This document shows, piece after piece, positions 1 to 54,901 of a stretch of DNA of 54,901 bases. Every line of letters starts with the position of its first letter. Position 1 is the stretch's first letter. The translations under genes and the position numbers were made by a program. The notes below the pieces were generated by a model, which ran no database searches, was not told the origin of the DNA, and was given only the letters and a program-made list of their open reading frames with translations. The stretch is taken from positions 1 through 54,901 of IMG/VR virus record IMGVR_UViG_3300032087_000550; one strand, 5' to 3'. This DNA is from a virus.

Positions 1-91
1 CGCACCCGTACGCAAGGGCCATGGGGGTCCCCCGGCATTTGCTATGCAATCTCGACATATTTTTTGTAGTTTTAGGTTATCCATACGGTAT
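1..91. repeat. Terminal direct repeat, left copy (circular assembly overlap)
   Basis: These 91 bases are identical to the last 91 bases of the window (54811-54901). An exact overlap of this size at both contig ends is the usual mark of a circular or circularly permuted genome assembled as a line. It could instead be a true short terminal repeat, as in T7-like phages, but such repeats are mostly longer. The copy contains a G5-T-C5 palindrome near position 30. Confidence 0.9.
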
Positions 92-109
92 TCCCGCGAA
101 CCCGTTGGG

Positions 110-138
110 TAACAAAAAGGCTCCCGACGAGGGGAGCC
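110..138 (-). terminator. Rho-independent terminator, minus-strand orientation
   Basis: A perfect 7-bp stem, GGCTCCC (119-125) and GGGAGCC (132-138), with a loop of about 6 bases. On the minus strand the hairpin is followed directly by TTTTTGTT. It would stop leftward transcription coming from the late region. On the plus strand there is no T tract after it. Confidence 0.55.
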
Positions 139-256
139 GCGAACCTATTAGGGGAACCGGGGGGTACATGGGTGTATTCCCGGCGGGTTGTAACGCCAGT
201 GTACAGTCAAATTTCGCATTTGTCAACCATTTTTTTAATTTTTGGCAACTTTTAGG

Positions 257-285
257 TTGACAGGGCGGGTAACCACCCCTAAACT
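257..285 (+). promoter_or_regulatory. Sigma70-type promoter of the late operon
   Basis: A perfect -35 box TTGACA (257-262), a 17-bp spacer and a -10 box TAAACT (280-285). The spacer carries a small dyad, GGGT-aacc-ACCC (267-278), which could be an operator. It lies about 30 bases ahead of the first late gene (start 314) and is the only convincing promoter before the terminase genes. Confidence 0.7.
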
Positions 286-313
286 AATGGGTTGCAAGGA
301 GATTTTCCCCCCA

Positions 314-508
314 ATGTTCAAAGCTGTGTTGCTGGTTTGCGCCTTGGCCACGCCTAATGAGTGCCTCCAGTTCGAAGATACGCGTGGTCCGTACGCCACC
401 TACAAGGAATGCACTGATCGTGTACAGGAAATGGCAGCAAATGTGACTAGCCTGTTCCCCGTTCCGGCAACTTACAGCTTCAAATGCAGTGTTGGAGAGC
501 AAACGTGA
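314..508 (+). CDS. Small secreted or membrane-anchored Cys protein
   Basis: A 64-residue protein with a hydrophobic start (MFKAVLLVCALA) like a short signal peptide, then a polar domain holding three further cysteines. I do not recognise a family. The ATG at 314 was chosen because AGGAG lies 12 bases upstream and the hydrophobic segment begins there; an upstream start at 242 would fall before the promoter. Its stop overlaps the start of terS in the pattern GTGA, so the two are probably translated together. A similar tiny secreted protein sits at 13506. Function unknown; envelope interaction is only a guess. Confidence 0.6.
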   Translation: MFKAVLLVCALATPNECLQFEDTRGPYATYKECTDRVQEMAANVTSLFPVPATYSFKCSVGEQT

Positions 509-909
509 ACCTTTTACCCCAGCAAAACAACCGGAAACCCGCCCTCACGGACAAACAGGAAGCCTTTCTCGACGCCCTGTTCGACAATGGTGGTAACGTA
601 CGGGCCGCAGCGGAGGTTGCCGGGTACTCTGAGGGTTCGATCAAGTGGCTCAAGGACCGGTTAGCCGACGAAATCATCGAACGGACCAAAACCGTGTTAG
701 CGGGACAGTCCCTCAAGGCCGCGAACAAGCTGGTTAGCCTCGTGGACGCCGTCGATATCGAACGTGGGGACGATTTACGGATGAAAGCAGCCGAATCTAT
801 CCTCAACCGCGTAGGTTTAGGCCGACAGGACACCATGAACCACAATGTCACGGCGGTTCACGGCGTTGTCCTGCTGCCTCCAAAAAAAGAAGTAGTCATA
901 GATGGCTAA
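505..909 (+). CDS. terS: Terminase small subunit
   Basis: A 134-residue protein directly upstream of the large terminase. The N-terminal part (LTDKQEAFLDALFDNGGNVRAAAEVAGYS) reads as the helix-turn-helix typical of small terminases, which bind the packaging start site and regulate TerL. The rest is helical and would form the oligomer. GTG 505 was preferred over ATG 484 because GGAGAG lies 6 bases before it and it overlaps the previous stop as GTGA. It overlaps terL by 8 bases. Assignment rests on the motif plus position; the sequence of this subunit is poorly conserved between phages. Confidence 0.8.
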   Translation: MNLLPQQNNRKPALTDKQEAFLDALFDNGGNVRAAAEVAGYSEGSIKWLKDRLADEIIERTKTVLAGQSLKAANKLVSLVDAVDIERGDDLRMKAAESILNRVGLGRQDTMNHNVTAVHGVVLLPPKKEVVIDG

Positions 910-2638
910 CAAGCCACGTAAACGTGTCCTAGTCCCCCCTGACCCGGCGACCGTGGACAAGCCGCGAACTCGCGGCAGACCCAAGAAAGACCCGAACCAA
1001 CCTAAAGCCGAGTACAAGCTCAGTGACAGGGAGCGGGCACGACGTTCCGTCCAAATGCGTCTTCGTAACGCGAAGAAGTCGGCAGCTACCCAGCAACGCA
1101 AAGCCGAATATAAGAAAAGCAAGGTCAAGAAACTGACCGAATCTGCAGACAAGATAGAGAAGGCACTACAGGGTGAAAAGACTAGAGTCGTTGATCAGGG
1201 CGATCTTACAAACCTGCCGGACGCAGTTGGCGATCTGGTGGATGGTAGCCCGGTTATCTTCAAGCCAAATCCGGGACCACAAGAAGAATTTCTTAGCGCG
1301 TCTGAACGAGACGTACTCTACGGCGGTGCTGCCGGTGGTGGAAAGAGCTTTGCACTTCTTGCTGATCCGCTACGTTATTGCCACAATTCTAATCATCGTG
1401 GTCTTCTTCTCCGCCGCACACTGGATGAACTTACCGAACTAATCGATAAGTCGAAGCAGCTATACCCCAAAGCGTTCCCGGGTGCAGTCTTTCGAGAAGC
1501 AAAGTCCACGTGGGTTTTCCCATCTGGGGCAACCATGTGGTTCACTTATCTCGACAGGGACAAGGACGTGACCCGCTTTCAGGGTCAGGCGTTCAACTGG
1601 ATCGGTATCGACGAGATTACACAGTATCCCACACCGTACGTTTGGGATTACCTTCGTTCACGACTCCGTTCGACGGACCCGGAACTCCAGCAACAGTTGT
1701 GTATGCGCTGCACAGCCAACCCCGGAGGAGTGGGTGGTTGGTGGGTCAAGAAGATGTACATCGACCACCGCGAGGCAAACAAGCCTTTTGGTGCCTACGA
1801 CTTAGAAACCGGAAAAACATTTGTGTGGCCTGATGGTCACGAAAAAGCAGGTCAACCGCTGTTCTATCGCAAGTTTGTTCCCGCGCGGTTGACTGATAAT
1901 CCCTACCTGATGGCAGATGGCCAGTACGAGGCTATGCTCAGGTCGCTCCCGGATGTCGAGCGTAGACGACTCCTAGAAGGGGATTGGGACGTGGCGGAGG
2001 GAGCGGCCTTCCCCGAATTTTCAAGGGTGCGACACGTTGTCGAACATTTCGAACTACCTACCAATTGGCCACGTATACGAGCGGCGGACTACGGCTATGC
2101 GAGTCCATCGTGCGTTCTTTGGGGGGCTATTGACTGGGATAACAATATCTGGGTTTATCGCGAGTTGTATGCAAAGCACTTGACAGCAGAGCAGTTGGCT
2201 GATAAAATACTAGAAGCAGAAGAGTTAGACCCACTTCCACACTACAATGTTCTAGACTCTTCTTGCTGGAACAAGACCGGGTTCGGCCCGTCCATTGCGG
2301 AGACAATGATGCGGGCGGGTGTTAGGTGGACGCCATCAGACCGTAACCGTCTACAAGGAAAAATGGAAGTTCACAGGCGGCTTTCTGACGACCCTTACAC
2401 CAACGAACCACGTCTAAGAATATTCTCCTCGTGCAAGCACACCATAGCTCAACTATCGGGCATACCTCTCTCCAAAACCAACAGTGAAGATGTAGACACG
2501 AAGGCAGAGGATCATGCGTACGATGCGTTGCGCTACATGGTGATGACGCGCACGTCTGGATATCAATCTATACACAAATCACTTCAGGGCATCAAGGATC
2601 AGGCGTTTAAGCCGTTTGATGCCACATTTGGATACTGA
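902..2638 (+). CDS. terL: Terminase large subunit, packaging ATPase and nuclease
   Basis: 578 residues. The motor domain has a Walker A motif GGAAGGGKS (residues 141-149) and a Walker B motif IGIDEI (233-238). The C-terminal RNase H-fold nuclease begins near residue 393 with RAADYGYA, where D396 is a likely metal ligand. It translocates DNA into the procapsid and cuts the concatemer. Odd feature: about 120 lysine/arginine-rich residues precede the ATPase domain, including an AT-hook-like TRGRPKKDP (about 23-31) followed by a charged helix. The start ATG overlaps the end of terS, and the stop overlaps the next ATG as TGATG. Confidence 0.95.
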   Translation: MANKPRKRVLVPPDPATVDKPRTRGRPKKDPNQPKAEYKLSDRERARRSVQMRLRNAKKSAATQQRKAEYKKSKVKKLTESADKIEKALQGEKTRVVDQGDLTNLPDAVGDLVDGSPVIFKPNPGPQEEFLSASERDVLYGGAAGGGKSFALLADPLRYCHNSNHRGLLLRRTLDELTELIDKSKQLYPKAFPGAVFREAKSTWVFPSGATMWFTYLDRDKDVTRFQGQAFNWIGIDEITQYPTPYVWDYLRSRLRSTDPELQQQLCMRCTANPGGVGGWWVKKMYIDHREANKPFGAYDLETGKTFVWPDGHEKAGQPLFYRKFVPARLTDNPYLMADGQYEAMLRSLPDVERRRLLEGDWDVAEGAAFPEFSRVRHVVEHFELPTNWPRIRAADYGYASPSCVLWGAIDWDNNIWVYRELYAKHLTAEQLADKILEAEELDPLPHYNVLDSSCWNKTGFGPSIAETMMRAGVRWTPSDRNRLQGKMEVHRRLSDDPYTNEPRLRIFSSCKHTIAQLSGIPLSKTNSEDVDTKAEDHAYDALRYMVMTRTSGYQSIHKSLQGIKDQAFKPFDATFGY

Positions 2639-4422
2639 TGGCAGATATCACTACAAAGATTGGCGATCAAACTCTAACCATTCGTGAAGCTATCGAAGGC
2701 GCAGGTAAGTCTTTGAGTACCTCGAAGGGTGCGCCTAATGCGTTTGCTAAGAACATCGAAGCAGCAGGTCTGTCTTTGGATGACCCATGGTCTAGCTTGA
2801 AAGAGGAGTCTTTTCTTCGTAAACTAAATGAAGTTGGGACAGAAGGAAACTTCGTCACACTTCTCAGTGTAGAAAATGAGCTTCGTCGTCTCTCCAGTGT
2901 GGGGGATATTGCTTATCCATATTCTGATGTGTTTAGCCCTGAAGGAAAAGCCAGAGGATTAAAACTAGAAAAAGCACAACAGGCACGTCGAACCAAGAAG
3001 TTCAAAGGTGTTCCCGAGGCCAAGAAATCTCTCACTGCTTTGACAGAGGGCATTTCTGTTATCAAAGACCCGCGAACTCGCGCTGCTGTTGCTTTCAACG
3101 CTCTAGTCCCTCTACGTCCCGGAGAAGTTGCCGGAATTAAAGTGGAGGACATCGACTTCGAAACCGGCTCTTTTAAGGAGTCGTATCGTCGTGTGAACAA
3201 GATTCGCAATGAGCTTGACCTCCCGGAAGTTGCGTTAGAAATTATACGAGACGCTGCTGAAAAGGCCCGGGCAGAGGGTCGGGAATACGTGTTTCTTGAT
3301 AAGGATGTGAAAGACCCAAAGAAAGCAACCAGCAACTTTGTGAATAAGATGACCACCGGTATGAAGATGTCGGGAGGTGTCATTGAAAGATTCAAGCCAT
3401 TTGAAAAGGCAATGGGTCGTGCGGTTGCCGGTGCTTCTGACATTCGTAAAATCATTCCCTCTATTATTGCAAGTGAATTAGGATACACCACAGAAGCTAG
3501 TGCGATTATGGGTCACGCATCCTTCGATGAAACCATCGACGGCATGAAAGGTATTACTCGCAAGCACTACGTTTCTCAAATTATCACCGACGAAGGCACC
3601 ACAGCAAAGCAAGCCCTTCGTGCCCTACAAAACATGTACGGCGAAGTTCTTGGCTTGTCAACTCTAAACGAGATTCCTGCTTCTATGGGGGTCGATGCTG
3701 CTGGTCTGACTACTGAAGGTTCCGCCCGCCTAGCCGTCATTCCTAAAGGTTCCGAAATTGTCGGCACACAGGTTCAGGGGAAACTGACTGACGCCGACCT
3801 CGACCTGATAGAACAAGTGCGAGAAGCACGTAAGCAAGAACTGCGACTGCAAGCTGCAACGTCAGAAGAAGCGGCCTTACAAAAAGAAATTGCTATCGGT
3901 GCCCTTGATGAAGAGGCAGAGCGTGTAAAAGCACAAAAGCGTTTGCGTAAGCAAGAAATCTATCAAGAAGAAAAAGCTAAACGCGCTCCTTCTGACGAAA
4001 CTGTACCCGCATCCAATCCCGAAGCCCGCGCTTCCCTCGAACGCCGTGGGTTTGACGCTAAAGGTATGGCAGCAGCCATCAATAAACATCTGGGCAGGGC
4101 GGGTAAGCTTGTAGGTGCGGCAGCGGTTGTTGAAACTGCGCGACAGTTTATAGAAGCACCCCTCGAAACAGGAGCAGCAGTAGCTTCCGAAATAGGCTTG
4201 GAAAAAGCCTTGGGCCTCGGTCCTTCCGTCGCTGCTACCGTAGCACTGACACCCACGCCCACAGCCGGACCCGAACTAACCCAACCGCAACCCCGTCTGC
4301 GTTTCGATGACGATGACTTCCAGTATCGCGACGAGGGATTTGTGAGCAAAGAACAAGCTGACCGGAACCGCGAGGAAGCCGCCGGTCGAGCCGCCGAACC
4401 TATAGGCTTCCTTTCACCATAA
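2638..4422 (+). CDS. Protein with tyrosine-recombinase-like catalytic domain
   Basis: 594 residues between terL and the portal gene. Residues about 125-315 look like a phage integrase catalytic domain: VPLRPGEVAGIK supplies Arg I (R160), ASDIRK supplies Arg II (R270), MGHAS supplies His (H293), and RKHYV supplies a possible nucleophile (Y311). Two deviations: the usual His three residues before Arg II is Ser (S267), and H293 to Y311 is 18 residues, against about 9 in XerD or lambda Int. The remaining C-terminal half is a charged coiled coil (about 385-470), an alanine-rich segment and a Pro/Thr-rich tail, unlike integrases. It could be an integrase, a recombinase carried in the virion, or a decayed domain in a structural protein. 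Its stop precedes the next gene's RBS by two bases. Confidence 0.6.
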   Translation: MADITTKIGDQTLTIREAIEGAGKSLSTSKGAPNAFAKNIEAAGLSLDDPWSSLKEESFLRKLNEVGTEGNFVTLLSVENELRRLSSVGDIAYPYSDVFSPEGKARGLKLEKAQQARRTKKFKGVPEAKKSLTALTEGISVIKDPRTRAAVAFNALVPLRPGEVAGIKVEDIDFETGSFKESYRRVNKIRNELDLPEVALEIIRDAAEKARAEGREYVFLDKDVKDPKKATSNFVNKMTTGMKMSGGVIERFKPFEKAMGRAVAGASDIRKIIPSIIASELGYTTEASAIMGHASFDETIDGMKGITRKHYVSQIITDEGTTAKQALRALQNMYGEVLGLSTLNEIPASMGVDAAGLTTEGSARLAVIPKGSEIVGTQVQGKLTDADLDLIEQVREARKQELRLQAATSEEAALQKEIAIGALDEEAERVKAQKRLRKQEIYQEEKAKRAPSDETVPASNPEARASLERRGFDAKGMAAAINKHLGRAGKLVGAAAVVETARQFIEAPLETGAAVASEIGLEKALGLGPSVAATVALTPTPTAGPELTQPQPRLRFDDDDFQYRDEGFVSKEQADRNREEAAGRAAEPIGFLSP

Positions 4423-4437
4423 TTGGGGAGAAAACCG

Positions 4438-4656
4438 ATGCCGAACAACAACTACAATTACGGCGCAGCCTACATCATGGGTGCTTGCACGACTTCCGTG
4501 GATGACCAGATGGGTGCTGACCAGTTGTATCGTGAGGGACTTGAGTTCGATACCAAGACCGCACAGGGTGTTCTGACGGAAGATATGCCGAAGAAGCAGA
4601 CCAAGACTGCTGTTGACGGTTCTATCATGCGTCTGGCCGAAGAACGCGACTACTAA
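4438..4656 (+). CDS. Small conserved head-region protein, unknown function
   Basis: 72 residues, mixed charge, no membrane segment. The start ATG at 4438 has a good RBS (GGGGAG, 4425-4430); an in-frame TTG at 4423 would lie before it. It sits between the recombinase-like gene and the portal gene and ends 3 bases before the portal start, so it belongs to the head operon. I do not recognise the family. Confidence 0.7.
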   Translation: MPNNNYNYGAAYIMGACTTSVDDQMGADQLYREGLEFDTKTAQGVLTEDMPKKQTKTAVDGSIMRLAEERDY

Positions 4657-4659
4657 GAC

Positions 4660-6780
4660 ATGTCAGAAGATAATTTTCTCCAACCGGCGGATGATACCGC
4701 TGTAAGTCTGCTCAATCCTGAAGAGCAGATGCCCGGTCTTGCGGCTTACGTGCGGGCCAAGTTCGAAGACTCTGAGAATGGTCGGTACGCTCACGAGCAA
4801 CGCTGGCTTCAGTCGTACAAGAACTTTCGAGGCATCTACGACTCCACGACACAATACCGCGAGTCGGAAAAGTCACAAGTCTTCATCCGGATCACAAAGA
4901 CGAAAGTCCTTGCAGCTTACGGCCAGATCATCGACATCTTGTTCGCAAACAAGAAGTTTCCGCTGGTCGTCGAGTCCACTCCCGTGCCAGAAGGCATCGC
5001 GGAGTTTGCTCACATGGAGACCCCTCTCGATCAGATGCAGCCGCAGGACCCCTTCGGGTTCGCAGGAGACGGCAGGGAGCTTGCTCCCGGTGCCCTACAG
5101 GCGGAGGAGTCCAAAGCCTTTCTAGGAGGCTTACAGGGCGAATACGGGCAGTTGCCGCTGGCAGAGGGGCCAGCCAAGATAGGTGAACCGCAGATCGAAC
5201 CGGCCAAGATCGCGGCCCGCCGCATGGAGAAAACTATCCACGACCAACTGCTCGACACGAACGCTGTGAACGTGTTGCGTAGTTCCATCTTTGAATCGTG
5301 TTTGCTAGGAACCGGTATCGTCAAGGGACCGTTCAATTTCTACAAGCGCATCCACCGCTGGGAGCGGGACGATACGGGTGAGCGGCAGTACGTGCCGGAA
5401 GAAAAAACGGTCCCGCGTATTGAGATGGTTTCGGCTTGGGACTTCCATCCTGACCCGTCAGCAACCAGCATCGACGACTGTGAGTACGTCATCGAACGTC
5501 ACCGCATGAACCGCCAGCAACTTCGCGCTCTTATCAAGCGTCCGTACTTTAACGCGGAAGCTATTCAGGAGTGCCTTGTAAAAGGCCCGAACTACGAAGA
5601 CAAGTACTACGAGGATACCATTCGCGAGGATGAGACCGAGCCGTACTATCAAGGTAATCGCTACGAAGTCTTGGAATACTGGGGCGTCTTGGATTCCAAG
5701 CTAGCCAGAGAAGCAGGTCTCGAAGGCGCGGAACAGATGTCGGAGTTCGACGAGGTTCAGGTGAACGTCTGGGTGTGTGGTGGCATGGTGATCCGCTGTG
5801 TCCTCAATCCGTTCACGCCAGCCCGCATTCCGTATCAGGTGTTCCCGTACGAGATCAACCCCTACCAACTGTGGGGTGTTGGCGTAGCAGAGAACATGGA
5901 GGATGCACAGAAGCTGATGAACGGTCACGTTCGTATGGCTATCGACAACCTCGCTCTTGCTGGCAACCTTGTGTTTGACGTGGATGAGGCCAGTCTCGTA
6001 CCGGGACAGAACATGGACATCTTTCCGGGCAAGATATTCCGGCGTCAGTCCGGTGTCACAGGCACAGCCATCAACGGTCTCAAGTTCCCGAACACCGCTG
6101 GTGAAAACCTGCAGATGTATCAGATTAGCCGTCAACTGGCTGACGAGGAGACGGGCATCCCGTCCATCGTACACGGCCAGACGGGCGTAACCGGCACCGG
6201 TCGTACAGCAGCGGGCCTGTCTATGCTGATGGGTTCTGCGGGCTTGTCGATGAAGACGGTCATCAAGAACATCGATGATCATCTTTTGAAGCCTCTGGGG
6301 GAGTCGTACTTCCAGTGGAACATGCAATTCAACGAGGAATCCGAGGATATTATCGGTGATCTAGAGATCAAGCCGCGCGGTGTGGCGGCGGTTATGCAAA
6401 AAGAGGTTCGCACCCAGCGACTCACCTCTCTCCTGCAAACCGTATCGAACCCGATGCTTGCTCCCTTCATTAAGATTCCGAACCTCATGCGCGAGTTGGC
6501 CATCTCTCAGGACATCGATCCGGACAGCTTGGTCAACGATGCGAACGAGGCTCAACTCTACGCAAAGATGTTACAAGGATTGATGGCAAATGTACAGCAA
6601 GGAGCAAGCGAGGCTGGTGGGGCCGCTGGTCAAGAACCCGCAGGTATGGACGGGGCTGGAGGAGTATCTCCAAGCCCTGAAGGAACAGACGTTCAAGGGT
6701 CTGGTAACGGCACAATCGGAGTCGGAACTGCGCCAACTGCAGGGGAAAGCGGCTTTACTGGAAATGCTCCTCAAACTTAA
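4660..6780 (+). CDS. Portal protein
   Basis: 706 residues, the size expected for a podovirus portal, placed shortly after terL and before scaffold and capsid. The N-terminal half has the usual pattern of a charged helix followed by conserved segments around ITKTKVLAAYGQIIDILFAN and a central region rich in aromatic residues. The portal is a dodecameric ring at one capsid vertex through which DNA enters and leaves and on which the tail is built. The last 60 or so residues are Gly/Ala/Pro-rich and of low complexity, and that stretch is overprinted by the next gene in the +1 frame. The start has only a weak RBS. Confidence 0.88.
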   Translation: MSEDNFLQPADDTAVSLLNPEEQMPGLAAYVRAKFEDSENGRYAHEQRWLQSYKNFRGIYDSTTQYRESEKSQVFIRITKTKVLAAYGQIIDILFANKKFPLVVESTPVPEGIAEFAHMETPLDQMQPQDPFGFAGDGRELAPGALQAEESKAFLGGLQGEYGQLPLAEGPAKIGEPQIEPAKIAARRMEKTIHDQLLDTNAVNVLRSSIFESCLLGTGIVKGPFNFYKRIHRWERDDTGERQYVPEEKTVPRIEMVSAWDFHPDPSATSIDDCEYVIERHRMNRQQLRALIKRPYFNAEAIQECLVKGPNYEDKYYEDTIREDETEPYYQGNRYEVLEYWGVLDSKLAREAGLEGAEQMSEFDEVQVNVWVCGGMVIRCVLNPFTPARIPYQVFPYEINPYQLWGVGVAENMEDAQKLMNGHVRMAIDNLALAGNLVFDVDEASLVPGQNMDIFPGKIFRRQSGVTGTAINGLKFPNTAGENLQMYQISRQLADEETGIPSIVHGQTGVTGTGRTAAGLSMLMGSAGLSMKTVIKNIDDHLLKPLGESYFQWNMQFNEESEDIIGDLEIKPRGVAAVMQKEVRTQRLTSLLQTVSNPMLAPFIKIPNLMRELAISQDIDPDSLVNDANEAQLYAKMLQGLMANVQQGASEAGGAAGQEPAGMDGAGGVSPSPEGTDVQGSGNGTIGVGTAPTAGESGFTGNAPQT

Positions 6781-6814
6781 AGAGAACCACGAGGCACTTG
6801 TGAAGAATGGTTGA
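6590..6814 (+). CDS. Small helical protein overprinted on the portal 3' end
   Basis: 74 residues in the +1 frame relative to the portal gene, overlapping it for 191 bases. It reads as a compact amphipathic helical protein (VWTGLEEYLQALKEQ, then LRQLQGKAALLEMLLKL), while the portal frame over the same bases is low-complexity Gly/Ala. An RBS AAGGA (6575-6579) lies 10 bases upstream of the ATG, and its 3' end overlaps the next gene start by 8 bases. Small helical proteins just after the portal gene are common in podovirus-like phages. Role unknown; a head assembly factor is inference. Confidence 0.75.
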   Translation: MYSKEQARLVGPLVKNPQVWTGLEEYLQALKEQTFKGLVTAQSESELRQLQGKAALLEMLLKLKENHEALVKNG

Positions 6815-9266
6815 CCGCATCCCCCTCTTTCCTGACGACGATACTTATCCGGGCTACACTCCTACAGAGTTTGAGACCGTGACTCCGGATGAGTATAGGG
6901 CAGGGCAGGTCAATTACTTCACACAGGTTCTCGGGCCTGAGACAGCCAGCTTGGAAGAAGAAACGGGCATCGAAGTTACTAAAGCCCCTGATGTTGATGG
7001 AGAAGAAACACGGGAAGAAGACCCGAGTTCAAAAATTCCAGACGCTATTCTTGGAGCTACACGGCCCACACTAGATGGCGGTGTCAGTGAAGCCTATGAG
7101 ATATCGTTCGATATTCCGGATATCGGTGGTAGCTATTCAGACTATTTAAAATCGGCAAACAAAACAGATCGCCTCTCTCTCGTAGAGAACATCTTTGAAC
7201 CGGGGTTCGATCCGGATGCCAGCATGGAATTGGGAAAGGGCATTTCGGGAGCATTCAAGGAAGGCGCGGAAAGAGTCAAGGCGTTTCCGGATAAACTAAA
7301 AAGCCCGGATGCTAAGGCTCGTACTGGAATAACGGGACTTGCAGCGGCAACTGGCCTTATTCCGGGTGCTATTGTAAGCGGGTTGCTAGGCGGCACCCGA
7401 GTGAAGAATGCTTTCAACAAAAACAGCTTTAGACCCCCCGGCTTGCTCGGTGGCATAGCTGACATGGTTCACTCGAAACAGTACGGGGATATGCAAGCCA
7501 TTCGAGCGGCCAGAATTGCGAACCCGTACGGCGACACGGGCTTCGCCATGTCTCTTGGTGGTTTTGGTGTTACCCGCGCTCCCGGCTCTAGAGTGTACAC
7601 GGGTAACACTGGCGGGATGGACATCGAAACCCTGACAAGTCTAGAGGCAATCAGTAAAGGTTACGATCCTATCAAGGGTCGTTACAATGCTCTCGATCCA
7701 AGTAAGAGCCAGACTGTGGTTGCTTCGGGGGGCATACAGGTGTCTAACAATCCGATGGACGGGTTCATTCGAGCTAACGGCACCGTCTATGACCCGAGGT
7801 TTATTGGCGCAGGAGCTTCGGCGGCGTACGCTCGTAGCGATATGATTGAGAAGGCCGCGCGGAGCTTTGGAATTTCAAGTGATGAAATGAGTGACGCGGT
7901 TGCTGTTGCTCGTTCTGGTCGAATGACCGTATCACAGGCTGTTCAGCAAATTCAATTTAAGAATGCTCGGGCCGTGCAACAGCAGAAGATAGCCGCCTAC
8001 AATCAGCAAAAGCAGGAGCAGCAAAGGGCGGGGCAGCAGCTTACGATTGCCCAAGCTAGGCCGGGTGAAATGCCTCAGAGCGAAGCCGCTGCAAAGGCAC
8101 AGCGGGAAGATAGTGGCGACGAGGGCTTCGACTATTCGAGCGCGGGTGTTGATGACGAAGGTGATGCTGCCCCAGACTACGATAGCAGCGGTTTGACTTC
8201 GTGGGCTTTGGGTGGTCGCATCGGTCTTGCGATGGGCGGCGCACCCGGAATGGCGTCCGGCTTTGTAGAACGTCCGCCTAGCCAAGTCCCCGAGGGCGAA
8301 ACCGTAGCCGATGATAAAAAGACCCAGCTTCCGGAGGGTGCGTTTGTTATCAACGCCGCAGCAGCCGAGTTTATGGGAACCAACGACGTTCGCACGATGC
8401 TGTTAGATGCACATAAAGAAGCACTTAGGCAGGGATTAGCAGTTGACAAACAAGGAAACGGTGCTAAACTAATAGACGTGGCGATATCTCGCGGTGAAGT
8501 CGTAGTCGCCCCACACCTCGCTAAAATAATTGGCTATGATCGCTTGACCAAGATCAACAATCGCGGCAAGCCCGAAACCCGCGAACGCATCGAAGAGAAC
8601 GGTCAGGCTCCGGCACCAGCCACTATGCAAGCCGCTACAGGTATGCTGGTTTCTGGTCAGATGGTGAACCCCACCCTCACACAACAAGACCTACGCGAAC
8701 AGGGTTTTCTTTCCAAAGAATACGCCCCGATGCCGGACACCCCCATCCCGTCCCGTGACGAAGATACCTTCTTCGGCTACACCGTGGGTGAATTGAAAAA
8801 AGCTATCAAGGATGTTGAGATTAAGGGTTTTGAAAAAGACCCGTACATTATCACAGGTGCTGCACGAGGAAAAAACAAATCGTCTGCCTTCGGACCTATG
8901 CAAGTTACCTATTCTACCCTAGAAGATTTTCAAAAGCGAAGCCCAGAATACAAACTCTTAGATAACGACAAAAAAGAATACGTCAACGACTTGATACAGC
9001 AGGGTCGTGATGTAGTCAACTATCAAAAGTTTGGCGCAGTCTATCGAAACGGCAAGCGTCAAAAAGTTTCTAAAGAACAAGCCAAAAATTTGAAGGCGTA
9101 CGGCAGCGGCACTATCGACCGCGCCCGCCACGAAGAACATTACGACGTTGTGGCTGATATGGTCCTTCGTCTTAAATTATCGGACCACGAGAACATTAAG
9201 GATGCTCTGGCTTCTTACGGCGAAGGCCCAGCCTATGCAAACAAGGTTCTCAAAGGTCTAGAATAA
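6807..9266 (+). CDS. Large virion protein with C-terminal lytic transglycosylase domain
   Basis: 819 residues. The N-terminal region is acidic and Pro-rich. A hydrophobic Gly/Ala segment (about 172-195, ending GLIPGAIVSGLLGG) could insert in a membrane. A Gln/Ala-rich helical stretch lies about 380-430. A conserved block about 505-600 (starting EGAFVINAAAAEFMG and including GEVVVAPHLAKIIGYDRL) is one I recall from other marine phage virion proteins. The last 165 residues resemble an SLT-type transglycosylase, with SSAFGPMQVTYST (about 691) matching the family's G-x-MQ region. Probable role: an ejected or internal protein that opens peptidoglycan locally at infection. Its place between portal and scaffold, far from the other internal proteins, is unusual. 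Confidence 0.75.
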   Translation: MVDRIPLFPDDDTYPGYTPTEFETVTPDEYRAGQVNYFTQVLGPETASLEEETGIEVTKAPDVDGEETREEDPSSKIPDAILGATRPTLDGGVSEAYEISFDIPDIGGSYSDYLKSANKTDRLSLVENIFEPGFDPDASMELGKGISGAFKEGAERVKAFPDKLKSPDAKARTGITGLAAATGLIPGAIVSGLLGGTRVKNAFNKNSFRPPGLLGGIADMVHSKQYGDMQAIRAARIANPYGDTGFAMSLGGFGVTRAPGSRVYTGNTGGMDIETLTSLEAISKGYDPIKGRYNALDPSKSQTVVASGGIQVSNNPMDGFIRANGTVYDPRFIGAGASAAYARSDMIEKAARSFGISSDEMSDAVAVARSGRMTVSQAVQQIQFKNARAVQQQKIAAYNQQKQEQQRAGQQLTIAQARPGEMPQSEAAAKAQREDSGDEGFDYSSAGVDDEGDAAPDYDSSGLTSWALGGRIGLAMGGAPGMASGFVERPPSQVPEGETVADDKKTQLPEGAFVINAAAAEFMGTNDVRTMLLDAHKEALRQGLAVDKQGNGAKLIDVAISRGEVVVAPHLAKIIGYDRLTKINNRGKPETRERIEENGQAPAPATMQAATGMLVSGQMVNPTLTQQDLREQGFLSKEYAPMPDTPIPSRDEDTFFGYTVGELKKAIKDVEIKGFEKDPYIITGAARGKNKSSAFGPMQVTYSTLEDFQKRSPEYKLLDNDKKEYVNDLIQQGRDVVNYQKFGAVYRNGKRQKVSKEQAKNLKAYGSGTIDRARHEEHYDVVADMVLRLKLSDHENIKDALASYGEGPAYANKVLKGLE

Positions 9267-9356
9267 TTCGCTGGCTACCCGCTACGTTCATTCGCGGCCC
9301 CAGCACAACCGGAGCGGCTACCCACAGCCAAGTGGCCCCGCAAGTGAGGTAAATAA

Positions 9357-10250
9357 ATGGCAAAAGCAAGAGGCCACCGTGCCAACAAAGCGAATGATTC
9401 GTTCGGAACCATCAACAATGATTCGCTCTATCGTGGGAAGTACCGCGACGAAGTCTACGAAGATGAAGACGACAATCAAGCGGAAGAAGCTGTAGAAGCA
9501 CAACAAGCGGACCCCGAAGAAGAGGCCACTCCGCAGGAAAGCACCAGTTTCGTAAAACAAAAACAAGAAGCTGACCACGACTACAAAAAACGGTATGACG
9601 ACTTGAAGCGTCACTACGACGAAAAGGTCGGAGAGTTCAAGAATGAAATCGAGACTCTTCGCAAGACCATGACCCAACACGCACAAGAAATGCCGCGTGG
9701 GGTCACGCCGCCAAAGACTGCAGAAGAACTGGAGGAGTTCAAGGAACGATATCCAGATGTGTTCGAGGTGGTGCAGACCGTATCAAGTCTCCAGACCGAA
9801 TCTCAGGTTGCACAACTCCGTGAGGAACTCGGTTCCATCAAGGAGCGGGAACAGGAGCTAGAAAAGCAGAAAGCCTTTGAGGAACTGCTTCGTCTCCAGC
9901 CCGATTTCAACGAGATCAAGACGGATGAAAAATTCCTTGCTTGGCTCGAAGAACAACCAACATCAATCTCAGACGGCATCTACAAAAACAACAAGGATGC
10001 CCGCTGGGCGGCACGGGTCGTAGACCTCTACAAGGCCGACGTTGGCCTTACCAAGAAGAAAGCCAAATCTTCGTCTGCTGCTGAAGCTGTCACCAAGACC
10101 CCTGTACGGGAAGTAAAGACAGAAGCAACAGACGGTAAGCGGATTTGGAAAGCTTCTGAAATCGGCAAGATGAAGCCGTGGCAATTCGAGAAGCTGGAAA
10201 GCGAACTCGACGCGGCACGTTCGGAAGGCCGAATCGACTACAACAACTAA
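9357..10250 (+). CDS. Capsid scaffolding protein
   Basis: 297 residues, strongly acidic at the start (DEVYEDEDDN and following) and with a long coiled coil through the middle (about 70-190). The C-terminal end is charged, as in scaffolds that touch the capsid protein. It directly precedes the major capsid gene, the standard place for a scaffold. It would direct assembly of the procapsid and then leave. The 90-base gap upstream holds two GGCTACCC blocks (9273-9280 and 9316-9323) but no clear promoter. Confidence 0.8.
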   Translation: MAKARGHRANKANDSFGTINNDSLYRGKYRDEVYEDEDDNQAEEAVEAQQADPEEEATPQESTSFVKQKQEADHDYKKRYDDLKRHYDEKVGEFKNEIETLRKTMTQHAQEMPRGVTPPKTAEELEEFKERYPDVFEVVQTVSSLQTESQVAQLREELGSIKEREQELEKQKAFEELLRLQPDFNEIKTDEKFLAWLEEQPTSISDGIYKNNKDARWAARVVDLYKADVGLTKKKAKSSSAAEAVTKTPVREVKTEATDGKRIWKASEIGKMKPWQFEKLESELDAARSEGRIDYNN

Positions 10251-10280
10251 CCTTAAACCTCAAATAGGAAGGAAAGACCA

Positions 10281-11255
10281 ATGGCTTTTGATAGTGCATC
10301 AGGTTACAATAACCTGCCTTCCGGCAATTTCACGCCGGAAATCTTCAGTCAAAAGGTTCTTAAGTTCTTCCGTCGCGCTTCGGTTGCTGAAGACATCACG
10401 AATACCGACTACGCTGGCGAAATTGAGAACTATGGTGATACCGTTCGTATCATCAAAGAGCCTACCATCACCGTTTCTAGCTACTCTCGTGGCTCGGTGG
10501 TAAACCCGCAAGACCTCGCTGACGATCAGACCACTATGGTGGTTGATCAGGCGAACGCCTTTGCATTTAAGATTGACGACATCGAAGAGCGTCAGTCTCA
10601 CGTCAACTTCGAGGCACTTGCCACCTCTTCGGGTGCGTACTCCTTGAAGCGTAACTACGACGCCAACATCCTGACTGCTATGGCATCGGGTGCGGGTCTG
10701 ACCGGCGAGTCCGGTGCCGCTACTGCACAGATTTCCGACATCGGTACTCTGGGTTCGGCTCTCGACATCGGTGGTGCAACCACTCCGGGCGACACTGCAG
10801 TCAACACCATGCTGGTGATGGCTCAAGCCCTCGACGACCAGTCTGTTCCAGAAGAGAACCGCTGGTTCGTTGCTCCCCCGGCTTTCTACAAGCACCTGTT
10901 CTCGGCTGGTGCGAAGTTCGCAGAAGTTCAGGTTACTGGCGATGCGACTTCCCCCCTGCGTAACGGCCTTGTGTCGCTGGGCAACATTGCTGGCTTCCAG
11001 TGCTACAAGTCTACTGCCCTCGTCTCGAACGGCGGCACTGACCAAGTAACGCTGTCCGGTCTGGCAACCGACGGGACTGAGAACCTGCTTCTTGCCGGTC
11101 ACATGTCCTCAACGGCTACTGCTTCGCACATCGCGAAGACCGAAGTTGTCCGTTCGACTGAAACCTTCTCTGACATCGTTCGTGGTCTGCACGTTTTCGG
11201 TCGCAAAGTTCTGCGTCCGGAGGCAATGGTTCGCGGCGTTGTTAGCCTCGACTAG
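10281..11255 (+). CDS. Major capsid protein
   Basis: 324 residues of HK97-like type, with a strong RBS (AGGAAGG) 7 bases upstream. The sequence shows the expected N-terminal arm, an extended segment (DTVRIIKEPTITVSSYSRG), and a long helix with the sequence FKIDDIEERQSHVNFEALA typical of capsid proteins in podo- and siphoviruses. It forms the icosahedral head. Codon use is heavily biased to C-ending codons, as expected for the most abundant virion protein. It is followed 17 bases later by a small decoration-like gene. Confidence 0.92.
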   Translation: MAFDSASGYNNLPSGNFTPEIFSQKVLKFFRRASVAEDITNTDYAGEIENYGDTVRIIKEPTITVSSYSRGSVVNPQDLADDQTTMVVDQANAFAFKIDDIEERQSHVNFEALATSSGAYSLKRNYDANILTAMASGAGLTGESGAATAQISDIGTLGSALDIGGATTPGDTAVNTMLVMAQALDDQSVPEENRWFVAPPAFYKHLFSAGAKFAEVQVTGDATSPLRNGLVSLGNIAGFQCYKSTALVSNGGTDQVTLSGLATDGTENLLLAGHMSSTATASHIAKTEVVRSTETFSDIVRGLHVFGRKVLRPEAMVRGVVSLD

Positions 11256-11272
11256 AACAGGGAGATTAGATA

Positions 11273-11686
11273 ATGGCTACTTACACTGTAACTAACGCTG
11301 TTGCTGGCGTCCCTGTCGGCATCAAGCCTCAACTCGTTGAGGTTGTCCTCGACTTCTCCACCACCAACATCGTTGCTGGTACGGACGTTGTTCAGGCAAT
11401 CGAGATGAAGGCCAACACTCTGGTCCTGATGGCTGGTGTTGAAATCCTCACTGCAGGTGGTGCAGGTTCGCTCATCGATTTGGGCGACACTGACGACGAC
11501 CTGTGGGTTTCGGACCTCGACGGTAACACTGCTAACGGCGTAGAGATGAGTGCTACTCCGAAGCTGTATACCGCCGCCGACACCATCGACCTCTCGGCTG
11601 ACACCGCTGACTTTGCTGGCAAGGTTCGCGTGTTCGCTCTGATGGCAGAACTGGGTGCGGGTGAAACTGCAGCCGCATTCGCCTAA
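11273..11686 (+). CDS. Probable capsid decoration or head protein
   Basis: 137 residues, acidic, beta-rich, nearly free of lysine in the C-terminal half, with the same strong C-ending codon bias as the capsid gene. It lies 17 bases downstream of the capsid gene and directly before a strong terminator, so the two share the end of one transcript. A decoration (cement) protein is the natural guess from size, composition and place. The family is not recognised. Confidence 0.65.
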   Translation: MATYTVTNAVAGVPVGIKPQLVEVVLDFSTTNIVAGTDVVQAIEMKANTLVLMAGVEILTAGGAGSLIDLGDTDDDLWVSDLDGNTANGVEMSATPKLYTAADTIDLSADTADFAGKVRVFALMAELGAGETAAAFA

Positions 11687-11693
11687 CCAACCT

Positions 11694-11734
11694 GTCAGGG
11701 GGGCCACGTGCCCCCTTGACGCCTTTTTAATTTT
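11694..11734 (+). terminator. Strong rho-independent terminator after the capsid genes
   Basis: An 11-bp stem, left arm 11694-11704 (GTCAGGGGGGC) and right arm 11710-11720 (GCCCCCTTGAC), one G-T pair, 5-base loop, followed by GCC and the T-rich run TTTTTAATTTT. It ends the capsid transcript. The right arm also contains the -35 box of the next promoter. Confidence 0.85.
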
Positions 11735-11744
11735 ATGATATAAG
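11716..11744 (+). promoter_or_regulatory. Extended -10 promoter overlapping the terminator
   Basis: TTGACG (11716-11721), a 17-bp spacer that consists of the terminator T tract, then TG-A-TATAAG with the -10 at 11739-11744. It would restart transcription for the lysis and tail genes that begin at 11774. Confidence 0.7.
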
Positions 11745-11773
11745 CAGCTAACCCTGCCGGGGGTAAACCCATT

Positions 11774-12070
11774 ATGCCACGCAAAAAGGAAACACCAATC
11801 AAACGTAGCACGTCTGGTAAGGGTGCAAACTATCGCCCGACCAAGTCGGGTGCTGGCATGACGGCAAAAGGGGTCAAAGAGTATCGTAAGAAGAACCCCG
11901 GTTCCAAACTCAAGACTGCAGTCACCGGCAAAGTGAAGCCCGGAAGCAAGGATGCAAAGCGGCGCAAGTCGTTTTGTGCCCGTTCTGCAGGTCAGATGAA
12001 AAAGTTCCCCAAAGCAGCAAAAGACCCGAACAGCCGCTTGAGACAGGCTCGGAAGAGGTGGAAATGCTAA
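11774..12070 (+). CDS. Small basic protein, DUF6321-like
   Basis: 98 residues with a very high Lys/Arg content. The core (GAGMTAKGVKEYRKKNPGS, then PGSKDAKRRKSFCARSAGQM, then the WKC end) matches, from memory, a family of unknown function frequent in marine phages (DUF6321). It is the first gene after the new promoter and overlaps the holin gene by 7 bases. Possible roles are nucleic-acid binding or a packaged basic protein; neither is shown by the sequence. Confidence 0.75.
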   Translation: MPRKKETPIKRSTSGKGANYRPTKSGAGMTAKGVKEYRKKNPGSKLKTAVTGKVKPGSKDAKRRKSFCARSAGQMKKFPKAAKDPNSRLRQARKRWKC

Positions 12071-12447
12071 CTGCATTGATTGGCCCTATCTCGCAACTTG
12101 CGGGTACGTGGCTCGAAGGAAAGGTTGAAAAGACCAAAGCCGAAACCGGTGCGAAGGTTGCCAAAGCAAAAGCCGAAGCAACCATCATGGAAAAGAAAGC
12201 TACCGGTGAAATCGACTGGGACTTGGAAGCTATCAAGGGAAGCCAATCCTCGTGGAAAGACGAGTGGTTGGTTATTTTGTTTTCGGTACCCTTGATCCTT
12301 GCGTTCATCCCCGGAATGGAAGGCGTGGTTGCTAACGGCTTTGCACAACTCGATGCGATGCCCGAATGGTACCAATATTCGCTCGGTGTAATTGTTGCCG
12401 CATCGTTTGGCGTTCGTAGCGCAACCAAGTTCTTTGGAAAGAAATAA
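12064..12447 (+). CDS. Holin, GTA-type three-TM family
   Basis: 127 residues. The first half is an Ala/Lys/Glu-rich amphipathic helix (about 15-45). The second half has hydrophobic segments around WLVILFSVPLILAFIP, ANGFAQLDAMPEWYQYSL and GVIVAASFGVRSATKFFG. This pattern, W-K-D-E-W before the first membrane segment and PEWYQ before the last, matches the holin family described for gene transfer agents of Rhodobacterales. It would permeabilise the inner membrane so that the lysozyme reaches the wall. ATG 12064 has GAGG upstream; an earlier in-frame ATG (11974) would overlap most of the previous gene. Confidence 0.8.
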   Translation: MLTALIGPISQLAGTWLEGKVEKTKAETGAKVAKAKAEATIMEKKATGEIDWDLEAIKGSQSSWKDEWLVILFSVPLILAFIPGMEGVVANGFAQLDAMPEWYQYSLGVIVAASFGVRSATKFFGKK

Positions 12448-12449
12448 CT

Positions 12450-12659
12450 ATGGCAGAGATGACCTTCGAACGCATTGCACAGTGGAAGCTTCTTCCCCGC
12501 TTTATGATGTTGATAATGACTCTGATGTCGTGGCGTTGTGCAGAGTGGTTTATGAACTTGGACGCCCCAACAGCTTCACAGTCCGCCTTTGTGAGCGTTG
12601 TGATGGGTGCTATGACCGGTGCGTTTGGCATATGGATGGGCGGAGAGAATAAAAAATGA
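12450..12659 (+). CDS. Small two-TM membrane protein in the lysis cassette
   Basis: 69 residues with two hydrophobic segments (about 17-35 and 43-63) and a short charged tail. It starts 2 bases after the holin gene and overlaps the lysozyme gene by 4 bases. By position and topology it is a second holin, an antiholin or another lysis helper. The family is not recognised with certainty. Confidence 0.7.
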   Translation: MAEMTFERIAQWKLLPRFMMLIMTLMSWRCAEWFMNLDAPTASQSAFVSVVMGAMTGAFGIWMGGENKK

Positions 12660-13141
12660 AATATAACACATCGCATTTTCTCGACAAGCTGATTGCACAC
12701 GAGGGCATGGTCCTCACTGTGTATCAGGACACTCTCGGCATCGACACTATTGGTATCGGGCGCAATTTAAAAGACCGAGGGATCAGTAAAGAAGAACTCG
12801 ATTACATGGACATTCCGTCGATGGCTATTGTGTACGAACACGGTATCACGGAAGCGGATGCACGTTATCTTGCCATGAACGACATCAAGATCGTAGAGGA
12901 CGAACTGTGCCGCGTACATCCGTGCGTCAACGACCTCGACGCGGTACGTCAGCTAATCTTGATGGACATGGCCTTTAATATGGGTGTGCCACGCCTCTGT
13001 AAATTCAAAAACATGTGGAGTGCGATACACGAACAGAAGTTCGACATCGCAGCCGCAGAGATGCTCGACTCCCGTTGGGCGACACAGGTAGGTTCGCGGG
13101 CTGTTAAGCTTTCGGACGCAATGAAGAAGGGAGAGTTTTGA
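12656..13141 (+). CDS. Endolysin, T4-lysozyme-like muramidase (GH24)
   Basis: 161 residues. The catalytic triad of T4 lysozyme (E11, D20, T26) is matched in spacing by E16 (AHEG), D25 (YQDT) and T31 (GIDTIGIG). The further GRNLKDRGI and MAFNMGV blocks are also typical of the family. It hydrolyses the glycan strands of peptidoglycan at the end of infection. No signal peptide is visible, so export depends on the holin. It overlaps the preceding membrane protein by ATGA and the next gene by one base (TGATG). Confidence 0.93.
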   Translation: MKYNTSHFLDKLIAHEGMVLTVYQDTLGIDTIGIGRNLKDRGISKEELDYMDIPSMAIVYEHGITEADARYLAMNDIKIVEDELCRVHPCVNDLDAVRQLILMDMAFNMGVPRLCKFKNMWSAIHEQKFDIAAAEMLDSRWATQVGSRAVKLSDAMKKGEF

Positions 13142-13503
13142 TGCCTTTAACGGATAAAGGCAAAAAGATCATGTCTTCAATGAAACGTACCTACGGGGGC
13201 CGTAAGGGTGAGCAAGTCTTCTACGCAACACGCAACGCCGGAAAGATTGAAGGCGTGGAGAAAGAACAAGAACTCAAGAAGGGTGGCCGGGTTAGAAAAG
13301 CTAGCAAATCGTCGAAGTCTAAAGCGAAGAGCAAGAGTCGAGTTAATGAGGCTGGCAACTACACTAAGCCCGGAATGAGAAAGCGTCTGTTCGAACGTAT
13401 CAAGGCGGGTTCGAAGGGCGGCAAGCCGGGGCAGTGGTCAGCACGTAAAGCCCAGATGCTAGCACAACAGTATAAAAAAGCAGGAGGCGGTTACCGCGAC
13501 TAG
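13141..13503 (+). CDS. Basic two-part protein, DUF5872-like C-terminus
   Basis: 120 residues. The N-terminal part (KGKKIMSSMKRTYGGRKGEQVFYATRNAGKIEG) and the C-terminal part (KPGMRKRLFERIKAG, then GGKPGQWSARKAQ, ending YKKAGGGYRD) are two modules I recall from marine and environmental phage genomes, the second resembling DUF5872. A Lys/Ser-rich linker joins them (about 52-72). ATG 13141 overlaps the lysozyme stop. DNA binding is plausible from charge alone; function unknown. Confidence 0.75.
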   Translation: MPLTDKGKKIMSSMKRTYGGRKGEQVFYATRNAGKIEGVEKEQELKKGGRVRKASKSSKSKAKSKSRVNEAGNYTKPGMRKRLFERIKAGSKGGKPGQWSARKAQMLAQQYKKAGGGYRD

Positions 13504-13505
13504 CA

Positions 13506-13694
13506 ATGATGCACGTCTTTCTCCTGTTTGTTTTCTTGGGAACGGGAGAAGACAAGCGAAGAGTCAGCAACGACATGTATTTTCGCGACCTAAATGACTG
13601 CGTGTGGTACGCACAAAAACTCCACAAACAAGGAAACGAGGTTACGGCGTACTGCCTACCTAAACTGGTCGATAAAGATACGAAGGTATACTGA
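13506..13694 (+). CDS. Small putative secreted protein
   Basis: 62 residues beginning with a short hydrophobic stretch (MMHVFLLFVFLG), then a polar domain with two cysteines (DCVWYA and YCLP). It resembles in layout the protein at 314-508: signal-like start, then a Cys pair about 20 residues apart with aromatic neighbours. It lies 2 bases after the basic protein and 1 base before the next gene. Function unknown. Confidence 0.65.
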   Translation: MMHVFLLFVFLGTGEDKRRVSNDMYFRDLNDCVWYAQKLHKQGNEVTAYCLPKLVDKDTKVY

Positions 13695-13695
13695 G

Positions 13696-14127
13696 ATGCT
13701 TGCTGAACTCGCTGCTGCCAATGCTGCATTCGCCGTAATCAAGACCGCTGTTCAGAACGGCAAGGATATTGCTGCTGCCGGTAGCGCGATTGCAAGCTTC
13801 GTCGGGGCTAAAGAAGACCTACAGAAAAAGGCACAGAAGAAGGGCAACGGCTCCGACCTCGAAGAGTTTATGGCTCTCGAACAGATTCGAGAACAAGAAG
13901 AGCAGCTAAAAACTATCATGATTTATGCGGGTCGTCCGGGTTTGTGGGGTGACTGGCAAAAGTTTCAAGCCAAAGCGCGGGTTGCCCGGAGAGAGGCGGA
14001 AGAGGCAGCGGCCCGCAAGCGTAAGCAGATGCTCGACATCGCCATTGTTACCTTCTTCTTTGTCTTGGGTTTGGTTATTTTGGGCTGTATCGTTGCCCTC
14101 GCTCTCCACGCACAGGGACGCCTCTAG
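13696..14127 (+). CDS. Coiled-coil protein with C-terminal TM segment
   Basis: 143 residues. An Ala-rich N-terminus (MLAELAAANAAFAVIKTAVQ) is followed by a charged helix with LEEFMALEQIREQEEQLK and a conserved-looking MIYAGRPGLWGDWQKF block. The C-terminal membrane segment (about 118-138, VTFFFVLGLVILGCIVALAL) faces a short tail. I recall relatives near lysis genes of marine phages, without known function. A spanin-like or wall-associated role is possible but not shown. The start at 13696 follows the previous stop by one base. Confidence 0.7.
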   Translation: MLAELAAANAAFAVIKTAVQNGKDIAAAGSAIASFVGAKEDLQKKAQKKGNGSDLEEFMALEQIREQEEQLKTIMIYAGRPGLWGDWQKFQAKARVARREAEEAAARKRKQMLDIAIVTFFFVLGLVILGCIVALALHAQGRL

Positions 14128-14134
14128 TTTTTTC

Positions 14135-14163
14135 TTGTAAACTCTGGGTAACTGTGCTATAAT
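14135..14163 (+). promoter_or_regulatory. Strong extended -10 promoter
   Basis: TTGTAA (14135-14140), a 17-bp spacer, then TGC-TATAAT with a perfect -10 box at 14158-14163. It lies in the only gap of this region and precedes the gene at 14185, so it probably reinforces expression of the tail genes. Confidence 0.75.
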
Positions 14164-14184
14164 AATGTTATTTGGGAGAGTTGC

Positions 14185-14406
14185 ATGGACCGCATGGTAA
14201 TCGAAGCCCTCAAGCACAAGTACGAATCTCTCAAGATGTCTGCACGGGAGACGTTCAAAACCTCCGACATCATGGAAGATATCGATGATGCCCTGCACAA
14301 GTGGTCCGTAGCAGATCGCAAGTTGCAAGAGATACAACTCATAGAGTGGGAACTCGAAGATTATGGCGAAGAAGAAGAGCCAACGCTCTTTGACAGCGTG
14401 GACTAA
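14185..14406 (+). CDS. Small acidic helical protein, unknown
   Basis: 73 residues, rich in Asp/Glu towards the C-terminus (WELEDYGEEEEP) with a helical, Leu/Met-containing first half. First gene after the 14.15-kb promoter, with GGGAGAG upstream of the ATG. It overlaps the next, strongly basic protein by 44 bases. An acidic-basic gene pair in this arrangement could interact; this is inference. Family not recognised. Confidence 0.65.
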   Translation: MDRMVIEALKHKYESLKMSARETFKTSDIMEDIDDALHKWSVADRKLQEIQLIEWELEDYGEEEEPTLFDSVD

Positions 14407-14623
14407 ACAGAAGTGGCGCACCAAGAGTGGGAAGCCGTCCACACAGGGTCCAAAAGCAACCGGGGAGCGATATCTACCGGAAAAGGCCATTAAAGCCCTC
14501 TCCGCGAAAGAGTACGCTGCTACGACTCGCGCGAAGCGTAAGGCCACGAAGGCCGGGAATCAGGTTTCGAAGCAGCCTAAAAAAATAGCGAAGAAGACAC
14601 GCGCGTATAGGAAGGTACGCTGA
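14363..14623 (+). CDS. Small basic protein (W-x-K-Q-x-W-R type)
   Basis: 86 residues, about one third Lys/Arg. The blocks TAWTKQKWRTKSGKPS, ATGERYLPEKAIKAL and KEYAATTRAKRKATKAG are, from recall, a motif seen repeatedly in marine phage proteins of unknown role. It starts inside the previous gene and its last base is the first base of the next start (TGATG). A nucleic-acid-binding role is suggested only by charge. Confidence 0.7.
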   Translation: MAKKKSQRSLTAWTKQKWRTKSGKPSTQGPKATGERYLPEKAIKALSAKEYAATTRAKRKATKAGNQVSKQPKKIAKKTRAYRKVR

Positions 14624-14985
14624 TGCCCATAGTTGATCGCGCTTCTAAATACTATACGGAATCTGTTTCGCTAACAACAACTGCGGATACGGATGTTTAC
14701 ACGGTACCCGCGAACTTTTCTTCTCACGTCGAACATTTCTTTATCAGCAACAACGACAGCAGTAATATAGACTACACACTAAAGTTTTATCACTCTGATG
14801 ATGATACAACCCATACTATTCTCGATAACCACGCTGTTGCAGGAAAGGGTATGGAATCCGTATTCACGGTGGACAAGCCACTGTATCTTCATACGGGCGA
14901 CAAGCTAATTGTGGCAGCAGGAACTGCTAATGAATTAGTTGCTACGATAAGCGTCGAAGAGTTTTTCGACCCAAACAAGACATAA
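14623..14985 (+). CDS. Beta-rich structural protein
   Basis: 120 residues, acidic, dominated by short alternating hydrophobic strands and Thr/Ser/Asp turns, as in small tail or head-tail proteins. It is the first of the tail-type genes and is followed 11 bases later by another tail-type gene. Not recognised at family level. Confidence 0.65.
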   Translation: MPIVDRASKYYTESVSLTTTADTDVYTVPANFSSHVEHFFISNNDSSNIDYTLKFYHSDDDTTHTILDNHAVAGKGMESVFTVDKPLYLHTGDKLIVAAGTANELVATISVEEFFDPNKT

Positions 14986-14996
14986 GGGAGTAAACT

Positions 14997-15401
14997 ATGT
15001 CTGCAAAATCTAACTACTTGGAGAAGGCGGTCTTGGACCACGTGTTAGGTACGTCGGCAATGACTTCCCCGACTGTCTATCTTTCACTCTACACGACCAA
15101 CCCTGCAGAAGACGACAGCGGCACGGAGCTTTCTGGCAACGGATACGCTCGTCAGGCTGTGTCGTTTAACGCTGCTTCTAGTGGCGCGGGTTCTGCGACA
15201 GGCCCGACAGTTGCAAAAGACTTTACAGCATCGGGGGGTAACTGGGGAACCGTAACCCACTTCGGGTTGCACGATGGTTCAACTGCGGGCGGGTCTCCTG
15301 ATAATCTACTTTATTACGGCGAACTATCAGAAGACAAGCTTATTGAGGACGGCGACACCCTTCGTTTTGCCGCAGATAGCATCACTATTACTGAGGCTTA
15401 A
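14997..15401 (+). CDS. Tail-associated structural protein
   Basis: 134 residues. The sequence pattern (KAVLDHVLGTSAM, then PTVYLSLYTTNPAEDD, GTELSGNGYARQAVSF and NWGTVTHFGLHDGSTA) is that of a phage protein widely annotated as a tail fibre or virion component and known to me from many siphovirus and podovirus genomes. A good RBS (AAGGGAG) lies 7 bases before the ATG. It ends 3 bases before the first large fibre gene. Confidence 0.75.
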   Translation: MSAKSNYLEKAVLDHVLGTSAMTSPTVYLSLYTTNPAEDDSGTELSGNGYARQAVSFNAASSGAGSATGPTVAKDFTASGGNWGTVTHFGLHDGSTAGGSPDNLLYYGELSEDKLIEDGDTLRFAADSITITEA

Positions 15402-15404
15402 ACT

Positions 15405-17195
15405 GTGGCCCTCGTTGTTGCTGATCGCGTAAAAGAAACGACTACGACCACCGGAACTGGCACGTACACACTTGCTGGTGCCGAGACTGGGTTCGAGTCG
15501 TTTTCTGCTGTCGGGGATGGCAATACGACGTACTACTGTTGTACGGACGGCACGGACTTTGAGGTGGGCATCGGTACGTACACCGCTTCGGGTACGACCC
15601 TTGCGCGTACGACAATCTTACAGTCGAGCAACAGCGATGCGGCAGTCAATTGGTCGGCAGGTTCGCGGGACATTTTTGTCACGCAGCCAGCAGAGAAGGC
15701 GGTGTTCCTCGACGGGAGTGGGAACATCTCCATTCCCGGCACGATTGATGGCCGCGACCTTGCTACAGATGGTACAAAACTCGACGGCATAGAGGCGTCC
15801 GCTGATGTAACCGACACCGCCAATGTCACCGCCGCTGGTGCGTTGATGGACAGTGAGGTGACAAACCTTGCTGACGTGAAGTCATTCGACCCCGCTGATT
15901 ACGCTACTGCGGCGCAGGGAACTACTGCTGACTCTGCTATGCAGGATTTGGTTGACGACACTACCCCTCAACTCGGCGGCGACCTCCAGTCGAATGGCAA
16001 CAATATCGACCTTGCTGACAGCGACAAGTTGACCGCAGGAACTTCAGAAGACTTGCAGCTGTACCATGATGGAATAAACAGCTACATCGACAACAACACT
16101 GGCCACCTCTACATCCGTAACAACGTCGATGACGATGATGGTAGTAACATCTACATTCAAGCGAAGTCCGGCGAAACCTCTATTCAGTTACTAGACGATC
16201 AAGGCGTCTACTTCTACTATGACGGTAGTCTTAGAATGACGATGGTGTTTAACACCACGAACAGCTATAAGCCCATCAAGCTGCTTTCCAATAATGAGCT
16301 ACAATTTACGCCAGCTTCCGGCAGCAACGTGGTTAGCCTCAACTGTCCAAGTTCACTGTCATCCGACACAACAGTCACCCTGCCAAATCTAACCGGCACT
16401 GTGCCTGTGTTCAGCACCGCACCGACCTCTGCCATTACTGACGGAAGCAACGGACAGGTTCTGACCACCAATGGCTCGGGGGGTCTGTCGTTCACTACTG
16501 TTTCTGGAGGCATTTCTAATGTCGTTGACGACACCACCCCCCAGCTTGGAGGCGACCTCGACACCAACGGAAACGACATTAACTTTCCAGATAGTGCAAA
16601 CGCCACGTTTGGCGATGATGCCGACTTGGTTATGTTCCACTCTGGTACGGCGAGTGTAATCAGGGACACGGCGGCAACTGCTGCAAGACCTTTATACCTG
16701 CAAAGTAATGAAACTACGCACGGCGTAAGTATCACTAAAGTAAACGCCACTGAAAAGATGGCGAGGTTCATTCCTGACGGCGCGTGTGAACTTTATCACA
16801 ATGACAGTAAGAAGTTGGAGACAACCGCTACCGGCGTAACCGTCACCGGTCTTCTTTCCGCAACCACCAAGTCCTTTGACATTCCCCACCCCACCCAAGA
16901 CGGTATGCGTCTGCGCTACGGCTCTTTGGAGGGACCGGAGAACGGCGTCTATGTTCGTGGTAGACTGACTGGCTCGTCCGTAATCGAACTACCAGAGCAT
17001 TGGGCAGGGCTGGTTGATGAGGACAGCATCACCGTACAGCTTACCGCGATTGGCAAGTCGCAAGACCTGTGGGTCGAAGAGGTGAGCTTGCAAGAAGTGA
17101 AGATTTGTTCACGAAACGTGGACTGTTTCTACATGGTCATGGCAGAGCGTATCGACGTTGCCAAGCTAGAGGTTGAGTATGCGAATCAAGTTTGA
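15405..17195 (+). CDS. Tail fibre protein 1
   Basis: 596 residues, GTG start. The N-terminal domain (ADRVKETTTTTGTGTYTLAG, about 5-110) is the conserved attachment domain of many marine phage fibres. The middle is a repetitive Asp/Asn/Gly-rich shaft with two copies of VDDTTPQLGGDL (about 180 and 372) and a segment ITDGSNGQVLTTNGSGGLSF. The C-terminal domain (about 490-590, starting KSFDIPHPTQDGMRLRYGS) is a compact module found at the ends of fibres in cyanophages and relatives. It probably binds a receptor. Shared shaft repeats link it to the fibres at 19792 and 26365. Confidence 0.82.
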   Translation: MALVVADRVKETTTTTGTGTYTLAGAETGFESFSAVGDGNTTYYCCTDGTDFEVGIGTYTASGTTLARTTILQSSNSDAAVNWSAGSRDIFVTQPAEKAVFLDGSGNISIPGTIDGRDLATDGTKLDGIEASADVTDTANVTAAGALMDSEVTNLADVKSFDPADYATAAQGTTADSAMQDLVDDTTPQLGGDLQSNGNNIDLADSDKLTAGTSEDLQLYHDGINSYIDNNTGHLYIRNNVDDDDGSNIYIQAKSGETSIQLLDDQGVYFYYDGSLRMTMVFNTTNSYKPIKLLSNNELQFTPASGSNVVSLNCPSSLSSDTTVTLPNLTGTVPVFSTAPTSAITDGSNGQVLTTNGSGGLSFTTVSGGISNVVDDTTPQLGGDLDTNGNDINFPDSANATFGDDADLVMFHSGTASVIRDTAATAARPLYLQSNETTHGVSITKVNATEKMARFIPDGACELYHNDSKKLETTATGVTVTGLLSATTKSFDIPHPTQDGMRLRYGSLEGPENGVYVRGRLTGSSVIELPEHWAGLVDEDSITVQLTAIGKSQDLWVEEVSLQEVKICSRNVDCFYMVMAERIDVAKLEVEYANQV

Positions 17196-17340
17196 GATTG
17201 CGGCTGACGACACGCCTACCGTTCTGGACAGCGAGGCTGATGCAGAGACCGTCGAGGTTGAGCGTGACGGTGACAGGCTGATTGTTCATGTCGTAGCAGA
17301 TATTCCACTGGAGCAAGACATTGGCGACGTACACGAGTAG
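17179..17340 (+). CDS. Small acidic protein between two fibre genes
   Basis: 53 residues (MRIKFEIAADDTPTVLDSEA and following), very acidic. It overlaps the end of the preceding fibre gene by 17 bases and the start of the next by 20 bases, so it exactly fills what would otherwise be a 125-base gap. No family recognised. It may be a small chaperone for fibre assembly, which is inference from place only. Confidence 0.6.
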   Translation: MRIKFEIAADDTPTVLDSEADAETVEVERDGDRLIVHVVADIPLEQDIGDVHE

Positions 17341-19792
17341 TCAAAGCGGCAACTTCAGCGCCTCTGCAACGTGGGGTGGCTCCGGTCCACCGGCTGACGG
17401 TGATGCGTTCAACGTATCGTCCGGCCATACAGTCACCATCGACAGCGGCATCACTCAGCCCACTAATGGCTATCATGACAGCTACGTCTATGGCGTCCTG
17501 AAAAACGATACATCTGCGAACACCGAGCTTCGCATGAACGGGCGGCTTTACATCAAGGGCGGTGGTCTGTTACACATCAATGACAATAATGGCGCATGTA
17601 CCTTCGACATGAAGATTAAGGGTACTTCTGGTGAAGCCCACGGCCTCTGGCATGAGAATGAAGATGAGGCCAGCCTTATCCTTGAGGGTGCGGACGGGAT
17701 GCCATCTACAACACTGGCATCTGCCCCTACTGAAAATGCCACCAGCCTGTCGTTTACGGATGCGTCTGATTTCGCAGTCGGGGAATGGTTCGCGGTCTTT
17801 GACAACAGCACCGCGCAGACTAGCGGCACCAACAACGCAACGTCTATGCGGGATGAAGGCTTTGTCGTCCACGACATTTCCTCAAACACAGTCTACTTCC
17901 GTCATTTCGTGGGACCAGATGATGTTACGGTTTCGAGCTATTCTGGCTCAACCCTTACGGTGAGCAACGCCAAGAAGTTTCGTAAGGGTCAGTATGTTAT
18001 TGTTGGTACGGGGTCTAACAGGACTGCGGGTAAGATTACGGGCATCAACTACACCTCAAACGAAATCACTTTGAGTGTTAGCATCACTGGTAACCCGACT
18101 GGTGCAACGCTCTACCTCACCGGTACTGAGAAGCCCCACGCATCTGGCGACAAAGTCCGCAAGGTTGCCACTATGACCACCACGTCCAGCGGCACTGGCA
18201 CAACAATCACTGTAGCGGACGCCACCCAGTTCGCGGCTGGTGACACCATCTGGATTGCGTCCCCGTGGGAAAGCTCAATCGCGTACTACAATGACTATTC
18301 GTCCTACTTGCATACTGTGTCGAGTGTAAGTGGCAACAGCATTACGTTAAGCTCTGCACCGTCTTACAGTGTTCTCAACGGTGTGTATGTTACCCGCGTA
18401 AGCCGCAACATCACCATCGGCGGAGCGAGTACAGACGACCACGTCTTTTACTACTCTGAGAGCTACACCTCGAACTACAACCGCATCAACATCCAGAAGG
18501 ATGTCCACTTCAAAGACATCGGCAACACGTCGAACAATAACTATGGCGGCTGGACGTTGCGGGGGTACTTCAACTCTAAGGCGTCACTGAAAAGCGTGAC
18601 GATGACCCAGACCGTCCCGGCCAACGACCAAGCGCCGTGGACAGAGGGTGTGACCGCTACCTTTCTACGGCAACGAGACCACAACGGACTGTGGCAGTGG
18701 TCAGTCCGGTATTCAAAGCTGCGCTGCTGTTTCGCACACAACGCCTATAATAACTATCACCCATACTGGCATGACGGAAACGGCGTCTATAACTGCATTT
18801 CATCTCGTAGCAGCAACCTCTGCTGCCGCGCTGAAGGACAGCGCAACAACAACGAGATTGCCTACAACTACTTCAACCGGCAGAACTACGGACTGCGTGT
18901 CACCGTCGGTGAGTATGAGGCTGGCTTCGGCATCCACCACAATATCTTCGATGCGTTCTCTCACTATGCTTCTAATGTATCTTCAGGCGTAGGATATGGA
19001 ATAGACGGCCTCTACTGTAACGACTTTAGAGGACCACGGTACGGTCACTACACTGAAGGCGGCGCAACGCATCTCTATAGCCGCACACAGGAAGCTGTTT
19101 CTGCTGTCGTCGGTAACTCTGGTGTGGGCATCCACGGCGGTACTAACCAAGCTGGCTCTACCTATCAAAGCCATCCATTCAGAAGCACCAAAGGCTATCA
19201 CAACGTCTCGACACATCTAGAGTGGGACTTCGAGGTGGACCTCGTTGCACAGTACGGATACAACTGCCGCCGCGTGTGGGACGTGGATAATCAAGCGTGG
19301 GCTTTCAGGAAGCGAAACAGCACTAATAGCCGCTTTGGCACCACTATCTATCTGCCTCCTAATTCAACCCTGCGCGTCAGCTTGGAGGTCAAGCTGGATG
19401 TTGCTCCACAGTCAGAGTATCCAAAGCTGCAAGTGTTAACCAACTTAGGTCAGCAATCACAGAACCGCTTGAGCAACTCTACGGCGGGTAACACTCGCTT
19501 CTCATCTGAACGCATTACAGTAAACGCCACGTCTGCATCGATTGGTGCCTATGAAGAGTTGCAGGTTACCTACCCGGCACGAGATTATGGCGCGACAGTC
19601 AACATCATTTGGGGTCAGCAGGAAAGCGCAGACGACTACGGCTTCTATCACAAAGACCCGATAATTCGCATCGACACCCCATACGAGCAATACATGTGGG
19701 TCGCAAACTCTTCGCAAAACCTTAACTTTGTGCCGGATATTCGCAACTCGTTTACACAACAGAAGAAGCGTCTGGGAGGAAGGATTAAATAA
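17321..19792 (+). CDS. Tail spike, beta-helix with G8-like N-terminal domain
   Basis: 823 residues, TTG start with GGAG 7 bases upstream. Residues about 10-100 (WGGSGPPADGDAFNVSSGHT followed by strands and MNGRLYIKGGGLLHI) resemble a G8 domain, an all-beta module found on extracellular and hyaluronan-binding proteins. The middle and later parts (about 350-640) show Asn/Gly-rich turns and short strands spaced as in a right-handed parallel beta-helix (for example NEIAYNYFNRQNYGLRV), typical of phage spikes that bind or cut surface polysaccharide. No catalytic residues can be named. Its stop and the next start overlap as TAATG. Confidence 0.72.
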   Translation: MATYTSSQSGNFSASATWGGSGPPADGDAFNVSSGHTVTIDSGITQPTNGYHDSYVYGVLKNDTSANTELRMNGRLYIKGGGLLHINDNNGACTFDMKIKGTSGEAHGLWHENEDEASLILEGADGMPSTTLASAPTENATSLSFTDASDFAVGEWFAVFDNSTAQTSGTNNATSMRDEGFVVHDISSNTVYFRHFVGPDDVTVSSYSGSTLTVSNAKKFRKGQYVIVGTGSNRTAGKITGINYTSNEITLSVSITGNPTGATLYLTGTEKPHASGDKVRKVATMTTTSSGTGTTITVADATQFAAGDTIWIASPWESSIAYYNDYSSYLHTVSSVSGNSITLSSAPSYSVLNGVYVTRVSRNITIGGASTDDHVFYYSESYTSNYNRINIQKDVHFKDIGNTSNNNYGGWTLRGYFNSKASLKSVTMTQTVPANDQAPWTEGVTATFLRQRDHNGLWQWSVRYSKLRCCFAHNAYNNYHPYWHDGNGVYNCISSRSSNLCCRAEGQRNNNEIAYNYFNRQNYGLRVTVGEYEAGFGIHHNIFDAFSHYASNVSSGVGYGIDGLYCNDFRGPRYGHYTEGGATHLYSRTQEAVSAVVGNSGVGIHGGTNQAGSTYQSHPFRSTKGYHNVSTHLEWDFEVDLVAQYGYNCRRVWDVDNQAWAFRKRNSTNSRFGTTIYLPPNSTLRVSLEVKLDVAPQSEYPKLQVLTNLGQQSQNRLSNSTAGNTRFSSERITVNATSASIGAYEELQVTYPARDYGATVNIIWGQQESADDYGFYHKDPIIRIDTPYEQYMWVANSSQNLNFVPDIRNSFTQQKKRLGGRIK

Positions 19793-22107
19793 TGTCTGAT
19801 GATGTACTGATTACCCCTGCCAGTCGCAAGATTGAGTTCAAAGACAACTCCGGTAATGTTGACGGTAAAATCGAGTTGGACGCCAATGGCAACTTGAACA
19901 TTACCTCGCCGGGTGGCGACATTGGTCTTGGTGACGCTACTGCTGACGTGTACATCGGTGACGGCACCAACAACGTAGACATCGTGTTCGAGCAGAACGG
20001 TGAGATTCGGGGGTTGACGGGCCGTACTCTGACGTTGGGTCAGTCAGACAGTAATGTGACCATTACGGCCCAGAACTTCACAGCCAACGGCCTTTCCTAT
20101 CCGACATCTGACGGTACTAACGGTCAAGTCCTCACAACAGACGGCTCTGGTGGTCTTTCGTTCTCCACGATTTCTAGCAGCGGCGCGTATGACTTGAACG
20201 GGGGTAGGCTGACCCTCGACGCGGACGGTGACACTTATCTAGAAGCGGCGAGTGACGACTACCTCACTTTCAGTTTCCTAAATAATCAGAAATACTTTAT
20301 GAACCAATCGATGTTTGGTCCGGTAACAGGTGTAACCAATGCCCAGTTAGGTAGCTCTAACCAGTCTTGGTCATTTGGTTGGCTTACTAACCTTTACAGC
20401 ACGACCGTAAACGCTACGACGTACAATATTCAAACTGGTGGCAATCTTATATTCGAGGGTTCAACCAGCGATAACTTTGAAACCACGCTAACAGTCGCCG
20501 ACCCAACAGCCGACCGCACGATTACCCTGCCCAACGCAACCGGAACGGTCCTCCTGACTGACGGTGACGGAAGTAATCTTACAGGCATTGAAGGGTTCGC
20601 GGAAGATAGCACAACCAAAAACCTAAGTGCTGGTACAGGAGCAAACGATGGCTCTCTAGCCAGCGCGACCAGTGCGGTTTATAATATTGCGATTGGTCAG
20701 GACGCTAACGGCGGCAACACAAACTATTCCCAAAAAACTGTAGCAATCGGCTACGAGGCTCTGAAGGTAAACACAGATAACTATGAAACGGCAGTAGGTC
20801 ACCAAGCCTTGCTGGCGCGTAGCAGCACCTACTTGTTTCCGTGTGCAGCTTTTGGAAATCGTGCGGGTAGCAGGGTAACCTCTGGTTCAGCGAATACCTA
20901 CTTAGGTCCATACAACTACGGCTGTACAACCGGCGAATATAATACTGCCGTTGGCTCTTTCAATCATCAGGTTATGACCTCTGGAGAAGGGAACGCAGCC
21001 GTTGGATATTTTGCCGGTGCAGACATAACTACAGGAGACAACAATGTCACAATAGGTTATTTGACTGGTCAGAATCTTACTACCAGCGACGACAATATCC
21101 TAATAGGTCGTGAGGCAGGTGAGGCGCTTACTGGCTTTGGTCAAGACGACAATATTGCGATTGGTGCCCAAGCTCTGCATAGCTCCACAAGCTCACAAAA
21201 CAGTGTTGCCGTCGGACGTTTGGCACTAGGCGGGCTTGCCCCCGGCGATCACAACACGGGCATAGGCGATGCGGCTGGAAGTAGTTTAAGTAGTAGTTCC
21301 TCTTACAATACGTTTGTAGGATCAAGTGCTGGAGCTGTAATCACTACAGGTGCAAAAAACACCATACTCGGTGGCTACAACGGCAACGAGGGTGGCCTCG
21401 ACATCCGCACATCCAGCAACCGCATTGTCCTCAGTGATGGTGATGGTAATCCTCGTTTGCAAATCAACGGTCAGGGGGATATGAAGTACCCCGGAAGCAA
21501 TGCTGAAAGCATATTCACCAGTGACCACAGTGGTTCAGCAAGTGCTACCAACCGTCGGGGCATGAACGCATCTGGCGACCAGCTTATTATTCACTCCGGC
21601 AGTGGCACTGCGGATATTGACGCCATTAAACTTTACACAAGTCACGGCGGCGCTGTTGGATCATCTTTCGCAAAGCTGGCCTTCCTTGTGCAAAGCGACG
21701 GTGATGTACAAAACAAAAACAATTCTTACGGTCAAATTTCTGACCAGAGACTAAAGCAAGACATCGTTGATGCCGCCTCTCAATGGGATGACATCAAGGC
21801 CCTACAGGTTAAAAAGTTCCGTTTCATAGATGCAGTAACTAATCTTGGTTCTGACAATGTGCCTTTGCAGATTGGCGTAATTGCACAAGACCTTGAAGCC
21901 GCTAACATGAGCGGCCTTGTTGTTGAAAAACAGGATGTGATTGATGGTGTAGATCAAGGCACTACCACAAAATCAGTCAAATACAGCGTCCTCTACATGA
22001 AAGCAGTCAAAGCATTGCAAGAGGCAATGGAACGCATTGAAACACTGGAGGCACAGGTCACCGACCTGACCGCTCGTGTCACCGCCCTTGAAGGCGCAAC
22101 GGAGTGA
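19792..22107 (+). CDS. Tail fibre with YadA-like repeats and S74 chaperone domain
   Basis: 771 residues. An N-terminal shaft contains TSDGTNGQVLTTDGSGGLSF, also seen in fibre 1. Residues about 295-560 hold repeated NTAVG/NNVTIG/DNILIG units about 20-30 residues apart, as in the beta-roll head of trimeric autotransporter adhesins. The C-terminus (about 640-770) is an intramolecular chaperone of peptidase S74 type: SDQRLKQDIVDA with the catalytic-site serine, QIGVIAQDLE, SVKYSVLYMKAVKALQE and a final coiled coil. In that family the domain trimerises the fibre and then cuts itself off. A trimeric receptor-binding fibre is therefore likely. Confidence 0.88.
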   Translation: MSDDVLITPASRKIEFKDNSGNVDGKIELDANGNLNITSPGGDIGLGDATADVYIGDGTNNVDIVFEQNGEIRGLTGRTLTLGQSDSNVTITAQNFTANGLSYPTSDGTNGQVLTTDGSGGLSFSTISSSGAYDLNGGRLTLDADGDTYLEAASDDYLTFSFLNNQKYFMNQSMFGPVTGVTNAQLGSSNQSWSFGWLTNLYSTTVNATTYNIQTGGNLIFEGSTSDNFETTLTVADPTADRTITLPNATGTVLLTDGDGSNLTGIEGFAEDSTTKNLSAGTGANDGSLASATSAVYNIAIGQDANGGNTNYSQKTVAIGYEALKVNTDNYETAVGHQALLARSSTYLFPCAAFGNRAGSRVTSGSANTYLGPYNYGCTTGEYNTAVGSFNHQVMTSGEGNAAVGYFAGADITTGDNNVTIGYLTGQNLTTSDDNILIGREAGEALTGFGQDDNIAIGAQALHSSTSSQNSVAVGRLALGGLAPGDHNTGIGDAAGSSLSSSSSYNTFVGSSAGAVITTGAKNTILGGYNGNEGGLDIRTSSNRIVLSDGDGNPRLQINGQGDMKYPGSNAESIFTSDHSGSASATNRRGMNASGDQLIIHSGSGTADIDAIKLYTSHGGAVGSSFAKLAFLVQSDGDVQNKNNSYGQISDQRLKQDIVDAASQWDDIKALQVKKFRFIDAVTNLGSDNVPLQIGVIAQDLEAANMSGLVVEKQDVIDGVDQGTTTKSVKYSVLYMKAVKALQEAMERIETLEAQVTDLTARVTALEGATE

Positions 22108-22114
22108 TTTATTA

Positions 22115-22363
22115 ATGTCTAGGACTGACGAAGAAAAAGCAAACGATTACGCTGCCATGGGTGACAGTGTTATGATGATCAATGCGATCATCGACGGCAC
22201 TATAAATGCAGATCGTTCTTTAGAGGATCGTAAAGAGAGAGTCCGACGTAACGTCGATCATCTCTCTGCAATGGTAGCACTTACAGACTGGGGAGACGAG
22301 GACATGACCGCCGTAAACGCAGCTATAACAGCCGGTCAAACGTACAGAGGAAGCAGCGAGTAA
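22115..22363 (+). CDS. Small helical protein, unknown
   Basis: 82 residues, charged and helical, with GGAG upstream of the ATG at 22115. It lies between the S74 fibre and the Ala/Ser repeat protein. The family is not recognised; a fibre assembly helper is possible by position. Confidence 0.6.
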   Translation: MSRTDEEKANDYAAMGDSVMMINAIIDGTINADRSLEDRKERVRRNVDHLSAMVALTDWGDEDMTAVNAAITAGQTYRGSSE

Positions 22364-22365
22364 TC

Positions 22366-23415
22366 ATGTTTTTTGGTGCAGGTCCATTTGCAACCGCAGC
22401 GTTCTCATCGCTGTTCGCCGCCATCCAACAGGCGACTGCATCTGTATCCGGTTCTGCGTCTGCGACGGCTACTCCAAGCACTGTTAACCTTGCATCTGCA
22501 TCCGTATCAGGTTCGGGTTCTGTAAGTGCAACAGCACAGACTATCGCAACTGCAGGTGCCTCTGTAACTGCAAGCGGAACTTCTACAGCAACAGGTCGCG
22601 GACTCCTAGACGGCGACGTTCTGATAGGCGGCTCGGCTACTGTATCGACTCCTGAAGCAAGGCTAATTGCAGCCGCATCTGCTAGTGTTGCAGGATCGGC
22701 ATCTACAACTGGCGCAGTATCATCGAGGCACGTAGGTGCTGCGTCTGTCTCCGGATCGGCAACTGTCTCGGCTGATGCAGCCACAATCCTGAATGTTGCT
22801 GCAGTCAGCATCTCTGGAAGCGCCTCTGCATCTGCCAGCCCGAAGGCACGAACACTAGCAGTAGGCAGCGTAAGCGGCAGTGCGACCACTGCAGGAACTG
22901 CACAGGCTGTTCTAGTAGGCGTTGCATCAGTACAGGGTGCAGCCACAGTCTCTGGAACAGCAGGAGCCTTGCTCGACGGAGAAGCAACAGTAACTGGCTC
23001 TGCATCTGTAGCAGCATCGCCGACTGTGTTTGCTACTGTATCCGCCACTGTCTCCGCATCCGGAAGCGTGGCTGGTTCGCCGAAGGTAGTTGCACAAGGA
23101 GTTTTCTCTGTCTCCGGTACGGCAACTACAGCGGGTGCCGCACAGACTATTGGCAGGGGCGCGGCATCCGTAGCGGGCACCACAACTGTAATTGCAGTTG
23201 GCTTCCGGTCCTTCCGCTTTGACGCAACCCTCTACGAACGAGATCGGGTTGCCTTCGTCGCCCAAGAACCCGCGCGAGAGGTCGCAGTCGGCAAGCCGAC
23301 ACAGCACGTTCTCTATGTAGTGCAGGACACGCAGCGTGTCGTACTTATCCCTGAAGATAAACCACGAACGGTATCCATACCACAAGCCGTTCAAAGACTA
23401 GCAAAGGTAGCGTAA
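22366..23415 (+). CDS. Ala/Ser-rich repeat protein of the tail region
   Basis: 349 residues. After a short hydrophobic start (MFFGAGPFATAAFSSLFAAI) come about a dozen degenerate repeats of 20-24 residues with the core ASVSGSATVSA followed by Ala-rich and hydrophobic residues, covering about 22-282. The final 65 residues are quite different: basic, aromatic and beta-rich (RFDATLYERDRVAFVAQEP and following), like a small folded cap. The gene start is 2 bases after the previous stop. A repetitive shaft or beta-solenoid with a distal domain is likely. The repeats could vary in number by slippage. No known family can be named. Confidence 0.65.
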   Translation: MFFGAGPFATAAFSSLFAAIQQATASVSGSASATATPSTVNLASASVSGSGSVSATAQTIATAGASVTASGTSTATGRGLLDGDVLIGGSATVSTPEARLIAAASASVAGSASTTGAVSSRHVGAASVSGSATVSADAATILNVAAVSISGSASASASPKARTLAVGSVSGSATTAGTAQAVLVGVASVQGAATVSGTAGALLDGEATVTGSASVAASPTVFATVSATVSASGSVAGSPKVVAQGVFSVSGTATTAGAAQTIGRGAASVAGTTTVIAVGFRSFRFDATLYERDRVAFVAQEPAREVAVGKPTQHVLYVVQDTQRVVLIPEDKPRTVSIPQAVQRLAKVA

Positions 23416-23417
23416 CG

Positions 23418-23810
23418 ATGGCACTTCGTTGGCCCGACAAAGACCCAGATGAACAACTGGACTACACTGTGGACTGGTCACGGTATCTCGACACGCTGAC
23501 CATCTCGTCTGTTGAGTGGCGGTATGTTTTGACAAACGATCTAGGGGATAAAAGCAAGGGTGAAGAATCTGTTGCCCTGTCTACGTCCTCAAACTTGGAC
23601 GCAACTGATGACGAGTCTAACCCGTCGGGGGGACTGATTGTTAACAGTCTTCCAAAAACAGATACCACAGCTACCATTGTGTTGTCTGGGGGGGTTGCGA
23701 ACAAAGACTATGTTCTTATCTGCGAAATAACAACCAGTACATCTTCAAAAACTAGCGCAGCAATCGTTACAAAACGTACGGTTAACCTGCGGGTAAGGGA
23801 GCGTAACTGA
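23418..23810 (+). CDS. Ig-like or fibre-associated structural protein
   Basis: 130 residues, beginning ALRWPDKDPDEQLDYTVDWS, a pattern I have seen in phage structural proteins with Ig-like domains. The rest alternates Ser/Thr-rich strands. It overlaps the adaptor gene by one base (TGATG). Probably a virion component; exact role unknown. Confidence 0.65.
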   Translation: MALRWPDKDPDEQLDYTVDWSRYLDTLTISSVEWRYVLTNDLGDKSKGEESVALSTSSNLDATDDESNPSGGLIVNSLPKTDTTATIVLSGGVANKDYVLICEITTSTSSKTSAAIVTKRTVNLRVRERN

Positions 23811-24490
23811 TGCCGTACAATTATCTCGACATCGTCAATGAGGTTGCTCGGCGTTTGAATGAGACTGAGCTAACCAGTTCGAACTTTTCAACTGCGAGAG
23901 CCTTTCACGCAACCATCAAGGATGCTGTCAACTCCTCGATCCACGACATCAATCAGTATTACCTGTACTGGCCCTACAACCACAACTCGGATGAGATCAC
24001 GCTGGTTGCCGGGGAGACACGCTACTCGTTTGCAGACGAGGCTAAGTACGTAGACTTCGACACGTTTCGAGTGAAGCGGGACACGAGCCTCAACGTGGGA
24101 AGAGCGCGTAAACTCCGGAAAATCACCTATGTAGAGTACGTGGATCGGTACGTCGATCAGGAAGACGAGACGGACACCACGCGAGGCGGTGTTCCGGAAT
24201 ACGTGTTCCGCTCCCAAGACGGGTATTTCGGCGTCGTGCCTATGCCTGACAAGGCGTACGCCGTTGAGTACGAATACTTTATGCACCCCGTGAACCTGTC
24301 GCTGTTCGACGACGTTCCCACGATCCCCGAGCCGTACAAGCACGTGATCGTAGACGGTGCCATGTACTACTGTTACATGTTCCGCGACAACATGGAGATG
24401 GCATCTATCTCAAAGAACAAGTTCGACGAGGGCATGAAGAACATGCGAAAGATACTTGTAAACGAAAACTATTACGTAAGGTCTGTGTAA
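23810..24490 (+). CDS. Head-to-tail adaptor (tail tube protein A, gp4/gp11-like)
   Basis: 226 residues, mostly helical at the start (YLDIVNEVARRLNETEL) then mixed, with YRSQDGYFGVVPMPDKAYAVE-like strand segments. This is the pattern of the ring protein under the portal in podoviruses (T7 gp11, P22 gp4 class). It lies directly before the nozzle gene, the usual order. It connects the portal to the tail tip. Confidence 0.8.
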   Translation: MPYNYLDIVNEVARRLNETELTSSNFSTARAFHATIKDAVNSSIHDINQYYLYWPYNHNSDEITLVAGETRYSFADEAKYVDFDTFRVKRDTSLNVGRARKLRKITYVEYVDRYVDQEDETDTTRGGVPEYVFRSQDGYFGVVPMPDKAYAVEYEYFMHPVNLSLFDDVPTIPEPYKHVIVDGAMYYCYMFRDNMEMASISKNKFDEGMKNMRKILVNENYYVRSV

Positions 24491-24493
24491 GGG

Positions 24494-26359
24494 ATGCCGG
24501 ATCGTTGGCAAACATACGGGGTGGAGTTTCGCGGCGGCTTGATCTCCAATCTTAGCCCCTTGCAGCACGGCACTGCCGCCCCCGGCTCGGCCCGTGTCAT
24601 GAACAACTTCGAGCCGTCCACTGAGGGTGGTTACCGGCGTATCGAGGGTTTCACCAAGTACAACACGAACACGGTCACGGGGCAAGGTAACATACTCGGC
24701 GTGGTGTCTTACAAGGATACTGCCATCGTAGCCCGTGATCAGAGCGGTGGCAACCCGAAGCTCTTTAGCGGGGGCAGCGGATCGGGTTCGTGGACAGACC
24801 TCTCAACCACCCATACTCTCGGTGCAAACGTAGCACGGGTACGTTTTGCTAAGTACAACTTCGATGGCAACGACAAACTGTTTATCGTAGACGGCGTAGA
24901 CTACCCTCTCATCCTTACAAGTACGATTGCCAGCGGTTTGAGTAAGCTGACAACCCCTTCCGACCTACAGGGGGCAAGCCACGCAGTTGCATTTAAGAAC
25001 CACATCTTTGCTGCCAACGGCGAAAACATCGTTTTTTCGGCTCCATTTGAAGATGATGACTTTACAGCAGCTTCTGGTGGCGGTATAATCAATGTAGGTA
25101 CAACTGTAACAGACTTGATTGTTTTTCGCGAACAACTAATTGTTTTCGGGGAAGACAAGATTCTGCGTATCGTAGGCAGTAGCGTTGCGGACTTTCAGAT
25201 GCAACCGATTGCGGACGACGTGGGATGCGTAGAGTCTGACACAGCACAGGAGATATCTGGGGACGTTATATTCTTGGGTCCGGATGGATTGCGTACGGTT
25301 GCGGCAACTGAGCGCAACCAAGACTTCGAACTGGCGTCCGTATCCAAGCCCATCCAGAAACAGATGGTGCAGCTAACATCTCAAAATAGCTCCTTTGCAT
25401 CTGTGGTCATCCGAGAGAAGTCACAGTATCGACTCTTCGGGTTCACGGGATCGGCAACACCGGGCACATCGAAAGGGATTATTGGAACGCAGATTCAAGG
25501 GCAACAGGGCGTAGGCTTGAACTGGGCGGAGACTACCGGCATCAAGGCGTTCGTTGCAGATTCGACGTACAGCGGAACTACGGAGACCATCCTTTTTGCA
25601 CACAATGACGGCTACGTGTACAAGATGGAGTCGGGCAACAGCTTTGACGGGGGCAACATCGTTGCTAGCTTTTCTACCCCGTACTTCCCGATTAGTGATG
25701 CTCGTCTTCGCAAGACTATCTACAAGACCACAGTCTACACTGATCCGCAGGGCACCATCAATCTTTCCTTGAACCTGAAGTATGACTTGAGTGAATCGGG
25801 AGTTATCGAGCCGAGTACTATCACTCTGGAAAATACATCAACTGCAGGGGGTGTGTTTATTTTTGGAGAGCCTAATGTTCAGTTTGCGGACGGTGCTAAG
25901 ATAAATAACAGTGGAGGATACTCGTCGGGAGTGTCAAGTATGGTTGTGGACCTGATGTCTTTGGATAGCTCGTCGTCACCTACCCTAGCTTCAGGGGACA
26001 CATTTCAGATTCTTACAAGTAGCAGCAGTTCTGCCAACTTCAAAAAGACATACACGCTATCGAGTACGCCCTCTATAACAGGAGACGCATCCGCAGACCC
26101 GTCTACAGCAACAGCAACATTGACATTTACTCCTGCACTAGAAGCCGCTGTATCTGACAACGACGATGTCATTTTTACTAGTGTGGGCGGAGTTAATAAC
26201 ACGGCGGTGTACAGCGGAGAAACTTTGAAGTCTATTTTTGACAATCAAGCACAGGGGTCAGGATTTACTGTATCACTTCAGTTTTCTAGTGACGACACCA
26301 ACCCCCCTTACTCGCTCGACGCAGCGGTTCTCGAATACGGCCAGTACGGCAGAAGGTAA
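24494..26359 (+). CDS. Tail nozzle (tail tube protein B, gp12-like)
   Basis: 621 residues, beta-rich throughout with regularly spaced strand pairs (ILGVVSYKDTAIVARD, HAVAFKNHIFAANGENIVFS, DLIVFREQLIVFGEDKILRI), as in the beta-propeller of T7 gp12 and P22 gp10. It would form the distal part of the short tail. It follows the adaptor by 3 bases and precedes another fibre by 5 bases. Confidence 0.8.
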   Translation: MPDRWQTYGVEFRGGLISNLSPLQHGTAAPGSARVMNNFEPSTEGGYRRIEGFTKYNTNTVTGQGNILGVVSYKDTAIVARDQSGGNPKLFSGGSGSGSWTDLSTTHTLGANVARVRFAKYNFDGNDKLFIVDGVDYPLILTSTIASGLSKLTTPSDLQGASHAVAFKNHIFAANGENIVFSAPFEDDDFTAASGGGIINVGTTVTDLIVFREQLIVFGEDKILRIVGSSVADFQMQPIADDVGCVESDTAQEISGDVIFLGPDGLRTVAATERNQDFELASVSKPIQKQMVQLTSQNSSFASVVIREKSQYRLFGFTGSATPGTSKGIIGTQIQGQQGVGLNWAETTGIKAFVADSTYSGTTETILFAHNDGYVYKMESGNSFDGGNIVASFSTPYFPISDARLRKTIYKTTVYTDPQGTINLSLNLKYDLSESGVIEPSTITLENTSTAGGVFIFGEPNVQFADGAKINNSGGYSSGVSSMVVDLMSLDSSSSPTLASGDTFQILTSSSSSANFKKTYTLSSTPSITGDASADPSTATATLTFTPALEAAVSDNDDVIFTSVGGVNNTAVYSGETLKSIFDNQAQGSGFTVSLQFSSDDTNPPYSLDAAVLEYGQYGRR

Positions 26360-26364
26360 ACATC

Positions 26365-28236
26365 ATGGCAGGTTACACACGAAACGACACAGCCGGTAAC
26401 ATTGCAGACGGTAACGTCATCAGTGCCGCTCCCCTCGACGGCGAGTTCGACGCTATCCAAGATGCGTTTGCCCTTTCTACCGGCCACACACACGACGGCT
26501 CTACGACAGGTGACGGCGGACCCGTCAGCAAGCTCGGCCCGTCCCAGCAACTCGAACAGACCACCACAGCCCTCACCCCGGATGCTAACAACAGCATCGA
26601 CTTGGGTACAAGCTCTGCGGAGTTCAAAGACCTTTACCTCGATGGTATCGCCTACATCGACCGCCTGACGGTAGCAGCTTCAGACGGCTCTGCAGACGGC
26701 GTGGGTTCGCACCTACAGCCGATGACAGACGCTTCCTTTGATCTCGGCTCGACTACCTACCTATGGAACAACGCATATCTTGTCAACTTAAATGTTCGCA
26801 AAAACGATGCCCCCGTCATCACCCTGACCAACACATCCACCGACATGCTTACGGCGGACAGTGTTGGTTCTATTGTTTTTGAGACCCTAGACACACAACA
26901 GTCGGGTGTAGACGTTGCAAAGATCGAAGCCATTGTAGTTGACAGTCTCGATGACAGCGGCGGAGATGATGTAAAGCTTGTCTTCCAGACGGGCAACGCA
27001 GAAGCCCTGACTACTGCTCTCACTCTTCAAGACGACGATGTCGTAGCTCCGGACGATGTGTTCCTTCGTTCTGATGCTGCTGTTTTGAGCTTCGGTGCAG
27101 ACGACGATGTCAGCCTGACGCACGTTGCTGACACAGGTCTTCTCCTAAATGGTTCGCGGGAAATCCAGTTTCGTGACTCGGGCCTGACTATCGGCTCGAC
27201 TGCTGACGGACAACTCGACATCGACGCGGACACGAAGCTTGAGATTGTCGCTCCTACGGTAGAAATTACGGGTGCCGTAGATATTGACAACATCAACATC
27301 GACGGCAACGCCATCACTAGTACGAACACCAACGGTGACATTACAATCACACCGGACGGCGACGGCAAGATTGTCCTTGACGGCTTGAACTTTCCGATTG
27401 CAGACGGGACAGAAAACCAGTTCCTTCAGACTGATGGGTCGGGGCAGTTGGGGTTCGCAGATGTTATTACGGATGTTGTGGGGGACACGACACCTCAACT
27501 CGGCGGTATGCTCGACGTTAACGGCAACGCGATTGGTGACGGCACCCTCGAACTCATCAAGTTCTCTGAGACGGCTAGCGCAGTCAACGAAATCACCATC
27601 ACCAACGCCGCAACAGGGGGCCATCCTCTTATTCAGGCATCTGGTGACGACACCGACATCAATCTGCAACTCGACGGTAAGGGAAGTGGCGTAGTTGAGG
27701 TGGTTGACGACCTGACTATTGGTGGTAATCTGACAGTCAATGGAACCACCACCACAATCTCCACGACTAACACGGTTGTTTCTGACACCCTGATAGAGCT
27801 TGGTAACGGAACTACCGGCTCCCCTGTAAATGACTCAGGTCTGGTTATCGAGCGGGGGGATTCGGACAACGCCTTTATCGGTTTCGATGAAAGTGCTGAC
27901 AAGTTTACGATGGGCACCGGCACGTTCACAGGTGCAAGCACCGGAGACTTGACTATCACTGCCGGTACCCTCGTTGCTGATCTAGAGGGCGACGTTACTG
28001 GTGACGTTACTGCGGAAAAGGTAATCGCGTCGAACACTAATGCCAGCGACACTGGTACAGATGTGGCGATCCAGATTGGTGCAAGCACAGACTGGACCGT
28101 GCTGGTTACGTCTTCGGATGAACTTGTGTTCCGTCACAACGGTGTTGCCAAGATGTTGCTGACGACAACAGGCCACCTGAAGGTCATCGACGACATCACG
28201 GCATTTGCCGATCTGTCCAGCTACGACGGAGCGTAA
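26365..28236 (+). CDS. Tail fibre protein 2
   Basis: 623 residues. The N-terminus (MAGYTRNDTAGNIADGNVIS, then LDGEFDAIQDAFALSTGHTH) is a conserved attachment domain of fibres in marine podoviruses. The shaft is Asp/Thr/Gly-rich with repeated segments such as VVGDTTPQLGGMLDVNGNAI (about 370), shared in type with fibre 1, and strand blocks around FLRSDAAVLSFGADDDVSL. Its place next to the nozzle gene suggests direct attachment to the tail. It may carry the smaller protein encoded next as its tip. Confidence 0.8.
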   Translation: MAGYTRNDTAGNIADGNVISAAPLDGEFDAIQDAFALSTGHTHDGSTTGDGGPVSKLGPSQQLEQTTTALTPDANNSIDLGTSSAEFKDLYLDGIAYIDRLTVAASDGSADGVGSHLQPMTDASFDLGSTTYLWNNAYLVNLNVRKNDAPVITLTNTSTDMLTADSVGSIVFETLDTQQSGVDVAKIEAIVVDSLDDSGGDDVKLVFQTGNAEALTTALTLQDDDVVAPDDVFLRSDAAVLSFGADDDVSLTHVADTGLLLNGSREIQFRDSGLTIGSTADGQLDIDADTKLEIVAPTVEITGAVDIDNINIDGNAITSTNTNGDITITPDGDGKIVLDGLNFPIADGTENQFLQTDGSGQLGFADVITDVVGDTTPQLGGMLDVNGNAIGDGTLELIKFSETASAVNEITITNAATGGHPLIQASGDDTDINLQLDGKGSGVVEVVDDLTIGGNLTVNGTTTTISTTNTVVSDTLIELGNGTTGSPVNDSGLVIERGDSDNAFIGFDESADKFTMGTGTFTGASTGDLTITAGTLVADLEGDVTGDVTAEKVIASNTNASDTGTDVAIQIGASTDWTVLVTSSDELVFRHNGVAKMLLTTTGHLKVIDDITAFADLSSYDGA

Positions 28237-28238
28237 AG

Positions 28239-29252
28239 ATGGCAGTCGATGGTGGCGTAGGAAACGCAATTTCGTTTTCGGAACTCCAGACCTACTACGG
28301 CGGGTCTAACCCTATCAGCATGTCCGAATACTATCGTGGCGGCTCTGAGGTTCCTTCGACTCGAACCGACACCACAACGAACACGGGCGTAACTGCACTT
28401 GTAAACCAGTCGGCTTTATTTGGCACAGCAGGCTCGGGAGTTGACGGAAATCAATCTAGATTGACCATAGACGGGGCAAATAACACTGGCGTAAATTCTA
28501 GCCCCGCCACCGGAACTATCGTATTCAGCGAATCGACCACCGTATCTGCGACGAAAGATTATAGCATGAATAGCCTTCTGGAGTACCACCTAAATTCATA
28601 TAACAACACCTTTTACACCAGCACGTCCGCGCATCTTAGGCTCGGCGGATACGACTTTTTCGACGCCTCAAACTGCGTTCGCAGCATCACCACCAGTAGC
28701 AGCTTCGTAACCGCACAGACCCTGACCTCGGCTCTAACCGCCGGCACTTGTGGGATTGAAATATATTACGTCGCCTCCTCGTCCGATGCGGAGGGTAGCG
28801 TCCAACCTATTGTTACTATTAAACGTGGTGGAACTACACTTTACTCGTTCAACGTATCTTTCAGCAACGGTTCCGCCATCACCTCATCAGCAAACCTAAC
28901 CGGGTTGCAGAACGGGGACACCATTGAAGCTAGAACCGGGTCTTATGGCGGCCAGACAAGGGTTGTTTTTTTCCCTCGCGAGGCTGTGGGGGGCAACGCC
29001 AACAACACTTTTGCGGCGGGTAGCTACGCCCTTTCATTTTACGGTTTAGGCGGCAACAACAACCTCCCCGGCCTCGATGCTACTTTGAACTTCTCCACTA
29101 GCGGCACAGTTCAATACAACAGCTTTGGCGGCACGTTTACCAGCATCAGCACGACCAACACAGATGTAACTGTTAACACAAATACAAATGTACCAACCTC
29201 TGGTCCAGTAAACATGAACGTATTCAACGCGCCGGGGACGCCATCACCATGA
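28239..29252 (+). CDS. Fibre-associated tail protein
   Basis: 337 residues. The N-terminal block NAISFSELQTYYGGSNPISM-SEYYRGG is a short module I recall from tail-associated proteins of many marine phages. The rest is Ser/Thr/Asn/Gly-rich and strand-like, with very little charge, as in distal adhesin domains. It follows fibre 2 by 2 bases and overlaps the next gene by 4 bases. Confidence 0.7.
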   Translation: MAVDGGVGNAISFSELQTYYGGSNPISMSEYYRGGSEVPSTRTDTTTNTGVTALVNQSALFGTAGSGVDGNQSRLTIDGANNTGVNSSPATGTIVFSESTTVSATKDYSMNSLLEYHLNSYNNTFYTSTSAHLRLGGYDFFDASNCVRSITTSSSFVTAQTLTSALTAGTCGIEIYYVASSSDAEGSVQPIVTIKRGGTTLYSFNVSFSNGSAITSSANLTGLQNGDTIEARTGSYGGQTRVVFFPREAVGGNANNTFAAGSYALSFYGLGGNNNLPGLDATLNFSTSGTVQYNSFGGTFTSISTTNTDVTVNTNTNVPTSGPVNMNVFNAPGTPSP

Positions 29253-29455
29253 TGAAACTAGAACATACAATGGAGCCTTTGATGAAGACCCAGATGGAAC
29301 TCGAAGCCCACGAAAAAGAGTGCGCCATCCGTTACGCTGCTGTACACGAAAAACTAGAAAGTCTAGACAAACGCATGTGGCGTTTAGAGGCAATGATCAT
29401 GGGCAGCACTGTTCTGGTGGTGGCGATGGTTGTGTCTGTATTTATGGGGACTTAG
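29249..29455 (+). CDS. XhlA-like protein with coiled coil and one TM segment
   Basis: 68 residues: a charged helix (about 10-45, with EKECAIRYAAVHEKLESLDKRM-type heptads) followed by one membrane segment (about 48-66, MIMGSTVLVVAMVVSVFMG). This layout matches hemolysin XhlA-type proteins, which are often lysis helpers. It sits well away from the lysis genes, between a fibre and the first internal protein, so it may instead act in the virion or at DNA entry. Confidence 0.65.
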   Translation: MMKLEHTMEPLMKTQMELEAHEKECAIRYAAVHEKLESLDKRMWRLEAMIMGSTVLVVAMVVSVFMGT

Positions 29456-29461
29456 ATAACG

Positions 29462-30790
29462 ATGGCTATTACAACCGATCAAGAACTCCGCGATGAGATG
29501 GGTAAGCTGGCAAGCCAAGACTTGCCCAAAACGCCCGTTGAAGAAATCGCGTCCAAACCAGACGAGGCAATTTCGGACATCACTCTAGGTGATATGCCTA
29601 CCACTACACCTGTGTTCGCAGATGAAACGGCTCTAGATGTTACTGTAACCGGGCCGTCTCGTCCGGACTTGGGGCAGGTAAAGGAAACTACGACCGTAAC
29701 TCCCGGCCTTCAAGAGTTGGGCGGCGCACAAGCGGCCCAGCTAACCCCGACCGGTCCCTACGTAGACATGACAGGCGTCGAGGGTACCGTATCTCAAGGC
29801 TCCCTTGCACAGGCTGCACAGGCGGAACTCGACCCCCGAGCAACTACCCAGTACCAACTCGGTGAACTGATGAAGAGCTTGGAGACGGGCGGTCCGATGC
29901 CCCCGTGGGCAGCACCACAGGTTCGCAAAGTAAACGCCCTGATGCAAGCCCGAGGGTTGCCAGCATCCTCTATGGCATCCGCAGCAGTTATGCAAGCTCT
30001 CATGGAGTCTGGCGTACAGATTGCTTCGAAGGACGCTGACAAGTTCGCCACGATCCAGTTGGCCAACCTGAACAATCGTCAGCAAACCGCGCTTGCGAAT
30101 GCAGCAACCTACGCTGCTATGGACCGCGCGAACCTCTCTGCCCGGTTGCAGGGAGCGGTTACAGAGGCACAGGCACTCCTGTCTGTAGACCTTAAAAATC
30201 TTGACAATAAACAAAAAAGTGATACACTAACATATAGTAGCCTTGTACAGGGGCTGTTCAAAGACGCAGCGGAAGAAAACGCGCGGAAACAGTTCAACGC
30301 CAAGAATGAACTGCAGGTTGAAGAGTACTTTGCCGAATTGAGTTCGCAGGTCGAGACGGCTAACGCGAACCGGACAGCGGCTATGCGACAGTTCAATACG
30401 TCCGAAGCTAACGCAATGTCCCAGTTCAACACGCAAGTCAAGGACTCGCGGGAAAAGTTCGAGGCACAGATGGGGTTTGCCATTGAACAGTCGAACGCCG
30501 TGTGGCGCAGGGAGATCAACACCGCGAACACGGCAGCACAAAACGAAGCGAACCGCCTCGATGTAATGAACATGTACAATGCCACGATGACGGCAATGAG
30601 CAACATGTGGCAGCAGATGCGGGACAATGCTTCGTGGAACTTTACAAAGTCAGAGAATGATCTGGCTCGTAGACACGACTTGGCGGCTATTGCAATGCAG
30701 TTCGCGAACTCACAAGAGATGTATTCTAGAGAGCAAAAGGACCGGATGGCGGGGGAGCTTGCTAGGTTCCTTGCAAATCTGGTGATATAA
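29462..30790 (+). CDS. Internal virion (ejection-type) protein A
   Basis: 442 residues. A Pro/Thr-rich N-terminal third (1-110) is followed by a long, almost entirely helical region with many Ala, Gln and Asn residues and repeated AMxxFN/QFNT segments (about 285-330). No membrane segment. Proteins like this, lying after the tail genes and before very large helical proteins, are typical of the internal core of podoviruses (T7 gp14-gp16 position). It probably leaves the capsid with the DNA. Assignment is by composition and position. Confidence 0.65.
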   Translation: MAITTDQELRDEMGKLASQDLPKTPVEEIASKPDEAISDITLGDMPTTTPVFADETALDVTVTGPSRPDLGQVKETTTVTPGLQELGGAQAAQLTPTGPYVDMTGVEGTVSQGSLAQAAQAELDPRATTQYQLGELMKSLETGGPMPPWAAPQVRKVNALMQARGLPASSMASAAVMQALMESGVQIASKDADKFATIQLANLNNRQQTALANAATYAAMDRANLSARLQGAVTEAQALLSVDLKNLDNKQKSDTLTYSSLVQGLFKDAAEENARKQFNAKNELQVEEYFAELSSQVETANANRTAAMRQFNTSEANAMSQFNTQVKDSREKFEAQMGFAIEQSNAVWRREINTANTAAQNEANRLDVMNMYNATMTAMSNMWQQMRDNASWNFTKSENDLARRHDLAAIAMQFANSQEMYSREQKDRMAGELARFLANLVI

Positions 30791-30793
30791 CAT

Positions 30794-31273
30794 ATGTTTG
30801 ATTTTCCTAACCTAATCAAAAATGCTATCGACTTCGGGGCGGACTTTCTCCTCGGAGATAAAGAGTATGAAAGCGGTGATGTTGTCGGCCCTAGAAGCGG
30901 GGGGTTTCTCGACACGCTGCGCGGCGGCTTGAAGAAGACTATGGAACAGGGTGAAGCCCGCGAAAAACAGCAGCGGGAACAGTTGCGTCACGTACGTCCT
31001 GACTTGGTCCGTCCGGGTTCGCGGCCAGACTTTCAGGCGCAGAGCATGGCTCCCGTGAACCCGCTGCTTCGAAATCCCTCAGTGCAGAGGGCCATGCGGA
31101 ACCTGTCTAGCCGCGCCTACGCCAACTCCGACATGAACCGCTTGGGTCGTGACCTGCGCGTAGCGATGAACCGCCGTCAGGGGCAGCGGACCATTGGCGT
31201 CGAACCGGCACGTGCGCCGAAGGTAACAAAGACAACACCCGCTAACGTACGCAAAGAACCAAAGGTAACATAG
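30794..31273 (+). CDS. Small basic protein of the internal-protein cluster
   Basis: 159 residues with an amphipathic start (MFDFPNLIKNAIDFGADFLLG) and a strongly basic, Pro- and Arg-rich remainder. It starts 3 bases after ejection protein A and ends 2 bases before the next gene, so it belongs to the same unit. No family is recognised. A virion component is likely. Confidence 0.6.
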   Translation: MFDFPNLIKNAIDFGADFLLGDKEYESGDVVGPRSGGFLDTLRGGLKKTMEQGEAREKQQREQLRHVRPDLVRPGSRPDFQAQSMAPVNPLLRNPSVQRAMRNLSSRAYANSDMNRLGRDLRVAMNRRQGQRTIGVEPARAPKVTKTTPANVRKEPKVT

Positions 31274-31275
31274 TT

Positions 31276-31824
31276 ATGGCTGAGACTGACGCACAGATTC
31301 TAGGCAGGGCTTCTCCTGAGAACATGGACCCGTTTGCCTACGCTCCCCCGGGCCACAGCCTGACGCAGGACAACTCGCGCTGGCCGTGGGGCAAGCCGCC
31401 TCGGGACGCTGACCCAGAGGTTGCATTCCAAAAAGTTATAGATGGCGTGGAGAAGAATAAAGACGAGCTAATGAAGCTCTTGATGGTCGGTGTGTCCATC
31501 GAGGTAGTTGTGGAAAGCATCCTGATGCAGGGGTTCCAAGAGGGCAAGTTCTCCCCTGACGTTGCCATGATGATGAAGCCGATGCTCGGTCTTGTGATTG
31601 CCGAGATGGCAGAAGACGAGAACGTCCCATTCCGTATGTTCGAGAACGATGGTGCCTTGGATCAGGGCAAGATGGACGACGAGACGTTCTTCCGCATGAT
31701 GAAAGAGAACAACCCGCGTATGTTCGAACAGCTACGCGAAGGCTTGAACAAGCAGATACGAGACGGCATGGCTCCCCGCGAACCTGCCGAGCGTAACTTC
31801 CTGAACATGGGAGGGAATGAGTAA
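31276..31824 (+). CDS. Conserved structural protein of the internal-protein cluster
   Basis: 182 residues. The segments APPGHSLTQDNSRWPWGKPP and a helical block containing DEVMKLL-like and MMKPMLGLVIAEMAEDENV stretches match, from recall, a family found in cyanophages and other marine phages and of uncertain function. The last base of its stop is the first base of the next ATG. A virion role is likely from position. Confidence 0.65.
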   Translation: MAETDAQILGRASPENMDPFAYAPPGHSLTQDNSRWPWGKPPRDADPEVAFQKVIDGVEKNKDELMKLLMVGVSIEVVVESILMQGFQEGKFSPDVAMMMKPMLGLVIAEMAEDENVPFRMFENDGALDQGKMDDETFFRMMKENNPRMFEQLREGLNKQIRDGMAPREPAERNFLNMGGNE

Positions 31825-33977
31825 TGGGCATGGGCGTAGCATTCGCAAGTGCGTTCTTTGGAGAACTCAACGACAAAAAAAGAGCGCAAGCGGCAGCGCA
31901 ACGAGAAGCTGCAATTAAGGCAGATGAGCGTCAAGCGGGATACGACCTAGCCACGTTTAAGGCAGGTCTCGACGAAGGCAACATAAAGCTCGAAGCAAAA
32001 CTGAAGCAGGAACAGAAAACCCGTGAGTTTGAACAGGGGAAACCAGAAAGACTGCGCCAACAATACATCGATCAATTAGAAGTCTTGTCTGAAGATCAAA
32101 GACTAATGCTGTTCCAAGACCCGGATTTTTTGAAGGGGTATAACGAAGTCTTTGGAACTAGTATTACTTCTGAAATGGCCGGTATGGCCAACGCTCTGAA
32201 TGATATAGATAGTAACTTTTTCGTAGGAAGTATAAAATTTCGAAATCCTTCTAAAGACCTTTCTACTGCAAATGTCTACAATAAAGGCTACGGTACTTTA
32301 GATAACATCGATCAACAGCTTGGAAATCCTGAGTTTTTTGACAGCGTGGTTGAAAAAGCAAAAGGCGATCAGGTCACTCGCGACAGTCTTGTTGGGTTGA
32401 TAACCCGCGCAGAACAGCAGCTTATTGAAGGCTACGGCATCTTGCAAACTCAAAAAGAAGTAACTCCGGGTAAAGTCTACACAACCAGCATAGATAACTT
32501 CAGTAATATTGCCCGACTTCACGAGGCTTTGAACTCTCAGCCAGAACGGGAAGCAGCACAAACTGAGATTGCGGGCAAAATTGCAAACACCCCAGATGGG
32601 TTTACACCTCTCGTCTTCACTGTTAGTACAGACGAAGTAGGCACTAAGCAAGGTTTGGTTCGAAACATTTCCACAGGGGATCAGAAGCTAGTTGCTGAAA
32701 TGGCTGCAAAGCACGGGCAAACTACACAGCAATTTGTAGATTCCTTTGCCGTATTTAGGGATATTCCCACCGTTGCTGAATTTCAAAGCGGCGTGTATCT
32801 TGGTATGGATGATGATGAGATCGTCGATGAACAGTACGCCATGTTCAACAATGTTCTTGAGATGCAACGACGGGGTTACGGGGAAATTTTGAACAATCCA
32901 CTAGCCGCTTCCCCTGAAAAGAAACAAGAAATCGCAGCGTTTTTAAGAGAAAAGTATGGCGATGATCGTTTTCGTATGAGTGTGGCGCTGGGCTACATGC
33001 TCCCTACAGATCAGATGTTCCTTGCCGCCCCCCAAACCGGGATGTTCTATACACCCGAAACTAAGAAAACGGGCAAGCAAGTCAACGGTCGCTCGTTCCT
33101 TAAAAACGAGTTGGGATATACCGATAAGCAAATTCAAGAAGTTATAGACGGTTTCGAATACTCGAAGCAAACTGTCGATATGCTGACACAGTTGAAGGAC
33201 TTGGAACTCGGAGTTCTTGCTGACGCGCAAGGTTTTTCCCGCGAACTTAAAAGGGTGTTGCTCGGTGCAGGTACGCAGCTAAAGCAAGCTGGTGGCGTTC
33301 TCAAAGACGTGTTCGTGGGAAATGACATCTTTAATGGTAACTACAAAGATGGCGAAACGAACTCTGAGTCGCTGATGGCAACTGCAGAGCGGCTGGTAGA
33401 AGAGGGTGTGTTCAAGCTAGAAAAGGGCAGCACACTTGCAGATATTTCCGAAGCTGACGCCTTGAAACTTGCACTGGCTGCTCGGATGGCTCGTGCAATC
33501 GATCCATCGGGTCGTCTCTCCAACCAAGACTTTGAAATTCAGCTTCGTCGTCTAGGCGGCGCGTTGCTCGGTGACGCTGAGTCCGTGAAAAGGCAGTTGA
33601 ATCTTCTTTTGACCGAGTTCAATGGAAACATTCGTCGTAACTCTGTCATAGCTACAGCGGCTTCTGTGGGGCAAAAGATTGATGCGGTCACTGCTCGGGC
33701 AATCCGTGCTGATCGTATGCTGGAAACCACGTTCGTTGGTTTCAGCACGGATACGTATCAACCGAGACAAGCTCCCGCTGCTGCTGCTGCCGAGGTGTCA
33801 GCAACTCCGGAAGTGGACATGAAAAATTACGTTCCAATAACGGACGAAAATGGTAACGAAACAGGAATGTTTGCACGAATTGGTGGTGGCGGACCTGAGA
33901 TCATCAACGCTGATGGTAAGGATGTGGAGGCTGCGTATATGGGCACTGACAACACTGCTGGACAGGGTACAAATTAA
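31824..33977 (+). CDS. Internal virion (ejection-type) protein B
   Basis: 717 residues. The N-terminus (MGMGVAFASAFFGELNDKKRAQ) is a short hydrophobic stretch followed by a long Lys/Glu/Arg/Gln-rich helix (about 15-75), then a mostly helical body and a flexible C-terminal region (about 650-717). No enzyme motif is visible. Its size and place between smaller cluster proteins and the 1552-aa protein match the middle protein of the podovirus internal core. It overlaps the next start by one base. Confidence 0.65.
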   Translation: MGMGVAFASAFFGELNDKKRAQAAAQREAAIKADERQAGYDLATFKAGLDEGNIKLEAKLKQEQKTREFEQGKPERLRQQYIDQLEVLSEDQRLMLFQDPDFLKGYNEVFGTSITSEMAGMANALNDIDSNFFVGSIKFRNPSKDLSTANVYNKGYGTLDNIDQQLGNPEFFDSVVEKAKGDQVTRDSLVGLITRAEQQLIEGYGILQTQKEVTPGKVYTTSIDNFSNIARLHEALNSQPEREAAQTEIAGKIANTPDGFTPLVFTVSTDEVGTKQGLVRNISTGDQKLVAEMAAKHGQTTQQFVDSFAVFRDIPTVAEFQSGVYLGMDDDEIVDEQYAMFNNVLEMQRRGYGEILNNPLAASPEKKQEIAAFLREKYGDDRFRMSVALGYMLPTDQMFLAAPQTGMFYTPETKKTGKQVNGRSFLKNELGYTDKQIQEVIDGFEYSKQTVDMLTQLKDLELGVLADAQGFSRELKRVLLGAGTQLKQAGGVLKDVFVGNDIFNGNYKDGETNSESLMATAERLVEEGVFKLEKGSTLADISEADALKLALAARMARAIDPSGRLSNQDFEIQLRRLGGALLGDAESVKRQLNLLLTEFNGNIRRNSVIATAASVGQKIDAVTARAIRADRMLETTFVGFSTDTYQPRQAPAAAAAEVSATPEVDMKNYVPITDENGNETGMFARIGGGGPEIINADGKDVEAAYMGTDNTAGQGTN

Positions 33978-36900
33978 TGGCAGAAGAAGCTAATCCGGTA
34001 ATCGTCGAAGAAAACGAAGAGACGCAAGCTGACGACCTGCAGCCTATGGCCCGCACGGTCGGAGAACAGGTCGAAGCTGGTGAAATGGCTCTTGCCGATG
34101 AAGGCAAGGTGACCACAGACGAATCCGGACGCCCCCGTATCTCTATCACGCCTGTCACTTTGGAACCCAAGCCCGAAGCAAGTGTTCCCACGCAGGTTCG
34201 CGGGCAGCTTGCTATTCCACCCGTAACCTTCAAATCCCTGCAACCTGAGATTTCTGCAGATGTAGCACCTGCTCCTGAAGAGAAGCTTACGTACAAGGGG
34301 ATTCTTGAGAAGCTAGACGCGGGTGAAACTGTCACGCTGCAAACTCCAGACGGAAAAGTTACGTACTCAGGAAGGGCACTTGCAAAAGCTGCACGTACCC
34401 CAACAGTCAGTAAACGTATCCAGCTACAGCTTGCACAAGACTCTTTTTACAAACAGCAACAAAAAGAAGAACAAGTTCCCACAGAACCCGAGATTGCTTT
34501 TATTACACCCACAGGCCGGGTAGACGTATCCTACCTCGACCCCGATCTTCAAGACACTGCCGCCGTTTACGCCGAGGGTCGCAAGGCTCTCGACGATACT
34601 TTGCGTCCGCTTGTCAACACGGGTCGCCCGGATATCGACGTTGCGGTGCGTCAATACTTTGTTGACGACTTCTCCACTGGTGAATTTTTTGACAACCTTG
34701 TAACCCGTCTTGCAGAGACAGGCCGCGCTGTTCCTACCCTTCCCAAGTATGGCATGGACATGGTGGGGAGTCTCGGCGAAGCAGTCGGTCGTGCCCTACA
34801 GCTTCAGACAGACGTATCTAGTGAATGGGCCGCACTCGCACCTAAACGGGAACAAAAGACAAAAGATTACCTGCGAACCCTTTCGACGGTCCTTCCGGCA
34901 CCGACAGCCGCTATGGGCATGAACGCTCAGATTCGCAAACGGATTCAAGATGATCCGAACCTGACGGACGAACAGAAAGACGACTTCTTGTACGACACGA
35001 CTGTGACGGGGGAGAAGTTTCTGCGAGAGTTCGTGGACGACGAGACAGCCTATGCGGTCATCGAAGAGTCGTTCAGTCAGATGAACGCTGTTGAGCAGTT
35101 TGGCGTGATGCTCACTGAAAACATGCTCGGTGGCGGCATCCTGTCACGAACAAAAAATACAAACGCCCTGCGTGAAGTACAACGCCTCACTGATCTGCGA
35201 AAGACATTGAAGCTTGCGGATGACACGCCCTTGGATGCGGTTGCTCGGATTGCAAAGCAACGAGACATGAAGTTCAAAGTTGACAACGATCTTCTCGAAC
35301 TCGGCATTTATAACAAGGCAATTGCACAACAGATGGACGACGCAGGTTTGCGGGTAAAGGAACTCTCAAAAGACCTTCAAGACGCGGCCCTCGAACACGG
35401 CAAAAACAGCCTACAGTATCGTCGGCTAGAATCCGAAATTATGAACCTGCGCCGCTTGCGCCGTCGTAACTATTTCCGCCAGAAGGTGAGTCCGTACTTG
35501 ACTGAGGTAATCGGTGACGAGGCTGCGCTGGCCATTGCCGGAACCGTGGGGCGTCAATACCTCGACGGATACATGGGCATGGATGGAGAGACCGCCGAAC
35601 TTCTAGGTGTCGTTGGCGGACTAACTTCTCAGATAACGGGCGTAACTTCCTTTGGCAAAAAGGTAGTTGGTACTGTCGCGGGAGGTATCGGAATTGGTAC
35701 AGGTAAACTTGCCACGGCGATCACGCCCGATGGTATTCTCAGTCCCACCAACGCACTCTATCGGAAACTCGTGCAAGCCGACACAACGGTAGAAGACTAC
35801 GAGAAGCTTTACTTCGAGCCTCGCGAAGGTCGTCCGATGAACCGAATGGAACGCAAGATGATCAAGTCTGCGTTTCGACAGGTCGAACGAATGGACGAAG
35901 AAACACGTGAAGCATTCCTAGACCGGCTACAAGCACAGATGGATTTACAGGCAGACCTCTTGAAGATGTTCCCAGAAGGGGAGGCCCGCGATACCGCTGA
36001 AAAATTCTTAGAGCAATCCTTTGCAGAAGCCAGCACTCTGCCAGATGCCATTTCTGCTTATCAAATGGCTACGGAAATGGCTATGGCAAAGGGTATAAAG
36101 AAGGGCGGCATGGGTGCTATGCTCAATGCCGCTTCAGAGATGGAGCGTCGTGCGGCTCGGGCACAAACTCTAATTGAAGGGTTCGAAAAGCACGTTGCAA
36201 AATTCGGTGATCCGAACCAGACAGAAGCTGTCACCAAGCTCATCCAGCAAACAAAGTCTAGTCTCATGGCCGTCGAAGAGATGGTGGACATGGAGTTCGT
36301 CAAGTTGAATAAGAACTTGGATGCAATGATGGACAGTGCCTTGGAAGACATCTCCGAACCTATGGATGAAACCTTCTTCGAAGATTACTTGGCAGCAAAA
36401 GAGTTGCTGGCTCGTCGCATATCTCCAGAGTCTGCCGAGGAACTTGCTGGGGTTGTTGCAGACCTTGAAAGCATTAAGGATGCGGCTATCAAAACCGACA
36501 AGGCACTTCTCGAAAAATTCCGCACCATACGAGCAATTCGTGATCGAAAGACCCTTCACAGTTCGAGCCTTGCAACCGCCGTCGAAACTTTAATGTTCCA
36601 GCGGTACGGGAAGTTATCTGCCGAGATGGACGCTGCGTACAACGACTTCCGCAAGTTCGTGGCATCCGGCCCTCGTCCGAATATTGATATTTCTAGTTCA
36701 GTCGAAGAGATGCTGTCTCTTGCAGATGCTGGCGATATAGCCACCTTCTTCGGTCCTCAATCTACCTTCTTCTCCGGCTATCTGGGCCGCAAAGCACGGA
36801 CGATGTTTGAGCGCATGGTTCGACGCACTCTCAACGAACTTCCAGAAGAAGAACTCACGGAGATGTTCACTTCTCTCGTAGAAGAGGGTGTCAACCCGGG

Positions 36901-38635
36901 AGACCTCGAACTTCTCATGCGTAATGATCCGGTTCAGTTCGGCCTCATCCTTCATCAGAGTGGCAACTTGAACGTGTTTGCACGAGCAAATATCGAGGAA
37001 GCCGAGGACTTCCGCCGAGCCTTCCGGGACTACGGTTACAAGACATCCAACAAAGCTGTGTCCCGTGAGTTCAAGCAATTTGAAGATATTATTGACAAGG
37101 CCATCGAGTCTAGCGATCCGGAGGGTCACAAGGAACTTGTAAAGGCCCGGGGAATCTATCGACAGCTAAACGACCCTCTTCGTCCCGGTACTCCCATGAA
37201 CCGCATCCTCGGTTCCAAGGTCGGAGATAAAGTTACTCCAGACTCGGGTCCGTACTCGGGCATGTACAAAGGAGCGACACCAGCCCAGATTCTCGGCGAA
37301 ATGGGAGAAACCGTCGCCGATATAATGGCGGGTGGTCGCGGAAAGCTTCAAGCTGCGCAAAAGCTAGAAGATCAAATTGCAGCTATGACGCAACTCTTTG
37401 GCACTGTGGCTGACGACGGAAAGATGCGTATCGATCTTCGAACCGAAGAGGGTAGGCTAGCCGCCGAACTCATGGAAGAGGTTATCGGGGCAATCGTCTA
37501 CGACGGATGGGCTGCGGACTTCTTGGCAAAAAAACCAGCCGTCGGTCAGAGGATAGGTGATCCACGCGGGATCGGGTTCAAGGCAAACATCATCGAGGAA
37601 CTAGAAGGTATCAACAATATCTTTAATATGGATGTTGTTGACCTCGACGGGAAGAATGACAAGTCGCTTGTGTTTAACATCACTAAAATGATTTCTGATG
37701 AAAAAGACATATCGAAGTTGATCGTGGATGGGGGCGCACTTCACGACAGAGGAAAGCGTGTAGTCACTAAATTGAAGCGCACTCTCAAAGCTACCAAGGA
37801 TGAAATCCAGATCAAGATTAAAGGCGAAAAGAGGGCTATGGAAACACTCCAGACGCTCACTAACTTGAAAGACCCGGGATCGTTCTACGAAGAATTTATC
37901 GGTGCAGATGCGTACGGAGACATCGATCTCTTGCGGGATCAGTTCATGGAAACCTTGAAACGCGATAAATCTCTTGAGGGTGTCGATCTCGAAAAGCTGT
38001 TCGATAACGCAATCTATAATATAACTTACAAGGGTCTCATTGAGAGAGGTGGTTACGGTCCTGCAGGGCGAACAGCAACAGACGAACTAAAAGGGTTGCT
38101 CGGAGAAAACATTGTCATCCATGGGTTCGCGAACACCATAGGTGCGCTTGACGAATTAGAAAACCCACAAGTTTTACGCAATCTTGAAAAGGTTATGCCC
38201 CCCGAACACATTGAGAATGTCAAGAACATTTTGACGTATCTTGTAAGGCAACAAGCATCCAAAGCGGCTATGGCTGCTGTCACACAAGGCGCAAAAGGTA
38301 TGTCCGCAAACGAGGCTCTCAGCCGCGCTTACAACATCGCTCGACAGATGGTCAGCCCGACATACGTTGCCTCAGAAGTGACAATCCGAATGTTACAAAA
38401 GAAAGGCGCAGATGCGTTCCTTCTTTCCCTGCAGAGTCCAGATGCGGCGGCAATCATGGACAAGATGCTGAGATTCCCGAAGCTAGTAACGCCAAAGGAA
38501 CTCAAAACTTTCGACACCCTTGTGCAAGAGTTTCTCTTTACAGAGGTTGCTCGGAAGGGCCAAGAGGCCGCACTAACTGATTATTTCAACATGTATCTCG
38601 GAGAAGAGGAAACTACCGATGAAGAAAATGAATAA
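33977..38635 (+). CDS. Giant internal virion (ejection-type) protein C
   Basis: 1552 residues, the largest protein of the phage. The first 120 residues are acidic and Pro-rich. The rest is predominantly helical with charged coiled coils (for example residues 430-500 and 840-960) and a Gly/Ala-rich segment (about 535-580, VVGGLTSQITGVTSFGKKVVG) that could touch membrane. By size and position it corresponds to T7 gp16, but the transglycosylase domain found in gp16 is missing here and is instead in the protein at 6807-9266. It likely forms part of the DNA-ejection channel. Confidence 0.7.
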   Translation: MAEEANPVIVEENEETQADDLQPMARTVGEQVEAGEMALADEGKVTTDESGRPRISITPVTLEPKPEASVPTQVRGQLAIPPVTFKSLQPEISADVAPAPEEKLTYKGILEKLDAGETVTLQTPDGKVTYSGRALAKAARTPTVSKRIQLQLAQDSFYKQQQKEEQVPTEPEIAFITPTGRVDVSYLDPDLQDTAAVYAEGRKALDDTLRPLVNTGRPDIDVAVRQYFVDDFSTGEFFDNLVTRLAETGRAVPTLPKYGMDMVGSLGEAVGRALQLQTDVSSEWAALAPKREQKTKDYLRTLSTVLPAPTAAMGMNAQIRKRIQDDPNLTDEQKDDFLYDTTVTGEKFLREFVDDETAYAVIEESFSQMNAVEQFGVMLTENMLGGGILSRTKNTNALREVQRLTDLRKTLKLADDTPLDAVARIAKQRDMKFKVDNDLLELGIYNKAIAQQMDDAGLRVKELSKDLQDAALEHGKNSLQYRRLESEIMNLRRLRRRNYFRQKVSPYLTEVIGDEAALAIAGTVGRQYLDGYMGMDGETAELLGVVGGLTSQITGVTSFGKKVVGTVAGGIGIGTGKLATAITPDGILSPTNALYRKLVQADTTVEDYEKLYFEPREGRPMNRMERKMIKSAFRQVERMDEETREAFLDRLQAQMDLQADLLKMFPEGEARDTAEKFLEQSFAEASTLPDAISAYQMATEMAMAKGIKKGGMGAMLNAASEMERRAARAQTLIEGFEKHVAKFGDPNQTEAVTKLIQQTKSSLMAVEEMVDMEFVKLNKNLDAMMDSALEDISEPMDETFFEDYLAAKELLARRISPESAEELAGVVADLESIKDAAIKTDKALLEKFRTIRAIRDRKTLHSSSLATAVETLMFQRYGKLSAEMDAAYNDFRKFVASGPRPNIDISSSVEEMLSLADAGDIATFFGPQSTFFSGYLGRKARTMFERMVRRTLNELPEEELTEMFTSLVEEGVNPGDLELLMRNDPVQFGLILHQSGNLNVFARANIEEAEDFRRAFRDYGYKTSNKAVSREFKQFEDIIDKAIESSDPEGHKELVKARGIYRQLNDPLRPGTPMNRILGSKVGDKVTPDSGPYSGMYKGATPAQILGEMGETVADIMAGGRGKLQAAQKLEDQIAAMTQLFGTVADDGKMRIDLRTEEGRLAAELMEEVIGAIVYDGWAADFLAKKPAVGQRIGDPRGIGFKANIIEELEGINNIFNMDVVDLDGKNDKSLVFNITKMISDEKDISKLIVDGGALHDRGKRVVTKLKRTLKATKDEIQIKIKGEKRAMETLQTLTNLKDPGSFYEEFIGADAYGDIDLLRDQFMETLKRDKSLEGVDLEKLFDNAIYNITYKGLIERGGYGPAGRTATDELKGLLGENIVIHGFANTIGALDELENPQVLRNLEKVMPPEHIENVKNILTYLVRQQASKAAMAAVTQGAKGMSANEALSRAYNIARQMVSPTYVASEVTIRMLQKKGADAFLLSLQSPDAAAIMDKMLRFPKLVTPKELKTFDTLVQEFLFTEVARKGQEAALTDYFNMYLGEEETTDEENE

Positions 38636-38804
38636 AAAGCCAAAGGGCTATGCGTACGGATCGATGGTCCGTAAGCCCATGCAAGCTGGCGGCATGACCA
38701 TGTCCGCGAACCCGATGATGGATCGCAAAGACAAGATGGGCATGACCGGCAACATGGGCATGGGTATGATGTACGGCGGCAAGATGAACAAAAAGATGCG
38801 CTAG
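38619..38804 (+). CDS. Met/Gly/Lys-rich small protein
   Basis: 61 residues, of which 16 are methionine, with many Gly and Lys. The pattern (GGMTMSANPMMDRKDKMGM) has no obvious fold and could be disordered or bind metal or nucleic acid. It begins inside the end of the 1552-aa gene (17-base overlap) and its stop shares the sequence CTAG with the stop of the gene on the other strand. An alternative ATG lies at 38628. I recall similar Met-rich small proteins in marine phages, without known role. Confidence 0.6.
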   Translation: MKKMNKKPKGYAYGSMVRKPMQAGGMTMSANPMMDRKDKMGMTGNMGMGMMYGGKMNKKMR

Positions 38805-39028
38805 ACGTAGCGGCCAGACTTCTCGTATATCTCGTCGTTGATTGACTTGAGATACCTGATCAAGCTGGCAACCTTGTAGGTAGCTTCGTAGCTAGGCATA
38901 CCTGCTTCCATAGTTTTGATAAATGTATCGGGGTCAACGGACTGGGTCTCCAGTTCGATGTCCCCGTTTTCATTTAGGAACACCTGTAGGTTAAACAGGG
39001 TGGCCTTCGATTTCTTTTGCTTGCTCAT
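38801..39028 (-). CDS. Small protein, unknown (end of the replication arm)
   Basis: 75 residues with a basic start (SKQKKSKATLFNLQVFLNEN) and a mixed, helical rest. It is the last gene of the minus-strand operon and overlaps the upstream nuclease gene by 38 bases. No family recognised. Confidence 0.6.
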   Translation of the reverse strand: MSKQKKSKATLFNLQVFLNENGDIELETQSVDPDTFIKTMEAGMPSYEATYKVASLIRYLKSINDEIYEKSGRYV

Positions 39029-39500
39029 AGTGGGTTCGCAGGTCCGAGATAGCTAGGTTGTGGCAGTCTGCCCGTACTTCGTAGCCGTTGTCCGGATCGA
39101 GTTGACCCTTCTTCATAAACACGGACTTGTCGAAGTATTCTTCTTTTGACAGGTATCCGAGGAACCAGCCTTTTGAAAAATCTTTGAGGATGCGCGTGAA
39201 GGCGTAGATATCGCAGTCTTGCTTCGTGTTGAAGTTGCTGATGCTACACGAATAGTGAGGCAAGGGGGTTGCTGACGTTTGCTTCGTCTTCACCTCTACC
39301 TTGCGACCATCATCCAAGACGATGTCGTAGTCGTACGAGTTGAGCCACGAACCCCCGAGGACGTTGAGGACCACCTGCTCTCCGAGGAAGCCCGCTACAC
39401 TGCCGCCGCCCCGCAGGATAGAGTTGTTCAACTGACCCATCTCAGTGGCCTTGCCACGGGCCTTGAGGAGCATTTCGTCACTTATCTTCACTTCGATCAT
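38991..39500 (-). CDS. PD-(D/E)XK-type endonuclease
   Basis: 169 residues. The core nuclease motif is visible: E41 in AGFLGEQVV, D59 in DYDIVLDD, and E69-V-K71 in RKVEVKTKQ, the usual E...D...ExK arrangement. Such small phage nucleases act in DNA processing or host DNA breakdown. It overlaps the endonuclease VII gene by 23 bases and the downstream gene by 38 bases. Substrate is unknown. Confidence 0.75.
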   Translation of the reverse strand: MIEVKISDEMLLKARGKATEMGQLNNSILRGGGSVAGFLGEQVVLNVLGGSWLNSYDYDIVLDDGRKVEVKTKQTSATPLPHYSCSISNFNTKQDCDIYAFTRILKDFSKGWFLGYLSKEEYFDKSVFMKKGQLDPDNGYEVRADCHNLAISDLRTHYEQAKEIEGHPV

Positions 39501-39906
39501 CGTTCAAGTACCCTATTGCTCGTTGCAAAACTTCTATGCTGTCGTGGAAACAACCAAGCCCTCTGTTACAGGCGTGACACAGCCATCCTCTGAATGTGTC
39601 TGTCTCGTGATCGTGGTCTATAACCCACGAGCCGTTCCTGTTGTTTCCTTTACCTGACACATCCTGCTGATTACCTAGACAGATGGGACAGATATAATCT
39701 TCTGGTGGATTACCCACACTGTCGCGTATTTCTTGTCTTACCTTACTAAGCTTATTGTTACACGACTTGCATTCCGGACGCAAGTAGTTTGCAGCCGAGC
39801 AGCGCGAGAAAGCGGAGAGAGGAAGGAACTGCTTACACTTGTTGCAAACTTTTCCCTCTTTTCCCTTGTATTCTGTATCACTGCTCTGGAACAGTTCTAG
39901 CTGCAA
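39478..39906 (-). CDS. Endonuclease VII-like HNH endonuclease
   Basis: 142 residues if read from TTG 39906. The zinc site is formed by CNKC (21-24) and CKSC (46-49). A second CPIC pair lies at 73-76. The catalytic block is VIDHDH (95-100) followed by RGWLCHACNRGLG (106-118), the signature of T4 endonuclease VII relatives, which resolve branched DNA before packaging. The TTG start was chosen because GGAGAAG precedes it and an ATG at 39981 would overlap the preceding small gene by 104 bases. The exact start is uncertain; the domain is not. Confidence 0.85.
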   Translation of the reverse strand: MQLELFQSSDTEYKGKEGKVCNKCKQFLPLSAFSRCSAANYLRPECKSCNNKLSKVRQEIRDSVGNPPEDYICPICLGNQQDVSGKGNNRNGSWVIDHDHETDTFRGWLCHACNRGLGCFHDSIEVLQRAIGYLNDDRSEDK

Positions 39907-40030
39907 AGTGCTTCTCCAAAACTTTGAGCCATTCCTCGTATCCCGGATGGTTGCGAGGCGGGTCGTACTGAACCCATCCATCGCCCTGCTTCCACACCGG
40001 ACGCAACAACTCAGTCTTCTTCTTGGGCAT
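39878..40030 (-). CDS. 50-residue basic protein
   Basis: A short frame (MPKKKTELLRPVWKQGDGWV and following, ending HFAARTVPEQ) with a Pro/Trp/Tyr-rich centre. It overlaps the preceding gene by 20 bases and the endonuclease VII gene by 29 bases, as expected in this tightly packed operon. No family recognised. Confidence 0.5.
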   Translation of the reverse strand: MPKKKTELLRPVWKQGDGWVQYDPPRNHPGYEEWLKVLEKHFAARTVPEQ

Positions 40031-40172
40031 CCGGCATCCTTTCCAAGCCTTCAATGAGTCTACGCTGTAGAGCCTCTGAAATCAGACCGGCGCGTGTGTC
40101 CTCGTCCATCTCGAAGGTGACGACTGCACCGCCGTCCTTGAGTTCAACGTACTCTATGACTTCAAGCCGCAT
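40011..40172 (-). CDS. 53-residue acidic protein downstream of RNR
   Basis: A short frame (MRLEVIEYVELKDGGAVVTF and following, ending RMPDAQEED). Its ATG overlaps the RNR stop region by 11 bases. The strand pattern VIEYVELKDGGAVVTFEMD resembles small proteins I recall from other marine phages. Unknown function. Confidence 0.55.
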   Translation of the reverse strand: MRLEVIEYVELKDGGAVVTFEMDEDTRAGLISEALQRRLIEGLERMPDAQEED

Positions 40173-42090
40173 TGAGGTCTACCACTTCACACACACCCGC
40201 CGTACACGCGAGTTCGCGGGAACCAGAGGTGTTGTCCTCACGCTCGTACTCCGAAAGGGCTTGCCAGTCAATCTGCAAACCACCATACGCAAGTTGCCAC
40301 TCCGCGTAGTCATCAGCCTCAATGTCCTGATACGGAGCCTGTTGATACGTGTGGTCCGAGTGCGGAAGGAACGATACGCCTGACGCAACGTCAAAGTTTT
40401 CGAACACCCACGAACCCACGTCCATCCACTCGTGTTCCTTTACCGTGATGGTTACGGACGGCTTGTGTTCACACCAGCTAAGAGCGTACACCTTCCACAA
40501 CTCAAGCTGTTCGATAGCTGTCATCTGTGTGCGGGTCACTGCGTTATCCGGAGACTTCATGGCAAAGGAAAAGACAGTAGTCGAGTCCGGCTTCATCACA
40601 CACGCCTCACTGTGTACGCCCCGATCCTTGAGGAACTGAGTAAGCGGGTCTTTGTTGTCTCCACGAACAGTACGAATGTAATAGTCGTTATGTCTAGCGT
40701 GAATGCCGCTTGCAGCGTCCACCAGTTGCGATACAGTACCCGACGGTTTTACACAGGTGATGGCAGCCGACTGTGGAATACCAAGCTTCTCCGCGAACTC
40801 CTTGTTCGTATCGACGGCGACTTGCCTCATTTCTTCGAGCCAACGAGGGGAATCGACGATCTTTGATAAGATCGAGTGATCCATGATACCAGTCAATGAT
40901 ACGCCTAAGAGGCGTTCTTCTTCCGTGTTTGTTTTCCATACCTTCCTCAAATATTTGAAGTCAGTCAGAGTAGACTGCAGGGTTCCAAGGATGGTTGCGA
41001 GGCGAACCTTGCGCTTCAAGGAGTCGAGCGTGTCGTGTTCGCGGACCACAACCTCTGACAGGTTGCAGAACTGGTACGGACGCAGGATGATCTCGGAGCA
41101 TGGGTTCGTGCCCCACATGTGGCCAACCTCACGCCGTCCGTTCCGGGCAACTTGTACGTCAGCAGCCTCACGGTTGAAGATGCCACGCTCACCCGACTTG
41201 GAGTCGTACAGAGCAAGCCACTCGCGCATAAACGTACCCATTTCCGGCTTACCCTTGTACGCAACCGAGTTGTTGGCAAGGGCACGTTGACCCTCGTGTT
41301 CCCACCACATACCCGACTTGGCATGTGCCATCTGATCATCGTTCAAGTTGCTGAGTGAGATGAGGGCCGAGCGGCGAACCCCACCAACCACGACAATCTC
41401 CCCAATCTTGCACATCAGGTCGTGGCACTCGATAGGAAATAGCTTGCGACCCTGTGCCTTCTTGAACAGGGCAACGGTAAACTTGAACAGGTCGTCGAGT
41501 GGTCCGGGACCAGACGCACGGCCACCCATGGTCTTGAGGCGTTCACCGGACGCGCGTACCCCCGACAAGTCCCACGTAGGGATTTGTCCGACGTACAAAA
41601 GACCGATGAGTTCGCGCAGAGACTTGGCCCATCCGGGCTTCGAGTCTCCGACTTTAATCACGGTGTCCGAGTCGTGCATCGCATCGCTGACAACCGGAAG
41701 CTTGTCCACGTTCTCACGCTCTACAGAGAAGCCCACACCCGTACCGCACATCAGGATATACATACACTCGTCGAACGAACGAGGGCTGTCCACGGGGATG
41801 TACGAACAGTTGTAGCCACAGATGTTGTCACGGGCTAGGGCGGGTCCGGATGTCATCATCGCCCGCATCGACGGCATAACCTCTAAGGACATGATGCCAT
41901 CTGTGATCTCACGTGTTAGTGAATCAGAAAGCTTATAGCCGTGATTGTCACGCACATGGCCACCCATAAAAGAAACATACCTAGATACTGTTTCATCCCA
42001 GTTCTCCCTGCGCTGTTCGTCATCGAGCCAACGAGCGTACCGCGACTTGTGGATAAACTGTTGGTATGGTGTGGGTAACATATTGTTCAT
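40162..42090 (-). CDS. Class II ribonucleoside-triphosphate reductase, B12-dependent
   Basis: 642 residues, the monomeric Lactobacillus leichmannii type. The active site is clear: C331-S-E333 in TNPCSEIILRPYQFCNLSE, with C342 eleven residues after C331 exactly as C408/E410/C419 in the model enzyme. C95 in NICGYNCSY is the likely partner cysteine. The C-terminal redox pair is C629 and C634 (ACTAGVC). It reduces ribonucleoside triphosphates to deoxy forms using adenosylcobalamin, supplying dNTPs without oxygen or a second subunit. It implies a host with access to cobalamin. Its first base overlaps the stop of the gene upstream. Confidence 0.93.
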   Translation of the reverse strand: MNNMLPTPYQQFIHKSRYARWLDDEQRRENWDETVSRYVSFMGGHVRDNHGYKLSDSLTREITDGIMSLEVMPSMRAMMTSGPALARDNICGYNCSYIPVDSPRSFDECMYILMCGTGVGFSVERENVDKLPVVSDAMHDSDTVIKVGDSKPGWAKSLRELIGLLYVGQIPTWDLSGVRASGERLKTMGGRASGPGPLDDLFKFTVALFKKAQGRKLFPIECHDLMCKIGEIVVVGGVRRSALISLSNLNDDQMAHAKSGMWWEHEGQRALANNSVAYKGKPEMGTFMREWLALYDSKSGERGIFNREAADVQVARNGRREVGHMWGTNPCSEIILRPYQFCNLSEVVVREHDTLDSLKRKVRLATILGTLQSTLTDFKYLRKVWKTNTEEERLLGVSLTGIMDHSILSKIVDSPRWLEEMRQVAVDTNKEFAEKLGIPQSAAITCVKPSGTVSQLVDAASGIHARHNDYYIRTVRGDNKDPLTQFLKDRGVHSEACVMKPDSTTVFSFAMKSPDNAVTRTQMTAIEQLELWKVYALSWCEHKPSVTITVKEHEWMDVGSWVFENFDVASGVSFLPHSDHTYQQAPYQDIEADDYAEWQLAYGGLQIDWQALSEYEREDNTSGSRELACTAGVCEVVDLNAA

Positions 42091-42359
42091 TATTCTATCT
42101 CCTCAATTAGCTTGCTAAGATACCACTGTGCCTTTTTCAGGTCTTCAACGCCATTCTTGTAACGATAGCGCCAGAGGTACTTTATGATGTTTCCTTGCAG
42201 GTAATATTCGTAGCCGTCACTCGTTGCGGCTTCGATAGCATCGATGCACTCAATACCTGCTTGATTGTAGTGCGGTGGCGAATTGACCATGTCAGATCGA
42301 TCCGCATAAAACTCGTTCAGCAGCTTATCTTCGTCTGCTTCTGTTGCCTTCATCTTCAT
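42090..42359 (-). CDS. DUF3310 / T7 gp1.7-like protein
   Basis: 89 residues from ATG 42359 (GAGG upstream). The block NSPPHYNQAGIECIDAIEAA and the later YYLQGNIIKYLWRYRYKNG with LKKAQWYLSKL are the signature of the DUF3310 family, to which T7 gp1.7 (a nucleotide kinase) belongs. It sits between MazG and RNR, consistent with nucleotide metabolism. Whether it has kinase activity is not shown. Confidence 0.85.
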   Translation of the reverse strand: MKMKATEADEDKLLNEFYADRSDMVNSPPHYNQAGIECIDAIEAATSDGYEYYLQGNIIKYLWRYRYKNGVEDLKKAQWYLSKLIEEIE

Positions 42360-42373
42360 GTACGCCTCGTGTC

Positions 42374-42709
42374 TCACCGATCATCTCCACTGCCACCGAT
42401 CTTACCAGCAGCCTTGCGAGACTTCAACTTGTAAATGTTCATTTCCGCAACTTGCTGCAGGTCGAACCCCAAGTCGTTTGCGAGAGCAGCACAGTACCAC
42501 ATCACGTCGCCAATCTCTTTGGCAATCTCCGCAAGAAACCGTGCATCGGTCCTGTCATCACGGTAAATTTTCTTTACTTTATCGGCAACCTCACCGGCTT
42601 CACCCGCGAGTCCGAGAGCAGGATATACGACCTTCATGTGTTCTGGATAAATAGCAAACTTCTTGGCTTGCATCTGATAGTTGTTCAAGTTCCAGTTGTC
42701 TTTGATCAT
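42374..42709 (-). CDS. MazG-like nucleotide pyrophosphohydrolase
   Basis: 111 residues. The metal-binding pattern of the family is present: E37-x2-E40 in GEAGEVADK and E65-x2-D68 in EIGDVMWY. MazG-like enzymes hydrolyse NTPs or related nucleotides to monophosphates; in phages they are thought to clean the dNTP pool or alter (p)ppGpp signalling. It overlaps the upstream gene by 4 bases. Confidence 0.88.
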   Translation of the reverse strand: MIKDNWNLNNYQMQAKKFAIYPEHMKVVYPALGLAGEAGEVADKVKKIYRDDRTDARFLAEIAKEIGDVMWYCAALANDLGFDLQQVAEMNIYKLKSRKAAGKIGGSGDDR

Positions 42710-43050
42710 TGCGTCTTTCCAAAATTTATCTTGACGATGTTAGTATCCGGATCGTGGGTAACATCGGGCGAATTGTCCGTTTCTTCGACCATAGCTTCCT
42801 TTACGGCTTCAAACTGTAGCCGTGCCAGACCGGCTTGCATAACGCGGTCGAAGTCCGACTCCATAAGTTCGACGAGTCCGGACAGGATCACCGTACCGGC
42901 GGGGATGTATTCATCGTCATCTTCGTCCGTGGTATCATACGCCGTCATCATCACATGATCGTCGTCGTCGCCCTGCCTAAAGATAAGGTACCACCTATCC
43001 TTGAGAAGGCTGGCACGTTCCAAGGTGCCTTGAATCTCACTGTCATCCAT
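42706..43050 (-). CDS. Acidic protein, unknown
   Basis: 114 residues from ATG 43050 (GAGGAG upstream), strongly acidic with a DDDD run. A helical centre (LVELMESDFDRVMQAGLARL) is visible. It overlaps endonuclease I by 8 bases and MazG by 4. The family is not recognised. A negatively charged DNA mimic is one possibility, without direct support. Confidence 0.6.
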   Translation of the reverse strand: MDDSEIQGTLERASLLKDRWYLIFRQGDDDDHVMMTAYDTTDEDDDEYIPAGTVILSGLVELMESDFDRVMQAGLARLQFEAVKEAMVEETDNSPDVTHDPDTNIVKINFGKTQ

Positions 43051-43415
43051 TTGTACACCACTCCTCTGGTATAGACCCCTCGGCCCACTCGAAGCCGTGT
43101 TTGCTAGCCCACTGACCATACGTGGTCTTCGAGCCTTTGTAAATCTTGTTCGAGGCACGGACGAACACGAACCGGATATCCATGTCAGGGTTTTGCTCCT
43201 TGACCAACAACATCTTTACACGGTCGCCCTTGTCGAGATGACCCTTGGTTTCCACGTACACGTTTGTTTCCGGGAAGTAAAAGTCCGGCGTGTAGGTTCG
43301 CGGCTTGGGGATGTACACAATCCGCTCCTTTTCGTACTCGAACGCGATACCCCGCTCCACAAGTTTGCGGGCGACGTTGGATTCGAACTGTGATCTGAAT
43401 TTGATTTTTCTCATC
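43043..43415 (-). CDS. Endonuclease I, T7 gp3-like Holliday junction resolvase
   Basis: 123 residues from ATG 43415 (TGATG overlap with the preceding stop). The active-site residues of T7 endonuclease I are matched in order and spacing: E11, E26, D44 (YTPDFYFP), E55 and K57 (YVETKGHL). The C-terminal DIRFVFVRASNKIYKGSKTT and HGFEWAEGSIPEEW also match. It cuts branched DNA and, in T7, breaks down host DNA. A longer reading from 43537 would overlap the previous gene by over 120 bases. Confidence 0.9.
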
Positions 43416-43806
43416 AGCCTTGAAGCGGAAACGCCCCCTTGATTAAGTTTAGCCGCTTTAGCAGATACTGTTCTACTTTTGGGGTAAACTTTCTTAAACG
43501 TGATAGTTCCTCGTTTAATGGGATCGTCGGTATACATATGGTTGTGCCCATCCTCAAATGTTGATTGATCTGTTGAAACTCTTCTTCGATACGCACGATG
43601 TCCCGCGCCTCTGTTTCAGAAACAAGGTAGCCGGACTCGGAGTAATTGTTACGCAAAGTTAAAGGCAGCGAACCCTCAAGGTTTCGTACCTTGACTAAGG
43701 CAGGTTCGCCGCCCTTACTTTCGTGGCTATCGATATACAGGTGCCGAATCTGCGGGTTTAGGCCCAGCAACTTGAGGTCGTACCCGCTGGTGTACAGGAT
43801 AGGCAT
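43414..43806 (-). CDS. Conserved hypothetical protein in the replication operon
   Basis: 130 residues. Segments such as GYDLKLLGLNPQIRHLYID and VRNLEGSLPLTLRNN look conserved, but no enzyme motif can be named. It starts 1 base after the stop of the Fe-S nuclease and overlaps endonuclease I. Its constant place among DNA-processing genes suggests a role in replication or recombination. Confidence 0.65.
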   Translation of the reverse strand: MPILYTSGYDLKLLGLNPQIRHLYIDSHESKGGEPALVKVRNLEGSLPLTLRNNYSESGYLVSETEARDIVRIEEEFQQINQHLRMGTTICIPTIPLNEELSRLRKFTPKVEQYLLKRLNLIKGAFPLQG

Positions 43807-43807
43807 A

Positions 43808-44686
43808 TCATAGCTCCTTCTTCACCAGCTTTGTGTACCACGTCATCGGCGGGTTCTTGGCCTTCGAGGTAATCTTCGGGTGGTACTCTGCACTCTTCCA
43901 GCAGTGTTCCTTGAACGAGCAGAAGGTGCAGGTCTTTGGCATGAGCCGGTTGCCTGTTTCAATCTTCTCGCCCTTGAGGGTATACACTTCCGGTACAGAT
44001 GTAAACGGCACCTTGAACTTGGCGTCGTTGACGATAGCGTGGACACGCTTGGCAGCTTCTTCGAGATATGCCTTCCGGTCCTCTTCCTGATCGTCTGGTG
44101 CCTCTACAAAGTCCCACTCACCACTCGACTTGTTGATGGCAATCCAGCCACCGAAGGGCAACCCCTTGGACTCGGAGTACAGGAACCCCTGCATGATGTA
44201 ACCAAACGGATCATCTTCCTTGATCGCGTCGTAGCCACCACGTCCCGAGAACTTGTTTTCAAATGACCACGGACTTGTGGACTTGATGTCCCACACCTTT
44301 TCGTCGATGATGACATCCAAGGTTCCGTTGACGGTCTGCCCATCGAGTTCGAGGGAACATTGGCTCTGTTCCTCTTCGACCTTGATGCCAGCACCCTTCA
44401 TGATAAGGACTGCTGCAGCCTCTACCAGATCACCAATAAGAAAACGTACCAGATCGTTGTAAGCGACATCTTGCTTGTGCCCCTGCTTCTCTAGCTGTTG
44501 CTGGCAGAGGGGACGACCAATGCCAGACATCCGGATTCGGTAGTCCGATCTCCGGCTGAACTGCTTGCGTATTGCTGCCTTACAGTCTTCCCCAAACGCC
44601 TCAATGAGGTCGTCGAGACGGGAGGAGTCGATCTCCCCCCGCCCCGCTTTTTGCAGGAAGTCCTGAACTTCCAAGAGATGAAGCAT
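43808..44686 (-). CDS. PD-(D/E)XK exonuclease, Cas4/AddB-like with Fe-S cysteines
   Basis: 292 residues. The nuclease core is E89 (GDLVEA), D124 (GTLDVIID) and D133-I-K135 (VWDIKSTS). C61 (RPLCQQQLEKQG) together with CTFCSFKEHC (C253, C256, C262) forms the four-cysteine pattern that binds an iron-sulphur cluster in Cas4 and AddB-type nucleases. It probably resects DNA ends for recombination and replication. The stop of the ssDNA-binding-type gene upstream overlaps its start (TGATG). Confidence 0.82.
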   Translation of the reverse strand: MLHLLEVQDFLQKAGRGEIDSSRLDDLIEAFGEDCKAAIRKQFSRRSDYRIRMSGIGRPLCQQQLEKQGHKQDVAYNDLVRFLIGDLVEAAAVLIMKGAGIKVEEEQSQCSLELDGQTVNGTLDVIIDEKVWDIKSTSPWSFENKFSGRGGYDAIKEDDPFGYIMQGFLYSESKGLPFGGWIAINKSSGEWDFVEAPDDQEEDRKAYLEEAAKRVHAIVNDAKFKVPFTSVPEVYTLKGEKIETGNRLMPKTCTFCSFKEHCWKSAEYHPKITSKAKNPPMTWYTKLVKKEL

Positions 44687-45540
44687 CAGCTTGCGAAACG
44701 CTGTGCAAGGTCGATGTCATCGTCGCTAGCGGCCATCTTCACGGCGTCCTTGTATTCGGACATTACCGAGTCGTTGTGACCCTTCACGGTCTCCGCAAAC
44801 TGCTTGATCAGTTCCTTGTCAGTATCCGTGATAGATACTTCCTTGACCAAGGACAGCTTCGGGGTCCAGTAGATCACGCCGCCGTTCTTCTGCTTCTCGG
44901 TAGCGAGTTCGATCACAGCCTTCTGCATCAGGATTTTCCGGCGAGTAAGCTGGGTGTCGATGAACTCACGAACCGGACGGAAGCCCGACCGCTTGAAGTA
45001 CGCCATGAACGGCACCGACTCCAAAGGTGATGGCGAACCGTCCGCAGTAGTCGCGTCGGGTGCGTCGATGATGCCGTAGATCACCTGATTACAGCTTACC
45101 GACTTACTCAGGATCACACGCGGATCATCCGAAGCAAGCTGGTCTTCTTCGGCGCGGGTCAGGCGACCACACTTATTTCCGCCAGCAGAGTCCGGAAACT
45201 CACCAGACAGGCTGGTACGCTGCACAGACTTACAGGAGAACTTCTGTTCTTCCTGATCCCACACAGACCATTCGTAGGTCCGCATCAGGGGGCGAATCTG
45301 CACCTTATCGGCATAGGCAAGGCCCGAGCCGTTCCAGATGCGCCAAGCACCACGCTTGAGCGGCAGACCTTCGTCGGTCTCTGCTTCGTAGTTGATTGTC
45401 AGGCGGGGCAAGCCCACACGCGGGGTGGAGTCCACGTCGGCCTGACCAGACATCTTCATCAGGGCTTCTTCGTCGCCCGAGTCGAATGCGGTTACAAAGT
45501 TATTCAGTTCGTCGTTCATCAGAGAAAGTTCGTTACCCAT
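44686..45540 (-). CDS. Putative single-stranded DNA-binding protein
   Basis: 284 residues. The central part (about 40-200) is beta-rich with conserved-looking LPRLTINYEAE, RIWNGSGLAYADKVQIRPLM and VPFMAYFKRSGF segments. The C-terminal tail is acidic (ASDDDIDLAQRF), as in ssDNA-binding proteins that recruit other replication proteins. It has its own promoter at 45575-45604, which suits a protein needed in large amounts. I recall this family in marine podoviruses without firm function, so the call is inference. Confidence 0.55.
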   Translation of the reverse strand: MGNELSLMNDELNNFVTAFDSGDEEALMKMSGQADVDSTPRVGLPRLTINYEAETDEGLPLKRGAWRIWNGSGLAYADKVQIRPLMRTYEWSVWDQEEQKFSCKSVQRTSLSGEFPDSAGGNKCGRLTRAEEDQLASDDPRVILSKSVSCNQVIYGIIDAPDATTADGSPSPLESVPFMAYFKRSGFRPVREFIDTQLTRRKILMQKAVIELATEKQKNGGVIYWTPKLSLVKEVSITDTDKELIKQFAETVKGHNDSVMSEYKDAVKMAASDDDIDLAQRFAS

Positions 45541-45574
45541 GTTATCCTCACAGTTGGGTGTTGAAGGTAGGGGT

Positions 45575-45604
45575 ATTATACTGTCAGGACTTCTTCCAAG
45601 TCAA
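45575..45604 (-). promoter_or_regulatory. Internal minus-strand promoter
   Basis: Read on the minus strand: TTGACT (45604-45599), an 18-bp spacer, and a perfect TATAAT (45580-45575). It overlaps the last codons and stop of the polymerase gene and lies about 35 bases ahead of the start at 45540. It would give extra transcription of the ssDNA-binding-type gene and everything downstream, including the RNR. Confidence 0.7.
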
Positions 45605-47123
45605 GCCAGTTTTTTCCCATTTTTAATTCTATTCCTACAGGCATGTCATAGCGGATGCCGTAGCGACGTTCCGTCTCCTGCGGTATGGCTAGCATACTTT
45701 TCGCCATGATCTCAATGCACTGCTTCTCTTCTCCCGGGAACACGTCCATAACAATCGAGTCGTGTACCGTGTTGCAAATCACGGACTGTAACCCACTGTC
45801 TTTCAACAGATTATGCAGCATCACAAGAGATAAGGGCAGCAGGTCTGCGGTGGCGAACCCCTGCACGGGATAGTTGCAGATAGCTGTCCGGTTCGTGGCG
45901 GTGCCCCATTCGGTCCAGCGGGTTCCCGGGAAACAATACTGTCGCCCGGATGGAAGCTTGATGTGGCTCTTGGTTACGGCGTCCCGCTGCAAGAGTTCGT
46001 GCCAGTCACTCACGCCGCTGTACTTCTGCTTAAAGGCACGGTAGTACCGCTTCTGATCTTCGGTGCCGCTCACGCCGCCGTAGAGGGGCTTGAAGGTGTG
46101 TGCCTTGGCCTCTTGGCGGGTACAGCCAATGATGCTGGCGGTATAGCTGTGAACGTCCGTGCCAGCCTCGACATCGTTGCGGATGCCCTCATCCTTTGCA
46201 AGGAACCCGGCAACCCGAAACTCTAGCTGTGCGTAGTCACCCTCAAGGATCGAACCACCCTCGAACCGGCTTTCGACAGCGCGGCGGATAATGAAGGTCG
46301 AGCCGCGTGGCATGTTCTGGAAGTTCGGGTTGCGGGACGACAGGCGACCGGTAGCTGTCACACACTGCATATATTCTGTGTGTATGAAGCCGTTCGGGTC
46401 CATGTTGTTTTCCATGCCCTCGACAAAGGATCGCAGGTAGGTTCGCACAGCAGAGTAACGAACGTACGCCTCGGCAAACTCCCGGGCGTCACCCCGCAGG
46501 TCTGTCATCATTTCTTCGAGCGTTGTCTTGTCAGTCTTGAAACCGCCCGCAGCCGTATCGAATGTGTCGCGGGGAACGAGCTTGAACCCGGCAACCTCTC
46601 CAGTACTATGGTAGCGGACGCCAGAGCCGCCACAGGTCTTGCAGATACGCACGGCCTTACCGGGGGTGCCATCCTTGCGTGGCGGAGTGTAGCGGCCCTT
46701 ACCAGAGCAGTCCGGGCACTGTTCACCGATAGTCTTGTGCAAGATTGTGGTCTCATTGAGGATGTGCCGCTTGAACTCGCCCTTTGCCATGCGGGTTCGC
46801 TGCTTGGGCTTCTTGGTTGCGCCGCGAACCTCATGACCGAGATTGAAGATAGCAGCCCACCGCTTCTTGTCCTTGATCGCACAGGAGTAAAACAGGCGGG
46901 AGCGGTCATCTGGACTGTCGAGGTTGACCGGTGTGTCTCCCATCGCGTTCGCGGCAAGTTCCTGCAAGCGGCGTTCTAGGGTGAACAGTTCGTCCTCGTA
47001 CTCCTTGCGGATGTCGGCAAGGGTTGTCCGGTTGATCTTGATGCCGTTGCGTTCGATGTCCGCAAGAACGTCCGTGACTTCAAGCGACAGACGCAAAGTG
47101 GGCAAGAGAGCTTGGTTCTTCAT
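45576..47123 (-). CDS. Family A DNA polymerase with DnaJ-type zinc insert
   Basis: 515 residues from ATG 47123 (GAGG upstream). It lacks both 5' nuclease and 3'-5' exonuclease domains; the latter is encoded separately just upstream. Polymerase motif A is GDYAQLEFR (D296), the O-helix is RQEAKAHTFKPLYG (K340, F344 equivalent to Phe762 of E. coli Pol I), and motif C is TVHDSIVMD (H454, D455). Residues about 130-170 hold CPDCSGKG and CKTCGGSG, two DnaJ-type zinc motifs between the N-terminal region and the palm. That insert is the hallmark described for phage HMO-2011. The enzyme replicates the phage genome. Confidence 0.95.
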   Translation of the reverse strand: MKNQALLPTLRLSLEVTDVLADIERNGIKINRTTLADIRKEYEDELFTLERRLQELAANAMGDTPVNLDSPDDRSRLFYSCAIKDKKRWAAIFNLGHEVRGATKKPKQRTRMAKGEFKRHILNETTILHKTIGEQCPDCSGKGRYTPPRKDGTPGKAVRICKTCGGSGVRYHSTGEVAGFKLVPRDTFDTAAGGFKTDKTTLEEMMTDLRGDAREFAEAYVRYSAVRTYLRSFVEGMENNMDPNGFIHTEYMQCVTATGRLSSRNPNFQNMPRGSTFIIRRAVESRFEGGSILEGDYAQLEFRVAGFLAKDEGIRNDVEAGTDVHSYTASIIGCTRQEAKAHTFKPLYGGVSGTEDQKRYYRAFKQKYSGVSDWHELLQRDAVTKSHIKLPSGRQYCFPGTRWTEWGTATNRTAICNYPVQGFATADLLPLSLVMLHNLLKDSGLQSVICNTVHDSIVMDVFPGEEKQCIEIMAKSMLAIPQETERRYGIRYDMPVGIELKMGKNWLDLEEVLTV

Positions 47124-47664
47124 TGAATAGTTCCTCAAATGTGGTGCCAAAGGCTTCGAGTTGTGCAAGTGCTACTTGCTCGGTTGCAAGGACATCAGCC
47201 TTGCCATATGTTTCAATTATATGCCAAGGAATGTCATAAAACGTCTTACCTTCCTTGAAATACGGCGCGACAAGGTCTGCTTCCTTTTGCACTCCACTAT
47301 ACTTCTCTGCAAGAGCAGCAAGTCCCAGAGGCCAACGACGCGCCCGCGCCAGTATATATTCCGCAACCATCGTGTCATAGATATGTCCCTCGTATGTGAA
47401 TCCACAATCGCGAATCCAAGATAGATCGAACTTGATGTTTTGTCCAACGATAACGTCGGCGTGGTTCAAGGCAGCTTGAAATTTTGTGAACGCTCCCTCT
47501 GTGGGTGGCTCGGTTGAGTGGTAGTAGCAGTCGTAATCAACGGTGCTGTTGAGCCACTTGTAACCAATCGACACGAGCGAGTTGCCAAAGTACGGCAACG
47601 GTGTGGACGAGCCGTTCGCCTTCTCACGGTGTGTGGTTTCGATGTCAAAGGTCAAGACGTTCAT
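47080..47664 (-). CDS. 3'-5' exonuclease (DEDDy, proofreading-type)
   Basis: 194 residues with all three exonuclease motifs: Exo I FDIET (D7, E9), Exo II GQNIKFDL (D80) and Exo III YGKAD (Y153, D157). It is the proofreading domain of a Pol I-like enzyme coded as a separate gene and overlaps the polymerase gene by 44 bases, so the two probably work as one split enzyme. The helicase stop overlaps its ATG (TAATG). Confidence 0.92.
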   Translation of the reverse strand: MNVLTFDIETTHREKANGSSTPLPYFGNSLVSIGYKWLNSTVDYDCYYHSTEPPTEGAFTKFQAALNHADVIVGQNIKFDLSWIRDCGFTYEGHIYDTMVAEYILARARRWPLGLAALAEKYSGVQKEADLVAPYFKEGKTFYDIPWHIIETYGKADVLATEQVALAQLEAFGTTFEELFNEEPSSLAHFASVA

Positions 47665-48902
47665 TAGTAGTATACCCCGCGATGTACATCAATGTGGCAG
47701 GTCTCCATGCCGTGCCAGCCATTGACCTTGTTCTTGGAGATGCAGATGTGCCGCACCGTGTTCTCTTCCTCAGACGTGCCGGTCTTGCCGATACCGATGA
47801 TAACATCAGCCTCACCAGCCTTGCCAGTCTTTGAGTTGTCCATCATAGAGTAGTCAATAAATTGACGGTCGTGTCCGTCGTATGACGCCTGACTAACGGC
47901 CCACACCAGAAGCTTATTCCGTTTGGCAACCTCACGAGCAAGCACGTACGTTTCCTTGAGGCGTTCATCGCCACGGCTGAAATTACCCTCAACCCGAAAC
48001 TTGTCAAGCTGATCACAGAACATCACGTCTGGCTCGTTCAACTGCGCGTACTCGTTGAGTTCGTCCATCGACATGCCAACCGCATCCATCACGGTCAGGT
48101 ACGGATCGATCTCCTCAAGGTAGCGGGCGTCGAACTCGGCAGACGAGGAACGCAACTCATCCGAAGTCATTTCAAAGTAAGACTGCAGGATACGCGACTT
48201 GATCTTGGCAGCTTCTTCCTCGTTCGCCCAGTACACAACCTTTTGTTTTTGCTTGATATACTTGCTAGCAAGGAAAGAGCAGAAGGTCGTCTTACCTGTC
48301 TCTGGACGCGCAAAGATGATGCCTAATCCGCCACGGTCCATTCCCGGCAACCTGTGGGAGATGATGTCGAAGTCGAAGGGGAAGTCCGGCTCCGACGACT
48401 CCTGTGAGAAAAGCTCGGCAAGACCCGTGGTAACCTCGGTATAGGTCGTCTTGTCGGACATGCGTCCGTCCTCGACCATATCAATCAGGGTCTTGAGTTC
48501 ACCAAAGTGTTCGGACTCGCCAGTGAAGATGGCAATCGCCTTTTCACCAATCTGTCGCGCACGGTCGCGAACCCAGAAATTCTTCACCACATCGTATTCG
48601 AGTTCGGCGGTGTCAGAAATCTGATCCGGCAGGGTGTCAATTATTTGATAGATTTCCTGCATAGCTGACGACGGCATCGCCGGATTACGGTCAGCAACCA
48701 CCGCTGCCAACTGGCGAGGGTGCAAGTCAACGGCGTACTGCTTGTGGCTATATGATATGCTGTCGAATATCGTGACCATGCGTCCCTCGAACATGTCGCG
48801 AGTGACAATGTTCTTGACGCGGTCGTAGAAATCTTTGTTTAGGATATACCCAAGAACTTGATTCTCAAGTGATATACTTGTCGAAAGTACGTTTTCGCTC
48901 AT
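47664..48902 (-). CDS. Replicative DNA helicase, DnaB-like
   Basis: 412 residues. An N-terminal helical domain (about 1-150) resembles that of DnaB. The RecA-type motor has Walker A ARPETGKTT (198-206), a Walker B VMFCDQ and an AVSQASYDG loop. It unwinds DNA at the fork as a hexameric ring. Primase and helicase are separate here, unlike in T7 gp4, but the genes overlap by 38 bases. Confidence 0.9.
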   Translation of the reverse strand: MSENVLSTSISLENQVLGYILNKDFYDRVKNIVTRDMFEGRMVTIFDSISYSHKQYAVDLHPRQLAAVVADRNPAMPSSAMQEIYQIIDTLPDQISDTAELEYDVVKNFWVRDRARQIGEKAIAIFTGESEHFGELKTLIDMVEDGRMSDKTTYTEVTTGLAELFSQESSEPDFPFDFDIISHRLPGMDRGGLGIIFARPETGKTTFCSFLASKYIKQKQKVVYWANEEEAAKIKSRILQSYFEMTSDELRSSSAEFDARYLEEIDPYLTVMDAVGMSMDELNEYAQLNEPDVMFCDQLDKFRVEGNFSRGDERLKETYVLAREVAKRNKLLVWAVSQASYDGHDRQFIDYSMMDNSKTGKAGEADVIIGIGKTGTSEEENTVRHICISKNKVNGWHGMETCHIDVHRGVYY

Positions 48903-49668
48903 CGGCTGTCATTTCCTTCACATCTTTATCTAAGATAACTAAGCTGGTAGGCCGGATGGCCTGTAACCTGCGAACCAACCCTAATGCCTTCTTTGTGGCG
49001 TCCTTGTCAAGAGCCACGACGAGACGATCATAGGTTCGCAGCGTCGGTATGTACGAGTCTACAAGACTGGTTCCGAGCAAGGCTATGCCCGAAAGAATAT
49101 CAGAAACACTGCAAGCACTAGCACAATCTTCCAGAAGAACACCGATACGTCCGCTGCCGCAAACGAAAGGATGACCTGACTTTCCATATCTCCACCATTT
49201 TGGTTTGACATTTTTGTCCAAGGCTCGGCCCGCCGCATCGACGATCCGGTTGTTGTGACGAACTAGATAGACGACCCGCTTCGACCGGAAGTCGTACCGG
49301 ATGTCGGCCAAGCCGTTGCGATACGCCTCGTAAGCATTGACCCGGCGCACATAGGATTCGGCATCGGGTTCGCGGGACAACGAGACGAACGTGTCTGGCA
49401 ACTCGAACCCCCCCTCATAAGTGTCGGGTCTTGGGTTCGCGGGCTTGACCTTGGCCAACAGGGGATGGTATGGAGTGTCCTTGCGGATGCGAAACCCGGT
49501 GCGGCCCTTCACATCGCAGTCGGCGTGGAAGCAGTACCAGAGGCGTTCGCCATTCACCTCGGACACGCTGAACGTGTTCTTGTGTGAACAGGCAGGGCAA
49601 TCCATCCGCAAGCTTCCGGAGCCGCCGATTGGCAAATCTTCAACGAAGTCTTTGATCCAGTCAGTCAT
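48865..49668 (-). CDS. DNA primase, zinc-finger and TOPRIM
   Basis: 267 residues from ATG 49668. The zinc ribbon uses C24, C27, C46 and C51 (CPAC, then CFHADC). A TOPRIM domain follows with E180 (GVLLED) and D221-K-D223 (VVALDKDAT). It makes the RNA primers for replication. It is the first gene of the minus-strand arm. A longer reading from TTG 49704 is less likely. Confidence 0.88.
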   Translation of the reverse strand: MTDWIKDFVEDLPIGGSGSLRMDCPACSHKNTFSVSEVNGERLWYCFHADCDVKGRTGFRIRKDTPYHPLLAKVKPANPRPDTYEGGFELPDTFVSLSREPDAESYVRRVNAYEAYRNGLADIRYDFRSKRVVYLVRHNNRIVDAAGRALDKNVKPKWWRYGKSGHPFVCGSGRIGVLLEDCASACSVSDILSGIALLGTSLVDSYIPTLRTYDRLVVALDKDATKKALGLVRRLQAIRPTSLVILDKDVKEMTADERKRTFDKYIT

Positions 49669-49720
49669 GGGTTCGGAGATACAGCATATCGGAAACTCGG
49701 TCAAGACAAAAAAAAATCGC

Positions 49721-49749
49721 TTGACAGGTTCGCGGCTACAGATTACTCT
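49721..49749 (+). promoter_or_regulatory. Promoter of the plus-strand early cassette
   Basis: A perfect TTGACA (49721-49726), a 17-bp spacer containing the heptamer GTTCGCG, and TACTCT (49744-49749). It precedes the first small genes (49784 onward) and points away from the primase operon. The region 49669-49783 is therefore a divergent control region. A matching minus-strand promoter (TTGACC at 49704-49699, weak -10) is only suggestive. Confidence 0.55.
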
Positions 49750-49783
49750 CTAGTTACAATATACCCCTATAGGTTTACCTGTT

Positions 49784-49924
49784 ATGAATAAAATCAATAG
49801 AATAAACCCTATAGCTAAACAGCTACCTAAACTGGGTAAAAGAATTGTTCCGAATAAAAAACGGACAAAAGAAGACAAACGAATGACAAAAGAGGTACGG
49901 GATGCCAAGACCGCCAAAGATTGA
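49784..49924 (+). CDS. 46-residue basic protein
   Basis: A short Lys/Arg/Asn-rich frame beginning MNKINRINPIAKQLPKLGKR and continuing with IVPNKKRTKED. Proteins starting with this INPIAK...IVPNKK pattern are, from recall, common early small proteins of phages. It is the first gene after the promoter and overlaps the ribbon-helix-helix gene by 23 bases. Function unknown, probably nucleic-acid binding by charge. Confidence 0.6.
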   Translation: MNKINRINPIAKQLPKLGKRIVPNKKRTKEDKRMTKEVRDAKTAKD

Positions 49925-50117
49925 TGAACCGACAAAAACCTACAACCTGTTGATGACAAAAGCTCAGTATGACAAGCTGGCAACCTATTCTGAATCTATG
50001 CAAAAAAGAAGCTTGGAACAGGTGGCGGTTGCTGACTTGATACGAGATGCCATCGATATCTACTTGGAGATTTTAGATGAGGAAGCTGAAGCTGTTCAAG
50101 GATCGGAGGGGCAATGA
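49902..50117 (+). CDS. Ribbon-helix-helix type DNA-binding protein
   Basis: 71 residues. A short strand (KTYNLLMTKAQYDKLATYSE) followed by helices ending ADLIRDAIDIYLEILDEE matches the ribbon-helix-helix (Arc/MetJ/CopG) pattern, in which paired strands enter the major groove. It is a candidate regulator of the early or replication genes. A possible target is the GACAAA-N6-ACGC repeat family found further right; this is inference. Confidence 0.65.
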   Translation: MPRPPKIDEPTKTYNLLMTKAQYDKLATYSESMQKRSLEQVAVADLIRDAIDIYLEILDEEAEAVQGSEGQ

Positions 50118-50349
50118 CCTCGTTCCGTACATCGTATCGAAAGATAACCGGCACGAAGTCGTCGCTCCGGTTTCATCCGTCCGGATCGGAGAGACAAATC
50201 GAGACGCTATCAAATCAAAGCACTGCGTCGATTACCCGCGATGGGTTGCCCTGTACGTCGGAAAAAATCACACCGAGTGTTCGAAGTGGCTTGACAAGTA
50301 CAAAACGTCCGTGCTAAAGCTTTGCATACCCTATGAGGTATCCTCGTAG
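50077..50349 (+). CDS. Small early protein, unknown
   Basis: 90 residues, basic, mixed alpha/beta (LVPYIVSKDNRHEVVAPVSS, then WVALYVGKNHTECSKWLDKY). It overlaps the ribbon-helix-helix gene by 41 bases and ends about 45 bases before a strong terminator. No family recognised. Confidence 0.6.
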   Translation: MRKLKLFKDRRGNDLVPYIVSKDNRHEVVAPVSSVRIGETNRDAIKSKHCVDYPRWVALYVGKNHTECSKWLDKYKTSVLKLCIPYEVSS

Positions 50350-50393
50350 GGGACATGGTTTCTCCTATGCCGTGTTGCTAAAAAACTTTGAGT

Positions 50394-50429
50394 GGGGCTG
50401 GTCTACGGGCTGGCCCCTCTTTTTTTTTT
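50394..50429 (+). terminator. Strong terminator with UACG tetraloop
   Basis: A 10-bp stem, GGGGCTGGTC (50394-50403) and GGCTGGCCCC (50408-50417), closed by the very stable c(UACG)g tetraloop and followed by TCT and a run of nine T. All ten pairs form if G-U pairs are allowed. It ends the first early transcript. Confidence 0.9.
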
Positions 50430-50431
50430 GC

Positions 50432-50460
50432 TTGACGCACCATTTTATTATCTGTATCGA
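50432..50460 (+). promoter_or_regulatory. Promoter restarting the early cassette
   Basis: TTGACG (50432-50437), a 17-bp AT-rich spacer and TATCGA (50455-50460), starting directly after the T tract of the terminator. It precedes the gene at 50496. The arrangement repeats the terminator-promoter pair at 11.7 kb. Confidence 0.55.
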
Positions 50461-50495
50461 TAAAGCATCGAAACGCCAGCAATGGAGATTGGCAC

Positions 50496-50738
50496 ATGGA
50501 AATTTCGAACGATCAACGATCTGACTTGCTCCGCATACACAACAAACTGCGTGACGTTATCAACTATGTAGATGACTGTCGTGATCTCAGTTTGTGTCAC
50601 CTACGGGATATCGAAGAGGCTATCTGCGTTCTTCATCAGGTGGGTGATTTCAAGCCGAAGAAGCGATATGATGGCAGCAGTGTGTGGTGGACTGAATGGG
50701 TGTTTTCTGAGGAGGTGCCGAGCGATGCGGACGATTGA
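50496..50738 (+). CDS. Small acidic early protein, unknown
   Basis: 80 residues, helical (QRSDLLRIHNKLRDVINYVD) with three Cys and a Trp-rich C-terminal part. GGAG lies upstream of the ATG. It overlaps the next gene by 14 bases. No family recognised. Confidence 0.6.
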   Translation: MEISNDQRSDLLRIHNKLRDVINYVDDCRDLSLCHLRDIEEAICVLHQVGDFKPKKRYDGSSVWWTEWVFSEEVPSDADD

Positions 50739-51060
50739 GAACCACGTCGAACGGTGCCACTGCTGGGAATGCGGCGGCTACGGCAAGAAGGAGTACGAAC
50801 AGGCTGTCCCGGACCCGATCCGGGGCGGCGACCTTGTCGGTGTCATGGGTGAGTGCGATGGCTGCGAGGGTAACGGCGAACTGTTACGCGCAAAGATAAC
50901 GCAGACAACGGTGATCCGTGCCTTCCTCACACAGGCGAAACACGCACTCGAAGACATCGAACTGCTTGACACAGACCTCGACGCCATCTATGGCAAAATA
51001 GATGACGCAATCGGTGACATCGAACGCTACGAACGAAAGGTAGGTACACGCGATGGGTAA
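50725..51060 (+). CDS. Small protein with DnaJ-type zinc motifs
   Basis: 111 residues from ATG 50725 (GAGGAGG upstream). The N-terminal half holds CWECGGYG (about 13-20) and CDGCEGNG (about 44-51), two CxxCxGxG motifs as in the zinc domain of DnaJ. The C-terminal half is a charged helix (ALEDIELLDTDLDAIYGKID). The same two-motif pattern occurs in this phage's DNA polymerase. It might bind the polymerase or a host J-protein partner; this is speculation. Confidence 0.65.
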   Translation: MRTIENHVERCHCWECGGYGKKEYEQAVPDPIRGGDLVGVMGECDGCEGNGELLRAKITQTTVIRAFLTQAKHALEDIELLDTDLDAIYGKIDDAIGDIERYERKVGTRDG

Positions 51061-51226
51061 AGTCAAAGACTGGGTAATCGAAATGGAAGAGGACGCATCG
51101 TACATGACGCGCCAAGAATTCGTTGACAAGCACGGCGAAACGGTTATCGAATTGTACGACGAACTTCAACTGAAATGGCAGTACGATCATGCAGAACCAC
51201 CCGAACCGGATTTCGATGCTGACTGA
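51053..51226 (+). CDS. 57-residue acidic early protein
   Basis: A short frame (MGKVKDWVIEMEEDASYMTR and following, ending EPPEPDFDAD). It overlaps the previous gene by 8 bases and the next by 11. The segment TRQEFVDKHG looks like the start of a helix-turn-helix but is too short to call. No family recognised. Confidence 0.6.
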   Translation: MGKVKDWVIEMEEDASYMTRQEFVDKHGETVIELYDELQLKWQYDHAEPPEPDFDAD

Positions 51227-51398
51227 ACCGGAGGACGATCCGCGTCTGGAAAGTGTGGCTGACAAATTGGCCACGCTTCGAAGACAAATCGATGACGCCG
51301 ACTGGCATGGCAAGCCGGTGACAAACGCGCAACGCCAAAGGGCAAGGCGGCTGACAAATCTTCTACACAATGGAATCTTGTGGGAGCCGACGTTTTGA
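51216..51398 (+). CDS. Small charged early protein
   Basis: 60 residues from ATG 51216, rich in Arg, Asp and Asn. An in-frame ATG at 51189 is an alternative. The nucleotide sequence contains several copies of the GACAAA-N6-ACGC repeat, which dictates part of the protein (VADKLATLR, RQIDDAD, VTNAQRQR). The reading frame may be real, but the repeats raise the possibility that DNA sites rather than protein are under selection. Confidence 0.45.
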   Translation: MLTEPEDDPRLESVADKLATLRRQIDDADWHGKPVTNAQRQRARRLTNLLHNGILWEPTF

Positions 51399-51459
51399 CG
51401 CTGACAAATGACAAACGCCAGACGCTGACAAAAACCAGACGAGACAAACCGACCACGCT
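51261..51459 (+). repeat. Cluster of GACAAA-N6-ACGC bipartite repeats
   Basis: Exact bipartite copies start at 51261, 51283, 51320, 51403, 51410 and 51443 (second half ACGCT or ACGCC), with partial copies at 51353 and 51427. Several are preceded by T, giving TGACAAA. Spacings among the last four are 7, 17 and 16 bases. Further copies occur at 52253, 52277 and 54679. Confidence 0.7.
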
Positions 51460-51598
51460 TTCCCGCGAACACGTCTGCGATAATTGCGGCGAACCCGCCA
51501 TGACCAAGGAAGGGGACCGGCTCCGCTGTCCGTCGTGCTGGCTCCGGGAACAGGGCCGGAAAATAAAACCGCTTGACCACAGAGGATATCGCCCGTAA
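51395..51598 (+). CDS. Small zinc-ribbon protein
   Basis: 67 residues from TTG 51395 (GGGAG 8 bases upstream; it overlaps the previous stop as TTGA). The first part (MTLTNDKRQTLTKTRRDKPT) reflects the DNA repeats. The second part is a four-Cys zinc ribbon: CDNCGEPA (about 29-36) and CPSC (about 46-49), followed by a basic tail. Such ribbons are found in many small phage DNA- or protein-binding proteins. GTG 51380 is an alternative start. Confidence 0.6.
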   Translation: MTLTNDKRQTLTKTRRDKPTTLSREHVCDNCGEPAMTKEGDRLRCPSCWLREQGRKIKPLDHRGYRP

Positions 51599-51636
51599 CG
51601 TGTTCCCATCGTTTTCTAACGAAGGGAAATAACGAC

Positions 51637-52254
51637 ATGGCAAAACAAGCCACACTATTTGATCATGAGTGCATGATCCACAACATCATCGCGGTTTACC
51701 GTGACGCCGACGCGGTACAGTATAACGAAGGCTTGGCATGGTATTCGGACGCACAAAAGGCGGCGCACGATATCGCGGTAAAATATGACATTGCCGTTTA
51801 TATTGTGGCTGCTGTCATCGCCGCGCTTTCACCCAATAACAAATGGTCCCGGAACGTGACAAACGCCGACGCATTGATCGGCGCGTTTATTCGGGGCGAC
51901 GGTATCGATTCCGTGAAAGTCTCGACCTACAACAAGATGAAGGCGAAAGCTTGGGACATTTTGGCGGCGCGTCCGGACTATGACGGCGCAAAAAAGATGC
52001 TTAAGGGACAAAAGATCACGTCCTTTTTTATGGACATTATGGGCGAGTTTAACGTCACGATTGACGGCCACGCCCGGAATATCGCTTACAATGAAAGAGT
52101 CGGATTGACCGACGACCGGACAAATATCGGCGTCCGTGAATACCGCGCACTTCAAGCCGCTTACGAAGAGGCGGCGCGACGTGTTGGCCTCATGCCCTAC
52201 CAGCTACAGGCGATCACTTGGCGCGTCTGGCGGGACCGGCACGGCATAACCTGA
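51637..52254 (+). CDS. Conserved early protein, DNA-glycosylase-like pattern
   Basis: 205 residues. Conserved-looking blocks are VIAALSPNNKWSRNVTNADA (about 60-80), KGQKITSFFMDIMG, VTIDGHARNIAYNE (about 142-155) and YQLQAITWRVWRDRHG at the end. I recall this family (DUF7178-like) from phages of many hosts. The layout of a helical protein with a K-G-x-K loop and a DGHA segment is reminiscent of helix-hairpin-helix DNA glycosylases, where an aspartate in VDxH acts in base removal. That link is a guess from pattern. Its stop codon forms part of a GACAAA repeat. Confidence 0.6.
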   Translation: MAKQATLFDHECMIHNIIAVYRDADAVQYNEGLAWYSDAQKAAHDIAVKYDIAVYIVAAVIAALSPNNKWSRNVTNADALIGAFIRGDGIDSVKVSTYNKMKAKAWDILAARPDYDGAKKMLKGQKITSFFMDIMGEFNVTIDGHARNIAYNERVGLTDDRTNIGVREYRALQAAYEEAARRVGLMPYQLQAITWRVWRDRHGIT

Positions 52255-52293
52255 CAAATCAGCCACGCTAAAAGATGACAAAAATGCCACGCT
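52252..52293 (+). repeat. Tandem pair of the GACAAA repeat
   Basis: Two copies of TGACAAA-N4-CCACGCT-AAAA, 24 bases apart from start to start (GACAAA at 52253 and 52277). They lie at the end of one gene and the start of a 260-base non-coding region. Confidence 0.75.
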
Positions 52294-52516
52294 AAAAAAA
52301 TTGGAGCCAGTTTGCGCTATCGGGTTGCCGGGTCACTGGGGGACTGGGCGCGGGGCTGGCATCGGTTGCCGCGAGTCGCGGGGCGGCAATCACCGGGGGC
52401 GGGGCTGGCCAGCGGGCCGGTCCCGTTTCTTTTTTTACTTGCCTATGAATCTGGCCGGTGCCATGATTCGGGACCGGTCGGGATTGTCCCGGCCCGGCAA
52501 CCATAGGAGAAAAGCA
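52294..52516. other. GC-rich structured non-coding region
   Basis: No convincing gene. It follows the tandem repeat pair and contains a CCGCG-agt-CGCGG hairpin (52369-52381), several GGGGCTGG blocks and a terminator (52401-52437). Downstream lies a GGGA...TCCC dyad around 52470-52492. A weak promoter (TTGCCT at 52439, CATGAT at 52462) could serve the gene at 52517. An origin of replication or a control region is possible. Confidence 0.5.
52401..52437 (+). terminator. Rho-independent terminator
   Basis: A 10-bp stem, GGGGCTGGCC (52401-52410) and GGCCGGTCCC (52415-52424), with loop AGCG, all pairing if two G-U pairs are allowed, then GTTTCTTTTTTT. The left arm matches that of the terminator at 50394 in eight of its first eight bases. 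Confidence 0.85.
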
Positions 52517-53560
52517 GTGTTAGACATTGTGACGAGAACACCAAAAGCGATCGAGAATTGTAAAGCCCGGGGCGGCGACATCTGGTCAACCCATCATGAT
52601 ATTGGGGATTTCAGCCTATACGAGCGGTTTGCCAACTTTAAGAAAATCCCGATCGAAGCCTTAACCAGCAAGCCGGACCTGACGCCGTCCGGTGAGGTGA
52701 TCCGTGAAATAGTCACGCCGCAGCGCATGGAAAACTTTTCCGCCCTGCAAAATGTGGCGACCGGAAACGTGATCGACGTAACACCCTTTAAGGGTTCCTA
52801 TACTTTCAAGCCGCATCTTGAGGCCATGAAAGAACAGGCCGGGGTTGTCGAGCGGTCCCCGCTGCCGACTGGCAACGTCGAGGTGATCGACCGGATATTT
52901 GACGAGGGGGTGCGGGTTCACCGAACTATTTACTTTCACGAAATGACCCACGCCCTCGGCTACACCAAGAACGGTGAGGGTGACACGGTCCGCTGCCGGT
53001 TGGACATCTTCAACAGCGTCGATAAATCTTGGTCGCTTCAAGTATTTTCTGGTGCTTACCGCGACCTGTGCCGGAACACTTTGGTTTTTGGTGGTGAGAA
53101 GGCGTATCACACAAAGCAGAAACACACTGGCACCATGTCGAACGAAGCCGCGAACCAGAAGGCGGTCCTCGGCCTAGAAATGTGGGCGAACCAGTCCGAG
53201 CAGATGAAACTGTGGCGACAGGCTGAAATGACCAACCGCCAGTTTGCAGACGTGATCAAGCCGTTTTGCCGGAAGAACACCAAAGGCGCGGAACTCGAGG
53301 ACTCGATCTCGATCAACGAGCGGAAATTTAATTATCTGCTGGAGAGGTTCACCGAAGAAAAACGCGAACTGGGGGGAACCATGTGGGCCGCTTACAATGC
53401 CCTGACCCATTGGGCGACCCATCTGCCGGACGCGTACGAAAAAGGCCGGGCTGAAAAGAAACGGTTTGATCGGAACAATGAGGTCCGGCAGATCATCACC
53501 GGTCCGGATTGGCTCTATTTCGAGGGGCTGGCCGGACGTAAAGAAATGGCGGTGCAATAG
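52517..53560 (+). CDS. DUF932-like phage/plasmid protein
   Basis: 347 residues from GTG 52517 (TAGGAGA upstream). The central part (about 150-205) with RCRLDIFNSVDKSWSLQVFS, then GAYRDLCRNTLVFGG and KHTGTMSNEA, matches the DUF932 pattern of phage and plasmid proteins, where a conserved C-x-N-x-L precedes a K/R-H-T/S block. Function of the family is unknown; some members are near anti-restriction genes. It overlaps the tiny membrane peptide by one base (TAGTG). Confidence 0.75.
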   Translation: MLDIVTRTPKAIENCKARGGDIWSTHHDIGDFSLYERFANFKKIPIEALTSKPDLTPSGEVIREIVTPQRMENFSALQNVATGNVIDVTPFKGSYTFKPHLEAMKEQAGVVERSPLPTGNVEVIDRIFDEGVRVHRTIYFHEMTHALGYTKNGEGDTVRCRLDIFNSVDKSWSLQVFSGAYRDLCRNTLVFGGEKAYHTKQKHTGTMSNEAANQKAVLGLEMWANQSEQMKLWRQAEMTNRQFADVIKPFCRKNTKGAELEDSISINERKFNYLLERFTEEKRELGGTMWAAYNALTHWATHLPDAYEKGRAEKKRFDRNNEVRQIITGPDWLYFEGLAGRKEMAVQ

Positions 53561-53640
53561 TGGAAGCTTTGTACGTCATCTATAGGACGATCACGGTTGT
53601 CCTGTTTTGCCTGATCATCTGGGCAATTTTCATTGGCTAA
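53560..53640 (+). CDS. 26-residue membrane peptide
   Basis: A very short frame with GTG start overlapping the previous stop (TAGTG): MEALYVIYRTITVVLFCLII followed by WAIFIG. It is almost wholly one membrane helix. No known family; could be a toxin-like or host-membrane-acting peptide, or chance. The tight coupling and clean membrane helix argue for a gene. Confidence 0.45.
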   Translation: MEALYVIYRTITVVLFCLIIWAIFIG

Positions 53641-53659
53641 CACATAGGAGAAAAAAGCC

Positions 53660-54205
53660 ATGTCTAAGAACGCAAACGACATCACCAAGACCATCCCCGC
53701 AGCCCTTGCAACCAAGATCGGGAACCTGACCGACATTATGTCCGCCTGTTACGACAGCGGGTTCGAGGATGGGTTCCGGGATGGCAAACGCGAGGGATCG
53801 CAGCAGGAAGCAGAGAAGCGCCGCAACTTGGCGGAAGCTTGGAACGATCACGGCCAGCCGCTTGTTACTGGCATCAAGAACGCGATCGATCAAACCGACT
53901 TGCACGGTGAGCCGCTGCACGAATCCGGCCAGCAGCCGGTCCCGGCAACCCGCAAGCCCTACCGTGAGAAACTCAACCGGGGCCACGAGCGGGTTCGCAA
54001 GCTTCTCGACACGTCCAGCTATACAGCCGCGCCGACCTTGGCGGGGTTGCTTGGCTACTCCCGCGCCACCGTCCGGACCTACATGCGAGACCTGATGGCG
54101 CATGGTGTCGAGATCGAGACCAAGGCGTTGAAAGGTGGGTATCGCGGAAGCGGTCGGGGCCGTACTGGCTACCGTGTTGGCTACCGGCTTGCCAAGACCG
54201 GCTAA
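53660..54205 (+). CDS. Winged-helix-like DNA-binding protein
   Basis: 181 residues with a strong RBS (TAGGAG, 13 bases before ATG). The N-terminal half is helical and acidic. The C-terminal part (about 115-175) reads as a helix-turn-helix: TAAPTLAGLLGYSRATVRTY followed by a wing (GVEIETKALKGG...GYRVGYRL). A regulator of early or late genes is likely. The target is unknown. Confidence 0.7.
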   Translation: MSKNANDITKTIPAALATKIGNLTDIMSACYDSGFEDGFRDGKREGSQQEAEKRRNLAEAWNDHGQPLVTGIKNAIDQTDLHGEPLHESGQQPVPATRKPYREKLNRGHERVRKLLDTSSYTAAPTLAGLLGYSRATVRTYMRDLMAHGVEIETKALKGGYRGSGRGRTGYRVGYRLAKTG

Positions 54206-54223
54206 CCTGTGCTTAAACTATGG

Positions 54224-54243
54224 GGCGGGCGCTGTTGCCCGCC
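54224..54243 (+). promoter_or_regulatory. Perfect hairpin before the last early gene
   Basis: GGCGGGC (54224-54230) and GCCCGCC (54237-54243) with a 6-base loop and no T tract. It sits between the winged-helix-type gene and the gene at 54267, about 10 bases ahead of its RBS region. It could protect or process the mRNA or serve as a weak attenuator. Confidence 0.5.
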
Positions 54244-54266
54244 TCAACCAACTGGAGATTTAACCG

Positions 54267-54470
54267 ATGAAGCTTTCAATCCATGCCCATGCTAAAGACG
54301 TCTATAACGAGTCTCTGAAGGGGAATGCGGAAGTGATTTTGCATACCAACATTCACGACACATTCAAGACCGTCAAGCTTACCGGCACTGACCAGTATGG
54401 CCACCCGATCGATGTGATCGTTTACATGGACAAGAAACAGCCTTTGAAACGCACAAAGCGCATCGTCTAG
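54267..54470 (+). CDS. Small early protein, unknown
   Basis: 67 residues with GGAG upstream of the ATG. Mixed strand pattern (AEVILHTNIHDTFKTVKLTG, then IDVIVYMDKKQPL) and a basic end. It is the last gene before the genome junction and lies 18-58 bases ahead of two terminator hairpins. No family recognised. Confidence 0.6.
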   Translation: MKLSIHAHAKDVYNESLKGNAEVILHTNIHDTFKTVKLTGTDQYGHPIDVIVYMDKKQPLKRTKRIV

Positions 54471-54488
54471 CCGCGAACCCATACCCTT

Positions 54489-54510
54489 CCCGGCGGGGCT
54501 AATAGCCGGG
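54489..54510 (+). terminator. Hairpin, possible first terminator
   Basis: CCCGGC (54489-54494) and GCCGGG (54505-54510), 10-base loop, followed by TTCCTCCCTT. Weak by itself but placed 18 bases after the last early gene and before a second, stronger hairpin. Confidence 0.45.
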
Positions 54511-54527
54511 TTCCTCCCTTAACCTTG

Positions 54528-54558
54528 CCCCCGGCCTTTGCGCTGGGGGTTCTTTTTT
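54528..54558 (+). terminator. Strong terminator ending the early cassette
   Basis: CCCCCGGC (54528-54535) and GCTGGGGG (54542-54549), one G-U pair, 6-base loop, followed by TTCTTTTTT. It separates early plus-strand transcription from the late promoter across the circle junction. Confidence 0.85.
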
Positions 54559-54810
54559 GTGGCCCGTCGTGTTTATTGCCGGACGGGCTTTGTATTCCTT
54601 GGGGAAATCGGCGGGAACTTGTGCCGGGGATTGTTACTATATCCGAGCGGGGCGGGGCCATCTCAAGTTATCCGGCATGACAAATCACAGACGCGGGTGT
54701 GCGCGGGCGGGCTTACATGTAGGTTGCCGGGGTGGTTGCCGGGGTTGGCGACCGGCCAGAATCCTGCCGATCCGACGACATCACCGATGGAAAACAAAAA
54801 ATTCTCTACG
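54559..54810. other. Non-coding region at the genome junction
   Basis: Together with 1-313 this makes about 565 bases without a convincing gene. It holds one GACAAA-N6-ACGC copy (54679), a 12-bp tandem repeat (54722-54745), a G/C-rich stretch and an AT-rich stretch. Such a region before terS is a reasonable place for a packaging start or origin; neither is shown. Confidence 0.5.
54722..54745. repeat. 12-bp tandem direct repeat
   Basis: GGTTGCCGGGGT occurs twice in direct succession (54722-54733 and 54734-54745), both exact. It lies in the non-coding region near the junction, followed by a partial third unit (TGGCGACCGG). Confidence 0.85.
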
Positions 54811-54901
54811 CGCACCCGTACGCAAGGGCCATGGGGGTCCCCCGGCATTTGCTATGCAATCTCGACATATTTTTTGTAGTTTTAGGTTATCCATACGGTA
54901 T
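54811..54901. repeat. Terminal direct repeat, right copy
   Basis: Exact copy of positions 1-91, so the sequence closes into a circle at 54810/1. Confidence 0.9.

Follow-up and report, generated by a model that had tools for sequence, protein, structure and literature searches.

The gene described here lies directly downstream of terL and upstream of the portal gene in a virus record of 54,901 bases, the whole of which was analysed and is referred to as the window. Its start codon shares base 2638, the last base of the terL stop codon, giving an overlap of a single base. We refer to the interval between terL and portal as the slot. The preliminary description of this DNA had put a gene with a 250-residue non-integrase tail between terL and portal, overlapping terL by one base, and this is the arrangement found (ORF 2638-4422, portal at 4660), with the tail occupying about residues 340-594. 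The features are collected in Table 1. An ATG and peptide similar to those of the small gene that follows are present 3' of the slot in most related loci. For the 819-residue product of the gene after portal no family match was obtained in Pfam or PHROG.

Table 1. Features in and around the slot, with their positions in the window and the evidence for each.
Feature	Position	Strand	Evidence
terL, large terminase	902..2638	+	PHROG terminase large subunit, E=1.4e-60
Slot gene, divergent tyrosine recombinase with C-terminal extension, 594 aa	2638..4422	+	PF00589 and PHROG integrase matches; invariant Arg I, Arg II and Tyr; recombinase fold
N-terminal helical domain, core-binding-like, aa 1-122	2638..3003	+	AlphaFold helices 2-122; class-G Foldseek matches cover core-binding and catalytic domains
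Catalytic domain, about aa 126-337	3013..3648	+	PF00589 match aa 145-240; dN/dS 0.02-0.03 against three closest relatives
Arg I (R160)	3115..3117	+	R in 55/55 readable members of the window's group
Candidate catalytic Lys (K188)	3199..3201	+	K in 37/52 members of the window's group
Ser267 at the HxxR histidine position	3436..3438	+	Window's group: S 28, Y 14, R 4, K 3, T 3, G 2; never His
Arg II (R270)	3445..3447	+	R in 54/54 readable members of the window's group
His III (H293, 'MGHAS')	3514..3516	+	Rows read by eye: GH/SH in classes A, C, E; Arg (WRP, GR, LR) in D, F
Nucleophile Tyr (Y311)	3568..3570	+	Invariant in 31 aligned members; Tyr seen in all 54 readable rows
Long predicted helix, aa 385-448	3790..3981	+	AlphaFold model
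Exchangeable tail, Ala/Gly-rich, acidic; GF motifs at aa 567 and 590	4000..4419	+	Common to other recombinase classes; GF-motif enrichment
Small conserved gene after the slot (MPNNNYNYGA...)	4438..4656	+	ATG inside the listed TTG ORF 4423-4656
Portal gene	4660..6780	+	Pfam SU10_portal, E=9e-27; PHROG portal/adaptor
819-aa gene after portal, probable internal virion protein, GF-type motif	6807..9266	+	GF-type motif in homologues

The same 91 bases are found at both ends of the window and the junction between the ends is crossed without a break by an independent contig, L005, and we therefore take the assembly as complete in effect, and as either circular or circularly permuted. Judged by its homologues of the DNA polymerase, capsid and TerL and by a DnaJ-type insert in the polymerase, the window belongs with the HMO-2011-type phages, a dominant and widespread marine group (PMC9038755). 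Identity to HMO-2011 itself is 55% for TerL, 41% for the capsid and 39% for the DNA polymerase, and TerL identity to isolates of this type reaches about 57%; the portal (47% identity) and the B12-type ribonucleotide reductase (70%) place the window in the same group. The polymerase gene matches DnaJ CXXCXGXG with E=0.011, which is under the Pfam curated cut-off. A TerL scan of IMG/VR gathered 148 related loci, and the clade to which the window belongs is large, uncultured, HMO-2011-like and mainly marine, with no isolate found. In all 104 of the IMG/VR relatives that hold both terL and portal the two genes are 1.8-2.8 kb apart. Fifteen loci have no ORF of at least 300 residues directly after terL; two of these have a cut terL, most end 800 bases or less past terL, and L112 and L144 have a slot of full size with a shorter, possibly frameshifted first ORF. 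In the close relatives HMO-2011 and CRP-2 the slot is empty, and in other HMO-2011-like phages it is empty or holds small ORFs, a GDSL hydrolase or, as read from the sequence, FAD-like and HNH-like genes.

Taken alone, the window protein makes a modest case for membership of the tyrosine recombinase family. It matches Pfam PF00589 over residues 145-240 with E=1.1e-4 and 22.4 bits, short of the curated cut-off of 27.1, and PHROG 'integrase' families with E=1.3e-6 and 5e-5; NCBIfam gave no meaningful match. It is the relatives that make the case strong. Other classes of slot gene match PF00589 independently, two of them above the cut-off and spanning nearly the whole domain; 16 of 31 aligned members match this family, and 16 of 22 members of a second group match PHROG integrases. 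The AlphaFold model of the window protein is mediocre (pLDDT 63), with the stretch around the nucleophile tyrosine poorly modelled, and its 14 best PDB matches in Foldseek are tyrosine recombinases with E of 0.03-0.3 (best 0.027). The model of L012, a member of class G, the most diverged of the large classes, has a pLDDT of 70 overall and of at least 90 across much of the catalytic domain. Its 29 best PDB matches are all tyrosine recombinases, the best being Tn1549 Int (E=4.9e-6), and further include Xer, lambda Int, an integron integrase and Cre, aligned over both domains. The predicted two-domain recombinase fold is therefore clear for the class-G member and weak for the window protein.

The 111 distinct slot proteins split into three profile groups of 56, 41 and 14, and two members of the third group, which lack the TGQR form of Arg I, were excluded from class assignment. 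Besides the start methionine, R160 and R270 are the only fully conserved columns in the window's group, and in an alignment of 31 members with a mean column identity of 22% the invariant columns are exactly R160, R270 and Y311. The invariant columns of the second group include R168, R279, R302 and Y318, with Arg I present in 41/41, Arg II in 40/40, R302 in 40/40 and the tyrosine in 39/39, and K197 is found in 39 of the 41 proteins; we read R168, K197, R279, R302 and Y318 as Arg I, the catalytic lysine, Arg II, the H/W position (as arginine) and the nucleophile. The histidine of the HxxR motif is replaced in every member (by Ser, Tyr, Arg, Lys, Gln and others). At the H/W position stands either His or, in about half of the proteins, Arg, and in the window 17 residues separate H293 from Y311. 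Given the absent HxxR histidine and the arginine at the H/W position, the chemistry may be altered or slow. Loss or replacement of the HxxR histidine is known in some tyrosine recombinase subgroups, as described in the passages of PMC8138268 that deal with them, and because subgroups with this first histidine replaced exist, its absence does not exclude the slot proteins from the superfamily.

These results partly support the preliminary description. The tyrosine-recombinase domain that it recognised within the packaging operon is confirmed by family matches, residues and fold, including the fold found in the structure models; R160, R270, H293 and Y311 lie where it placed them, as does Ser267 in place of the HxxR histidine, and the gap between histidine and tyrosine is long. 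It had also allowed for a degenerate domain. This now seems unlikely, as the recombinase fold is present and R160, R270 and the tyrosine are kept while the rest of the protein diverges.

The tail can be common to different recombinase classes, as was first noticed with L011 and L012. It reassorts; a tail travelling with the phage backbone instead of the recombinase core was not seen, and no homologues of it were found outside the slot among the related loci examined. A GF-type motif, defined as GF[VILA] followed by R, K or P within a few residues, occurs 4.9 times per 1000 residues in the last 200 residues of the slot proteins and 2.6 times per 1000 in the product of the gene after portal (37 homologues), where a frequent reading is SGFVDRPPSQVSE, compared with 3 occurrences in 15,711 residues of the window's other proteins. 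Of 90 complete slot proteins, only 56 end in GF. Such a short motif, some of whose copies are related through common descent, weakly supports a common destination of the slot protein and the post-portal protein. The position between terL and portal and the GF motifs in common with the post-portal gene are circumstantial pointers to a slot protein that is packaged and delivered with the DNA, which is possible but which we put forward with some reserve. A search of the open literature for a virion-packaged or packaging-operon tyrosine recombinase gave nothing relevant.

Comparison of slot genes between closely related phages showed the main and unexpected feature of this locus, which was out of reach of the preliminary description: the exchange of unrelated recombinase alleles between near-identical phages. 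Classes were defined on the catalytic segment at 40% identity, which sorted 108 proteins into 16 classes, and these have little in common beyond Arg I, Arg II and the nucleophile tyrosine, which are invariant wherever readable. On a TerL tree there are 59 changes of class, as against 73-81 when the labels are shuffled (30 shuffles) and a minimum of 15. Of the 35 pairs of phages whose TerL identity is 99% or higher, 20 differ in recombinase class, and the median identities in such pairs are 99.6% for TerS, 98.6% for the small gene and 95.3% for the portal. In L042 and L043 the 2859 nt that precede the start codon are 99.2% identical and 570 nt past the stop codon are 100% identical, and the recombinase genes between these near-identical flanks are unrelated, the backbones having been compared over a few kb. 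The same cassette pattern is seen in L018/L020, L029/L052, L040/L041, L058/L060 and L032/L036. The left boundary of the swapped cassette is constant, exactly at the start codon, and the right one differs between pairs, falling between the stop codon and a point 476 nt upstream of it. A self-mobile cassette with matching ends was considered and rejected; given the variable right boundary and the lack of an evident site common to both sides, homologous recombination fits better. The pattern of exchange fits homologous recombination in the conserved neighbours together with selection for diversity. It recurs among contigs from different samples, and though assembly chimeras could account for some false pairs they could not produce the pool of classes found in one slot. 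No pair of long contigs was both close enough and of different class in the search for a second locus that co-varies with class.

Within classes the catalytic part is under strong purifying selection, which argues for a working enzyme: in same-class pairs with enough divergence dN/dS is mostly 0.02-0.07, rising to 0.36 in a few pairs, and for the catalytic domain of the window allele, compared with the three relatives nearest to it, the ratio is 0.02-0.03. The tail is looser, often at 0.2-0.5 in same-class pairs. Several of the same-class pairs with high catalytic values (up to 0.36) consist of nearly identical sequences. It is probable, in our view, that the slot protein is an active recombinase under allele exchange, the activity being a prediction.

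An ordinary temperate-phage integrase that has been relocated to the packaging operon would integrate at a host attB, and a class swap would then give a new integration site. The domain is that of a tyrosine recombinase, integrase swapping is a known way of changing attB use, and the HMO-2011-type relative CRP-3 integrates (PMC9038755). The primase-adjacent integrase of the HMO-2011 type is absent here, though readily detected in HMO-2011 and CRP-2, at E of about 1e-20 in the same PF00589 search; no second PF00589 match was found in 27 clade records, several of them of 47-57 kb, and the one match is the slot gene where its place was checked and elsewhere a single weak match per matching record, in a frame of 590-660 residues. 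Against this reading, the gene sits among late genes and lacks the canonical HxxR histidine, and no repressor or excisionase family was recognised in the ORFs scanned. Nor did 84,980 species genomes, in which host coverage is limited, yield any prophage or other member of the clade; a single relative came from that search, with 53% TerL identity and an empty slot. No attP candidate was found near the gene: searches of the window gave no att or core-site palindrome, no tRNA and no known RNA family that could be a source of att. An attP that travels with the enzyme must be inside the ORF, and a search for synonymous-site constraint in seven classes gave no convincing window. We regard the relocated integrase as unlikely. 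Relatives of the window protein and of six other class representatives were not found among isolated phages, and none was found on plasmids (one protein searched).

A site in the flanks is unlikely, because one enzyme can take the place of an unrelated one while the flanking genes show no visible change, and host DNA, rival elements or the slot gene itself remain as places for it. The slot might also be a general accessory position whose cargo serves competition, the recombinase attacking or excluding rival phages or host elements, with frequency-dependent selection keeping the alleles diverse. The very high turnover of alleles and the varied contents of the slot in other phages, from empty to small ORFs, a GDSL hydrolase and FAD-like or HNH-like genes, would agree with this, but the gene is present in every clade member with a readable slot, which suggests a needed and not an optional function, and such a role is distinctly unlikely.

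A Xer- or Cre-like resolvase, acting late on phage DNA to resolve dimers or trim concatemers before packaging, would suit a late-operon gene beside the terminase with Xer proteins among its best structural matches. However, no dif-like site (about 11 + 6 + 11 bp) or lox-like site was found in the window as inverted arms of at least 11 nt with a 4-12 nt spacer, a search that imperfect sites could escape, and every allele would need a site of its own, yet the flanks are 99-100% identical across class swaps. HMO-2011 and CRP-2, moreover, package their DNA with an empty slot. The Xer-like action on concatemers or dimers raised in the preliminary description is thus unsupported, and we consider a late resolvase very unlikely. 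A recombinase-derived DNA-binding or structural protein without catalysis, as the loss of the HxxR histidine in all members and the change of His III to arginine in several classes might suggest, is most improbable, since Arg I, Arg II and the tyrosine never change and a nucleophile in every class would be needless. Inversion of a shufflon or of fibre genes was also considered and rejected, the tail-fibre genes being without short-range inverted repeats.

The reading that we prefer, tentatively, is that of a late-made, active site-specific recombinase of exchangeable specificity that is most likely carried in the particle. It would be translated late, together with terL, through the stop-start overlap, and the tail would direct it into the particle or the DNA-entry machinery, whereby it would reach the next cell along with the DNA. 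There it would break and rejoin a short DNA site, which is more likely to lie on the host chromosome or a rival element than on the phage backbone. Rare or host-matched specificities would be favoured by selection, and cassettes would be swapped by homologous recombination, on one side in terL and on the other in the tail, the small gene or portal. Somewhat unlikely, as a more specific form, is a virion-borne recombinase that acts at once on host or rival DNA and whose specificity alleles are swapped like mating or immunity types.

The slot proteins resemble the tyrosine recombinases of PF00589 (lambda Int, XerD, Tn1549 Int) in the core-binding and catalytic fold, in Arg I, Arg II and the tyrosine and usually in the hairpin lysine. 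They differ in having another residue in place of the HxxR histidine throughout and either His or Arg at the H/W position, in the C-terminal tail of 150-250 residues and in the place between terL and portal. The gap from the H/W position to the tyrosine is 15-17 residues in the window's class and class G, compared with about 8 in XerD. Protelomerases such as TelN and TelK have a tyrosine recombinase fold with the HxxR histidine replaced and are of similar length to the slot protein. They act on a long palindromic telomere site and leave hairpin genome ends; a protelomerase was rejected here, as no long palindrome of near-zero spacing and no close inverted repeat of at least 20 nt was found in the window, and its ends are joined in L005. 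The canonical integrase of the HMO-2011 type (phage1322_09 of HMO-2011, and that of CRP-2) belongs to the same superfamily and the same wider phage group, but lies beside the primase, has about 300 residues, scores 68-72 bits with PF00589 and is not recognised by the slot-family profiles. As set out in the relevant passages of PMC8138268, IntDes has the first His of the RKHRH pentad replaced by Tyr and in IntBPP-1 this residue is weakly conserved, so that the slot protein is alike in lacking it; unlike the slot protein, these enzymes come from prokaryotic genomes and have arm-binding domains, and those passages show no link to a packaging operon.

Most subgroups of HMO-2011-type phages have been labelled probably obligately lytic because no integrase was recognised in them (PMC9038755). 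Standard profiles mostly miss the conserved recombinase that is present in at least one large clade bearing the hallmark genes of the HMO-2011 type. With its unusual active site and a pool of 16 or more exchangeable classes, a recombinase tied to the packaging operon would represent a new niche for the tyrosine recombinase family. The slot family is also a possible source of new site-specific recombinases, and offers a clean system in which to ask what drives the turnover of alleles in phage populations.

The proteins encoded between terL and portal, where the window carries a divergent tyrosine recombinase, have an additional N-terminal domain of ~140 aa in the related phage loci L038, L048, L049, L051 and L071, which differ in the class of their catalytic segment. 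As this domain shows partial similarity across classes, the N-terminus of these proteins also seems to be subject to exchange. The cargo of the same interval differs in other HMO-2011-like phages.

Other cargo of the terL–portal interval in related phage loci
Protein	Locus and position	Interval	Basis
SGNH/GDSL hydrolase	L004 5222-6829	terL–portal	annotated
FAD-dependent-looking protein	L158 3935-6484	terL–portal	sequence read by eye
HNH-like protein	L159 6532-7191	terL–portal	sequence read by eye

The 819-aa gene 3′ of portal (window 6807-9266, +) has highly variable homologues, with 34-40% identity between phages whose large terminases are 70-93% alike, and many of them contain a GFVxxPPSQVSE-like motif.

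While the isolated phage HMO-2011 has a single DNA polymerase gene, the window encodes the polymerase and its exonuclease portion in a pair of ORFs that overlap in differing frames (45576-47664, −). This arrangement reflects a genuine division of the gene or else a frameshift. Near the window end, positions 54476-54565 (+) weakly match two small RNAs of Alphaproteobacteria, suhB/MmgR at E=0.007 and SorX at E=0.015, both under the Rfam gathering score. These matches may hint at either a common terminator-like structure or an alphaproteobacterial host.
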